A stretch of DNA of 50,118 bases, from IMG/VR virus record IMGVR_UViG_3300041964_000064, positions 1-50,118 of that record. One strand, written 5' to 3'. Origin of the DNA: a virus. The notes below the pieces were generated by a model that was given only the letters and a program-made list of their open reading frames with translations, was not told where the DNA came from and did not search any database. Positions 1 through 50,118 of this stretch are shown piece after piece. The position numbers were made by a program, and so were the translations under genes. Within the stretch, counting starts at the first letter, position 1. Each line of letters opens with the position of its first letter.

Positions 1-316
1 TCGTGTAAACCCTTGTACTACTGGCGATCTGCATTTCGTAGTACAAGCGCAGCCCATTCGCAGGTACAGTGAGCGATCGAGTGTCGGTGGTAGACAAGCT
101 GATTCGCGCTACCAAGTCAGAGACGATCGTGATTCCAGCCCCAACAGTTTTAACCATTGCAGCGCTACTGTCAGGCGCTCCTGGTGTGGACTTAGCAACG
201 AATCGAGGCGTATAGCCCACGCTGTTAAAATGCGGGTTACTGCCTGGATTGAGTCGATATTCAAACTCTGGTGTATCGCCCTGTGTAATCGTTGCGCCCT
301 TTAGCGGTTTAACCAC
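1..316 (-). CDS. Phage hypothetical protein, N-terminal part (cut by window edge)
   Basis: About 105 residues are visible from a GTG start (complement of 314-316), which has a good Shine-Dalgarno GGAGG six bases upstream. The protein opens VVKPLKGATITQGDTPEF and continues with a beta-rich, Thr/Ser-rich sequence ending ...RLYYEMQIASSTRVYT at the edge. The style (a substrate term introduced by 'ITQGD', then balanced beta strands) is like small baseplate/fibre accessory proteins of phages, but I do not recognise a family. It overlaps the stop of the upstream small gene, suggesting translational coupling in the fibre operon. Confidence 0.6.
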   Translation of the reverse strand, partial: MVKPLKGATITQGDTPEFEYRLNPGSNPHFNSVGYTPRFVAKSTPGAPDSSAAMVKTVGAGITIVSDLVARISLSTTDTRSLTVPANGLRLYYEMQIASSTRVYT

Positions 317-601
317 GCTTCACCTCCAACTGGATAGTCCAATAGAACCACATCGCCCAAGATTAGATCTGGCAACAGAAAAGCCTCACCACTGATCGGA
401 TAGGGCAGAAGATAACCCTCACCTGCGATCGAGTACGGCAACACCACGACATCGCCAGCGATCGGGTAGGGCAGCAGGTAGGCAAGCCCCGCTGGATACT
501 GAAACTCCTCGACTGGAACGCTCAGCCCACCGAGTAGCAGACCATTGGTCAGCAGTCCGATCGCGCTGCCACTGCTCAGTCCCTTTGGTTAGTAGCCTCA
601 T
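301..601 (-). CDS. Small fibre-region protein with five 11-residue repeats (one frameshift)
   Basis: The gene starts with ATG overlapping the TGA of the upstream fibre gene (ATGA) and begins MRLLTKG. The meaningful frame then shifts by one base near 580-585 (AAAGGGA run) and continues LSSGSAIGLLTNGLLLGGL down to TAA at 301-303. The C-terminal half is five imperfect tandem 11-mers: YLLPYPIAGDV, VVLPYSIAGEG, YLLPYPISGEA, FLLPDLILGDV, VLLDYPVGGEA. The regular hydrophobic/Gly-Glu spacing suggests a short beta-solenoid or stacked beta hairpins. The unshifted frame loses this periodicity, so the indel is probably a sequence error. Function is unknown; fibre tip or assembly role by position. Confidence 0.5.
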
Positions 602-2761
602 GGTGGCGGCTCCGGTGCGATCGTGTAGCTGCCGTCTGGATTCTGCGTTAGCGTCTGTCGAATCGTGGCAGTGCGGCGATATCCAGGGACATCCGCAGTC
701 GGATCTTTGGCAGATGTCGGATCGTCGATTCCTTCGAGTTCATGCAGCTGATCAACCTGCGTGGCGATCGTGGTGATGGTTGTGCGATCACCTGTGGTGA
801 ATCCGCCGCTTACTGTTACTTGCACATCCGTAGGCGTTGCCCTGCTGCCGATGGTGGCATTGATTCGCCCTAGCTCAACTGCCAATTCCGCTCTAACTGC
901 ATCGGCATTCTCGTCAGCAGAAGGGATTGCTTCTAGGGTCGTTCGATCGTCTGTCGTAAATCCACCATCGACCGTCACCTTGCACCTGTACATCATCAGT
1001 AGAAGCTGGAGACGCAGGCAGATTATCAGTTTTTGCTTTGATAGCTGCCACGTCAGTATCAGACGCAGTACCAGGCGGGCGGGCAGTAATTGTTCTGGGT
1101 TCGTGAGTCCAAATCTCCTCAGCCGTTAGCCCACTACCTCCACCTTCACCAGATGGTGCAGCTTCGAGTGCTTTGACCGTAAACCGATCGCCCCCATTGT
1201 CTCAATCAGCGCGTTCACTCTCGCTGTGTGAGTGGAAACTGTTTCTACGGTTGCCTGCTTCGCTAGAAGAGTGTCGTCGATCGACGCTGCTACCCTACCT
1301 GACGTGACTACAATCACATCAGTTTTCGCTTTAATGGCAGCAATTCCGTCATTGTTAGGAGCGGGTGGAATCTGACTGGACTTGGCAAGCGTGGTTGACG
1401 CTTCGATTTCTGTCAGCGTGGGGATTGCTTGTAGCGCATCTCGATCGGACTCAAGGAATCCGCCTGAGACTGTCACTTGCACGTCGCTGGTAGAGGCAGG
1501 AGATGACGGCAGGTTGTCTGTCTTAAGTTTGATGGCTGCGATTCCGTCATTGTCGGGAGGTGGAGGAAGCGCCCCCAAAATCCCAGCAAAATTGTCTGAC
1601 AGGGCAGTATCTACCGCAGTGGCAACAGCGGTAGCGTCGGGAGCATTAGCCAAAGAAAATAGCTTCGTTCGATCGTCCGCAAGGAATCCACCGCTCACGG
1701 TGACTGCTAGATCTGCCGCTACCGCTCGACTTGAAATAGTCGCGTTTAGATTGTCCAGATTTGACGCTCTTGGACTGGTGAGGCGACTCAGCAAAGTAGA
1801 GATTCCGCTATTGTCGGGAGCGGCAGGAATTGCAGCAAGAATTTCTGCGAAACTATCCAACAAAATCAAATCAACTGCGTCAGCAATTGCGTTGGTATTC
1901 GGAATATCAGAGGCCGTGGAGCGGCTAGAAATCGCAGCGTCTAGATTGTCCAAGTTACCTGCTCTGGTCGTGGTGAGCTTTGTATTTAGACTGCTCACTC
2001 CTGCATTGTCAGGAGCCGTATATCCTGTGCTGGCAAGGCGACTGGATACCGCTGCATCTAGGTTGTCCAGCCTTGCATCATTGGTCAGTAGTGGGTTAGT
2101 TGGAATAGAGCCTACTGGAGCATTGAGGTTGTTCAGTCTCACATCTGAAGTTAGCAAGGGGTTGGTTGGAATCGACCCGATCGGCGCGTTTAGGTTATTC
2201 AGTCTAGTGTCCGAAGCGAGTAAGGGATTTGTAGGAATTGCGCTCACGCTGCTCTGAGTCGCCAGTCCGCTCTGAATCTCTATTACCGCACTCGCTGCCA
2301 GCCCGCTAGAGGTAATCGCATCAGTGGCGATCGACGCAGCCGTGATGGCGTTGTTGGCGATCGTGATTGCTGTTGCGTCCACCCTTCCCGTATTGGTAAA
2401 GGTTAGTTTGTTTGTCTGGGTTACGATCGCTGCAAGCTTGGTGCTGTTGGCGTCCATCTCCTGCCGAATCTCAACCGCTGTTGCACCTGATCCGCCCGAT
2501 CCGCCTGCAGAAGCCGAGATGAAATTTGGTTGTACCCATCCTGATCTCAGGTCGATCGCTCAGTCCGGGCGCTGTGCTTGGCAGTCCATGCACAAACACA
2601 TCAGCAGTCGGATCGCCCGTCCGCATCACCACAAAATCAGTCAGAATCGGTGACGTTGCCGCTGTTGCCGATGCTGCTGCTGTTAGCTGGGTAGGAAATT
2701 GAATCAGGTTGGCGTAGGCGTTTTTAATAAAGTTGAGTTGCCGCACCAAGGGCAGAATCAA
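598..2761 (-). CDS. Long repetitive tail-fibre protein (several frameshifts)
   Basis: Read as one gene of about 720 residues. It starts at TTG (complement of 2759-2761), overlapping the stop of the spike gene, and ends at TGA 598-600. The frame changes near 2540 (PEIR to GWVQPNF), at 1191-1195 (C5 run; one more base gives GGDRFTVKALEAAPSG) and near 985 (VQVQ to VTVDGGF). The protein is low-complexity with recurring LDNLDAAISSR, VTVSGGF..DDR and NDGIAAIK.KTDNLP units, typical of trimeric phage fibre shafts. Three 66-bp tandem repeats lie inside. It follows the beta-helix spike and precedes two small fibre-region genes, so it is probably a host-recognition fibre. Exact receptor-binding part not identifiable. 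Confidence 0.65.
2051..2248 (-). repeat. Three tandem 66-bp repeats inside the fibre gene
   Basis: Units at about 2051-2116, 2117-2182 and 2183-2248 encode near-identical 22-residue blocks of the form LNNLNAPVGSIPTNPLLTSD. They diverge by a few substitutions and stay in frame, as expected for a coiled or beta-stranded fibre shaft that can grow or shrink by unit exchange. Confidence 0.75.
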
Positions 2762-4939
2762 ACACCGTCAGCCCACCTTTGCGAACTCGTCAGCACCTCT
2801 TTTTTATCCAGTGCTGAGAAGAAATCGATCGCGCCTGAGTCAATCTCAAATCGTCCTGCTGATTGGTTGTAGGTGATTTTGTCCATCACGGACTGAGTGC
2901 CGAGGCCAACCATCGCATCGCCATCTCATCCACAATTTCTCGGAACAGATTGGCGAAGTTAAAGTGCCTGAGTAGTCAGCATCGATCGTGCTATCCGGTG
3001 TGCGAATCCACCCGATCGCATCTCCTCGCACAATTAGCTGATAGGCGGGCGCAGTTGCCAACTCGCTCAAAGACACACTGACAGATCCACTAGAAGCATC
3101 GTAGGTATGCCAAGTGCCAGAACTCACGTCCTGTACGCCAAATGTCGCATCAGGCATTCTACCGTTGGCATTTGCTGCGGTCGGGAATCCGGTAAAAGTG
3201 ACGGGAGCCGATCGAACGCTAATCGATCCTCCACCTGTTGATGTTGTGGCAATGTTGGCGATTTGGTCGTAGTCCGCCAGGACGGTGAGGGCAGAAGCAG
3301 AACCATTGTTAATCGTTGCACCTGCGGCGAAAGTGCCTGCCAGCGTTGCGGTTCCACCCTGCTCAAAATGCACGATTCCAGTTGAGGGAATTGAAATGCG
3401 AACAGCAGAATGATCAGCAGCAATCGCAAAGGTTAGCGTCCGACCCGACGCCATTGCGATCGTGTGGCTTCCTGTTGTAAAGTCTGACCCCACAATTCGC
3501 AGGTTGTAGGCGAATTCTCCAGAAGTGCGATCATAGATTTTTGTATCCAGTGTTGGGAGAGCGCACTTTGGCAGGGTCAGTCCGTTCACCACAACCCCGC
3601 TACTAGTCAAGTTGGACTTTTCCAGCGCCAACCAATCATAAAGCTGTGCCTCTGTTCCACTCGATCGCGTGACTAATTGAGTGCTGTAATTAACGGCAAA
3701 TCCGGTATAGGTGGCGACCGTCGCCGCATTGGATTGCGTGATTTGACTGTCAGAGGCAGAAGCAAAAGGAACTAGCTGCTTTCCACTTTTCAAGCCATTT
3801 AGAGTAAGTGAAATCGGAACAGGTTCCCGCCCATACTTGACCGCTATTCCTGCCCAAATGCCCGACCTATCAAAATCACTTGCAGTAGACTGCCCTTTCG
3901 AGATTCGATGCACAGTTGCACAAATCCGATCGCTGTTTACCGCGATCGAGGTTCCCTCTGCATTGCCGCCCTCGATGCGACCAGAGCTATTGAAGCTACG
4001 ACTGTAGCTGTCGAATGCTGTCGGATCTTGCAGGTAAAAGTTGCCATTGGCAAAACTTGAACCCCCCTGTAACTCGATCGAATTCTTGAACAGTCCAAAA
4101 CCACCGCCACCGATATCATCCGACAGGTTATTTAGGTCGATCGCGCAGTCGATAAAGATGGTCTGACTTTGCCTTTGAAAAACGAAGTCTTCATCACAGT
4201 CGATCCACGTCCAATCCTCGAAAACGTAGAAACCTGATCCGCCATTTATGCCGTAGGTTTTGGTCTTGCTGCACTCGGTAGCCGTAAACCCCTTAAAAAT
4301 GCCAGGTTTGGCAATCTCCAAAACCAATCCGACCAGCTTCACATCTTCAAACTGAGCGTTGTTGTTCAGGAAGTAGATTGCGTTTGAGCCGTTTGAGGCA
4401 TCCGAAGCAAACGTAGAATTTTTAATGATCGCGCTGCCGTTATTTCGCCAGCCCGCATCAATGATCGCCCCGTCGCTATAGGTGTTACTGCCGCCAGTAC
4501 CTCGATAGCTGAAATCAAAGCCGTTTGTGTGTAAAACTACGTTTTGCCCGATCGAGAATGCCCCTTCACCGTCAAAGTAGCCGACAGGAAAGAAATTAAT
4601 AATTAACAGGGGTCGAGCCTGTCTAATGTTGTTTGAGTTCTTGATCTGAAACTTAATCCTAGAATTGTCCCCCAGGAAGAATCGATTTCGACATTCCAAG
4701 GTAATCCCTGAAAAGAATAGAAACCCGGTTTGCCCTGAGAAACCCTCAACCCGAATCCCAGTGTTACTGTCAGCAAGATAGGAGTTCAACCCAACCTTAC
4801 TGATGCCCGCTAATCCTTGCGAGATCGCCGCATCCAGTGCAGACTGCATATCCCAGTTTGCGCCCAGATCTGCATTGTCGGGCGTGATTAGGATGATTCC
4901 GGCTCCGCTGCTAGTAGTTCGGCTGACAGTCCAAGGCAT
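2758..4939 (-). CDS. Tail spike/fibre with probable right-handed beta-helix (two frameshifts)
   Basis: About 727 residues from ATG at 4939 (MPWTVSRTTSS). Residues 20-60 (WDMQSALDAAISQG) look like the 'ALQ.Ai' entry segment of pectate-lyase-type beta-helix spikes. The next ~300 residues have regularly spaced Ile/Phe/Asn strands (IIKNSTF, AIYFLNNN, IFIDCAIDL). The C-terminus holds two Gly/Thr-rich beta blocks. The frame shifts near 2965 (TTAAC; one more A gives LNFANLFREIVDEM) and near 2915 (to AMVGLGTQSVMDKITYNQS), ending at TGA 2758-2760. No catalytic residues for polysaccharide cleavage can be assigned by eye. It heads the fibre operon, consistent with host-surface binding. Confidence 0.65.
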
Positions 4940-4954
4940 TTAATCGATCGCTCC

Positions 4955-5188
4955 CTATGTCGGCGCAAAGTAGCCGCGAATCTTGTCCACCAAATCAATA
5001 CCTTGTGACGCTACAAAAGGGTTGCGTTGTGTTTGCTCTAGCCAAAATCGCCCGCTCTGCCCGTCGATTACAGCGACACACTGCTGCTGAGGGGCAATTG
5101 TGCAACATCCTGACTATCGCGCTGGATCGATCGAGGCTTATGACAGATGCGCGAACTTCGCTAGAAGCGAATCAAAGTGTTTTGACAT
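4955..5188 (-). CDS. Possible small broken gene between spike and tape measure
   Basis: An ATG at 5186-5188 opens MSKHFDSLLAKF. The same frame closes at TAG 4955-4957 with CVAVIDGQSGRFWLEQTQ and VDKIRGYFAPT, but the middle reads sensibly only one frame over (PRSIQRDSQDVAQLPLSS). Two compensating single-base shifts would give a 77-residue protein on the spike strand, 16 bases upstream of the spike ATG. No family recognised. The opposite-strand ORF here is lower in coding quality. Treat as tentative. Confidence 0.35.
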
Positions 5189-5241
5189 AGTTCTACAAAG
5201 CCGCTTGGCAAGCTTTAGCCAGTAGGCTAAGAGGCTCTATT

Positions 5242-7540
5242 TTGGCGATCGTTTCTACCCTGATTCTCAAAGCGCAAGACCAAGCATCGTCAGTCGTTGC
5301 CAAGCTTCAGCGATCGATCGGTGGGCTGAAAGCGCAAGTCGATACCAGCAGCGCTGAGGCTGGGATGCGCAGCATGGTCGGACAGATTACGCAAGGGCGT
5401 GGTGCAAGCCAATCTCCTCACGGCTGCGTTTACTTCTGTAACGGGTGTGATTCAGCGTGGGATTGGCGCATTTCAAGCCAATCTTGGCGAGAACATGCAG
5501 CTTCAGCTAAGCAACATGACGACTGCTTCAAGCTTGGCTGCGATGACAGGGCAGAGCTTCGAGGATGCGGGCTTGATGGTCGATCGCCTCAACGGTCGCC
5601 TTGCCGCCTCTGCCGCCAATCTTCCCGGTGTGACCTCTGACTATCAGATGATCGCGCGGGGTATCACTGACAACCTGATTCCAGCTGTAAAAGATGCGGC
5701 AGGGGCGGTCGATACTCAGCGACTAGAAAACGAACTGGTAAAAATCTCTGAAGCTTACGGCGTTTTGGGTGCAGGTGCAGGCTTGGCGGGTCAGCAAGTC
5801 GTGTTTGGACTGTCTCGCGCACTAGGTGGAGCAAGCTTGGCTGAACTGAAACAGTTTGAATTCTTCCAAGAATTGCCGCAGGTAATGAACTTTTTGGAGG
5901 AATCACTTAAAGCAACGGGGCAGGACTTGAAATCGCTTGACCCTGCCGCCCGCCTAAAACTGTTGCAAGATGCTGCGCAGAAATTCGTTACAGATGAATT
6001 CAAGTCCAGAGCAGGTGAATCAGTAGACGGCCTGATCCAAGGCTTCAAGTCTGGACTCTTCGATCCTGTTTCTGGTGTGTTTGGGATGAGTCGCGATCTA
6101 GAGCTAGAGGTGTCTGGTGTTCAGTCTGTATTCACCTCTTTTAACGACTTCCTCAAGGCTTTGGTGGGCAGCGATGGTCTATACGGCGGCGTTAGTAAGC
6201 TGCTCAACTCGTTAGGGCTGACAGTTGACCCGATGAAGATCCTGCAAGTCGGCTTCAATAAAGCGACAGCGGCGATCAAAGTGGTCAGCGGCTTCGTCAA
6301 GAATCTACAGGCCGTTGCAGAAGCAGGCGGCGATGCGGGCGATATTCTGCGCCTGATTCCGATTTATGTCGGCGGATTCAAGAATCGCGTTACTCAAGGG
6401 CTCGATCGGATTGCGGCGGCTCCGATTGGCGAAATGCTTGGCAATCTTTTTAATGGCATGACGGCGAATGCTGGGGCGCTGCTATCCAAGGTTGACGGCG
6501 GCGCGATCGGGGCTGCGATCGGGCGCTTTGCAGGTATTGCTTTTAATCACTTGACCACGCTGATATCCACGATCGACTTTGGGGCGCTGATTGGCTTGGT
6601 CGGGATTGGATTTGGCAAGCTTTTGAGCGGGCTTGTTTCCGGTTTGGTATCCGCAATAATAACGCTGGATACTAGATCACTGATTGTTTTAGCCTTGGGT
6701 GCAATCGGAGCCGCGATCGTGCCTGCCCTAGTTTCTGCGGCGCTGGGCTTGGTGAGCGCAGTTGGCGGATTCTTGATCACAAGTGCAGGATCAGCAGTCC
6801 TAGCGGCAATGATGCCGCCTTTGGTGTCTGCGTTTGTCACGGTGGCAGGTGGAATTGCAGCGGGCTTAGTCGGCCTACCGTTGATCGCGATCGCCCCGCT
6901 CGCGCTCGCCGTTGTCGCAGTCTTTGCCTTGCTAGGAAAAACCGTTTATGAGCATCGCGATCGCCTGTGGACAGAGGTTCAGAACTTTTTTAGACCGATC
7001 GGTGAGTTCTTCAATGCAGCCAACGCATTCTTTGCCGCAGATGGACGTGAGGAAGTTTTAGCGGCAGCTAGACGGATGAGAGACGCCCTTTTCTCGCTGT
7101 TCGATTCGGTTCGCAATATCTTCAGAGTTGCCACGGGCGGGCAGACGGTATCAGCCGATCGCGCCCAAGAATCAGCCACGCTTGCAGGCGATCGATTGAG
7201 TGCTGCACTGAGTACCCAAACCGTTGCAGGATGGACAGCCCCGGCAACAGTCCCTAATCGCGCTAACGGACAGATCCCGAATGCAGCAGGCGGGCTAATG
7301 GCAGCAGCAGCAAGGGAAGCGCGGGCGATGCCAGCGGGTGCTGAGGTAGTTATAGCGAACAGCAGCGAAACCATTATTCCAGCGCGAAACCTCCGATCGG
7401 CTTCAGCAGGTGGCAGTACAACCTTAAATCTTGGCGGCATCCACATCCACGGCATTTCCGATCCTGCCGCGATCGCTGATACGGTGGTTCGCGAGATTCA
7501 GGCTCGATTTGACGCTGCAAGACAGGCGCGACTGGCATAG
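5242..7540 (+). CDS. Tail tape measure protein (one frameshift)
   Basis: Start TTG 5242 (MAIVSTLILKAQDQASS) after a weak AAGAGG. The frame moves at GGG 5395-5397; one more G joins the first 51 residues to VVQANLLTAAFTSVTGVIQRG. The result is about 766 residues. N-terminal Ala/Gln-rich amphipathic helices are followed by a long central run of hydrophobic Gly/Ala segments (roughly residues 420-600 of the joined protein; e.g. LIGLVGIGFGKLLSGLVSGL, VGLPLIAIAPLALAVVAVF) and a C-terminus with ETIIPARNLRSASAGGSTT, a usual end of tape measures. It sets tail length inside the tube. Unusually it lies on the strand opposite its chaperones, sheath and tube. Confidence 0.85.
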
Positions 7541-8070
7541 TTGTCAGTCCTTTGGCTAGCCTGATCAAGGTCGATTTCTATCTCGATTGGACTGCCGCCA
7601 AGTTCGCCCAGAATTAGCTTGATTTGTTTGACTTCGTTGGGGTCAATGGGTTGTCCTTCAGGAGTTGGAAACAGTATTCCACCCGTCCGTTCTGCTCCTG
7701 GTTGATAGTTGCCGCTTACATCGCCATCTGTCGCCAAGGGAGCCGAATCGAGTTGCCTGCTGTCTATCACCGCGCTAGTGCCCTGATCCGGATAGAAGTC
7801 TACAGGCTGAGTGCCATCATTGCGAATAGTGACGCCTACTTTCACGCCTTCAGGCAGCACCAAAACCTGCCCAACTCCGATCGACAAAGATTGAACGTTA
7901 AAGCCTTGATTGACGGTGTATCTAAAGCCCCTACCTGTGGCATCAGGCTCAACATTGGGGCTAGCCGCTACTGATGGCGAGACTTCAACCTGTGGAGAAG
8001 GTTCAGACGATTTAGGATTGCAGGCAGTTAGCAGGGCGATCGCAGCAGCAGCAAGGATGGCTCGATTCAT
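7498..8070 (-). CDS. Small secreted lipoprotein (DUF4352-like)
   Basis: I start it at ATG 8068-8070 because MNRAILAAAAIALLTAC is a complete lipoprotein signal with lipobox LTAC (lipidated Cys17). An upstream in-frame start would only add an unlikely extension. After a Ser/Pro linker the domain reads VGVTIRNDGTQPVDFYPDQ and SAVIDSRQLDSAP, the pattern of extracellular immunoglobulin-like DUF4352 proteins. Its last 14 codons overlap the end of the convergent tape measure, so the true stop may be earlier. In a tail cluster this is a moron-type gene; superinfection exclusion at the cell envelope is a possible but unproven role. Confidence 0.6.
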   Translation of the reverse strand: MNRAILAAAAIALLTACNPKSSEPSPQVEVSPSVAASPNVEPDATGRGFRYTVNQGFNVQSLSIGVGQVLVLPEGVKVGVTIRNDGTQPVDFYPDQGTSAVIDSRQLDSAPLATDGDVSGNYQPGAERTGGILFPTPEGQPIDPNEVKQIKLILGELGGSPIEIEIDLDQASQRTDNYASRACLAASNRA

Positions 8071-8139
8071 AGAAGGAGTGACGATTTTTTTCAAGACTGC
8101 CCGATCGATCGCAAAACTGGCAGCAATCACAGCAAAGCT

Positions 8140-8449
8140 TTACTTCTGCTTCATTGCTTCATTGCGCCGCTCAATAATCGAGTTATGCACCTTCAGCAAC
8201 TCAAGCCACTTACGCATCGGCATGTTTTCCCAAGCTTCCAATCCTGCAAAGCTGTCGTTGTTCATGCAGTAGGTTGCTTCTAGCCAAAGCGATCGATCCA
8301 CATAAACATCAGCCAGAAAAGGTGTTCAGGGTGTTTGCCACCCTGATAAAGCCCTCCAGTGATAGCTGTGATAATCGTTGCAATGCTTTTGTCCAGTGAA
8401 CCGCCTCACCATTCCACTCGCTGCACAGGCTAGCTGCCAGCTTTAGCAT
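8140..8449 (-). CDS. Second tail-assembly chaperone frame (gpE'/gpGT-like), one frameshift
   Basis: ATG at 8447-8449 sits inside the last codons of the preceding gene (ATGCTAA), with no useful ribosome binding site. The frame reads MLKLAASLCSEWNGEAVHW...VANTLNTF. A one-base change in TTTT near 8320 carries it into LADVYVDRSLWLEATYCMNND, ending RRNEAMKQK at TAA 8140-8142 (about 103 residues). Position between tube and tape measure, and overlap in a different frame, match the tail chaperone pair of many phages, where this part is made by programmed frameshifting from the upstream ORF. A +1 or -2 shift on the AAAAAA tract at the end of the first ORF would fuse them. Confidence 0.5.
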
Positions 8450-8961
8450 CCCTCGGTATAGGTGCGGCTTTTCTCTTTTTTCTGCATATCGGCTTCAGTG
8501 GGTTCATCAAACACCACTCGATCGCCGTTGGGTAGCTCAATTTCGTAGGCATCAAAGCCCTCATGCCGCTTCGACTGCCCCGATCGCACAGTAGCAACGC
8601 CACTCACGTCCGCATCTTCAAACACACCCGATAGCAGGTTTAGAAATAGCGTTACTTTGGCGTCACTGTCTGCCCGTCGAATTCGATCGGGTTCTGGCAT
8701 CTTCGACTCTGCCCCCCACTGCAAACAGGTCATTGCTGCCATTTCGCGACACAACCGCATCAAGTCGTTGCGATCGGTCAGGTTTACACCCTTTTTCTCG
8801 CAGGCAATTAGATCACCCACCATCGGACTGCGAAACCGCGCGACCATGCCTCTGCTGAGTTCGAGCGTATGTTCTTGAGGCTCGATCGTCACTTCCACAG
8901 TCGCCTCAGGCGCGATCGCACTTTCCGGCTCTGTCAGGTCAACTTGCTCTAGTTTTGCCAT
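8443..8961 (-). CDS. Tail assembly chaperone (first frame)
   Basis: 172 residues. The core LSRGMVARFRSPMVGDLIACEKKG followed by ..LMRLCREMAAMTCLQW resembles phage tail-assembly proteins that bind the tape measure while the tube polymerises. The gene is directly downstream of tube and sheath on the same strand, the conserved place for this function. The C-terminal NGDRVVFDEPTEADMQKKEKSRT ends in an A-rich stretch (A6, then A4), a plausible slippery site for the overlapping second chaperone frame. Confidence 0.65.
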   Translation of the reverse strand: MAKLEQVDLTEPESAIAPEATVEVTIEPQEHTLELSRGMVARFRSPMVGDLIACEKKGVNLTDRNDLMRLCREMAAMTCLQWGAESKMPEPDRIRRADSDAKVTLFLNLLSGVFEDADVSGVATVRSGQSKRHEGFDAYEIELPNGDRVVFDEPTEADMQKKEKSRTYTEGC

Positions 8962-8965
8962 TTAT

Positions 8966-9388
8966 CTATCCCAGCTTGGATTCGCGGACGCTTAGCTCGA
9001 CCTCAAACACAGCAGGCGTGGTGCTGCCCCGGTTTTTATCGGGCAGCTTGCAGCGCACAGGCTTACAGCCTAAGAACACTTCAGGATCGCCATCCGGCTC
9101 AGTTTCAGGGCAGACCGTGATCGGCTGTGCTGTCACCTCGATCGCCTCTTGGCAATAGGTTTTGTACTTCCGGTAGATCTCGTTATGTTCTTCCGGGTCG
9201 TATGGGGCGCGGAGAACAATATTCGACACTTGATCGCGACCTAACACTGAGTCCATGCCGTCGATCAGCGCCAGGGGATACTGCTCTGACTCACGACTGG
9301 ATTCGCCCCCGGTCATCTCAGTAAATGCGTACTGAGTGCTGTCCCAGTTGCAGATAATTAGAAAATTTGACTCAGACTTGACTGCCAT
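8966..9388 (-). CDS. Tail tube protein
   Basis: 140 residues, MAVKSESNFLIICNWDSTQYAF..., compact and beta-rich, ending AVFEVELSVRESKLG. It lies 13 bases after the sheath gene, the near-invariant sheath-tube order of contractile tails. No sequence signature is strong enough by eye to name the family, so the call rests on size, fold-like pattern and position. It would form the inner tube through which DNA passes. Confidence 0.65.
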   Translation of the reverse strand: MAVKSESNFLIICNWDSTQYAFTEMTGGESSRESEQYPLALIDGMDSVLGRDQVSNIVLRAPYDPEEHNEIYRKYKTYCQEAIEVTAQPITVCPETEPDGDPEVFLGCKPVRCKLPDKNRGSTTPAVFEVELSVRESKLG

Positions 9389-9401
9389 TTTGCTTTATCT
9401 C

Positions 9402-10892
9402 CTACGCTCCAACGCCTGTCAATGTTTCAGCCAGCTTGCCAATCTGCACTCGGAACACGGTGATCCGAATTTGTCGCGCCGTTCCTGCTGGAACCACATA
9501 GACCTCAGCATTGACAATGCCAGCCTCTAGATCGGCGGCCTCCTGCATCGCGGCAGTGCAGCGCACCTTGTAGGCTTGGTCTGCCAAAACTCCATAGAGT
9601 GCATCGCCAGAATAGAAGCGGGCAACGACGCCCTCAATTAGGGTTTGCATCTGGAAGAAAAACAGCCCCCGCCCGCCGATCGCCTCAAACAGTTTGCCGC
9701 TAGCGTCTACGGTGTCTTGGATCGATTGCTCCAGACAGGACAGAATCACGCGGGTGTTGATGTGTCTAAAGTTGGTGTCAATCGATCGCGTCAGTGTGTC
9801 AAAGGCAATAAAGCCCACGCCCCGCTTGAACACAAACGGGTTGATCCGATTGGTTGCCAACAGGTCTAGATCGGCATTCGAGAGAACATGAACCAACGAC
9901 CCGATATCGCTGAGCGGATAGCGTCCGCCTGCTGGAGGCTGATGAATACCCTCGCTGGCATAGCGCGATAAAGCGATCGCTGTGGCGGCAACCGAGGGCG
10001 CAATCAGGTTTGCAGTTGCGTCTCGTAGGTAGGGATACCACGCCGCGCTATGACCTCGAATTGCGGTGGCCCCGACGAACTCAGTCACCGCTCTAGCAGC
10101 AGTGTTAATGATCGTGGGTGAACCTGGATCAATGTAGGCGTAGCAACCGAGCGATCGGGCTAGAGACTCGAGCGTGTTGGCGACGATGTTGCGCTCATAC
10201 ACAGTCGTCAGTTCATGGAAAGCGCGAGGACAGGTCAAAAAGCCCAGAGGCTCCGTCTGCAAAGTCGTCTCCAGCGCTTGGATGCCGTTGGTGTAATCCC
10301 AGTAGAACGGCGAGGCGGGAACGGCCACCGCTGCCGCTGTTAGGTCAGTTCCGGCAGTTGCAGTAAATGTCGTGGTGGAGCGCGATCGAATATAGAAGCG
10401 CGAATTGGTGTAGATTGGCGTTCCGCTTGCATTCAGTTCAGCGATCGCTTCTACCGCCGTGCCTACCGTGGCGTTGTTATTAATCGCCGTGATCAGGTTG
10501 GTGATAATGGTTGTCGCGGTGTCGCCACCCACTGCCGTGTAGGTGATGGCTGTACCGTTGATCGTGATTGTCTTTGCGCCTGCCGCAGTCCCCGTCACGG
10601 TCACAGTCGTCATTGGAGACGTTGCCATCCGAATGACAAACAAGCCCGATTTATAGTTGGCGAGGTAGCACTCGATCGAGTCGCGAGTGAGTTGGGTGAC
10701 CCCGGTAAACTGATTGGTTAGATCGTCCATACTGCCGATCGCGGTCGGCACTCCCACGGCGATCGTGGCAGAACTCGCAATCATCAATACGTAGCTGCGC
10801 TGATAGAGGGCGATCGCGGGTGGTGTGGGGCCAGCGGTTTGCTCTCCCACAAAGATCCCCGGACGGGGCGGCAAGGCAACTAGAGGCGGCAT
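9402..10892 (-). CDS. Contractile tail sheath protein
   Basis: 496 residues. The N-terminus PPRPGIFVGEQTAGPTPP.. and the C-terminal block (FEAIGGRGLFFFQMQTLIEG, YKVRCTAAMQEAADLEAG, IRITVFRVQIGKLAETL) are typical of phage tail sheath proteins. An inserted beta domain (residues ~95-200, TVTVTGTAAGAKTITINGT) is the exposed variable region seen in many sheaths. Read in a single frame, without indels. It polymerises around the tube and contracts on adsorption; its presence defines this as a myovirus-type particle. Confidence 0.92.
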   Translation of the reverse strand: MPPLVALPPRPGIFVGEQTAGPTPPAIALYQRSYVLMIASSATIAVGVPTAIGSMDDLTNQFTGVTQLTRDSIECYLANYKSGLFVIRMATSPMTTVTVTGTAAGAKTITINGTAITYTAVGGDTATTIITNLITAINNNATVGTAVEAIAELNASGTPIYTNSRFYIRSRSTTTFTATAGTDLTAAAVAVPASPFYWDYTNGIQALETTLQTEPLGFLTCPRAFHELTTVYERNIVANTLESLARSLGCYAYIDPGSPTIINTAARAVTEFVGATAIRGHSAAWYPYLRDATANLIAPSVAATAIALSRYASEGIHQPPAGGRYPLSDIGSLVHVLSNADLDLLATNRINPFVFKRGVGFIAFDTLTRSIDTNFRHINTRVILSCLEQSIQDTVDASGKLFEAIGGRGLFFFQMQTLIEGVVARFYSGDALYGVLADQAYKVRCTAAMQEAADLEAGIVNAEVYVVPAGTARQIRITVFRVQIGKLAETLTGVGA

Positions 10893-10899
10893 AGGCGGA

Positions 10900-11472
10900 T
10901 TACTCCAAATCGATTAAAACTTCGAGATCTTTGGTCGAGACAGGCGGCGGCTCACCCAACAGTGCAACAGGCGATCGAAACACACCCAGCCGCAGGCGCA
11001 ACACTCCCACCGGATCAAACGGCGGCAGAGTTGGGACGGAAGTATGGCGCGTCAAAATCTCATAGCGGGCGCGATAGCGATAGGCAGTGCCGCGATCGCT
11101 GCGTACGGCAATTGGAGCGTCATCCGTAACGCGAAACCCCGACAGCACATCGGGCAGATCGGGTCGAAAGCCATTAATCGCACTGACGATCGCCTCTAGC
11201 AGAATCAAAGCTTTGCGGTAGTCGCGCTGCAAGTCGATCACATCCACATAGGACGCGAAGATCATCGTGCGCGTCTGCGTCAATATCTCAGTCATTCGGG
11301 CTGTGGGCGCGTCCTCTTCGTAGCGCGACCCCTCATAGGCCACCGAATAGCTGTTGGCGACATTGGGTAAAGCGTCGTCGTGACCGCCCAAGGCTGAGCG
11401 ATCGTATGCCATCTCCTGCAATGGCTCGATCCGGGCTTCCAGTGATTGCTGAACTTGCAGCGGAGTTACCAC
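10900..11472 (-). CDS. Mu gp37-like tail completion protein (DUF1834-like)
   Basis: 190 residues from a GTG that overlaps the stop of the gp36-like gene. Features are YRKALILLEAIVSAINGFRPDLPDVLSGFRVTDD and a closing hydrophobic beta block LRLRLGVFRSP..DLEVLIDLE. Size, position immediately upstream of the sheath and downstream of the gp36-like gene fit the Mu gp37/DUF1834 family, likely a head-tail joining or tail terminator component. Assignment is mainly from gene order. Confidence 0.55.
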   Translation of the reverse strand: MVTPLQVQQSLEARIEPLQEMAYDRSALGGHDDALPNVANSYSVAYEGSRYEEDAPTARMTEILTQTRTMIFASYVDVIDLQRDYRKALILLEAIVSAINGFRPDLPDVLSGFRVTDDAPIAVRSDRGTAYRYRARYEILTRHTSVPTLPPFDPVGVLRLRLGVFRSPVALLGEPPPVSTKDLEVLIDLE

Positions 11473-11945
11473 GGCAACCCCTCCGCCAGTGCGCCATAGC
11501 GGGCGGGTGGAACTTCATACAGAACGACTGCGATCGCTTCTTCTGCACCCGGATCGGTTACGCCGTCTGACCCGATCGCAGTGGCACTATTGCTGGTTAT
11601 TGCCCTCAGCCAACCGATCGCGCTGTCGTATTTCTTTTGCTCTGGTTCTGTCGAAGAGTCCAACAGATAGCGGGCAATATTGGCGCTGTGGATGCGCAAT
11701 GCAGTTAATAATGTTGGGTTTGTGATTGGCAGGGCGTACTTTAGCGCTAGCCAACCATCACAGATCCCGATCGCCCCATCGATCGCAGATTGCAGCCGCG
11801 CCATATCGATCGAAAAAGCACCGGGCGCTCGGAGGTTTGTCACCTCAACAAGCTCCGTCTCTTCAAATAGATCGCGCATGACTTGAACGTCTAAATAGGG
11901 CACAATTAGCGAATTTCTATACTCAATAAGAACGGATGTTCTCAC
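11466..11945 (-). CDS. Mu gp36-like head-tail connector (DUF1320-like)
   Basis: The core LQSAIDGAIGICDGWLALKY, LPITNPTLLTALRIHSANIARYLL and KKYDSAIGWLRAI matches DUF1320 proteins (Ai..A...id.yL..rY.lP....P.lL......iA.Y.L). Translation can begin at the GTG at 11945, but family length suggests a later GTG or ATG (about 11903 or 11879). It starts the - strand unit opposite the HTH gene and is coupled to the gp37-like gene downstream. Confidence 0.65.
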   Translation of the reverse strand: MRTSVLIEYRNSLIVPYLDVQVMRDLFEETELVEVTNLRAPGAFSIDMARLQSAIDGAIGICDGWLALKYALPITNPTLLTALRIHSANIARYLLDSSTEPEQKKYDSAIGWLRAITSNSATAIGSDGVTDPGAEEAIAVVLYEVPPARYGALAEGLPW

Positions 11946-12000
11946 TCTGATCGATTCGCCCTTAGAATCAATTCAAATCGTCGAAATTCGCTTCACTCTT
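11946..12000. promoter_or_regulatory. Divergent promoter gap with two TTCGC half-sites
   Basis: This 55-bp gap separates the gp36-like gene (-) from the HTH gene (+). It contains GATTCGCCCTTAG (11953-11965) and AAATTCGCTTCA (11984-11995), related to elements in other divergent gaps of this window. No clear -35/-10 pair could be chosen. Confidence 0.35.
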
Positions 12001-12861
12001 ATGATTTCTGCCATCTCTGCCGCCGTCCTGTTGATGGACGAAACCGAAGCCCGCAACTGCGTCGATTCCATCAAGAACTGTTTGGAATCCGCCCGATCGC
12101 TGCTCTTAGATTTGGAGGAAAGAGAAGGATGGCGAGCGTTAGGTTATAGCAGTTGGCGCGAATGTGTGACGGCTGAATTTGAGCAGACAGAGTCTTACCT
12201 CTATCGGGAATTAACTGCTGCCAAAATTGAAAGAGAAATTTCGCCAATTGGCGAAATTGGATTGATTCGAGAATCCCATCTGCGCCCACTATCGCTTGTG
12301 CCATCCGACGATCGCAAAGCAGTCTGGCAACAGGCAAATGATGCCGTCCCTGAAGGTGGAAAACTCACCTATCGCGAAGTCAAAACCGCAGTTGACATCT
12401 ATCGCGATCGGGTGGCAGATGAAGAGTTAGCAAACAACCCAGAACCGATCGAGCCAACTGTGATTTCAAGCGATCGCGCTGACACCGAAGAAGATCGTCG
12501 GATCACCATTCAGCAACAAATTGGGCAACGCATTTTAGAGCGTAGAACTTATCTGGAAATGTCACGCCGCGATCTTGCCAAAGCGATCGGGCTGGGTTAT
12601 GACCATCACTGGCTACAGCGTGTCGAAATGTTGGGGCAAGAAGTGCCGATCTATGTGCTGCCACGCCTCAACCGTGCCCTGCAAATTCCGGCTAATCAAC
12701 CTTACGCCCTGCTCGGTTTGGTAGTAGTGCCGAAGCGGTTGCCCCAGTATTGGGGTTCGATCGATCTGAGCTTGAATCAACACTGCAGAAACGGCATCGA
12801 GATCGACCCTTCAGAACTCACTTATGCGATCGCCCGCGACACCAAATTTAACCTACTCTAG
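12001..12861 (+). CDS. ParB-like / XRE-HTH DNA-binding regulator
   Basis: 286 residues. The N-terminal half has GWRALGYSSWRECVTAEF, the LYRELTAAKIEREI helix pair and LIRESHLRPLSLVPSD, a block common to ParB-like DNA-binding proteins of cyanobacterial mobile elements. Residues ~172-225 (IGQRILERRTYLEMSRRDLAKAIGL...LPRLNRALQIP) form an XRE-type helix-turn-helix. A 22-bp perfect palindrome centred on CCAATTGG lies inside the coding region (12237-12258), with the same 18-bp core found upstream of the baseplate hub gene. It is a lone + strand gene inside a - strand structural block, transcribed divergently from the tail genes. A repressor or late-gene regulator is a reasonable inference. Confidence 0.65.
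   Translation: MISAISAAVLLMDETEARNCVDSIKNCLESARSLLLDLEEREGWRALGYSSWRECVTAEFEQTESYLYRELTAAKIEREISPIGEIGLIRESHLRPLSLVPSDDRKAVWQQANDAVPEGGKLTYREVKTAVDIYRDRVADEELANNPEPIEPTVISSDRADTEEDRRITIQQQIGQRILERRTYLEMSRRDLAKAIGLGYDHHWLQRVEMLGQEVPIYVLPRLNRALQIPANQPYALLGLVVVPKRLPQYWGSIDLSLNQHCRNGIEIDPSELTYAIARDTKFNLL
12237..12258. promoter_or_regulatory. 22-bp perfect palindrome, possible operator within regulator gene
   Basis: Both arms match perfectly around CCAATTGG; the inner 18 bp are TTTCGCCAATTGGCGAAA, identical to the site at 28828-28845. It encodes part of REISPIGEIG, so protein constraint cannot be excluded. Confidence 0.45.
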
Positions 12862-13364
12862 CGGCGAAAGAGGCGACCCACGATCGGCAGTCGATCGACC
12901 TCTCCTTGCACAAATCGCCAAATGTGGGATTGAGATAAGCTTCGGTTGCCTGCCGCAGTCGATCGCCTGTTTGCCCGCGCTCAATATCGTCGGAATCTGG
13001 CACAAACTGCCGCCGCTCTTGATTGCGGCTTTTGCTGTTGTGCAGTGCCATGTATTGTTTCGTACTGATCACGGTGATCGGTCGTGCCCTGTGTGACTAC
13101 TCTGATGCCGCGCTTGCCCTCGCTCGATCGCTGCAAAATGGGAGCCGAAGAAAAACCCTGACGACGACGATCGCGCAGGGTTGAGGGAGCAAGAGCAGCC
13201 CAAGGAGATCCATCAGGAGCAGCTTCACGAGTAAAGCTAGTTTCGATTTCATCTTCGACGATCGCTGCCCACTGCCGCACTAGAGCATCGGGACGCTGTA
13301 GCCTTCGCCGCAGTCGTCCTAAAACAGACTGCGCGACACGATCGTCTAGATCAATCTGAATCAC
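12858..13364 (-). CDS. Phage virion morphogenesis protein (Mu gpG / P2 gpS-like), frameshifted
   Basis: Start GTG 13364 (VIQIDLDDRVAQSVL), overlapping the end of the upstream gene. The segment IVEDEIETSFTREAAPDGSPW followed by AALAPSTLRDRRRQG..PILQRS is the signature of tail completion/virion morphogenesis proteins (..F..e..PdG.pW..Ls..T...r...g...iL). The frame then moves twice, through ISTKQYMALHNSKSRNQERRQFVPDSD and on to IWRFVQGEVDRLPIVGRLFRR, ending at TAG 12858-12860, where it meets the convergent HTH gene. Expected length about 165 residues. Role: tail-end or connector maturation. Confidence 0.7.
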
Positions 13365-13872
13365 CGCTTTTAGGCTTGCGTTCTGTCGGCTTTTCGATCG
13401 GCTTTTTGGAAACTAGCCCCTGTGGAGCAAGTAATCCGGCTTCATGCGGGGTCAGATCGATCGAGTCTCCGATCTGATATTCCTTGCCATCTTTTGAGAA
13501 TGGCTGCTCAACCGTGTGCGGGGTGGACATTAGATCGTGACTCCAAGCGAGAATCTCAGTCCACTTTTGCTTGCCGACGATTACCCGCGCTTCTTCTAGC
13601 GAGGTGATCGGACGTGCCTGCACCAGCTTCAAGGCGATCGATTGACTAAGACCCATCTTGAGCAAATCTGCTTCTAGGGCTTCGTTCAAGTTCACAAGCG
13701 GGGTGTCAGGCGTTGCGACAAGCCGCTGCTCTAGCGACGATTTGCGGACGGCAGTCGGCATTGCTTGCGCTTGCTTCTCGGTCAGTTCGATGCTTTCGCC
13801 AACTTGATAGGTGACACCATCAGCAAAGACAGGTGACATCACTTCGTAAGACTGCTTCAATTCTTCTGGCAT
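13351..13872 (-). CDS. Mu gp35-position protein with duplicated motif
   Basis: 173 residues with an internal duplication: VFADGVTYQVGESIELTEKQA near the start and FSKDGKEYQIGDSIDLTPHEA near the end. Between them ALEADLLKMGLSQSIALKLVQARPITSLEEARVIVGKQKW resembles a helix-hairpin-helix. The C-terminus is Lys/Pro-rich. It lies between the major capsid and the gpG-like gene, the place of Mu gp35. Function unknown; a capsid- or DNA-contacting role is only inferred from the HhH-like middle. Confidence 0.55.
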   Translation of the reverse strand: MPEELKQSYEVMSPVFADGVTYQVGESIELTEKQAQAMPTAVRKSSLEQRLVATPDTPLVNLNEALEADLLKMGLSQSIALKLVQARPITSLEEARVIVGKQKWTEILAWSHDLMSTPHTVEQPFSKDGKEYQIGDSIDLTPHEAGLLAPQGLVSKKPIEKPTERKPKSGDSD

Positions 13873-13935
13873 TTTCTTGTCTCCTACTAGACTGCGTTTT
13901 CGATTAAGTAGCCGTGCGTGAATAGACCCGAATCA

Positions 13936-14880
13936 TCAACCCCGGTATTGACCAAGGGCGCGATCGAAGTCCATTTTGTAGACGGTGGCAGAGCGATCGT
14001 TGTCGTAGTACGGATCGAACACTTGCGGGTTGCCGTCAATCACGAGCGTGTAGCCAAAGCTGGGGTCAATCTCAAAGTCAAGCGCAGCATTGGATCGATA
14101 GCTCAGCATCCCCGTTTCGATCGTCTCTTCCGGTACAGAAGCGAGAACCATGTGATTCCCAAATACGCGCTGCTTGGCACCGTTGCGCTTGACGATCGCA
14201 TTGCAGATCAGCATTTTGCGCAGCCCGTAGATGTTGGCGAGAACATCTAGCGTTAGCTGGTTTCTCAAGCCCGGAGACGTGCCAGTGCTTGTGAAGTTTT
14301 GAGAAAACTTGGTCGCTAGGGCATCGAAACACCAAGCGCCCCATGATCCCAATACTGGCATCGCTGCCACTGCCAAGCGCGATCGCGCTCAGCCAGTACG
14401 GATGATCGGGTCAGGGTCAACGTTGTTGAAGCGCGATCCGCCTGCTAGCGTGATCTTGTTCGAGGCAGCGTAGTTAGCAGGATTGGTGGCACGGTTTGCC
14501 GCTTCCACTTCGTGCATCAGTCCGCCGCGCTTCATCAGGGCACGAACGGCGCGACGACCCCAGTTGATCCGCAGGTTTTCAAACTCGCGACGACGCTTGT
14601 CAGGGACGCGATAGCTCAGACCCTTGGTGGTGAGTCGGAATGCGGGGCCACCGTCGATCCCTTCTTGGATCTCAGGGTAGGGCGTGTCGTCGGCGCGGTT
14701 GTCGTCTACTTCTTCATAGATCGAATCATCCCCTTTAGGAATTGTGCCGCCGTAAGTGGGGACAGGCACAAGCGGGAAGATCGATCGCATCACAAACTCA
14801 GGCTGTTTCGTTTCTTGCGCTAGCTGGGTGAGTACCAGATTCCCCTTAGCGCGTGTTGCTTCTAATGAAATGTCGAGCAT
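13936..14880 (-). CDS. Major capsid protein (frameshifted)
   Basis: The N-terminal 163 residues (MLDISLEATRAKGNLV; SIFPLVPVPTYGGTIPKGDDS; YRVPDKRRREFENLRINWGRR) have the usual start of HK97-fold capsids of Mu/P2-type phages. The frame breaks near 14395 (IIRTG to WLSAIALGSGSDASIG) and at GGGG near 14340 (to GAWCFDALATKFSQNF). It then runs through IYGLRKMLICNAIVKRN and ends FDPYYDNDRSATVYKMDFD at 13936. The repaired protein is about 313 residues. It follows the protease/scaffold and decoration genes, the standard head order. Confidence 0.85.
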
Positions 14881-14904
14881 GGCGGTTCCAGAATCGTTGA
14901 ATGG

Positions 14905-15276
14905 TTAGGGGTCGATCGAGCGGTCGTTATTAGCTAGGCAGAAGAACACTTCAATTAGCTGTCCGGCAGCAGTGGCAGTTTGACCGCGCTTAAACCGAGC
15001 GGCAACAGCGCCAGTGGTATAGGGAATCACACGACCTGATGCGTCACTGGCTAGCCGTGTTTCTGTACCATCGACCGCTGCGCCCGATTCCACCATTGCC
15101 GTGATGCCGTAGATCAAGCGACCGTTTTCGCCTGACTTGATCACGTGATCTGAAACGCCTTTAACTGCTGCGCCTGCGGTTGCAGTCTGATCATTCCAGC
15201 CGACAAAGCGCTTCATCGGAATGTCAGCCGCCGCTTGGATGGTGATCGTTTGGGTTCCGGTTTGCTGAGAACTCAT
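14905..15276 (-). CDS. Capsid decoration/stabilising protein (DUF2190-like)
   Basis: 123 residues: ITIQAAADIPMKRFVGWNDQTATAGAAVKGVSDH... then GQTATAAGQLIEVFF. The pattern of an Ala/Gly-rich beta protein with 'rfVg....ta.aga...GVs' fits DUF2190-type head decoration proteins, usually found between protease and capsid genes as here. A clean single frame 24 bases ahead of the capsid ATG. Confidence 0.65.
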   Translation of the reverse strand: MSSQQTGTQTITIQAAADIPMKRFVGWNDQTATAGAAVKGVSDHVIKSGENGRLIYGITAMVESGAAVDGTETRLASDASGRVIPYTTGAVAARFKRGQTATAAGQLIEVFFCLANNDRSIDP

Positions 15277-15288
15277 AATTTTTTACTC

Positions 15289-16539
15289 CTAGAGAACAAT
15301 GCCGATCGCATCCATGGCTTCGGCGTAGCTAAGGTTGTCTGATTTCATCCGGGCGCGAATTTGGCGATCGAGTTTGATCGACTCTGGGCTAGCCCCATCC
15401 AAATGACGCGACTCGATCTCGCTCTCCGCGAATGAATCAGGTGCATCCCCCGGTCGGGTCGGCATGTCGCCAACTGAGACGATCGGCTTGCGGGCGTCAA
15501 GTTGCTGGAGATAGCGATCGCGCGGTGTGGCACTGTTGCCTTCAGCAAATTCGACCTGACTGGAGTGGTCGATCGCCAGCGCTAGTTCGATAATTTCGGC
15601 TTTTTCTGTGCGGGCAATCTTGCGATCGTGACGAGCTTTTCAGCAAAGGCATTGACGCGATCGCGTTCGCGTTCCAGCGTGAGAGCATTGTTTTTGTCGC
15701 GCTCAGCTTGCAGTTGTTGGCGCAAGTCTTCTAACTCGGTTGAGTTGGTGGCTTCTGTTTCTGTAGTCATTTCAGAGTAGTAGGGAGAGAGTGAGGACAG
15801 CGGCATCTCGATCGCTTGCAGACGACGCATGACCTCATCTGCAAACAGGCGAAAATCTTCGTAAGGGAATGAGGGCTGAGCGTTGCGAATTAGCTCGATC
15901 GCGTAGGGCGAAATCTGCTGATCGGCTTTTTCCACGCCATCAGACTCGATCAGGCGATCGCGCATTCGAGCAGAGCGTGTCAGCAATCGCGCCAAACACC
16001 ATCGAGCCTTCTGAGTGATCAGCAGCTTCGCCAAATTCGATCGTGATAAAGTCTTTGCCGTCATCATTGAAAACGTGATCAGCCATTCCCTTTGACCGCA
16101 GGCACACCCACATAGGCAACGTGGCGAATATTGAAGCGCCCAGGCGTGGGATTGTCGGGATGGTCGGGTGGATAGAGCGAGATCGATCGCTTCTTGTAGC
16201 GCCCAGCCGTCACAGCAGCGGCAAACTCAGGCTCTACTTGCCGATAGTCTCCACTCAGCCGATCGCTTTGGCGGTAAGCCTTACTCAGCCATCCGTAGGC
16301 AGTATTGCTGTCATGCCCAATTAAGATCGGGGCGTCGTGTTCTTTCCAGCAATTTCGTTGTATGCGGTGGCAGCTTCTTCGAGTTCTGCCTGCGTCCACT
16401 CTTTTTGCCGCCCTAGCGAATCCCGCCTAACTCCTGCCTTAAACAGTTCTATCCCTTGCAGATCGACGGGTTCGCCTGCAAGGGCAGCAAGCGCAGCTTT
16501 TTGGGCTGCGGTGGGTTTGTTGGGAGCAGCTACAACCAT
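15289..16539 (-). CDS. Prohead protease/scaffold (Mu gpI-like), several frameshifts
   Basis: The gene starts at ATG 16537-16539 (MVVAAPNKPTAAQKAALAAL) and ends at TAG 15289-15291. Sections occur in successive frames: RDSLGRQKEWTQAELEEAATAYNEI; APILIGHDSNTAYGWLSKAY (Mu-I protease-like start with conserved H); FAAAVTAGRYKKRSISLYPP (conserved S); HVFNDDGKDFITIEFGEA; RDRLIESDGVEKADQQISP; coiled coil EDLRQQLQAERDKNNALTLERE (scaffold); and a C-terminal LDARKPIVSVGDMP...RQIRARMKSDNLSYAEAMD. About 415 residues when repaired. It should degrade itself and the scaffold during head maturation. H and S are candidate catalytic residues only by analogy with Mu I. Confidence 0.75.
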
Positions 16540-16625
16540 TAGTTAGCGAAAACGGCGAACTGTCCTCAAGGTAGGAGGGCGATCGCGTCGACCATAAATA
16601 AAATCAATGGATTTCGCTTAAAACA
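16540..16625. promoter_or_regulatory. Divergent promoter gap between protease and terminase
   Basis: It contains TTAGCGAAAACGGCGAAC (16543-16560) next to the protease start and GATTTCGCTTA (16610-16620) just before the terminase start, both related to the elements in other divergent gaps. AGGTAGGAGGGC near 16569 is purine-rich but too far from the terminase GTG to be its RBS. Confidence 0.4.
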
Positions 16626-17165
16626 GTGCCACGTCACACCTTACTCACTCCTGCCATTCAAAAGTCGATCGTCTCTTCCCTCAAGAAGGGCAGCAGTTTT
16701 AAGGATGCCTGCCTGATGGCAGGTGTAGCAGAAGGGACGGGACGCGAGTGGCTATCTAGAGGCTTGGGGACGCACAGCGATCGACCCGATTATGCAGTGT
16801 TTGCAGAGTTTGCAGAGGCTATAAAAAAGGCGGAATTTGAGTTTAAGCAGGATGCAATCGCCAACATCTCCAAAGCTGCGAAGGGTTCAAAGTCTGTGCG
16901 GGTCAAAGAAGGGGTCGATCGAAACGGCGAACCAATCATTGAAACTTCGACCGAGACGCGATCGAGTTGGCAGGCGGCAGCGTGGCTTTTAGAGCGCAAA
17001 TACCCGCAAGAGTGGGGGGCGAAGCGAATGACAGAACTCGAAGCCCTCAAGGTCTTGGCTGATGCGGGCTGGATTCCACAAGCAGTAGTAGAGGCGGCGA
17101 TCGATGGGTTTAGCGATACTAGAACGCGGGTTCAAGCAAGCCTTAGTGCATTGTCAGAAGAGTGA
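16626..17165 (+). CDS. Terminase small subunit-like protein
   Basis: 179 residues from GTG 16626. The start TPAIQKSIVSSLKKGSSFKDACLMAGVAEGTGREWLSRG is a homeodomain-like HTH typical of small terminases/phage 'transposase-like' DNA-binding subunits. The middle (FAEAIKKAEFEFKQDAIANISKAAKGS..WQAAAWLLERKYPQEWG) matches the usual 'W.a..W.LERr.P..wg' ending. It overlaps the large subunit start. Role: recognise the packaging site and load the motor. Confidence 0.8.
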   Translation: MPRHTLLTPAIQKSIVSSLKKGSSFKDACLMAGVAEGTGREWLSRGLGTHSDRPDYAVFAEFAEAIKKAEFEFKQDAIANISKAAKGSKSVRVKEGVDRNGEPIIETSTETRSSWQAAAWLLERKYPQEWGAKRMTELEALKVLADAGWIPQAVVEAAIDGFSDTRTRVQASLSALSEE

Positions 17166-18622
17166 ACTCCAGCAAGAAGATCTGCTCAAGGTAAACGACG
17201 AGATTCCCGAAGAGTTTGAAGACTTTGCAAAAGGTGTCTTCATCCGATCGGGCTTAGAAATGGTTCCATTCATCCCCTACGACTACCAGCTAACGCTAGA
17301 CAAGCTGATAGACACTCATCGCGGCGTAGTTATTACTAAAACTCGCCAGATGGGGCTAACCGAGTACATTGCCTGTAAGTTCTTGCACAAAGCGGCTAGG
17401 TTTCGAGGCTATCTAGCGCTTGTATTCTCTAAAAATCAAAAAGACACGCGCAACATTGCCCGCCGTATTCGGATGATGGCAAACACTCATCCCAAGATCA
17501 GGCTAGCTGGCAGCAGTTTGGAAGACTTGAGCTTGATTGACGGGGGGCGCATTGTTTTTCTCACCTCAACCCCTAACGCCGGACGGGGTTTTGAGTCTGT
17601 CTCAGACATCCTTTACGATGAATGCGCCTTTGTGGACTCGATCGAGGAGATCTACGGTGCTGCTTCACCTTCGCAGCGAATGCTAGGCAGCGCAGCCCGC
17701 ACTATCTTGCTGAGTACGCCAGATTCGCAGTCTGGTTTTTACTGAATCAGCTAAATTCCGGCAATGGCGATCGCAATCTGCTGGAAACCTGCCGACTCAT
17801 GCGGGAAGAGTTGATCGATCCGGTACAGCACTGGACAGCAGCAAATGGCTGGGCGAAGTTCATCGTTCACTTTAAGGCGCATCCAATCTATCGATCGATC
17901 CCTCACTTCTTAGATCAGGTTCGAGAGCAAGACGGACTAACCGAGGCTCGATTACAGCGAGAGTACAACTTAGGCTTTGATGACGCTAGCAACCAGCTTT
18001 TGCTCAAAATCTCATTGTCAATGCTTCGATCGGGGAATGGCAGGAGCCTACATTTGGTCGCAACTACCTGATCTCGATCGATCCATCCTTTGGCGGTGCT
18101 GACTACTTCCAGATTCAGGTGTGGGACATCACCGATCTGGCTGTGACCTCGCTTGCAGCAGAATGGCGCAGTCATCACAAAGGGAAAGACTATTATTTGC
18201 AAGCCTGCTACGACCATGTCGATCGATACAATCCTGCACTGTTGGCGATCGAGGTCAACTCAGGCGGCACATTGTACGCCCAAGCGATCGCATCTGAACG
18301 TCCTGCATTGCGAGTAGAAACAGTCAATCACAGCAATATGAGCAAGCTGGTCAACACTGATCGCTTGGTACTCATGCACGAACGCAGTCAGATTGTCTAT
18401 CCTGCCGACTCCACCTTAGCCAAAGAACTGCCGCTGTTTGTGGAAGAAGTTGCTAACAAAATCCGCACTAGACACGCTGAAAGTGGAGCAACTGACGATG
18501 CAGTAATGGCAGCAGCAGTGATGACGGCATGGATCGAGGAAGCCCGATCGCTGTTCTCTGTCTCTTATTCAGCAGCAGGCGTGAGCAGCAACCCCGCATG
18601 GAAAGTTGCCCAAAGTCTGTAA
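17146..18622 (+). CDS. Terminase large subunit (two homopolymer frameshifts)
   Basis: Best start is GTG 17146 (VHCQKSELQQEDLL), inside the end of the small subunit. ATPase motifs: VVITKTRQMGLTEYIACKF (Walker-A-like), ILYDECAFV (Walker B) and LLSTPDSQSGF (motif III). Adding one T to T5 at 17736-17740 and one to T4 at 17998-18001 gives an unbroken protein. It continues FLLNQLNSGNGDRNL, then the nuclease domain YLISIDPSFGGADYF, LLAIEVNSGG and ESGATDDAVMAAA (acidic RNase-H-like site). About 492 residues, normal for the family. It powers DNA packaging and cuts the genome. Confidence 0.9.
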
Positions 18623-18698
18623 GCGAATATCGCCCGATCGCCCCCACAGTAACGCCGTGATTCCTACCGTGATTGCAGTCACCCCATTGCGTTAAGCT

Positions 18699-20453
18699 TT
18701 GCCGCTCGATTTATCTACGAAGCTGGACTTGTCAACCACTGATCCGCACTTGGCGCTGTCAGTGGGAAACTCGATCGCCCCTCAAGATGAGTATCTAGCC
18801 CTGCATTTGGGCGGTGACTACACCAAGTATTTAGCAATGCGGCGTGATACCGAAGTCAGGCGATCGCTGACTCGGTTACGCCTCGCCATTCAAGCCCGCG
18901 ATCTCGTTGTTGAGGCATCTTCAGAGTCAGAGCCGACCTGAAAGCAGCAGATCAAGTGCGATCGCTTCTAGGGCTTGGCGGCGGCAGAGCGAAGCTTCGC
19001 TATGAGTCTTTAACTTCAACTCTGCTCGACTCTGGCATGGTCTGCGGCTTTGCCGTGCTGCGTCTGGACTATCACGAGCATGGCGATCTGCTGCTGCCCT
19101 CATTTCAGTTTGTGCCGCAGAATCGATTGCCTTCACCCACCACAGACCGGACGATCGATCGATTCCAGTCTGCACAGGCGAAGATCTTGACCCTGCGACC
19201 GAGATCACGACCGTTGGCGGCTATGAACTGCGCCTGCTGACGCGCAAACACCCGTTTACAGGCGAACGCTGCCCGATTAAGCGGTTTCTGGTTATACCTT
19301 CGACGGCGATGGTAGCCCGTGGGGTTTGGGGCTGGGATACTCAATTTGGCCTTGGTGGACGATTAAGAATGAGGCGCGTAAGGCGTGGCTGCTGCACAGC
19401 GATCGGGCAGGTTCACCGCCAATCTTGGGGACACACCCTGTCAACTTCAGCGAAAAGATCCCCGACCAAGCGACGGTTTTGCAGTCGTTCAACAATTTCT
19501 TGCGGGCAGTTTCACCGCAGGGTTGGGCACGACTGCCGCAGGGGTTCACTGCTCAAACCCTGGACACCGTAGGCAAGGCAGGTTCAGAAGTTCACGAGGG
19601 ACTGATTCGCACTGCTAACCACGAGATCTGTAAGGTAATTCTGGGCGAAGTGCTTTACTCGGATCAGTCGAGTGGAAGCTATGCCGCCAATATTTCGCAG
19701 GTTGAGGATCGAGAGTCAGGGCTAATTGACGGCTACTGCAACCTGCTAGATGAACAGCTATCCGACTTCTGGCTGTGGATTCACGAAGTCAATCGTCTGC
19801 CGGGTGATCCGCCGATCGTTCGTCGTGAAACCCGCGCCGATTTGCGATCCGCAGAACGGGCTGAGCAGGAAGAAAAAGCCAAGCAATCCCGCATCGATCG
19901 CGACAAATCGCTGCTGGAGTTGGGCATCCGCCTCAAGCCCGATCGGGTGGCTCAAGTCTACGGCGAGGATTACATCGACACTGCGCAGTAGCCGCTGAGG
20001 AAGATGGCGGCGAACCTCAGCAGGCTTTGTTCTCCCAACTTCAAACAGGTGGAACACAAGCGCTAATCGGCTTTATCACCGGATTTGCTCAATCTGGACT
20101 CAGCAAAGACAATGCGATCGCGCTGCTTAAATCAGTGTTCGGCATTCCCAGCGATGCTGCTGCTGCCCTGCTGCCTGACATTGAGGAAGCCGCAGAAGAC
20201 GCACTACCACCCACACCGGAAGAGACAGCAGATCTACTTGATCAAGACTTTGCTGAAGCGGTTGCCAATCCGATCGACTGGCTCACCACCCACATTCAGC
20301 AATATCAGCCGGAAAGCTCGATCGACTGGTTGACCCAGACAGATTCATCAGTACAGTGCTGCAAGCGCGATCGATTGGCTAGCCCAAGAAATTCACAGTT
20401 TCGACTTTGCCGCTGCCCGCAAGGGAAGAAAACAGAGAAGAATTGCACGGTAG
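18699..20453 (+). CDS. Portal protein (Mu gp29/DUF935-like), several frameshifts
   Basis: The readable start is TTG 18699 (MPLDLSTKLDLSTTDP); a GTG near 18671 is possible if another indel exists. Segments follow in changing frames: YLALHLGGDYTKYLAMRRDTEVRRSLTRLRLAI; LDSGMVCGFAVLRLDYHEHGD; YELRLLTRKHPFTGERC; WGLGYSIWPWWTIKNEARKAW (the DUF935 'G.gl...w.w..K...' motif); VLQSFNNFLRAVSPQG; SLLELGIRLKPDRVAQVYG. After another shift at 19985 comes the C-terminal region rich in DWL repeats (NPIDWLTTHIQQ, SSIDWLTQ, SAIDWLAQEI). Dodecameric head vertex channel. The TAG at 20451 may itself be an artefact, as the next module continues one base out of frame. Confidence 0.75.
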
Positions 20454-21446
20454 GCTTTAGCTGTGGTTATGCCTGCATCAGTCGCAATAAAGCCTGCGTC
20501 AAAGCGCTAGAAGGACAGGCAAAGAACTACGCGGACTGGCTAAAAATCAGGTGCAGCGAGGCGGCAAGCTGTCAGACTCTCATCAGCAGCAAGCAGATGG
20601 CTTAGGGCTAGCGCAAAAATATCCCGAATCTTTGCCAGTTAATCATGCTGTGACTTCTGACAAGCGATTTTCAGGCAGCGCGATCGATGATGCGTTGAAC
20701 GCAATTCAAACCGAAGGCGCTGCTGTCAGAGTAGGCAAGTTTCGGGCATTTGTTGAACGGCAAAATGTTCAATCGGTTTTCTACGATGACAGCAAAAATG
20801 TCAGTCAGACTGCTGGGTTAATGCGCGGGCTTGAATCTACTCAGTTTGTAGATGATCCAGGGTGGCAGCGATACTTGCAGAGTAGAGGGGTTTCTGTGCC
20901 ACCCGCAAACGCTATAACATCGGGCGATCGGACTCGATTAATCCGAGAATCACTGAAGCCATTAGAGAGCGGCAACGGCTATACAGCGCTTGCAATGAAT
21001 CATGTTCATCTCACTACAGATAGCAAAAATGATGCTCGATCGAGTGCCAATCCTCAGCGATTCACTGTTCGTCCTGATGTAGTTTCAAATACGGTCAAGA
21101 ATGCTGTCTTGGATTTAGAGCGTGGGCAGGAAGCACCGGGGATTGCAATAAGTGGCGATCGAGAATCTTATGATGCTGACACCAAAACATTTCGCGTTTA
21201 TCTGCATGAGATGGGCATCAGGTTCACTTTGCTCAAGACTTCTCTGAACGCCCGCCCAATGTTCGCAGTTTGACGCGCTATTCCAGGACGAATAATGAAG
21301 AATGGTTTGCTGAACATTTTGCCGCCTATATGATTGACGCCAAGAGCTACCGAGAGTTTGATCCAGTCGGGCATGATTTCATCGAGGCTCAATTCAATGC
21401 GGCACTGCAAGCCGATCGCCGCATCAAAGGAGACTCAACACGATGA
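20403..21446 (+). CDS. Cys-motif plus HEMGH zinc metallopeptidase module (possible portal C-terminal extension)
   Basis: One extra G in GGG 20423-20425 carries the portal frame directly into KKTEKNCTVGFSCGYACI and the spacer KALEGQAKNYADWL. One extra A in A5 20542-20546 leads into QVQRGGKLSDSHQQQADGL. About 230 residues later comes VYLHEMGHQVHFAQDF, then NNEEWFAEHFAAYMID; the shift near 21210 is between EMG and HQ. HExxH plus a downstream ExxAxxFAAY glutamate is a gluzincin zinc site. There is no convincing independent start, so a portal-peptidase fusion is likely; otherwise a separate head protein. Comparable effector domains ride on MuF head proteins in other phages. It ends at TGA 21444-21446, overlapping the next ATG. 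Confidence 0.6.
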
Positions 21447-21607
21447 CATTTGAAGAAGCTCAAACGCTAGTACAAAACAGCCCGTCCTATGAGTCGCTAG
21501 CAGCACTACAAGAAGCCGCAAAACGACATAAGGCAGACGGCAACACGAACGCAGCCGAGCAAATTGGATGGATGATTGAAGCCCTTACAGTGCAACTGAC
21601 TCGATAA
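21443..21607 (+). CDS. Small helical protein following the metallopeptidase
   Basis: 54 residues, MTFEEAQTLVQNSPSYESLA...WMIEALTVQLTR, start ATG overlapping the peptidase stop (ATGA). Two or three amphipathic helices, no Cys, no signal. Tight coupling to a putative effector makes an inhibitor/immunity role conceivable, but size and position are the only support; it may equally be a head assembly factor. Confidence 0.55.
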   Translation: MTFEEAQTLVQNSPSYESLAALQEAAKRHKADGNTNAAEQIGWMIEALTVQLTR

Positions 21608-21611
21608 CGAT

Positions 21612-22665
21612 ATGCTCAATTTCTCTGGCAACCCTACCCCTGAAGATCTGGACTTAGCGGCAAGCCTGCTGATCAAGCAGCAGCTACCCCAAGCGATCGA
21701 GCTTATCCCTGCACCCAGCCAGCTAAACAACTGGTGCTTTAATGCCGCAGAAGGGCAATTTTCAGGGCATCTCGTCACCGCAGAAGGCGATCGGATGGCT
21801 TGGCATCTGAAGCGAGGCGCGACAGGTTGGGAACCCAGCACCAAGCCGCTAGAGTTTGCAGAGTTGAGCGATCGCCTGCTATCAGCCGCAGAACTCAACC
21901 AAACTGCGCCATCTGTGCTGCGCTACCTGTTGCAGCATGGCGAAAAGGGCTATAAAGATGGCATCGACGAGATCCGATCGTGGCGATGGAATGAGGCGGG
22001 ACAGGCATTTGAGGGCGTATTTGTTGATCAGCGTCCTGGAGCCGATCGCGTGTTCAGCTTCACCATTACGAACCGGGACGGTGAATGGCTGCGATCGTTT
22101 CGGATGCAGTCTGACAGCAATCGATCGAACTTTGCTGAAGATGACTTGCTGACCAATTCAGAGTGGGACGCGATCGCCAATGCTGTAGGGTCTGATGAGT
22201 CGATCGCTGAGGCAATGGCGGCACTCGATCGAGCAGCAGAGACGCTAGAGGACGTAGAATTTGCTGAACCTGCTGATCCACTCAGTGGACTGGATGCACA
22301 GGGACAGCAAGATCTAATCGATGTCCTTGATGAGGTTTATCAGGACGGAGTAGAGCGAATCATCGGCGCGAAGCTAGATGCTGCTGGCGATATTCGCGTG
22401 GTGTTTGAGGATGTGAATGGGTCGATCGTGCGGCGATTTGCGGGCAAGATTGAAGATCCAGACGGAGATCCGATCGTCACGTTTAAGCTTGCCTCTGAAG
22501 GTGCTGCAAGCTTCTCTGAACATGAGTTGCGCCCAAGAAATCAACTGGAGCCGCTAAAAAGAAGAACTGCACACCCGGCAAGTCGATCAGTTGCGGTGGT
22601 AGCTGTATTTCGTAAAGAAAACCTGCCGATCGACTGAAACCGTTTCCGACAAAGCAAAGGTAAGG
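21612..22665 (+). CDS. Head-region protein with repeated WxFNxAxGxFxG units and terminal Cys motif
   Basis: ATG 21612 follows the small gene by four bases. About 320 clear residues contain three related ~50-residue blocks (NNWCFNAAEGQFSGHLVTAEGDR; SWRWNEAGQAFEGVFVDQRP; IIGAKLDAAGDIRVVFEDVNG), probably repeated small beta domains. Near 22550 the frame changes and reads AAKKKNCTPGKSISCGGSCIS, a second copy of the Cys motif seen after the portal. The open frame then enters the C-depleted stretch, where no frame is reliable, so the real C-terminus is not visible. No family recognised. Confidence 0.55.
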
Positions 22666-23160
22666 CGCGATGGTGGGAAGGATGAATATATATGGGATGA
22701 GAAAATTAGACATAAGAAGGAAGAGCAATCATAGGATGATAGGAATGTTGGTGGGTATAGGAGTATGAGGATGTTGTAAGTGAGATGGGAAGGGGTAGAG
22801 TGAGAAGTAGGTTGGGGTATAGTGTAAAGGTTAATAAGAGCGATTTGTTGAGAGTTAGTATAATAAAAGAGAATGAGTTGTGACGTTTGATTGTGTTTGT
22901 GGAGTAAGGAGGGAGTTTTGGGGTTAGAGTTAAGTATATGAGGGAGGGTTGTGATAAGTGAATATTTGAAGGTGATTGGGTTTTCAGGGTGGGATTTGGA
23001 TTTTGGGGTGTAATATGAAAAGAGATGAGTAAGGATTGTCAATTGGTTATACGAAGTTGAATGAGAATGATGGTAACGTAGGATTTATTGGTTAAGGAGA
23101 GTATGAAGTAGATGAGGAGGGATGTGAGGGGTATTGTTGGGGTGACCACGATAAGAGGAG
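22666..23160. other. C-depleted stretch of about 500 bp
   Basis: In 22681-23160 I count about 12 C in 480 bases (2.5 percent), with G about 37, A 32 and T 29 percent; flanking DNA has roughly a quarter C. No HIP1 site occurs here. Stops are frequent in all + frames. The long - strand ORF (22587-23042) exists only because a G-poor strand lacks TAG and TGA. C is still scarce (about 8 percent) to 23280, inside the next ORF. The left edge falls just after the Cys motif of the previous protein. No gene is called; see findings. Confidence 0.7.
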
Positions 23161-23161
23161 G

Positions 23162-23485
23162 GTGATAGTAGAGATTGGTGAACGAAGACAATACGGGGGC
23201 TTTGAAAAACACTACGAGATAAATGCAGAGGGATTGACAAAGGCGATTAGAAGAAGGGGAAGATGTTATATAATAGAGATTGCTGAACAGCTACTCGATC
23301 GCTATTCTTGGCGACCGCTTGTGGCTGAAACGATCGGGCGAATGTCAAGCGCACTAGATGCAAAATCTAAGCGAGAACTGCAACAACTCCAGCGGGCGTG
23401 GAACAATCGAGATGAAACGCCAATTAGCGAGGATGAAGCAGGCCGGATGGTCTCACGAGTTTATGCGCTATTGGGCATTGATTAA
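23162..23485 (+). CDS. Hypothetical protein, true start obscured by C-depleted stretch
   Basis: The apparent start GTG 23162 is probably internal: the same frame is nearly open back to about 22985 except for two TAA codons. The clear part is LLDRYSWRPLVAETIGRMSSALDAKSKRELQQLQRAWNNRDETPISEDEAGRMVSRVYALLGID, helical and charged. It may be the C-terminal part of the gene begun at 21612. No recognised family. Confidence 0.45.
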   Translation: MIVEIGERRQYGGFEKHYEINAEGLTKAIRRRGRCYIIEIAEQLLDRYSWRPLVAETIGRMSSALDAKSKRELQQLQRAWNNRDETPISEDEAGRMVSRVYALLGID

Positions 23486-23499
23486 TAAGAGGCAAGCAA

Positions 23500-23727
23500 A
23501 TGGATTTAGTGGAGTATCAGAAGCTTAAACAGCGCAGACGATCGCTGGAGGACAAATTCAAGCAAGGCGATCGATCGCAAGAACTAATAAAAGAACTGGA
23601 GTCCATCAGCAAGACGCTTGAAGATGATCCACCCACCGTCGAAACCCTGTATGGGGCGATCGGGCAGTCTCGCGAAACTGTTGATATGACCGAAAGAGAA
23701 GAAGGGGATGAATCCACAGAGGAATGA
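23500..23727 (+). CDS. Small charged coiled-coil protein
   Basis: 75 residues, MDLVEYQKLKQRRRSLEDKF..., preceded by AAGAGGC at 8-10 bases. Highly charged heptad-like helix followed by an acidic tail (REEGDESTEE). Overlaps the start of the MuF-like gene (ATGA). Possible scaffold or head accessory; unrecognised. Confidence 0.6.
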   Translation: MDLVEYQKLKQRRRSLEDKFKQGDRSQELIKELESISKTLEDDPPTVETLYGAIGQSRETVDMTEREEGDESTEE

Positions 23728-24390
23728 CGATCGCCCCTCCGATTGACTTTGCCGCAGAATACAAGCTCGATCGCAACGGCAGACTGCGCTACAGCAGCGG
23801 TGCAGGACGGGGGCAATATGCCCCTAGATCAGCCACCCTAGCGCTAGAAGCCCGATCGATCGCGCTGCAAAAAGCAGAGTTGCAGACATTGGGCGATCGA
23901 GTGTCTAGCGGGCAAATGACGCTGCGAGATTTCCAACAGGAAGCGGGCGAACTGTTACGGAAACTTCACGCATCCAGTGCGATCTGCGGTCGTGGGGGCT
24001 TGGATAAGATGAGCGATCGTGACTGGCTAGCGATCGGACGCCTCCTCAAAGTTCAATACTATGACGGTAAAGACGCCGAAACCGATCGCCGTTTGGACTC
24101 AAGCACCTTGCCGCAGAACTCAAAGCGGGAACCGTTAGCCCTGCGATGCTCAGCTACAGATTGGGCTGTATGCCGACAGTGGGAAGATCAGCTTCTACGA
24201 GATGGAACGCCGATCGCGGCAGGATGAGGGCAAAACAGAAGCGCGTCGGTTGCTTGCCAATGCCGATCGATCGTGCCCTGAGTGTACTGCCTATGCCCGC
24301 ATGGGATGGGGTGCGATCGATCAAGCAGTCTTACCCACTCAGAAATGCCAGTGCCGGGTACGCTGTCGCTGTCAGCTTGAGTATCGCTGA
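23724..24390 (+). CDS. MuF-like minor head protein C-terminal region with Cys cluster (two frameshifts)
   Basis: ATG 23724 overlaps the previous stop. One T added to TTT 24092-24094 and one G to GGG 24163-24165 give a 222-residue protein. It opens AEYKLDRNGRLRYSSGAGRGQYAPR, continues ARSIALQKAELQTLGDRVSSGQMTL.QEAGELLRKLH and RRFGLKHLAAELKAGTVSPAMLSYRLGLYADSGK, and ends ADRSCPECTAYARMGWGAIDQ with CQCRVRCRC. The helical middle and the terminal CPEC...CxCxxxCxC zinc-type site resemble minor head/morphogenesis proteins next to the portal in Mu-like phages. Ends at TGA 24388-24390, three bases before the convergent tail gene stop. Confidence 0.6.
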
Positions 24391-24392
24391 AG

Positions 24393-24995
24393 CTACTCCA
24401 TCAGCAGATCGCCCAACACACTAAAGTCTAGATAGAACTGCTCATAGACCACAGTCGATCGCCCGTACACTGGCAGAAATAGCCGCACCAGTCGCTCTAC
24501 AAGTTGCCATTCGTTGCTAGTACGCAGATATCCGCCCACATCCAGTGGCAACAGCACATATCGATCGAGTGCATCGCCTGAGAGTGGATCGCCTGTGAAG
24601 TTCACATCCACCCGAAAGTCTCCAGGCTGATAGTATTCGCCCCGGATGCCAAAGACATCGAGTAGCCATTCCAGTAGGGACGATCGCCCAATATTCGGCC
24701 ATACCTCGGTAAAGGCGTTAGCAATGAGAGTGCGCTTGGCAGCTACAGACCATGTAGCGTCCCAATAGTCGCCTGTATAGCCGTGGTACTGCGCCAGCCA
24801 GTCGAGAGCATCGGCGCGGGCGGTTGTCGGGTCTACGAAGTCGCGATCGAAGTTGCGGATGGCGTCGTGAATTTCGATCGTGATGCGATCGATCGGGCGG
24901 GTTAGCCACTCGACAACCTCATTCCCTTGATACGTTTCTGCATCTTGGGGAAGGCGTCCTAGGATGGGGATTCCCTTTTCCCATGCGGAAGTCAT
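24393..24995 (-). CDS. Baseplate/tail protein I-like
   Basis: 200 residues in one clean frame. RADALDWLAQYHGYTGDYWDATWSVAAKRTLIANAFTEVWPNIGRSSLLEWLLDVFGI has the order of P2 gpI-type tail proteins (La.......W......kR.Li.....w...Gt...l...l..). It would sit at the baseplate edge and connect fibres. It is the only gene in this orientation between the head block and the HNH gene. Confidence 0.65.
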   Translation of the reverse strand: MTSAWEKGIPILGRLPQDAETYQGNEVVEWLTRPIDRITIEIHDAIRNFDRDFVDPTTARADALDWLAQYHGYTGDYWDATWSVAAKRTLIANAFTEVWPNIGRSSLLEWLLDVFGIRGEYYQPGDFRVDVNFTGDPLSGDALDRYVLLPLDVGGYLRTSNEWQLVERLVRLFLPVYGRSTVVYEQFYLDFSVLGDLLME

Positions 24996-25213
24996 AAGCT
25001 TACCTCTGTAGAAGATCTAAGACGCCTTTTCTCTTTACCGTTGATTATATTTATCTGAAGTCGCATTAAGTGTCGTTGCTTGCATCTGTTGCAATCGTCT
25101 TAATTTTAATCCCAAAAATACTGAAACCCGCCAGCGGCTTAGTTTCTCAGGCGAAACCGCTAACGGGCTTTAGTTTCTTTCGACAACCACCCTTGAGGAA
25201 GGACAGCTTTCCT

Positions 25214-25260
25214 ATGCACAAAAGTAGCTGATTCGGTCTTTGCTTGCTACTTTTGTGCAT
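25214..25260. repeat. Perfect 15-bp inverted repeat
   Basis: ATGCACAAAAGTAGC (25214-25228) and GCTACTTTTGTGCAT (25246-25260) with a 17-base loop. There is no U-run after it. It could be a terminator fragment, an operator or the end of a small mobile insertion carrying the HNH gene. Confidence 0.7.
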
Positions 25261-25329
25261 TTAATTTGCCAAGCTTCACATCCAGAATAAGTCAGCTCAT
25301 GGATGTGGCGATCGCTGAAAGCTTGATGG

Positions 25330-25405
25330 TACAATAGTTCTAGCGCTGCTGAAGTGCGTCAACACTAGTCAGCAGCTAACCCTACACAACTTGGAGTTAG
25401 CAAGT
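25330..25405 (+). promoter_or_regulatory. Promoter and two-hairpin leader of HNH gene
   Basis: TACAAT at 25330-25335 is a good -10. The following RNA can fold GCTGCTGA-AGTG(CGTCAA)CACT-AG-TCAGCAGC (25345-25376). A small stem ACTT/AAGT (25389-25405) holds the SD GGAG in its loop directly before the ATG. A similar arrangement precedes the gene at 37792. Confidence 0.5.
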
Positions 25406-26155
25406 ATGTCGGCTATCTATGATGATCGCACGATCGATCGATTTTTTGCCAAGGTTGAGAAGTTAGCAGACCCGGATGGGTGTTGGCTGTGGACGGGGCA
25501 AAAGACCCGCAGGGGAATACCTTCAATGTATATCAATAGTCAAAACTACCTTGCCCCAGTTCGCAGGGTGTCTTATGAGCTGCATTATGGACGCGTTCCA
25601 AAGGGTCAGACTGTAAAAGTTTCTTGTTCAAATTCAGAGTGCCTTAATCCCAGTCATTTGAAGTTGTCGGCATCCCAGCGATCACTTTCAACGGAGCAGC
25701 GCTTTTGGAGCAGGGTTGACCGATCGCCAGGACTTGGCAAAGGTGATTGCTGGCTGTGGACAGGCGCTAGACTATCAAACGGCTATGGAGTGTTCGGCCT
25801 CAACGGAAAGTCAGCCTACAAAACACATCGATTTTCTTATGAGCTTGCGCATGGCGAAATTGGAGATGGTCTATTTGTTTGTCACAAATGTGATGTCAAG
25901 CACTGCGTCAATCCTGATCACCTATTTGCAGGAACGCCAAGAGAGAACGCTTTGGATATGTGCGCAAAAGGAAGACACGCACAAGTCAAAGGCGAAGCTC
26001 ATTATTCTGCTCGACTGACGGAGGCAGATATTGTTGCGATTAGAGCAATGGCTGAATCTGGAATGACACATGAGGCGATCGCTAAACTCTTTCCAATCAG
26101 CAGACGTCATGCGACTGATATTATCAACAGAGGATGCTGGAAGCACGTTGCTTAG
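25406..26155 (+). CDS. Free-standing HNH homing-type endonuclease (two HNH modules)
   Basis: I start at ATG 25406 because of GGAG 10 bases upstream. The 249-residue protein has a degenerate first module (GCWLWTGQKTRRGIP..VRRVSYELHYG..CLNPSHL) and an intact second one (DCWLWTGARLSNGYGVFGLNG, HRFSYELAHGEIGDGL, VCHKCDVKHCVNPDHLFAGT, KGRH), i.e. the phage HNH_3 type with CxxC and H-N-H residues. The C-terminus LTEADIVAIRAMAESGMTHEAIAKLF is the HTH tail often attached to such enzymes. It is an inserted gene, oriented against the tail genes on both sides, and probably selfish. Confidence 0.88.
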   Translation: MSAIYDDRTIDRFFAKVEKLADPDGCWLWTGQKTRRGIPSMYINSQNYLAPVRRVSYELHYGRVPKGQTVKVSCSNSECLNPSHLKLSASQRSLSTEQRFWSRVDRSPGLGKGDCWLWTGARLSNGYGVFGLNGKSAYKTHRFSYELAHGEIGDGLFVCHKCDVKHCVNPDHLFAGTPRENALDMCAKGRHAQVKGEAHYSARLTEADIVAIRAMAESGMTHEAIAKLFPISRRHATDIINRGCWKHVA

Positions 26156-28815
26156 TTGCACTTCAATCTAGTTCGGGTCCCTTGCCCGTACACCCCTCGG
26201 AAGCACGGCGATAAAATTGGCTCCGGATCGATTCTTGTGCCGTTGCGTTTTATTTCGAAATGTAAATGGGGACCAGACGAGCGACCCGTCGAACCCTCGA
26301 TCCCAATCACTTGACCTCGTGTCACCGTCTGACCGACTTGGACACGATAATCACTGAGGTGTGCGTATAACGTTTCGTATCCCTGCCATGCGCCAGAATG
26401 TTCAACGATCAAAGTTTTGCCGTAGCCCCCGCGCACAGCGGCATATGTTACCCGACCTGCCTCTGCTGCAAGAATATTGTTATCATTGCCGCCCGCTGTG
26501 TCGATACCCATGTGCGGTCTGCCTCTAATTCTGCCAGCAGGATCAAAAGCAGTTCCGCGCATAGCAGTCGGGGTCGGGTTTTGCATTTTGCCGGGGACGA
26601 CAGGAGACGCGCCCGTTGGGCTAGTTGTAGGTGCAGAAGATGAAGTAGTCGATTGTTGCAAACTTGCTTGAGGTGTATAAATCTCGATCGAACTCGTCCG
26701 ACTTTTGAACGTATGCCGCACCCTGCCGACTCTCCATTCTCGATTAAACGGCGGGGGAAACAATCGCCCACTCAACCCCAGCAGTTGACCAGGCACGATC
26801 GCCAGCACCTCATCACACAGCCGTAAGACTACCTCACTGGCAAACCCCTTCGATCGCTGTGCTTCCTCTACCAGTGCCGCAGGTTCAGCCCGTCCATCAG
26901 CTAGATCGATCGCCCCCGCGGGCTGCTTGGGCAAACCAAAACGATCGCTATCAGGTGCAGTCGATGCGGTTGCCGCCGCGCCGATCGTCTTGAATACATC
27001 AGGATTAACTCGTGTTGATTTGGTGGTGCTTTCGGTCGTTCTGCCGCCTTGCTCAATCTTGGTGGTCGTCTCTGTTCCGGTTGTGGTTTCGACCTTGGTT
27101 ACGGTGCGAGTCTCGATCGAACTGACACCGGGCGGAGTGCGGATCGTCGTTGTCGTGGTGACGGTTGTGATCTTGCCTGCTTCACGAGTGACGCGCGTTG
27201 AGACGGCGCGATCGGTTGTGACGCCATTCGCCACCGTGCTAGTGGATTCAGTTCTAGCGGGTTCCTCAACCTTTTCACCGGGCGGTACTGCTGCACCTGT
27301 ACTGCTAGTCGCTGTGCTTGTTCCACTTCCTGTCGCAGGTGTTTGGATTGTGCCCGTGACAGGGGTTGCCGCTGCACCCGGAACCACGCCGCTGTTTGTG
27401 GATCTAGCATCTGTACCCGAAGGATCGATCGCCTGCGTTTGCGCGACCTGCCCTGTCGCTCGATCGATCGTGGTTGGACTAGCGGTTGCGCCCTGTGTGG
27501 GAGTCGATACCGTTGCCGTGGGGCTGCTGCCAGCGGCTCTAGCTTGATCGTTAAACGTGGCTGAGATGATCAGATCTTCGTCAATCACTTGATTGGTGCG
27601 ATCGACTTCTGCGGCTGGGTGCAGACGTAGGGTGTTGCCACTATCAGACACGGTAAACCCGATCGCGCTTGCCTCGCGTTCTAGCAGTTGAAATGGCGTT
27701 TGCCCACTCATATCCAAGTGCTGATAGGTAGGCAGGGTTTGCGCAGCAACGTCTAGCCGCAGATTGAACCCGCTTGCAAATCGCGCGGTGACTTCGCCCA
27801 GATTCATGTTTTCAAAAGCGCGGGTCTGCGGTACGCGAGTCAGTAGCCAGCGAATTGATTTACCCTCGATCGTCGTGATGTCACTGCTACCCCAATCGCA
27901 TCGGCAACCTGTCTGGATGAAGTGAAAGGCAAACATTCGATCCCACTGTTCACCAATCTCGACAATGACCTCAGTACCCTTGTAGCTGGACTCTGCGATC
28001 GGGGGTGCGGTGGCAAGTTCGGTGGGTGCAGGTGTGGCAGCTGCGGGTGGCATCGGATTGACAGCGGGTGTCTGCCCCTGATAACGCTGCAAGGCTTGGT
28101 CGTAAACCTGCCGCAGTTCTGCCATTGTCTTGACAGGTTGACCATAGGGACTGCCAGGAAGTGATGCCCATTCACGGTTGCATTGAGTGATCGCCTGCTC
28201 AAAGTTGCCCGCCTCAACGTTTTGCAGCGCCCCTCTACGCCGCAACAGTTGAACCGCTGCCAAGTCTTGCGTAGCAGGTGAAAAATCAGTCAGGTTTAGC
28301 TGCTGCCTCAACTCATTCCATGTGTCAGACAAAAACTGATAGCGCCCTGCCGCCGAACTGCTGTAGCCACCTTTTCGCACTACTCGATTTGGGTGACGCG
28401 ACAGATCGGTGAGCGAACCTTGGCCCCGACTGTCGCCAAAGATTGAGTTATATTCTGCGCCTTCTGCATGAGCGATCACATCCAGGAATGCCCGCACTCT
28501 AGGGCTAAGCGTACTATTCTGACTGCTTGTGGCTTGCCCTGCGACACCGAGATTATTGACCGGGGCTGCTGCGCCTGCGGTTGCCGTGGGAGATTCCAGC
28601 AGATCGGGTGGAACAAGGATGCCGCCTTGGGCAAAGCTGATCGCCTGAAACTTGCCGCCGATCTTGAGATCTTTGTCGTAGATCGAGAATCGGCAGGTGT
28701 TGGTTCTTGCACCTTCTGCAATCTCGATCTCTATATCTTCCAGCAGCAAATCGTCGCCACTGTAAAACAGTTCGTCGGCAACTCGAATTCTGGCTTTTAG
28801 TCCGGGTAATCGCAT
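26152..28815 (-). CDS. Baseplate hub (gpD-like) fused to lysozyme and M23 peptidase
   Basis: 887 residues, single frame. Order: short hub start (IRVADELFYSGDDLLLEDIEIEI); muramidase-like domain around 100-230 (FLDVIAHAEGAEYNSIFGDSRG, SSAAGRYQFLSDTW); gpD/late-control core around 280-420 (KGTEVIVEIGEQWDRMFAF, IRWLLTRVPQTRAFENM, TPFQLLEREASAIGFTVSDSG); long Thr/Ser linker (430-620); second hub strand block (VVLRLCDEVLAIVPGQLLGL); terminal LytM/M23 domain (PHMGIDTAGGNDN, SGPHLHFEIKRNG with HxxxD and HxH zinc ligands). It pierces and locally digests peptidoglycan during injection, both glycan and peptide bonds. Follows gpX and the tube-like gene. Confidence 0.9.
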   Translation of the reverse strand: MRLPGLKARIRVADELFYSGDDLLLEDIEIEIAEGARTNTCRFSIYDKDLKIGGKFQAISFAQGGILVPPDLLESPTATAGAAAPVNNLGVAGQATSSQNSTLSPRVRAFLDVIAHAEGAEYNSIFGDSRGQGSLTDLSRHPNRVVRKGGYSSSAAGRYQFLSDTWNELRQQLNLTDFSPATQDLAAVQLLRRRGALQNVEAGNFEQAITQCNREWASLPGSPYGQPVKTMAELRQVYDQALQRYQGQTPAVNPMPPAAATPAPTELATAPPIAESSYKGTEVIVEIGEQWDRMFAFHFIQTGCRCDWGSSDITTIEGKSIRWLLTRVPQTRAFENMNLGEVTARFASGFNLRLDVAAQTLPTYQHLDMSGQTPFQLLEREASAIGFTVSDSGNTLRLHPAAEVDRTNQVIDEDLIISATFNDQARAAGSSPTATVSTPTQGATASPTTIDRATGQVAQTQAIDPSGTDARSTNSGVVPGAAATPVTGTIQTPATGSGTSTATSSTGAAVPPGEKVEEPARTESTSTVANGVTTDRAVSTRVTREAGKITTVTTTTTIRTPPGVSSIETRTVTKVETTTGTETTTKIEQGGRTTESTTKSTRVNPDVFKTIGAAATASTAPDSDRFGLPKQPAGAIDLADGRAEPAALVEEAQRSKGFASEVVLRLCDEVLAIVPGQLLGLSGRLFPPPFNREWRVGRVRHTFKSRTSSIEIYTPQASLQQSTTSSSAPTTSPTGASPVVPGKMQNPTPTAMRGTAFDPAGRIRGRPHMGIDTAGGNDNNILAAEAGRVTYAAVRGGYGKTLIVEHSGAWQGYETLYAHLSDYRVQVGQTVTRGQVIGIEGSTGRSSGPHLHFEIKRNGTRIDPEPILSPCFRGVYGQGTRTRLKCN

Positions 28816-28827
28816 CGGTGTTCAAAC

Positions 28828-28845
28828 TTTCGCCAATTGGCGAAA
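28828..28845. promoter_or_regulatory. 18-bp perfect palindrome upstream of hub gene
   Basis: TTTCGCCAATTGGCGAAA lies 13 bases upstream of the hub ATG (- strand) and is identical to the core of the site within the HTH gene at 12 kb. Candidate operator. Confidence 0.5.
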
Positions 28846-28869
28846 CAGCTATCTTCTGTCAGTCTGGAG

Positions 28870-29121
28870 CTATGGATTAGGAAATCTGATTTTCATTTTT
28901 GGCCTACCTTCAGATCCAGGTGAGTACCACTCCATCACCTCTTTTTCTACAACTGCCGCTGCGTTCGCGATCGCACTTAATGATTCACTGGAAAGCCCAG
29001 CATTAATTGCTTCGGTCAGGCTATTTCTTACGTGCAAAAGAACGTCCATTTTGCTTTGCAAGTCGATAGGACGAAAAACGCTAGAAGTAGCCTGATCGAC
29101 CACAGGCATATTTTCATTCAT
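28870..29121 (-). CDS. Small helical protein between two palindromes
   Basis: 83 residues from ATG 29119-29121: MNENMPVVDQATSSVFRPIDLQSKMDVLLHVRNSLTEAIN..VVEKEVMEWYSPGSEG. Two amphipathic helices and a basic tail (KMKIRFPNP). No recognised family. Both its own upstream region and that of the next gene hold a CCAATTGG-centred palindrome, so it may be separately controlled, for example as a small regulator or accessory gene inserted in the baseplate operon. Confidence 0.6.
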   Translation of the reverse strand: MNENMPVVDQATSSVFRPIDLQSKMDVLLHVRNSLTEAINAGLSSESLSAIANAAAVVEKEVMEWYSPGSEGRPKMKIRFPNP

Positions 29122-29187
29122 GTTTGTTGAACCCCTTTGGTGATAGTCACTGCATTTATCCTTATCAGACTGCCGTTGAAAATAGAT

Positions 29188-29205
29188 TTTCTCCAATTGG
29201 AGAAA
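29188..29205. promoter_or_regulatory. 18-bp perfect palindrome upstream of small gene
   Basis: TTTCTCCAATTGGAGAAA, a variant of the 28828 site with TCTCC/GGAGA arms, lies 67 bases upstream of the small gene and just after the gpX stop. Confidence 0.45.
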
Positions 29206-29212
29206 CCAAAGG

Positions 29213-29638
29213 CTAACGCCTACCAAGCAACCACTGCACAAGCTGTACTCCCTGCCCTTCGTACTGCCCGATCGCATCTTCGGCTTGATCGATCGCCGTC
29301 TCGACTTCTGCGGTGATGTCGTTAATTGACTGGATTTGCTCGATCGCTTCGTCGGCGTAGCCCTGAAGCTGAGCGGGAAGCTGCGATCGCACGCCTTCGA
29401 GGAATCGTCCTGCACCACCAATCGACTCGCTGATGCGGCTGAGTTGGGGCCTAGCAAACTGAAAGACTTGGGCAGCGTCAGGAATTTCGACCGTATCGGG
29501 CAACAGGTCAGAAGCGAAAGTATCGATCGTGCTATTCAGATCTAGCAACTCGGTAAAGCGCGAAACATCACCATTGAAAACGCGATCGGCTAGCTGGCTG
29601 AGAGTTTCGCCCGGTCGAGTAGATAGCTGCGGCATCAC
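29213..29638 (-). CDS. Tail protein X-like LysM protein
   Basis: 141 residues. STRPGETLSQLADRVFNGDVSRFTELLDLNSTID has the LysM/gpX pattern (T..GetLs.iA...yg....f..ll..N). The rest is a long amphipathic helix region (EAIEQIQSINDITAEVETAIDQAEDAIGQ). Starts within the stop of the tube-like gene. In P2 and injection systems gpX links tube and hub. Confidence 0.7.
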   Translation of the reverse strand: MMPQLSTRPGETLSQLADRVFNGDVSRFTELLDLNSTIDTFASDLLPDTVEIPDAAQVFQFARPQLSRISESIGGAGRFLEGVRSQLPAQLQGYADEAIEQIQSINDITAEVETAIDQAEDAIGQYEGQGVQLVQWLLGRR

Positions 29639-30549
29639 ATCACCTCTTCAGTCGTGGCATTGGGCACGGTAGGGGCAGCAGGCAGGCTTTGCCCTTGTGC
29701 CAGAGGAACAGTGGTCACGCCCTGCGTTCTGACGGCTCTACCTGTGTAGCGCAGCACTACCCCGATCGCCGCGCCATCACTGCCTAGCATCGTTACGTCG
29801 CCTGTATCGGCAGAGACGCGCAAGGTATAGCGATCGGAGTTGAGCAAAGCCTGCACGTTGCCTGCGAAAGCGGCAGTATTGCCCTCTAGCCATTCTTTCG
29901 CCAGTGTGGATGCTTCCTGTTGTTGGCGATCGGTCAGTGCGGTTCTAGGTTGCCCCTGTCGCTCTCTAACCGCTGCCTCTTGTGCTGCTCTACGTTCTGT
30001 TAGTGCGGCTTTTTCTGCCTCACTCAGCGGTCGCGGCACTTCCAACAGTGTGATCGACAGCTTCACCTGTGCAGGGTCGCCATCGAGCCATGCGGTGTCT
30101 TCACGTTCGATCTGAGAGAGGACGCAGGGTCCAAACCTCAGCCGACCCATTCTCAGCAGCAGTAGGGGTGGAGTGAAGAGATCGCGATCGGGCTTGGCTT
30201 TCATCAGTTCACTCAAGCCTGTCAGTAGGGGCTTGGAAGACTTGCCACAGATGAATGTCCACAGCAGCAGATCAGGAATCACCAAGGTTGTGCCGTTGCC
30301 GCCTGTGTAGTGCTGATGCGGGATTGGGCTAGCCTTGGTGCTGACAGCGGTAAAGTTGGCGGATTCCTGATAGCGAATCGATCGCGGGTTGATCAGGAAT
30401 AACCATGCGGGCTTTTCTTCGCCTGACAGGTCAAACTCCACCAAGGCAGCTTCGACCTGACCCACAGCGGGCGGTATATCGGCTAGCTGCTGCCATGCCG
30501 ATCGATTGAACGGGCTGGGTATCGATAGCTGTGGAGTGGGTTCAGCCAA
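29635..30549 (-). CDS. Tail tube-like/hub-connecting protein (CIS tube-like)
   Basis: 304 residues. ALVEFDLSGEEKPAWLFLINPRSIRYQESANFTAVST..IPHQHYTGGNGTTLVIPDLLL is the layout of the small tube-like adaptors in contractile systems ('F.inP..i.....a......p.......g......l.l.dl'). A charged helix (LSEAEKAALTERRAAQEAAVRERQ) leads to a C-terminal beta region. It overlaps gpX by four bases, and hub genes follow. Role: adaptor between tube end and hub. Confidence 0.6.
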   Translation of the reverse strand: MAEPTPQLSIPSPFNRSAWQQLADIPPAVGQVEAALVEFDLSGEEKPAWLFLINPRSIRYQESANFTAVSTKASPIPHQHYTGGNGTTLVIPDLLLWTFICGKSSKPLLTGLSELMKAKPDRDLFTPPLLLLRMGRLRFGPCVLSQIEREDTAWLDGDPAQVKLSITLLEVPRPLSEAEKAALTERRAAQEAAVRERQGQPRTALTDRQQQEASTLAKEWLEGNTAAFAGNVQALLNSDRYTLRVSADTGDVTMLGSDGAAIGVVLRYTGRAVRTQGVTTVPLAQGQSLPAAPTVPNATTEEVM

Positions 30550-30670
30550 AGTAAGGGTGTCGATCGTGCGCTTTTAGCCTATCGGATTCGCTTAGGACGA
30601 TTTGCCAAAACAAGCGGATTTCGCCAAGAAATGACAGCAATTGAGCGATCGACGCTAGCGTGAGTGCTGT
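30550..30670. promoter_or_regulatory. Divergent promoter gap with two GATTTCGC elements
   Basis: GGATTCGCTTAGG (30584-30596) and GGATTTCGCCAAG (30616-30628) lie 20 bases apart between the tube-like gene (-) and the spike gene (+). They are the clearest pair of this element in the window. Confidence 0.45.
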
Positions 30671-31525
30671 GTGATAGGTACTCATGCGATCGCGCCTTGT
30701 TGTCACGATCGCTTTTTAGTAGCAGTGGAAGACTTTTCATTCATCGAATTAATGGCGCGAATCTCGCAGCTCGAAACGAGTTTGCGAGAACTAACGACGC
30801 GATCGCATTCACTCCAGCTTGCTACCGTCACCGCCATTGACCCCAATACGCGCCGCATCCGTGTCAGTCGCGAAAATCAAGGCGATATCGCTCAAACCGA
30901 CTGGATACAGGCAGGGCGATCAACCTCATTTGCTGACGAACCCCTGCCACCGATCGGCACCACTGTATTAATTGGCTACTGCGAAGGTAACCCACATGAC
31001 GGCTACTATCTGCGCAGCTTTGCCAATGCTACAAACCCGCCTGATCCGACGCAGCAGCAGCCAGAGAACGACAATACGATCGTCATTCCTGGAAATGAGC
31101 GCAGAACAGTGGCGGGTATGCAATACGATGGCGTTACAGGCGATCGGACAATAGAGACAGGGACGGGCACGAATGGCGCTTTAACCGTCACCACTGAGGG
31201 AGCGGTGCAGGTTGAATCAACCACAGAATCGATCGATGTGACGGCACTTTCGCCTGAAGGTAAGGTTACAATCATGGGCTTTCAGTCGGTGAAGCTGTCG
31301 GATGCTTTTGGAGCATCGATCGAAATAGCAAACGGCTTGATCACAATTCAAGATTCGCTAGGGCGCAAAATTGTAATGGGCGGCGGTTCGTGGCAATTTG
31401 ATCTCAATGGCGGCACAATTAACTATTTGAATGCTGGCAATGTGACAATCAATGGCAAATCTGTAGCAACAGTTGATGCGCTTGATTCGAGGGGAGACAC
31501 ACTGATTACACGAGGCTGGACATAA
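30671..31525 (+). CDS. Baseplate assembly protein V-like spike
   Basis: Up to 284 residues. The GTG at 30725 (VEDFSFIELMARISQLE) is a more usual start than 30671. After a short coil the OB-like region ATVTAIDPNTRRIRVSRENQ...WIQAGRSTSFADEPLPPIGTTVLIGYCEGNPHDGYYL is the standard gpV fold (tip carrier). A repetitive beta C-terminus follows (VQVESTTESIDVTALSPEGKVTI, IEIANGLITIQDSLGRKIVMGGG), the triangular spike. Coupled to the gp25-like gene (ATG overlaps its stop). Confidence 0.8.
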   Translation: MIGTHAIAPCCHDRFLVAVEDFSFIELMARISQLETSLRELTTRSHSLQLATVTAIDPNTRRIRVSRENQGDIAQTDWIQAGRSTSFADEPLPPIGTTVLIGYCEGNPHDGYYLRSFANATNPPDPTQQQPENDNTIVIPGNERRTVAGMQYDGVTGDRTIETGTGTNGALTVTTEGAVQVESTTESIDVTALSPEGKVTIMGFQSVKLSDAFGASIEIANGLITIQDSLGRKIVMGGGSWQFDLNGGTINYLNAGNVTINGKSVATVDALDSRGDTLITRGWT

Positions 31526-31884
31526 TGACACCACCCACCCGTCGATCGCTCAAATACCCGCTCACCGCAGATGACAGCGGATCGCTGATGCTCTCCGAGG
31601 ATGGCGACTGTGTGCGAGACGGCGTGATCTCCACGTTGCAAATCAGAGTAGCAGAGCGCATCATGCAGCCTCGCTTAGGCACTCCCAGCTATGTCTTTGA
31701 TAGCGTTACTGATGCCAACCTCATTCCCGCCCGGTTAGAAGTCGCGATCGCGGATCAGGTGGCAGACGCGCAAAATGTGCAGGCAACGGGCGCAATCGCA
31801 GAATCAGGCATCCTCGACATTGAGGTGCGCTACGAAATCGATCGAATTGCTCAACCGCCGATCGGGTTTAGGCTAAGGGTTTAG
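31525..31884 (+). CDS. Baseplate wedge protein W (gp25-like)
   Basis: 119 residues. GDCVRDGVISTLQIRVAERIMQPRLGTPSYVFDSVTD follows the GPW/gp25 pattern (v...i.~il.T..geR...P.fG.~...f). It anchors sheath initiation at the baseplate. Its stop overlaps the convergent J gene end. Confidence 0.82.
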   Translation: MTPPTRRSLKYPLTADDSGSLMLSEDGDCVRDGVISTLQIRVAERIMQPRLGTPSYVFDSVTDANLIPARLEVAIADQVADAQNVQATGAIAESGILDIEVRYEIDRIAQPPIGFRLRV

Positions 31885-33116
31885 TCCGGGTCGCCTGCGT
31901 CACCATAGCTATATTCAAAACTCACCCCAGAGGCTCGATCGACCAGCGTCACGTTCAGCCCCAGCAGGTGCGGTAACGTCCAGCGATTCGGCAAGGGCAC
32001 GTCACTATAAGACACTTCGACTGTTTCATCTTCCTGATGCGGTTGAATTGGATGGATTGCAGGGTTTCAATGCCGCAACCTCTAGCCACGTATTCAACCT
32101 CTTTAATCAGAACAGTTTCACCCTGGAAGTTGCGCGGGCTGAGATAGTCACCCACATTTGCCCAGAGTGTAGCCGCAATGAAAGCAGGATCAGAACCAGG
32201 GACTAGAGTGGCAACGATCAGCGCTTCCATTCGCATAATCTCGATCGCGACTGACTGAGATTACATTCTGCAAGCCCGCAGGCGATCGCTCAGCCAAGCT
32301 CGATTGCAGTGCAGTCAAACTGGCGCTATTGGGTGCGGTGAAGTCTGGAGTTAAAACAAAGATATGAACCGCCCCAACCTCCTCAGTTGTGCGATCGCTT
32401 GCCAGATTCGCCACTGCGATTGCCGTGCTGCCTGCACCCAGATAAGTCTGTGCCGCCTGTTCGTAGTCGTCGGCACTGCATAGGACGTTGCGGCGACGAA
32501 GGGCAGCAAAACCACGCGATCGGGTTTGGTCAAGAGTTTCGGCATCTGTGCCGCCGCTTGCTGCTTCCAAGTTGGTGACAGACTGCAAAAAAGCGCGAGA
32601 TTCGGTCAGCAATTCGATCGATTGGGCGGGCACGTTGTAGCGACTGCCGACTGCGGTCTGTTGCACTCCGCTGATCAGTGCCGTTGAAGTTGCCGAAACC
32701 GTGCCGCTGATTGCCCCTGCTGGAATCACAAGAACGCTATCGGTGGCAAACTCTAAGCCCGATCGCGCTTTGACGATGTAGCCTGCCGACAGCGTGAAAG
32801 GAGTCGCCAAAACTGCGGACAGTGTGAACGTCAGAGTGACGCTGGCAGCGCTGCCCAAAATCTGAACAATGCCCGCTGTCGCTAAGAACGACAGCCCTGC
32901 TGCATCAGGAAATTGATTAACGAAGTAAAGCTCTTCGAGGATGGCGAATACATGCCCCTCGACCAAGGCGACGATCGGGCTGTGGGCTGAGAAGTCGTTT
33001 AATGTGCCACCAGAGGCGCTGTAAATCTCGTTATAAATCGACTGCAGCAGCGATCGAGCGCTGGCAGGGTAGAGGCTGGGTGGAACAAGTGGAGCGACAC
33101 GGGTACGGCTAGACAT
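31881..33116 (-). CDS. Baseplate J-like protein (two frameshifts)
   Basis: Starts MSSRTRVAPLVPPSLYPASARSLLQSIYNEIYSASGGTLNDFSAHSPIVALVEGHVFAILEELYFVNQFPDAAGLSFLATAGI. The long N-terminus and the beta-sandwich (VPAGAISGTVSATSTALISGVQQTAVGSRYNVPAQSI; EAASGGTDAETLDQTRSRGF; LCSADDYEQAA) are characteristic of P2 J/Mu gp47. The frame shifts near 32250 into IMRMEALIVATLVPGSDPAF and near 32045 into HQEDETVEVSYSDVPLPNRW, ending SYGDAGDPD. About 411 residues repaired. Wedge component of the baseplate. Confidence 0.85.
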
Positions 33117-33645
33117 TGGCTAAGGGAGCAACGACCGAATCAGGAAAATTGAGATCTGTGAGCTTATCAGCAAGTGCCTGCTTTTCTGCCGTTGTGAAAG
33201 CAGGGATATAACCTTGGGCAGCGATCGCTTCAATTTCACCCAGCAAGTCAGGCAGCACGAACGCGAGATCTTGCAGGTTGCGCGATTGGTTGATGGTCAT
33301 GAGTAGCAGCGTTGCGGCTGTATTGGCTCCTGCTGTCAATTTTGATGCACCATAAACGCGCTCAAAATAAAGACTGCCGCGCAGCCAATCAACCAAGCCA
33401 ACCCAGTCCGGTTCGTTAGTAGGCTCGATCGCACTGGTAGCTTCAATCCACTCTTGAGCGTCATCGTTCCAGTAGTGGTGGTCGCTAGGGCGTTCGGGCT
33501 TGAGCAGTACAGTTGTGCCGTCGAAATAGACCGCTTCGCGATCGTCAGCATCCTCGCCTTCGACCTCTTGGAAGTTGCTGGGAGCGTCGATGCCCTCGAT
33601 CGCCAGTCCGATGATTTGACCGCTTTCAATCCACCATTTCGACAT
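33109..33645 (-). CDS. Fibre-associated hypothetical protein
   Basis: 178 residues, overlapping the J gene start by eight bases. The first half is acidic (SNFQEVEGEDADDREAVYFDG) with a GTTVLLKPERPSDHHYWNDDAQEWIE strand-turn like phage fibre-assembly proteins. The second half is helical (LTAGANTAATLLLMTINQSRNLQDLAFVLPDLLGEIEAIAAQG). Position between glycine-rich fibre and baseplate suggests a tail-fibre assembly or adaptor function; not recognised as a family. Confidence 0.55.
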   Translation of the reverse strand: MSKWWIESGQIIGLAIEGIDAPSNFQEVEGEDADDREAVYFDGTTVLLKPERPSDHHYWNDDAQEWIEATSAIEPTNEPDWVGLVDWLRGSLYFERVYGASKLTAGANTAATLLLMTINQSRNLQDLAFVLPDLLGEIEAIAAQGYIPAFTTAEKQALADKLTDLNFPDSVVAPLANV

Positions 33646-33647
33646 AA

Positions 33648-35006
33648 CTACACCGTTGCTTTGAGAGTTCTGACAATTAGCTGCCCCGCACTACCTGCGG
33701 TTTGTCCAGTGTCGAGGGCGTTGCCACCTACGCCACCAAAACCGCCGCCGCCGCCACCGCCCGTCTGCAATGCCGCAGATCCGAGAGACGTTCCGATCGC
33801 CCCGCCTTGCAGCGACAGTGTGCTGCCTGTGGTGCTGACGGTGGGGGCAATTAGCACTATCTGCCCACCGCCGCCGCCACCGCCGCCGCCCGCCCTAAAG
33901 CCTGTAGCTGCAAAACCAGCATTGCCACCGTTGCCGCCGCGCACATCAATTACGCCTGACACCGCGATCGAGGCCAAAGATTTCAACAGTACCAAGCCGC
34001 CGCTACCACCACCGCCGCCTGATGCGGTTTGCAGGTTGGTACTGGTGTTGATTACTGGGTTGGCAGCATTAGAGCCTCTATTGGTGATTGCTGCTCCTGC
34101 CGCGATCGTGATGGTTCCACCTGCCTCGATATATAAGAATCCACCACCTGCCCCTGCCAGCCCGGTGAAGACGTTAAACCCCGCAGCGCTGCCGCTCGCG
34201 CTACCTGTTGCGCCGCCACTCCCCGTCACCGATAGTGAATAGTTGTAAGAACCGCCGCCGAAAAAGTTTCGAGCTGCGCCTTGCCCTGTTCCAGCGTTTT
34301 GGGTTCCAGAGGTAGCAAAAATAATGACCGCATCGGAGCCGCCCAGCATCGGAGTGCCGACATTAATCGCCCCTTGAATCAAGACGTTGCCAGAGACGTA
34401 AATACGGATGGCAGCCGGAATTGTCAGTGTCCCGGTGTTTGTAACAGTGAAGTTGCGAAACCAATATTCGCCCTCGCTGAGCGTTGTCGCGCCCGAAATC
34501 GTAAAGTCGCCTTGATCGCCACTGCCGCCGAAAGCTTTGATCGCGTCGGCACGCGGCATCATTTTGAACCGTTCGCGCAAATCAATGACAGAGGTGACTG
34601 CTGATGAACTGGTAGCAACTTGGGCAAGCGGAACCCACCGCGCCGGAATTATGGTGCTGGAGACGATCGCCCCAGCAGAGTTGATGAAAACATAGTTGGT
34701 TGAGCTGGCCGCTACTGCGATCGAGGTTGCTGATAGCACCTGCCTGAGTCCGGTGTCTTGGGTGAAGCTGCCACCGACAACATTGACACTCAGCCCTGTG
34801 CCTGCCGACACTTGAAACTCATTAAAAAAAGTGTTGACGCGACCCTTAATTTGGGTGGCATCATTGCTCAGCGCTGCATCACGAATCCGTAGGTGTTGAC
34901 CGTCAAATTCTTCGCCGCCTTCGTCTACGGTGAATTGCGGGTTGTTAAAAGCGTTGGCGTGAGCAGCGGTGAGAACTTGCCGACCCGCAAAAGTTGTTTT
35001 CGCCAT
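33648..35006 (-). CDS. Glycine-rich tail fibre
   Basis: 452 residues, single frame. N-terminal FAGRQVLTAAHANAFNNPQF is a baseplate-attachment motif. The middle (VLSATSIAVAASSTNYVFI..RWVPLAQV) is a beta shaft. The C-terminal 230 residues contain several poly-Gly loops (GSGGATGSASGSAAG, TASGGGGGSGGLVLLKSL, GFRAGGGGGGGGGQIVLIAP, LQTGGGGGGGFGGVGGN) separated by hydrophobic strands. This resembles the polyglycine-II sandwich tips of T4-like/S16-type adhesins and may form the exposed receptor-binding tip. The Pro-rich ORF on the opposite strand is its shadow. Confidence 0.75.
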   Translation of the reverse strand: MAKTTFAGRQVLTAAHANAFNNPQFTVDEGGEEFDGQHLRIRDAALSNDATQIKGRVNTFFNEFQVSAGTGLSVNVVGGSFTQDTGLRQVLSATSIAVAASSTNYVFINSAGAIVSSTIIPARWVPLAQVATSSSAVTSVIDLRERFKMMPRADAIKAFGGSGDQGDFTISGATTLSEGEYWFRNFTVTNTGTLTIPAAIRIYVSGNVLIQGAINVGTPMLGGSDAVIIFATSGTQNAGTGQGAARNFFGGGSYNYSLSVTGSGGATGSASGSAAGFNVFTGLAGAGGGFLYIEAGGTITIAAGAAITNRGSNAANPVINTSTNLQTASGGGGGSGGLVLLKSLASIAVSGVIDVRGGNGGNAGFAATGFRAGGGGGGGGGQIVLIAPTVSTTGSTLSLQGGAIGTSLGSAALQTGGGGGGGFGGVGGNALDTGQTAGSAGQLIVRTLKATV

Positions 35007-35009
35007 CTG

Positions 35010-36499
35010 TTATGTCCTTGCGATCGCCCAGCGGTTGAGGTGGAAACTTTGAGAGGCGTTGAGGGTAGCGCCAGTAATGCCTGAGCCATTCACAAAAATG
35101 CGGACAGACACCGCGCTACCCGCTGACAGGAATATCGTGCAGCCCGGACTCATCACCGTGCTCGCCCCCGCATTGACTGACTCCCAAAGCCTGTAGTTTT
35201 CGGCACTTCCCACGAAAATGCTGGCGACCAAGGTGTTTGAAGTTGATCCGGTCGTTGTAACTGCCAGCGAGAAATTAAAGTCGTAGTTACCGTCAGCAGT
35301 GGGCGTAAAGACGCCAGTCGTAGCGTTAAACAGGTTGTCCGGGTCGTTGTATTTGGTCGTGAGAACGATCGCGGTGAAAGCCGCTGGAGTCAGGGTTTGT
35401 GAGGTGTATCTGTCTGCGATAATTCGGCGGGTGCGGTTATTCACCCAGCGCGTTGTTGCGATCGCTTCTGTGTCGTTAAACGCCGCTGCTGTGGGTGCTG
35501 TGGGTGAGCCTATCAAAGCAGCATTATTCAGAGGCGCGAATTCGTTGCCAATCCACTGAGTTGTCGGCAATTGCAAAGAACGATCGTTTGCCGCTGGGTT
35601 AGCGTTTCGGGTTGGCGTTCCCGTAAAGGTAGGAGAGGCGATCAGGGCATAGCTAGAAAGCTGTGAGGTGCGGGCTAGCGTTTCGATAATATTTCTGACA
35701 GCGTTGCGGCTTGGTGCGTCGGTTTGTCCGTTCCAGGTTGTCGCGTTATAGGCAGTGTTATTTCCTGCCGTACCTGTGCCGTTTGCACCTCGAAGGGCAA
35801 GAGGCGTCCAAAATGCTGAGCCTACAAAGGGCGTATTGCCTGCATGAGCAAAGTTAGCCCTTGAGAACCAGGAGCCACCATCGTGATCAACCCACTGCCG
35901 GGGTTGATACCAAGTTGCGCTGTCATAGGTTCCGGCATAACGTAGCAACGCGTCACCTAGGGCGGTTTGGTAGCTCTGATCGAACGCAAGCAGGTTGGCG
36001 ATCTGCCGCGCTCCTGAAGACAAGCGATCGCGCACTAGTCCAGTCGGGATCAGTTGCGAATATTCGCAAGTCGCAACGTTGGGGATAACGGAGTGGAACT
36101 CATGGGCAAGCGTTGCTTCTTCGACACCTGCGGAGACACGCGCACCGATTGGGCAGTCCAGAACGTACCCGTATAGGTAAAGGTGTCGGTGTGGACAAAA
36201 GTGGGGCCAAAGTATTGCTACCCATCGGCAAAATAGTAATCAGTGCGAGTCGCGATCGTGCTGAAGGCGAAACGACAGGTAATCCCTGCGATTTCGGTCT
36301 GCGGCAGCGTGATATCCACAGCGCCGTTTGTAATCGTGAAAACTTGGGCGATCGGAAAATAGACCGTATCTGGTGTGGTGCTGGTATCGATCAACGGTGC
36401 GTCAAGCTCAACGGTTAGCCTGCCGCTTAACAGTCCGCTTGAATCTCGCAAAGTTCCGACGATTTGAGTCACGCAATCCGGCCAAACCAACACGCTCAC
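35010..36499 (-). CDS. Tail fibre with C1q-like C-terminal domain (frameshift and in-frame TAG)
   Basis: Likely start GTG 36497-36499 (VSVLVWPDCVTQIVGTLRDSSGLLSGRLTVELDAPLID). The frame carries a TAG at 36218-36220 with coding sense on both sides (YYFADG, then QYFGPTFVHTDTF). It then shifts near 36150 to GARVSAGVEEATLAHEFHSVIPN and continues without stop through LIPTGLVRDRLSSGARQIANLLAFDQS. The last ~135 residues (TPAAFTAIVLTTKYNDPDNLFN; GVFTPTADGNYDFNFSLAV; SAGSAVSVRIFVNGSG) look like a C1q/TNF-type jelly roll, a trimerising binding head. If not one gene, the later part would start at GTG 36035. Fibre for adsorption. Confidence 0.6.
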
Positions 36500-36621
36500 G
36501 GTATTGTGACAACGGGCGCAAGGCTGAGGATAAAAGCGTGATTCGCTAAGCGAATTCGGGATGAAGGGAATCACGAAAATAGCGCAGCAGAAGATAAAAG
36601 GGTCGATCGCGTTCAGGTACT
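36500..36621. promoter_or_regulatory. Divergent promoter gap with TTCGCTAAGCGAA palindrome
   Basis: GATTCGCTAAGCGAATT (36540-36556) contains a 15-bp palindrome around the central A and matches the half-site seen in other divergent gaps. It separates the fibre gene (-) from the endolysin (+). Confidence 0.4.
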
Positions 36622-37340
36622 ATGGATCGCTACTTTGTTCGCATTACCCAGCCAACGATCCTCAAGCTGGAGCCGAAGCAGGCTAGAGACTTAGTCCTCA
36701 AATCAGGTTTTCCCTGGTGAAGTCGGACGCTATGAGATCCGCGCCTATATCGACGATGTAGCGCAAGATCACATCAAATTCACCCTCAAAGATGCCGTAA
36801 TCAACGGGCGCAATACTTGGTGGGCTTACAAAGGTCATGCCGTACTGAGGAAGAAGTCGATCGCGCCCCTGAAGACGGCAAGGCAATCAGCTTTAACCTC
36901 AAGCCTGTCGATCGCGGTCAAAAATTGTGCTACCAGGGACAGGCGCGATCGTCTACACGAACGATCGGGTGGGTAAAAGCCAGTTTTTCTACTGGTACGA
37001 ACTCACCAAAAACGGTGAACGACTGCCGGACGATCGAGAGACGGTTGGCGCAATGATTCGCATTGCTGAGGCAGCAGATGAGGCGCGATCGAGGATTGGT
37101 AGAGCTTTTCATGTGACAAGTGGTTATCGTCCAAAATCCGTTAATTCTCGTATTGGTGGAGCTAAATTTAGCCGCCACATAATCGGAGATGCACTTGATT
37201 TTTACTGTGAGGGAATCAGCGGCCGTGAAATGTACCGAATCTTAGATCCCATTTGGGAAAGCGGATTAGGGATGTACAAAAACATGCCAAGAATCGTGCA
37301 TATAGACGCTAGAAATCATGCTGCGAGGTGGGGCGCGTAG
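36622..37340 (+). CDS. Endolysin, M15-type peptidase (several frameshifts)
   Basis: ATG 36622 (MDRYFVRITQPTILKLEPKQARDLVLKS). The frame changes near 36706 (QVFPGEVGRYEIRAYIDDVAQDHIKF), near 36845 (TEEEVDRAPEDGKAISF) and near 36928 (KIVLPGTGAIVYTNDRVG). The catalytic part FHVTSGYRPKSVNSRIGGAK, SRHIIGDALDFYC, ILDPIWESGLGMYKN and IVHIDARNHAARWG is the M15A zinc site (SGYR, SxHxxGxAxD, HIDxR). The N-terminal ~110 residues look like a small beta wall-binding or structural domain. About 238 residues. Cleaves peptidoglycan cross-links for lysis and heads the lysis/accessory cassette. Confidence 0.82.
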
Positions 37341-37341
37341 C

Positions 37342-37522
37342 ATGAGGACTCTGCTTTGGCAGGACGGCGATCGCGTCCGCAATTCTCAAACTGGCAAGCT
37401 TCGCGACAGTGCGGCTAGAGCCGGGATCGTCGCCTGTATTGGCACTTGATCAGGGTGGCGTAGTGTCGGGGCGGCAGGAAATCTTGCAGTCGATGGGGTG
37501 GAAAAGATATGAACTGGCGTAA
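37342..37522 (+). CDS. Small paralogous protein A (one frameshift)
   Basis: ATG two bases after the endolysin stop. MRTLLWQDGDRVRNSQTGKL, then one base over ATVRLEPGSSPVLALDQGGVVSGRQEILQSMGWKRYELA to TAA 37520-37522. About 59 residues, a small beta barrel-like pattern ending in an 'xxGW' helix. Same plan as the next gene, with which it overlaps. Confidence 0.55.
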
Positions 37523-37678
37523 GGGCGATCACCTAAAAAACTCACGAACGGGCGACAAGGGACGATCGCGCGGATCAATGGGCAGAGCATCCATGTTCAC
37601 CACAGAGACGCGCCGGGGATCTCGGTCGGGACGCAGGAACGATTAGAGCAGGCAGGGTGGGAGTTAGCAGAAGAATGA
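37509..37678 (+). CDS. Small paralogous protein B (one frameshift)
   Basis: MNWRKGDHLKNSRTG, then after a shift near 37555 GTIARINGQSIHVHHRDAPGISVGTQERLEQAGWELAEE. Shared features with protein A: W-x-x-GD--xNSxTG start, a middle hydrophobic strand pair, S-G/VGTQE...GW...L ending. A tandem duplication of an unknown small protein; DNA-mimic or regulatory roles are only guesses. Confidence 0.5.
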
Positions 37679-37703
37679 CACTGACAGCAACCCTGGAAAA
37701 GTT

Positions 37704-37791
37704 TAAAATAGTAGAAATGGCGAAAGCTGCGGTGCTGGAAACACCACAACTTTCTAAGCAAGCCACTTGTGCGTACCAAGGGACTTACCTA
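37704..37791 (+). promoter_or_regulatory. Promoter and two-hairpin leader of zinc-ribbon HNH gene
   Basis: TAAAAT -10 at 37704-37709, then GAAAG-CTGC-GGTG(CTGGAAA)CACC-ACAA-CTTTC (37722-37754) and CTTG(TGCGTAC)CAAG (37666+100 to 37780) shortly before ATG 37792. The order -10 box, nested hairpin, short hairpin, ATG repeats that upstream of the HNH gene at 25406; both begin TA(C/A)AATAGT. Confidence 0.45.
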
Positions 37792-38880
37792 ATGAATACT
37801 TTATCGGATTGCGGCAGAGCAGTAGATCTGTCTGGTCAGGTTTTTGGATTGTGGACGGTTCTGCATCGTGACCCAAACCAGATCGCCCAGAGGGGAAAGC
37901 CTGCAAAATGGATTTGCCGTTGCGAGTGCGGCAGGGAAAAGTCGGTTTTCGGATCTTCACTTAGATCCGGTGATTCGCAATCGTGCGGATGCCTGCTGAC
38001 AGCATTTAACAAAAGACAGACACAGAAGCGGCGATCGGACTTGTCAGGGCAGAGGTTCGGACGCTATACCGTTCTGCGGCATGACACTGAGACGGCCAAG
38101 AATGGCGGGCGGATGCCGAATTACATCTGCCAGTGCGATTGTGGCTCTCCAGTGCGATCGGTATCACGACAGGCACTTGTAAAGGGCGATGCAAAGTCTT
38201 GTGGATGCCTGCACAAAGAGATCGTGTCCAATGCGGCTCATGACCTAACTGGGCTGGTATTTGGTCGATTAACTGTTATCGATCGGGCAGATGTTGTCAA
38301 GCGGCGTAGAGGGCAGGGCGCAAAGTGGAATTGCCGATGTGAGTGTGGAAAGACCAAAGCCATTGACGCATGCGCATTGAAATCTGGACTAACTGTGTCC
38401 TGTGGGTGCTTCCACAAAGAGGCGGTGACCAAGCATGGAAAATCGCACGAGCGCATCTATTCAAGTTGGAAGGGAATGACAGCGAGATGTCAAAACCCCA
38501 AAGATCCTGCGTACAAAAACTATGGAGGGAGGGGAATAAGCGTCTGCTCAGAGTGGCAAGACTTTGAGGCATTTCGAGAATGGGCACTTCAAAACGGCTA
38601 TCAAGACGATTTGACGATCGAGCGCAAAGATGTCAACGGGAACTATTGCCCTGAGAATTGCTGCTTTATCCCTAAAGCTGAGCAGTCCAAGAATCGACGC
38701 AACACATCAAGATTACAGCTTGGGGTGAGACAAAGACGGGTGCAGAGTGGCTGCAAGATCCCCGATGCAATGTTTCTTCCATGGATGGATTGAAAATGCG
38801 GATTTTTGCGAAAAATGCCGCCTGAAAAGGCGATTTCAACACCGCCACGTAATCGCAACACGCAAGAAATTTCCGCATGA
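37792..38880 (+). CDS. HNH-type endonuclease with three zinc ribbons (frameshifts near the end)
   Basis: I start at ATG 37792 (MNTLSDCGRAVDLSGQ). Three ~65-residue modules each have a DLSGQxFGxxTVLxR start and a CxCxCG...SCGC knuckle: WICRCECG...SCGCLL; YICQCDCG...SCGCLH; WNCRCECG...SCGCFH. They are followed by IYSSWKGMTARCQNPKDPAYKNYGGRGI, CSEWQDFEAFREWA and IERKDVNGNYCPENCCFIPKAEQSKNRRN, a common phage/mobile homing-nuclease core. After one shift near 38715 it reads ITAWGETKTGAEWLQDPRC; one more A in A5 38811-38815 gives MPPEKAISTPPRNRNTQEISA and TGA 38878-38880. That overlaps the pilin ATG. Confidence 0.82.
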
Positions 38881-39355
38881 ATACACAGCAAACCCGTCAA
38901 AATGTATCAGGTTTTACACTTATCGAGCTTTGGTCGTCGTCATAATTTGGGAATTTTGGCCTCGATCGGGCTACCTTCGCTTCCTATCAGGCAGCAAAGC
39001 GAACAGACATCCGCGAAGTAACGTTGTTCTGTCAATCGAGCGCAGCAAGCCTACCGCATTGAAAAGCCTACTTTGCAGGCACTTGGACAGACCTAGAGAT
39101 CGGCATTCCCAGATCAGGATCAGATTACACATATACACTCAGCCCTGCGAATGACATAGAAACAACGATCGCGGCTGAATCCGAAGCACCCGAACTCAAA
39201 GATTACTCCGGTGGCGTCGTTGTTATGGAAGACAGCGGGCAGACCTCTACGCAGCCTGTCAGACCATCAAAACAGGTGGAAGCGTGATTCTGCCGACGCT
39301 CGATCGATCGATTGGGGCGGGCTGTGAGGGCGATGATGTGGAGATCATGAGGTAG
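38877..39355 (+). CDS. Type IV pilin (PilA-like), several homopolymer frameshifts
   Basis: MNTQQTRQNVSGFTLIEL followed, after one extra T at 38929-38931 and one at 38946-38948, by LVVVIILGILASIGLP: a complete type III signal with cleavage before F and Glu+5. Downstream segments in changing frames, VNRAQQAYRIEKPTFAGTW, LEIGIPRSGSDYTYTLSP and LYAACQTIKTGGSVILPTL, match cyanobacterial major pilins (NRAQQAY, LGIGI motifs, paired Cys). About 160 residues. It would be processed by host PilD and assembled with host pili. Its ATG overlaps the HNH stop, so it is co-transcribed in the phage lysis cassette. Confidence 0.75.
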
Positions 39356-39357
39356 CT

Positions 39358-39564
39358 ATGGCTAACTTTTCGCCTCAGCAAGACATCCGATCGAGGTCTC
39401 CCGGCAACCGCTGTTTGTTCTGTCGATCGCGTGTCTGCGTCTCGCCTGGGTTCGTATTGCGAAGATTGGTCAGCGTATAGGCTGAACGGATTAGAAGTGG
39501 GGATGGTTCACGATCGCTGCTTCTATGGCGGCGGCGAACCAAACAAGGAAAGGGTGAAGTAGTT
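39358..39564 (+). CDS. Small Cys-containing protein (frameshifted)
   Basis: ATG 39358, two bases after the pilin stop: MANFSPQQD..CLFC. After a shift the clear end is GSYCEDWSAYRLNGLEVGMVHDRCFYGGGEPNKERVK. Three to four Cys and a conserved-looking CEDWSxYR. About 68 residues. Unrecognised; a small zinc protein is possible. Confidence 0.45.
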
Positions 39565-39987
39565 ATGCTGAAAATCATCGCGATCGCCTCTACAGAATGG
39601 CTCGTGGCCTGGTTTGCAGATTGGGGTTTACAGAACAGTTGGCAAGCCAATAACAAGCGGCAGAATTGGGCGATCGCTGTGATTCATGCTTTTATTTACA
39701 GCACTCCATTTCTGTTCTTTTACCTGTGGAATCCCTACAACCCACTTGAGGCAAGCGATATTGTTAAATGGCTTTTAATTTGGTGGACTCATGCCATTAT
39801 CGATCGACTAATGGCGGCGCGGCATGGGTTCGCCTTTACAACTGGGATTGGTCAAACTGGCAAACAGGCAAGCCATCAGCCCCGCTTTTCGTGTCCTATC
39901 TTGGATCAGATGCAGCATCACCTAATCAATATTGCAATTTTGACGTGGGGTGAGGACTGGTCTACTTTTCTGCAATTACTGTCGTAA
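39565..39987 (+). CDS. DUF3307-like membrane protein (holin-region)
   Basis: WLVAWFADWGLQNSWQANNKRQNWAIAVIHAFIYSTPFLFFYLW and LLIWWTHAIIDRLMAARHG are DUF3307-type helices (D..LQ...~K...H...Y). The frame drifts between ~39830 and ~39900 (true reading VRLYNWDWSNWQTGKPSAPLF) and returns to LDQMQHHLINIAILTW. Four membrane segments are likely. Position after the endolysin suggests a holin-like function, but DUF3307 proteins also occur outside phages. Confidence 0.6.
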   Translation: MLKIIAIASTEWLVAWFADWGLQNSWQANNKRQNWAIAVIHAFIYSTPFLFFYLWNPYNPLEASDIVKWLLIWWTHAIIDRLMAARHGFAFTTGIGQTGKQASHQPRFSCPILDQMQHHLINIAILTWGEDWSTFLQLLS

Positions 39988-40012
39988 GAAGCGATCGCCC
40001 AAGGAAAAGCAA

Positions 40013-40294
40013 ATGAGCAGTCCTGGTTACACCAAATTTGTATCAGTCGAGGCGCTTGGACTCGTAATTGGGCTGGCTCTAGCTGGGCAGGCACTCTACA
40101 AAGCGCAAACACAGCCTGAGTATGATCCTTCCAGCCAAATCACCCTTGCGCTAACAATCATTGCCGGGGGATGGATAACGCCAACCCGCCCAATCGATCG
40201 ACGCTTACAGCAAGCGGTAGAGCCGATCAACCCCGTTATTGCTGGCACGCCGGATACGACTACACCCGATAATCAAGATAATTTACCTAAGTAA
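40013..40294 (+). CDS. Small one-helix membrane protein
   Basis: 93 residues, ATG 40013 with AAGGAAAAG six bases upstream. TM helix around 12-32 (VEALGLVIGLALAGQALYKA) and a second weak one (ITLALTIIAGGWI), then a Thr/Asp-rich soluble tail. Candidate holin or antiholin with the preceding protein. Confidence 0.6.
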   Translation: MSSPGYTKFVSVEALGLVIGLALAGQALYKAQTQPEYDPSSQITLALTIIAGGWITPTRPIDRRLQQAVEPINPVIAGTPDTTTPDNQDNLPK

Positions 40295-40333
40295 AATTTA
40301 ACCGCATCATTCCGCCCAATCGATCGCCCTCTC

Positions 40334-41225
40334 ATGACCGCATCCACAAACGCTAGCGCCAAAGAGTTGCTGAGGGCGATCGAAGAGATCAGCTACGCCT
40401 GCACTATCAGCCAATAGTCTCACTGCAAGCTCCCTGATCTGCGCGTCTGTGGGTACGAGGCCTTAGTGCGCTGGCAACACCCCGATCGAGGTTTGCTGTT
40501 TCCTGCGGCTTTTCTACCAACACCAACCCAGGTGAATGTGATTGATTTCAAATGGCAGAAACCACTGTTTGACTGGGTGTTTGCAAGAGCCTGTAAAACA
40601 GCAGCAACGCTAAAAGGAGAGAAGTATATAAGCGTCAATGTCTCTCCTCTTCAATTCGCTGAAGAGGGCTTTATTCAACAGGTAAAAAAGTCGATCGACT
40701 TGCTGAATTTAGAGCGGAAAATTTGCCTGGAAATTACCGAAGATTCGATTTCAATGCGCGAACTAGACGCTATTCAGCAAGCACTAACTAGCCTGTCTGA
40801 CTCAACCAAAATCGCCCTAGATGACGCTTGGACAGGTTCTTCTTCACTGTGGAGAATTAGCGAACTGCATGGGCTAATTGACCTACTGAAAATTGATAAA
40901 ATCTTCATGCCTCGCGATTCTTTTGACCGCAAATCGATCGCCATCTACAGATGCTTTCATCACACTAGCTGATGCGCTTGACCTCCAAACAGTAGCAGAA
41001 GGAATCGAAACTCAGCAGCAAGTAGAGTTCTGTAGGGCGATCGGGGTGACGTTTGGGCAGGGCTATTATCTGGGCAAAGGTGAAGAGTCGATCGAGGGGA
41101 ACGTAGAGGGCGATCGCCTGTACTCCCACGAAGCGGCGGCTAAAATGTGGGGGCGATCGATCATCAACGCAACCGAGCGGCGTAGAGCTAGACTCTTGTG
41201 GGTAACGACCTTGAGTGCTGATTAG
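40334..41225 (+). CDS. EAL-domain c-di-GMP phosphodiesterase (frameshifts)
   Basis: ATG 40334 (MTASTNASAKELLRAIEEI). The shifted start reads HYQPIVSLQ, GYEALVRWQHPDRGLLFP. Conserved EAL motifs follow: YISVNVSPLQF, ICLEITEDS, KIALDDAWTGSSSL (where the usual DDFGTG reads DDAWTG), LLKIDKIFM, then after a shift near 40945 ITLADALDLQTVAEGIETQQQ and GQGYYLGK. The EAL glutamate, ExTE and AEGVE-like metal and loop residues are present, so hydrolysis of c-di-GMP is plausible. About 297 residues, no sensor domain. It would lower c-di-GMP in the host, affecting pili, motility or aggregation. Confidence 0.8.
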
Positions 41226-41331
41226 AATTTTCAAGTGTCATCTTAAAGTAGGTGATGTATCGGGACAGCGCACGATCGATCGCACTCCTGCTTTCAACTT
41301 CTAAAATTGAGGCCAAAATCAAAAAGTTGCA

Positions 41332-41637
41332 ATGAAGCAGTATTTACTCTTTTGGCTGGCAGAACACGCGATCGGGTTGGCGCTTTGGATCGCAATATTT
41401 TTAGTTGCCTACGTTGTTGGGTGGTGTTCGATTCAACTGCAAAAACGCCGCGACCAGACCGAGATATTGCAGCGAGTTAAGAGTGTCGTCGCACTGTCGG
41501 CAGCAGAAGAAAAGCGGGTAGCGCGACACATTTGGAGTGAACTACCGCTGGACAGACAGTGGTATAGCATCTCGTTTGATGCTAGGTTCATGAGCGCCAT
41601 TAAGTTTGCGAGAAAGCTAAAAATTGAAAGTGTTTGA
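41332..41637 (+). CDS. N-terminally anchored membrane protein
   Basis: 101 residues with a TM helix (LALWIAIFLVAYVVGWCSI, residues ~14-33) and a basic cytoplasmic coil (QLQKRRDQTEILQRVKSVVALSAAEEKRVARHIW). Rz/spanin-like in size and layout but lacking a lipoprotein partner. Unrecognised. Confidence 0.55.
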   Translation: MKQYLLFWLAEHAIGLALWIAIFLVAYVVGWCSIQLQKRRDQTEILQRVKSVVALSAAEEKRVARHIWSELPLDRQWYSISFDARFMSAIKFARKLKIESV

Positions 41638-41854
41638 CGCCAGCGATCCCTCAACTGCCAAACTCAGCCACGCTTGCCCTATATCGCAGACGCTGCAGAC
41701 GCCGATCGACGCTTGGCGGCAGGAGAGAGTCAAACCTTTCTGCCAAACCTGCGAACGATATCGCTGGGCGGATGAGCAGTGCGATCGATTTGTCGAAGGC
41801 GCTGATCCTTGGGTTGAGGATGACGAAGAAATCAGCGAAACTCTAGCAGCTTGA
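41624..41854 (+). CDS. Small zinc-type protein
   Basis: 76 residues starting TTG, overlapping the membrane protein end. Has C.....C and CQTC.....EQCDRF plus an acidic tail (DPWVEDDEEISE). Paired CxxC/C suggests metal binding. Unrecognised; start uncertain. Confidence 0.45.
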   Translation: MKVFDASDPSTAKLSHACPISQTLQTPIDAWRQERVKPFCQTCERYRWADEQCDRFVEGADPWVEDDEEISETLAA

Positions 41855-41870
41855 CCGCGTCACCATACGC

Positions 41871-42588
41871 TTGTACCTTGCCATTTGCGCGGTTAGGATA
41901 TATGCAGCTCTGCCGCCATACGCGTGCAAAGAAGATCAGGAAATACGGTACGATCGCATCGCAATCGATTTCCTCGATTGGCTGCGGCAACTACTGTGGC
42001 ACAGGGAAGATGTGATCAAGCATCGTCCTTACGATGTGCTGCGAACGATGCGGGGAAAGTACGGATTGATCAGCAAAGTCGATCGACGGACGCCACGCGC
42101 TGTCTCGACCTACACATTCTCCCCTTTCGCTACAACCAGCCAGAGCAAGAGCTGAGAGACATCCATTTGTGTTGTGATCACCTGGGGGCAATTCAGGGCG
42201 AGAAATCGATCGCGCCTCGTGGTGGAGGCAATCAGCTAACGCACAGAATTTCAATCTATAGTGCCAGTCATTTCTTGATGCGCACGGCTCCTACGACCTG
42301 AAAGAGCTGTTTTCAGGGGAGTACGACTTGCAAGGGCAAGACTCGCTGCCACACAGACAGGCGGGAATCGTCATGGACAAGATCGCCTATTACTTCAAAG
42401 AACAAGATCCCAAAACGATCGACTGGAACTTTGAAGTTGCAGCAGCGGTAAAGGAAGTTTTGGGCGGAGTGTGGCGATCGCCCTCATCCGATCGGCAGGA
42501 CTTCACCATCGAGGGCACGTTGATCGATCGTGACAGACCGCAACGGGCAAGAATCACAATTAAGGACGATCGCGATCGATCGAGGTAG
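41871..42588 (+). CDS. Hypothetical accessory protein (multiple frameshifts)
   Basis: Coding sense passes through three frames: RYDRIAIDFLDWLRQLLWH and DVLRTMRGKYGLISKVDRR; then ILPFRYNQPEQELRDIHLCCDHL; then FLDAHGSYDLKELFSGEYDL, ending KIAYYFKEQDPKTIDWNFEVAAAVKEVLGGVW and an Arg/Asp-rich tail at TAG 42586-42588. Repaired length about 235. No family recognised. Charged, no TM helix; lies in the accessory cassette between lysis genes and integrase. Confidence 0.4.
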
Positions 42589-42596
42589 GAGGCAAA

Positions 42597-42655
42597 GTGA
42601 AGGCAGGCGACTCGGTAGAACTTTAGAGATGCAGGAAGCACTAGTAACGGCCTAG
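42597..42655 (+). CDS. Very short ORF with strong RBS (broken)
   Basis: GTG 42597 with TAGGAGG six bases upstream. VKAGDSVEL then stop; one extra T at TTT 42622-42624 gives LEMQEALVTA and TAG 42653. A 19-residue peptide or the start of a gene continued out of frame (see next entry). Confidence 0.3.
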
Positions 42656-42675
42656 CGAAGCAGCACGATTGCGGT

Positions 42676-43239
42676 ATGCCTCTGCTGCTTGCCCGCTGGT
42701 ACTGCCATGAGCGCGATCGAGCCTCAGAAGCAGAGTACCTAGCGAACCAGTGGCAGTTATGCGCCTGCATCTGGGCATCGGTGGGGATTCTTGCCTGTAC
42801 TGCGGTTTTGGTGCTGGATCGTGCGCGGGTAGATAATCGGACAGAACCCATGCAGACCTACAGCCGACAAGAAGCAATCACAGCCGCCGCTATAAACAGC
42901 AACAAACTTCAATACTATGAGCGGATGTTTGGCATTGCTCCACAACGGGTTGCAAGCGGCAAGAAAAACTATTGCTTCTACACCTACGAGCAAGTGGTTT
43001 TGATAGGCGCGATCGAGTCTTTGCACACCTACAAAGCGAACACAGCGCTGATGGTCAAGGCATTCGATCGACTGTTCGCAGAAACAGGAGTGCTAGACAA
43101 ACCCGCCTATTATGCTTTGGAGCAGGCAGCATGGGATGTTGCCACTTTGTTTAGCAAACTATCGATGCCGACTGATTTCGCTTGGCAGATTGATTTATGC
43201 TGCATTCCTGCAACAACGTGGAAGCTTGCGGAGGGTTGA
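42676..43239 (+). CDS. Hypothetical two-part ORF, second part HTH-like
   Basis: First ~57 residues (MPLLLARWYCHERDRASEAEYLANQWQLC) may belong to an upstream frameshifted gene. A second plausible start is ATG 42850: MQTYSRQEAITAAAINSNKLQYYERMFGIAPQRVASGKKNYCFYTYEQVVLIGAIESL is MerR-like in pattern (helix, 'Y', then a wing and YEQV). The rest is helical (MVKAFDRLFAETGVL). Possible regulator; low certainty on where the gene begins. Confidence 0.4.
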   Translation: MPLLLARWYCHERDRASEAEYLANQWQLCACIWASVGILACTAVLVLDRARVDNRTEPMQTYSRQEAITAAAINSNKLQYYERMFGIAPQRVASGKKNYCFYTYEQVVLIGAIESLHTYKANTALMVKAFDRLFAETGVLDKPAYYALEQAAWDVATLFSKLSMPTDFAWQIDLCCIPATTWKLAEG

Positions 43240-43372
43240 GGGGCGCGATCGGACAGAGTTAGCTACTATATAAGCTAGATACCGCAAAGCGCCAGCAGCG
43301 CGGCTGATCTGTCGGAATAACGGGTGAAAGTTTCTCAGGCTCTACCGTTATCTGGCTAAATCACGAATTACA

Positions 43373-43426
43373 GAAGAAACCCTTGCAGGCTGTAGTGACC
43401 ACCTACACGATCGCAAGGGTTTCTTC
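43373..43426. terminator. Strong bidirectional terminator
   Basis: Perfect 14-bp arms GAAGAAACCCTTGC (43373-43386) and GCAAGGGTTTCTTC (43413-43426) with a 26-base loop, followed by GTTTT on the + strand. It lies between the + accessory cassette and the convergent HNH gene, serving both. Confidence 0.75.
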
Positions 43427-43474
43427 GTTTTGACAGCTTGAGAGGCGATCGCCCTAAAACAGGCAAGCTGCCCT

Positions 43475-43992
43475 TCAGCAACAGACTTCGATCGCCTTGC
43501 CCTTGCGCCTGCTCTGAGGTGGGTGGAAGGCTGGGATGTGGAGCGATCGCAGCTTAGGGCGAAGATTTCGGCTTCGATCGGGTCATACCATGCGGGCGGC
43601 TCTCCGTCTTCGTCGCACACCCCGGCATAGACTCCGAAAAGGTCGGTTCTCATGCCGCTGATGAGCTTTGCCGCTTGGTCAGGATCGCCAGAAACCTCGA
43701 TCGCATTTAGCAGCATCCTCTGCCAGATAATGCCACCCTGCCGCTGGTACTGAAGAAACTTGTCGGCATCCATTGGCACGTTTTTGTGACACTGCCTGCA
43801 CAGCGATATCAGGTTTGACAGGTCATCTGATCCACCCTGCTCTATCCAGTAGATGTGATGCGCCTCAACGTGGTCATAGACGAAGCCGCAGCATTGACAG
43901 ATACTTCGATCGCGCTTTTTCACCTGATTCGGCAAGGTGTAGCTGCGCTTCGATCGTTCTTCTTTGGGTGCAATTGAGAGCTTCTTTGACAT
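43475..43992 (-). CDS. HNH nuclease (one frameshift near the end)
   Basis: MSKKLSIAPKEERSKRSYTLPNQVKKRDRSICQCCGFVYD; HNH core: CQCC, HVEAHHIYWIEQGGSDDLSNLISLCRQCHKNV (CxxC, HH, N, CxxCH). A C-terminal helical part follows (DADKFLQYQRQGGIIWQRML). The unshifted frame runs into the terminator hairpin; one base over near 43560 it reads KLRSLHIPAFHPPQSRRKGKAIEV and stops at TGA 43475-43477, a better end. About 173 residues. Divergent from the integrase. Free-standing nuclease, possibly packaging-related or selfish. Confidence 0.8.
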
Positions 43993-44078
43993 AGTACGAC
44001 TATTCTATTCGTAAAGCTAATGTATTCTAACAAGTTACATAAATGATACTTTATATAAAACAGCATAAAACACCATCG
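43993..44078. promoter_or_regulatory. AT-rich divergent gap before integrase, three TATTC
   Basis: The gap between HNH (-) and integrase (+) is very AT-rich (TTATATAAA at about 44051). TATTC occurs at 44001, 44006 and 44023. The fdxN element recombined by XisF ends in TATTC, so an attachment site here is conceivable; no crossover can be defined. Confidence 0.3.
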
Positions 44079-45512
44079 TGATCTATCCTTCCTGGGTAAT
44101 TCGATCGCATCTACACTTACTGCCGCGTCTCCAGTCCCAACGAGGCGCAAGCCCGATCGATCGAAACCCAGCGCAATCGACTCTCGCAGGTTCGCCCCAA
44201 ACCCGATCGCCAATATGAGGATGTCCAGGGTGGAGATGATCTGACCCGACCGGATTACACCGCATTGCTAGCACAGGTGCAGCAGGACTGCCTAGAGAGT
44301 CGGTTCAAGGTATTGGTGGTTGTAACTGAGCAATCGCGCCTATCTCGTGATGAAAATCTGCCGCAGCTGATCGAACTGTTCGACGCGATCGGCGCGACAC
44401 TCTACGCCCTCGACGGTGGCAAGAAGACGACACGAGAGCCGCAGGAATGGCTGATGGTGTCACAGGAAGCGCTATTTAACCAGTATTTTCTGCGGCAACA
44501 TCGCCGCACACTGCGATCGAACAAAGCTCAGCGCAGAAGTGAAGGCAAGCCCATTAATCCGCGTCCGGCTTGGGGTTGGCTGTGGACTCGCGAGAAGTAC
44601 ATCGTTGACGAAGAGAAGCGGGCGCGAATCATCGAATTCTTTTTTAACTACCTGCCACCTACCAGCGGCGGCAAAGGCTGGTCACTCGATCGCTGCGCCC
44701 AATATGCGACCGCGAACGGCTTTAAGGTGTCGTCGCACGGCTTCAGGGCGTGGATTCTAAACGGCATCCACAGAGGGCATCTGTGCGGACATGCAGACGG
44801 CTACACGCGAGAAGATCGGTTGCGCGATCGCGCAATGAAAAAGAATGGAATCAAGCCACCCGATCGCAGCTATAAAATCCTCCACTACTTTGCTCACGAA
44901 GCGCTAATCACAGAGGAGCAATATCAGGCAGTAGTTGCGAGGCTTGAGGAAAATCGCCGCTATGCGCGAAGAGGAACCAGCAATCCTCGCTATCCACTTT
45001 CGGGGCTAGTTTTCTGTGGGCTGTGCAATAACCGCATGACTCGCCACACGACGATCGAACGGCGGTACGGGCGCAGATATGGCAACTTCCACTGCCGCGA
45101 CTTTAACTGCCCCAACCGTCGATCGATCAGCGAACGCATTCTAGAACGGCAGCTACACGCGACGATCGCTGCCAAGGCGGAATCGATCAGCCAAGCACTC
45201 AACCAAAGCACGGTGGAAACAACAAATCCTGAAGAGATTAAGCTAAAACATCAGATTGAAGAGTTACAGCGCATTTACAAGCAAGCCCCAATGGAAGGCA
45301 TTCGGTTAGCGATCGAGGAACTGGAAGGCAAGCTAGCCTCACTTGCCAAAGTTGAAAAAGAAACCCCTGATCTGACCAAGTTAATCAAGACATTTGCTAA
45401 GCCGACAAATTTTGCCGCTTTGAACGACGCTGAGAAGCGGATTGTTTATCACGAGATTTGCGATCGGATCGTGGTTTCGCCTCAGTCGGTTCAGGTGATT
45501 CTAAATCTGTGA
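44079..45512 (+). CDS. Large serine recombinase (XisF-like integrase), frameshift at N-terminus
   Basis: The clear frame begins FDRIYTYCRVSSPNEAQARSIETQRNRL: YCRVSS holds the catalytic serine, with QRNRL of the resolvase domain. A stop just upstream means the first residues come from another frame (GTG 44079, VIYPSW). Further: VLVVVTEQSRLSRDENLPQLIELF (resolvase Arg pair), recombinase domain (KAQRRSEGKPINPRPAWGW; LNGIHRGHLCGHADG), zinc ribbon (FCGLCNNRM...CRDFNCPNR), coiled coil (EEIKLKHQIEELQRIY). About 478 residues. Likely integrates and, with a partner, excises this element. Confidence 0.85.
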
Positions 45513-45601
45513 CACGCTCAACCAATGAGTAAAGAATTGCAGCCACTTCTGGAGAGAATTTGGTGAGTTTCATGTTTTGCTTCAGTAATTAAAAACGGTT
45601 T

Positions 45602-45826
45602 TCAAATGGGGCGATCGCCCTGTACAAACTCAAATCGATTTACGGTGTTGTCGATTACTGATCTATCTAGGAACCAGTCAAGAGCTTCGCTTGCGGTAAG
45701 CCACGAAACTGTGGGTGCATCGGCGGGTTCGTACTGCACTCGATCGCCCTCAACCGAAAGAATCTTGAATTTCTTCCCCTGCCAGTGCCGCCAGATGTCG
45801 CCGGGTTGCGGGGTGGGTCTAGTCAT
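45602..45826 (-). CDS. Small hypothetical protein (DUF1653-like layout)
   Basis: 74 residues: PQPGDIWRHWQGKKFKILSVEGDRVQYEPAD...ALDWFLDRSVI. The 'P.pG..yrH~kG..y.vl' beta opening resembles DUF1653 proteins, though here it ends with a WFLD helix. Overlaps the upstream gene by eight bases. Function unknown. Confidence 0.55.
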   Translation of the reverse strand: MTRPTPQPGDIWRHWQGKKFKILSVEGDRVQYEPADAPTVSWLTASEALDWFLDRSVIDNTVNRFEFVQGDRPI

Positions 45827-46070
45827 TGCGATCGCCCTCCCCAGGAAAACGAATTCCGTAGAAAATCAGTGACTCTTTGCTGACAACACGAGAAACGACG
45901 CCGCTAGACTCGTACTCGACATAGATTGCAAAAGTGTTTGCAAGAATTCGAGCGGCGAAAAACTCACTGTGCGGCTCTTGCCACACCGGATTAGAAACAC
46001 GCGACCACGGATACTGATCTGCTAGCCTGCAAATCAAAGCCAGCCGTTCTTGCATTAATCTTTCGCTCAT
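45819..46070 (-). CDS. Small hypothetical protein
   Basis: 83 residues, MSERLMQERLALICRLADQYPWSRV...YVEYESSGVVSRVVSKESLIFYGIRFP. Beta-rich second half; starts within the stop of the previous gene (ATGA). Unrecognised. Confidence 0.55.
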   Translation of the reverse strand: MSERLMQERLALICRLADQYPWSRVSNPVWQEPHSEFFAARILANTFAIYVEYESSGVVSRVVSKESLIFYGIRFPGEGDRND

Positions 46071-46246
46071 CGATCGCCCTCCTTCCCTAAAATTCCTTCG
46101 ATATAACCTGCAAAATTCTCGAATCTCGATCGCACTTCAGGCGGCAGATCGAAAGTAGTAAGCGCGTTGTCCAGATCCGAGCGCATTAGTTCAAGCATTT
46201 GGCGAAACATGGGATGTGTTGCCCAACCTTCAGGAATGTTAGCCAT
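46067..46246 (-). CDS. Small hypothetical protein
   Basis: 59 residues: MANIPEGWATHPMFRQMLELM...LPPEVRSRFENFAGYIEGIL. Helical; coupled at both ends (ATGA overlaps) to its neighbours, with GGAGG-like AAGGAGGG near its end serving the next gene. Unrecognised. Confidence 0.6.
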   Translation of the reverse strand: MANIPEGWATHPMFRQMLELMRSDLDNALTTFDLPPEVRSRFENFAGYIEGILGKEGDR

Positions 46247-46452
46247 CAGTCGATCTCCCCATCTCTTTCGTGTGTCAGAGCAAAATTGATCGCCCTTTTA
46301 ATCGCCCCGTCGCTCGTCTCTTGCGCTGCTAAATGCCTGAGTTTGTTTTGCATTTCTGGCGAAATAACGACGAGGCTAGACTTGCTGCCATTGATTACAA
46401 ATTTCGAGAGCCAACAAACTAACTGGTATAGGTCGTGCTCGGTGAATGTCAT
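46246..46452 (-). CDS. Small hypothetical protein
   Basis: 68 residues: MTFTEHDLYQLVCWLSKFVINGSKSSLVVISPEMQNKLRHLAAQE..IKRAINFAL. Helical, possible RHH-like DNA/protein binding but no clear motif. Overlaps the DpdA-like gene end by four bases, so it is in its operon. Confidence 0.55.
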   Translation of the reverse strand: MTFTEHDLYQLVCWLSKFVINGSKSSLVVISPEMQNKLRHLAAQETSDGAIKRAINFALTHERDGEID

Positions 46453-47207
46453 GCAGCGTCCTCATTGAGTAAGTCCAATTGATTGAAAGATTGATCCAAA
46501 AACGATCGAATCACCCTGATATTGTTTCGAGCCCTTTCTTCTGCGCTCAGAAGCAAACCCAGTCGAGCCATACGAACTCGATCGCCCCGTGTTGTAAATA
46601 TTTCTGTCGCCTTCAGCCCATACAGCCAAGCGGTGCTATCGGCAGACTCAAACCACGACTGCAAACTTGCCCATTTCAGCGCTCTAACTCCGTTAATTCC
46701 AAATAGATGCGCTTTGGCATTGCAAGCGGTTAAAACCTCGCCAATTGGCTCTAGTCGCGATCGCAGGGCAGCAAAATCAGAGGATATCGGCACTAACCCG
46801 CCCACGCCGACATATTTGGTTTCGATCGCCATTTCTCTCAGCAACCCAAGATCGCCACCCTGATACACCCACAGCACTTTGCGGGCAAGACTGGCAGGCA
46901 GAATAGATGTCAGTTTTTGGTAGTTAGAATGGCTAGCTTGCTGATCGCCAATTACATCGAGATTGGCGTACCAATCAAGCGCGTAAAGAGCGGCAGAGGC
47001 TTCGATCGTAGCTGCATATTTGGCGACATCTGTTAAGCCTTGATAGGCTCCACTATCGGCGCATCCATTCGGCTTGAGTTCAATCATTTCCTTGGCGATC
47101 GAAGGAAATAAAAGAACCTCAGGCGGACTGAGCATAACGCTGGCATTTTCAGAAGCCAGCAGTCGCAAGTGTGACGCGCGATCGACCCCAGAAAAATAGA
47201 TTTTCAT
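46449..47207 (-). CDS. DpdA/tRNA-guanine transglycosylase-like protein
   Basis: 252 residues from ATG 47205-47207 (MKIYFSGVDRASHLRLL), single frame. TIM-barrel markers follow the TGT/DpdA order: VMLSPPEVLLFP; CADSGAYQGLTD (DSG nucleophile-side loop); YALDWYANLDVIGDQ; KVLWVYQGGDLGLL; KYVGVGGLVPISSD; AHLFGINGVRALKWA; ESADSTAWLYG. No zinc ligands of tRNA-type TGT are obvious, as in phage DpdA proteins that swap guanine for a 7-deazaguanine in DNA. A QueF-like gene is coupled upstream. DNA modification against host restriction is the likely role; tRNA or other action remains possible. Confidence 0.65.
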   Translation of the reverse strand: MKIYFSGVDRASHLRLLASENASVMLSPPEVLLFPSIAKEMIELKPNGCADSGAYQGLTDVAKYAATIEASAALYALDWYANLDVIGDQQASHSNYQKLTSILPASLARKVLWVYQGGDLGLLREMAIETKYVGVGGLVPISSDFAALRSRLEPIGEVLTACNAKAHLFGINGVRALKWASLQSWFESADSTAWLYGLKATEIFTTRGDRVRMARLGLLLSAEERARNNIRVIRSFLDQSFNQLDLLNEDAA

Positions 47208-47566
47208 GGCCTGCACTCGCATTCAACCCGCAGCCGCCCGCAGTCTAGAACGAGATGCGCCACAACCGAAACAGGAACCGATGTCGCAGCAGCACAATCG
47301 ATCGCAATCCGCTGAATCATCGACTCCATTTCTCGCTCAATCATCGTGCCGCTATAAGGGCACTTTTTGCCGCCGATGTAGGTGCTGATGTAATCGCGCA
47401 GACTGTAAACCTCGATGTGTTTGGACTGCGGAGTGTAGGAAATCTCGATCGTGCTTCCAGGCTGAGGATTGCCAGAGATCGGGCAGCACTGCGGCAGATC
47501 GAGAGTGTGAGTTTGGACAGTGGCAACGGTCTTGTGATGGTTGGGGAGTGTTTTAAGTTCGTTCAC
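47204..47566 (-). CDS. QueF-like 7-deazaguanine reductase family protein
   Basis: 120 residues. CCPISGNPQPGSTIEISYTP then HIEVYSLRDYISTYIGG is the QueF order: catalytic Cys in CP.sg.P, then the EvxSLrdY substrate segment. The C-terminus IAIDCAAATSVPVSVVAHLV completes a tunnelling-fold unit. Shorter than typical single-domain QueF (~150-165) and lacking the FHE tripeptide region, so it may be a QueF-like amidotransfer variant. ATGA overlap with the DpdA-like gene. Expected to turn preQ0 into preQ1 or a related base. Confidence 0.65.
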   Translation of the reverse strand: MNELKTLPNHHKTVATVQTHTLDLPQCCPISGNPQPGSTIEISYTPQSKHIEVYSLRDYISTYIGGKKCPYSGTMIEREMESMIQRIAIDCAAATSVPVSVVAHLVLDCGRLRVECECRP

Positions 47567-47876
47567 GATCGCCTCCTCTTTGCAGCTCTTGAACTTGCGT
47601 TTCCAAGCACCCGATCTGTCGCTCTAAATTGGCGATCGTCTCCGCGCGATCGCTCAGCGCTTGCAGAGCATTTTTGAGGTCGATCGCCTGTGTTGTGATG
47701 GTTTGAACCGCTTCGTGATTCCGTTCACGTTCAGCGGCAAGTAAAGCCATCAGCATTAAGCAGTGCGATCGCGCTTCTTCGAGTGGAAGCTGATGGATGC
47801 TTGCCACTTGCGCAAAAGCTAAGTGGGTGGGCATAGTCGCGGGTTCAGTGTTGTGGTCAAATTCTGGGTGGTTCAT
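47553..47876 (-). CDS. Coiled-coil hypothetical protein
   Basis: 107 residues: short N-terminus (MNHPEFDHNTEPATMP), then almost continuous helix (EARSHCLMLMALLAAERERNHEAVQTI; ETIANLERQIGCLETQVQEL) with heptads. First gene of the - strand modification operon, overlapping the QueF-like start. Unrecognised. Confidence 0.6.
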   Translation of the reverse strand: MNHPEFDHNTEPATMPTHLAFAQVASIHQLPLEEARSHCLMLMALLAAERERNHEAVQTITTQAIDLKNALQALSDRAETIANLERQIGCLETQVQELQRGGDRERT

Positions 47877-47945
47877 TGCTGTCTCCTAAAAATGCTTTTT
47901 TGCTTGCTGCATCTGCCAGATACGAAACTAATTCCGTCTTCAAGC

Positions 47946-47976
47946 TTGACACCCCACACAATTATGTGACATATTA
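47946..47976 (+). promoter_or_regulatory. Promoter with operator-like CACA(N6)TGTG
   Basis: TTGACA (47946-47951), 18-base spacer, CATATT (47970-47975). AAGGAAA serves ATG 48005. The spacer holds CACACAATTATGTG (47955-47968), a palindromic half-site pair well placed for repression. Confidence 0.6.
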
Positions 47977-48004
47977 GATTTACCACCGAAAAAGGAAACC
48001 TCAG

Positions 48005-48226
48005 ATGACTGCTTACACAATCCTTGTAGACGACAACCAAGAAGCGCTCAGCCTTGAAAGTGCATTTGAGATTTTAGGCGCTCGGATTAATCAGGAAGGC
48101 TGGACGACAAGTTATGGCGGAGATGGAATCAAGTTGTTTGTTGAATGCGATCGCCCCAAACGAGAAGTGAAAATGATTCTTTCTGTCTGTAGAACCGCAA
48201 AGATTCTTCAATCCAAAAAGATGTAA
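48005..48226 (+). CDS. Small hypothetical protein
   Basis: 73 residues: MTAYTILVDDNQEALSLESAFEILGARINQEGWTTSYGGDGIKLFVECDRPKREVK. Alpha/beta; a small ferredoxin-like or DNA-binding fold is possible. First gene after a strong promoter with operator-like palindrome, so possibly an early regulator. Confidence 0.6.
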   Translation: MTAYTILVDDNQEALSLESAFEILGARINQEGWTTSYGGDGIKLFVECDRPKREVKMILSVCRTAKILQSKKM

Positions 48227-48227
48227 T

Positions 48228-48422
48228 ATGCAGTGCTGTAATCGACTTCCCCACAAGCACGGAAAAGACAGGCAGGGCTATCAGCGCTATATTTGCCCTA
48301 TCTGCGGCAAAACATTTTCTGACAACCTCGAACCAAGGAAGTCGGGTCGGAAGCCAATAGGCGATCGCCCCATGGCTGCTGCCGAGCGCAAGAAAAAACA
48401 AAGATCTAAGAAGCAGAAGTAA
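48228..48422 (+). CDS. Zinc-ribbon/HTH small protein (IS1 InsA-like start)
   Basis: 64 residues: CCNRLPHKHGKDRQGYQRYICPICGKTFSDN is the transposase-type zinc ribbon (C..~H..k.G....G.QrY.C..CgktF). It is followed by GRKPIGDRPMAAAERKKKQR, a motif of small phage DNA-binding proteins ('G.r..gdr.mt.aer..r'). One base after the previous stop. Probably DNA-binding, not a complete transposase. Confidence 0.65.
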   Translation: MQCCNRLPHKHGKDRQGYQRYICPICGKTFSDNLEPRKSGRKPIGDRPMAAAERKKKQRSKKQK

Positions 48423-48440
48423 AAACTTGTCGATATTTAC

Positions 48441-48457
48441 GCCAAACATTGGCTTTT
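48441..48457 (+). terminator. Small intrinsic terminator
   Basis: GCCAA(ACA)TTGGC followed by TTTT, 18 bases after the zinc-ribbon gene and before the convergent PP-loop gene end. Confidence 0.5.
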
Positions 48458-48472
48458 CCCCTTGGAGTATGG

Positions 48473-49372
48473 CTAATCGTCGTTACAAACACAGTCAGAA
48501 ATTACTGTGCTGACAAAGTATTCATTGGGCTTGCTCGACTCGATTAGAGACTCCCAGGAATACTCACGTCCCAACCCTTGAACGGATTTACTTTTGGCGG
48601 CATTGTGTTCAAGCGCGATCGCCCGCTGCAATAAGTCAGGATGCTCGATCGCCAACTGCCGCACTTCTCTGGGTTTGCGGTTAGGACAGAAGAAGCAGGC
48701 AGACTTAGGCGGTATCGGCAAGCCAGCGGCAAGAATTACCGCCTCGCAGTGTCCCTGATGCCATTGGAACGGGTAGATCAGCGGATATAAGTAAAACGTC
48801 GATTGACTCTCCAGATAAGGCAAGCCAGATTTGCGATTAAACAGTCGAGAAACTTCGCCCGCATGAATCCCCTTGCAGGTGCGAATTTTGTCTGCATCAG
48901 GTCGATACTGCTGGAGCCATAGCTTGATGTAGCGATCGTAGGGTTCGATCTTCCACTTAACAGAACATTCAGACGAGCCGTAAGCCTTGCTTGGCAAAAA
49001 CTCTGTTGAAAGACATTGAGACTCTAACGTTTCGTATTTGCCCATACCCAAAGACGATCGACTGATTGTGGTGACTGGCGGCATTCCCTTGTCAGCTAGC
49101 CACTTCGAAAAAAGCTCAATGTAGGCGTAGGTTTCGGGTAGCTCGCCGCCCGTATCGGCAAACAGAATCAGATCGGGAATCATGCCGATCGACCACATAC
49201 CGATCAACAGCGCTGTGCTGTTTCTGCCAGCGCCATAGGAGACAACCAGGGGAGCATCGGCAGGGAGGGGACGATCGCGCAAAAGTTCGATCGCATAGGG
49301 CAAATTCTGCCTGCGCTGCACGGTTTGATCTTCACCGAATAGATCGGTTTGAATTTCTGTAGCTACTGTCAT
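48473..49372 (-). CDS. PP-loop ATP pyrophosphatase (PAPS reductase-like)
   Basis: 299 residues. PLVVSYGAGRNSTALLIGM is a PP-loop (S.GaG.nST) and LILFADTGGELPETYAYIELFSKWL the following strand-helix of the PAPS reductase/DndC/QueC-like superfamily. GSSECSVKWKIEPYDRYIKLW and SACFFCPNRKPREVRQLA supply Cys pairs (CxxC). Such enzymes adenylate a substrate for sulfur or nitrogen transfer. Phage versions are common beside DNA-modification genes, fitting the DpdA/QueF-like pair 1 kb away, but no specific substrate can be named. Confidence 0.75.
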   Translation of the reverse strand: MTVATEIQTDLFGEDQTVQRRQNLPYAIELLRDRPLPADAPLVVSYGAGRNSTALLIGMWSIGMIPDLILFADTGGELPETYAYIELFSKWLADKGMPPVTTISRSSLGMGKYETLESQCLSTEFLPSKAYGSSECSVKWKIEPYDRYIKLWLQQYRPDADKIRTCKGIHAGEVSRLFNRKSGLPYLESQSTFYLYPLIYPFQWHQGHCEAVILAAGLPIPPKSACFFCPNRKPREVRQLAIEHPDLLQRAIALEHNAAKSKSVQGLGREYSWESLIESSKPNEYFVSTVISDCVCNDD

Positions 49373-49388
49373 TTGCTCTACCTCCTAC

Positions 49389-50118
49389 TTAAAAAAGCGC
49401 TGGTTGCGCGAGTTCCGCTTCTCGGTCTGCTGCCGTCCGATCGCCTCGGTGAAGTTCGCCACCCTTGCGAGGTTTCCGTCGGAAAGACGGGCGATCGATT
49501 TGAGGATCCGCGTCAGCAGATATTGCCGATGCGTCTGTGATGGGTTCGCCGTTTCGGATTCGCTCAAGGACGGAAGCATATGCACCTCGCTCGGTTAGCT
49601 CGATGTGGGTTAGTGGAACTTGCACCCCTTCACTGCACAGAGGGAAAGAGAAGTGAGGACTGGTGACAAACACTCGATCGCCCGCGGTTGAGAGAACAAT
49701 GATTGGCCAATCACCCCAAAGCCGAAGCTTGCGCCACTGCTGCCTTTCAGGTGGAAGCTGCCAAGGATTAGCGCTGGCACTGCGGAGACGAGCGCGATCG
49801 GACAGGGTAACGGTGGGGTCGGAGTACTGGTAGACGGTGACGCGATCGCCAGGGTAGAAATCGGGATCAGTCGTTGCCGGCGGCAGAGATGGCACAAACG
49901 GCACCGGTTCAATCTCTAAACCGCCGTACTGATGACGAACAAACTCATCCACTCTTGACGGATCTTTGTGGAGTGGCACTAAGTAGAGCGACTGCTTAGC
50001 GCGGGTTAGAGCGACATACAGCAGGTTATGCTCTTGCTCGATTTGCCAGTCCTTTTGAGCTTTAGCCGTATAGGGCAAGTCGTTGCAACCCAACAGAAAC
50101 ACGGTGTTAGCTTCGTCT
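49389..50118 (-). CDS. UvrD/Rep-type helicase, C-terminal part (cut by window edge)
   Basis: The open frame continues past the right edge (DEANTVFLLGCND upstream). IEQEHNLLYVALTRAKQSLYLV is helicase motif VI of superfamily 1 (Q/EERRLLYVAxTRAxxxL). After it comes a 170-residue C-terminal region including YPGDRVTVYQY, a QLPPERQQWRKLRLWGDWP strand block and a basic Arg-rich tail, possibly a small beta nucleic-acid-binding domain. 3'-5' helicase for phage replication or repair. Confidence 0.8.
   Translation of the reverse strand, partial: DEANTVFLLGCNDLPYTAKAQKDWQIEQEHNLLYVALTRAKQSLYLVPLHKDPSRVDEFVRHQYGGLEIEPVPFVPSLPPATTDPDFYPGDRVTVYQYSDPTVTLSDRARLRSASANPWQLPPERQQWRKLRLWGDWPIIVLSTAGDRVFVTSPHFSFPLCSEGVQVPLTHIELTERGAYASVLERIRNGEPITDASAISADADPQIDRPSFRRKPRKGGELHRGDRTAADREAELAQPALF

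Follow-up and report, generated by a model that had tools for sequence, protein, structure and literature searches.

In mutation by deaminase and uracil-glycosylase, as in antibody somatic hypermutation, C can be changed to any base with a strand preference, and it is this combination that the locus described here brings to mind, although we know of no instance in which such change is near-complete over hundreds of consensus bases. DGRs, which the initial annotation of this DNA brought in for comparison, resemble the locus in producing localised base-selective change in a phage gene, but they alter adenine positions, rely on a reverse transcriptase together with a template repeat, and leave their gene open (PMC3521204), and none of these traits is found here. 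Consensus errors that split genes are typical of uncorrected assemblies (PMC12007338). The likeness here is that conserved genes near the stretch lie in successive frames, although the errors described there are mostly short homopolymer indels and do not include a one-base dropout over ~600 bases.

The window, by which we mean this whole stretch of analysed DNA, is a record made up of a single linear contig (50,118 bases) from a HIP1-rich, cyanobacterial virus. The + strand around the C-poor stretch encodes terminase subunits, a Mu-type portal and other head-region proteins, while the - strand to its left encodes the major head protein, scaffold, protease and tail sheath. Elsewhere there are a serine-recombinase integrase, two HNH endonucleases and a further ORF that is HNH-like by eye (44265-45512, 37657-38793, 43348-43992 and 25391-26155, all + except the third, which is -), and the virus is probably temperate. 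Auxiliary genes at 46449-47222 and 48473-49372 (both -) encode queuine tRNA-ribosyltransferase-like and phosphoadenosine phosphosulfate reductase-like proteins.

Composition and edges of the C-poor stretch

The depletion of cytosine is really present in the record and far beyond chance. At 22681-23160, where the initial annotation had estimated about 12 C in 480 bases, a recount gives exactly 12 (binomial P of 12 or fewer at p = 0.24, ~2e-40), and C-free runs of 110 and 100 bases occur there. Across 450 kb used for comparison (the window outside the stretch, together with the fetched loci), no base falls to less than 5.9% in any 475-bp segment. The other compositional claims were borne out as well: the DNA on either side is ordinary (~21% C in the flanking change-point segments), CGATCG (HIP1) drops from 369 copies in the window (1 per 136 bp) to none in the stretch, and A, G and T are all raised (31.7, 36.7 and 29.2 percent), with conversion of C to one other base rejected.

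The best change points for C content delimit a core, beyond which a second zone, the right shoulder, leads back to ordinary DNA (Table 1). The depletion thus has a sharp left edge and a graded right edge, ~614 bases in total. The left edge likewise has a short C-poor piece that is open, and short pieces at both ends have a coding-like phase composition; across the whole stretch, a lag-3 signal has no coherent phase and is weak once the number of lags tested is counted.

Table 1. Features of the C-poor stretch and its neighbourhood
Feature	Position	Strand	Description	Basis
C-poor core	22669..23144	+	1.9% C; all + frames interrupted	change-point fit, composition, three-frame translation
Right shoulder	23145..23282	+	9.4% C, climbing to normal; shares an open frame with the downstream ORF	four-segment change-point fit, codon counts, open-frame simulation
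Head-module ORF upstream	21612..22637	+	341 aa, no homologue; ends just 5' of the stretch	ORF, translations, coding-frame HMM, searches
Downstream reading frame	23096..23485	+	129 aa, first third in the C-poor zone, no homologue	translation, searches
Terminase large subunit	17092..18619	+	three successive frames	end-to-end alignment with one intact ORF in relatives
phrog_24776-type protein (23.7 kb)	23712..24387	+	two frames	both pieces match one ORF in L026/L027

Several ordinary kinds of element were considered and set aside. For a structured RNA there is no Rfam match at E<=1 and folding is no better than that of shuffles (z 0.92). A minus-strand gene was suggested by a 151-aa frame at 22587-23042, but this frame has no match in Pfam and is explained by the shortage of G on the minus strand. 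As for repeat elements, the stretch holds no tandem, inverted or long repeat, the sole case being a 19-nt near-repeat (89%) at 23165-23183 and 23270-23288 (+), whose in-frame copies, offset by 105 bases, lie at either end of the right shoulder and may represent a join point or a repeat in the protein.

Reading frames and relatives around the stretch

A Cys motif precedes the stretch and the stretch fades into a normal ORF, as the initial annotation had it, the former being seen in translations and the latter in the open downstream frame. The motif (NCTPGKSISCGGSCIS, then KKTC) stands at the C-terminal end of the upstream ORF and is read in two other frames, so that at least two frame changes fall within about 22529-22620, that is, within the 140 bases directly 5' of the stretch, and the coding-frame HMM indeed loses the frame at 22528. 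The downstream frame is probably the C-terminal part of the same gene as the upstream ORF, and we infer that one head-module gene spans 21612 to 23485. Its Cys motif is paralleled by NCTVGFSCGYACISRNKAC in an ORF piece at 19865-20602, the form C...GxSCGxxCIS...KxC being common to these two head-region proteins (in the second at 22560-22640, +). After the first of these motifs, a head-module protein at 20551-21434 (+) carries an HEMG-type motif, possibly that of a zinc peptidase, where its frame breaks near 21220.

Conserved genes nearby are broken too, with no sequence missing. The terminase pieces (17092-17742, 17622-18068 and 17990-18619) and those of the 23.7 kb protein (23712-24224 and 24139-24387) align end to end with single ORFs in relatives, the protease and a phrog_11823 protein are each split by frame changes, and an in-frame stop divides the major head protein. 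Split phage genes, the portal among them, lie at 13936-16399 (-), 17092-19991 (+), 23712-24424 (+) and 40466-41225 (+), and represent either assembly errors or a decaying prophage. The damage is regional, since most of the tail genes between 24.4 and 36 kb are unbroken. Broken genes beside intact homologues are what an artefact predicts, and prophage decay would look alike.

Of the five proteins used as queries (upstream, downstream, portal, terminase and 23.7 kb), only the terminase, the portal and the 23.7 kb protein have relatives. The nearest relatives of the virus are cyanobacterial phages and prophages, with which it has only one or other of these proteins in common, and the genes flanking the stretch are kept in none of the loci examined that carry them. 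The upstream and downstream proteins have no homologues in viral contigs, phages, plasmids or 386 cyanobacterial genomes, a negative that says little for orphan queries. Two of the loci (L026 and L027) are closely similar prophage head modules on separate contigs of one cyanobacterial genome, which both encode a relative of the 23.7 kb protein and differ in the extra genes inserted.

What became of the cytosines

Under Markov models fitted to the remainder of the window, loss of C and its random replacement fit about equally, a natural low-C model fits 5-17 bits more poorly than either, and C->T (bisulfite-like or plain deamination), C->A and C->G are each rejected by 34-75 bits. The core has no more order than a shuffle, unlike most real DNA of this virus, and codon models likewise find no signal there beyond that of a shuffle. 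In simulations in real genes, in-frame replacement of C usually leaves a codon signal and loss of C often leaves none; codon-usage decoding models proved too weak to arbitrate between the two.

The 62 codons of the right shoulder that are open in the downstream frame are reproduced in 11% of replacement simulations and 0.8% of loss simulations (P 0.008), C-dependent residues (P, A, T, H, Q, S) number 6 there against 24 expected, and codon choice is shifted, with AGR in 7 of 8 Arg codons (18% being the virus norm) and ATA in 4 of 7 Ile codons (norm 6%), as when C is replaced inside ordinary codons. The shoulder is therefore better accounted for by replacement, or by coding DNA truly poor in C, than by loss, and replacement at the edges with noise in the core may be the best reading of the fate of C.

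Weighing the explanations

The initial annotation had offered three readings, an artefact, cytosine-directed diversification and acquired DNA of extreme skew, of which we favour the artefact: the C-poor stretch is probably where base calling or consensus building failed locally and missed C on the + strand. Around 600 bases of the record would then derive from low-quality reads, or perhaps a single one, with hardly any calls of C on the + strand (G on the other), A, G or T being written or C skipped, and the underlying DNA would probably be an ordinary part of the single head-module gene proposed above. Coverage would be very low across the stretch, and the split genes would share its cause. 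We favour such a failure because (i) a single-base dropout with a sharp left and a graded right edge is unmatched in 450 kb, (ii) A, G and T rise as expected from C lost or randomly replaced, (iii) the core is orderless beyond a shuffle, (iv) the frame breaks twice just 5' of the stretch, (v) conserved neighbours are split as in uncorrected consensus sequence and (vi) the residues and the Arg and Ile codons of the right shoulder suit replacement of C in ordinary codons. A failed read signal would fit the length, the one missing base and the pair of unlike edges better than the genetic mechanisms known to us, and one might guess at a weak dye channel, the length being near that of one Sanger read and one base of the four being lost. 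Nevertheless, a literature search gave no match for an artefact of exactly this kind and we know of no documented one-base dropout like it, the split genes could also stem from a defective prophage in decay (an in-frame stop interrupts the major head protein), in-frame replacement should have left a codon signal that is missing from the core, and loss of C should have scrambled a shoulder that is open. This last point counts against the variant of the artefact, counted within it, in which C was deleted from ~630 bases, and which we regard as unlikely. Composition and the order-3 Markov fit agree with deletion, as do the ghosts that CGATCG and HIP1 would leave behind (GATG 10 vs 11.6 expected, GGATG 5 vs 4.1), but these counts are also within the shuffle range (P 0.25 and 0.13), and dinucleotide order is below that of 97% of C-stripped chunks.

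It is possible but doubtful that the stretch is instead genuine DNA, whether acquired or evolved, of extreme strand skew, situated within a head gene or substituted for part of one, perhaps in a defective prophage, and avoiding C by origin or under some pressure. Real coding DNA is the best explanation of the open shoulder, it would account for the coding-like pieces at both ends, and several broken structural genes are what a decaying prophage would show; however, the core has no open + frame and the order of a shuffle, the natural low-C model fits worse, the residues of the shoulder are far from the usual make-up of proteins, and nothing similar was found in phages or the 450 kb of comparison loci, nor any exact 25-mer in viral contigs. 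We give far less credit still to one-strand hypermutation or diversification directed at cytosine, in which nearly every C in part of the head gene would have become A, G or T by deamination, uracil removal (deaminase and glycosylase) and error-prone bypass, or through an unknown polymerase. Replacement of C without preference for one base, on one strand only and in one gene, beside a Cys motif, speaks for it. Diversification is nonetheless not supported, because there is no reverse transcriptase, no template and a stop codon in each of the three + frames of the core: with more than 90% of C gone and such stops, no useful protein variation would result, and so near-complete a change is not expected in a consensus without fixation. 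The absence of a reverse transcriptase, already remarked on in the initial annotation, holds for a PF00078 profile run on the record (nothing at E<=1, with controls found), which may be a fragment; the C-containing template copy that it proposed to look for was not found in the window or the fetched loci, with C stripped or C free, scores equalling those of shuffles. A DGR is thus rejected on its two hallmarks and on the base concerned, C being missing and A raised. A process turning cytosine into any base would fit the letters of the stretch, but not its wreckage.

Were the stretch real, no precedent would exist for base-selective change of this kind in a virus genome. If it is an artefact, as is probable, it is a warning that records in virus databases may hold one-base dropouts that mimic biology and break genes, and that such dropouts could be flagged by simply scanning for 400-bp segments in which a base falls below 5%.
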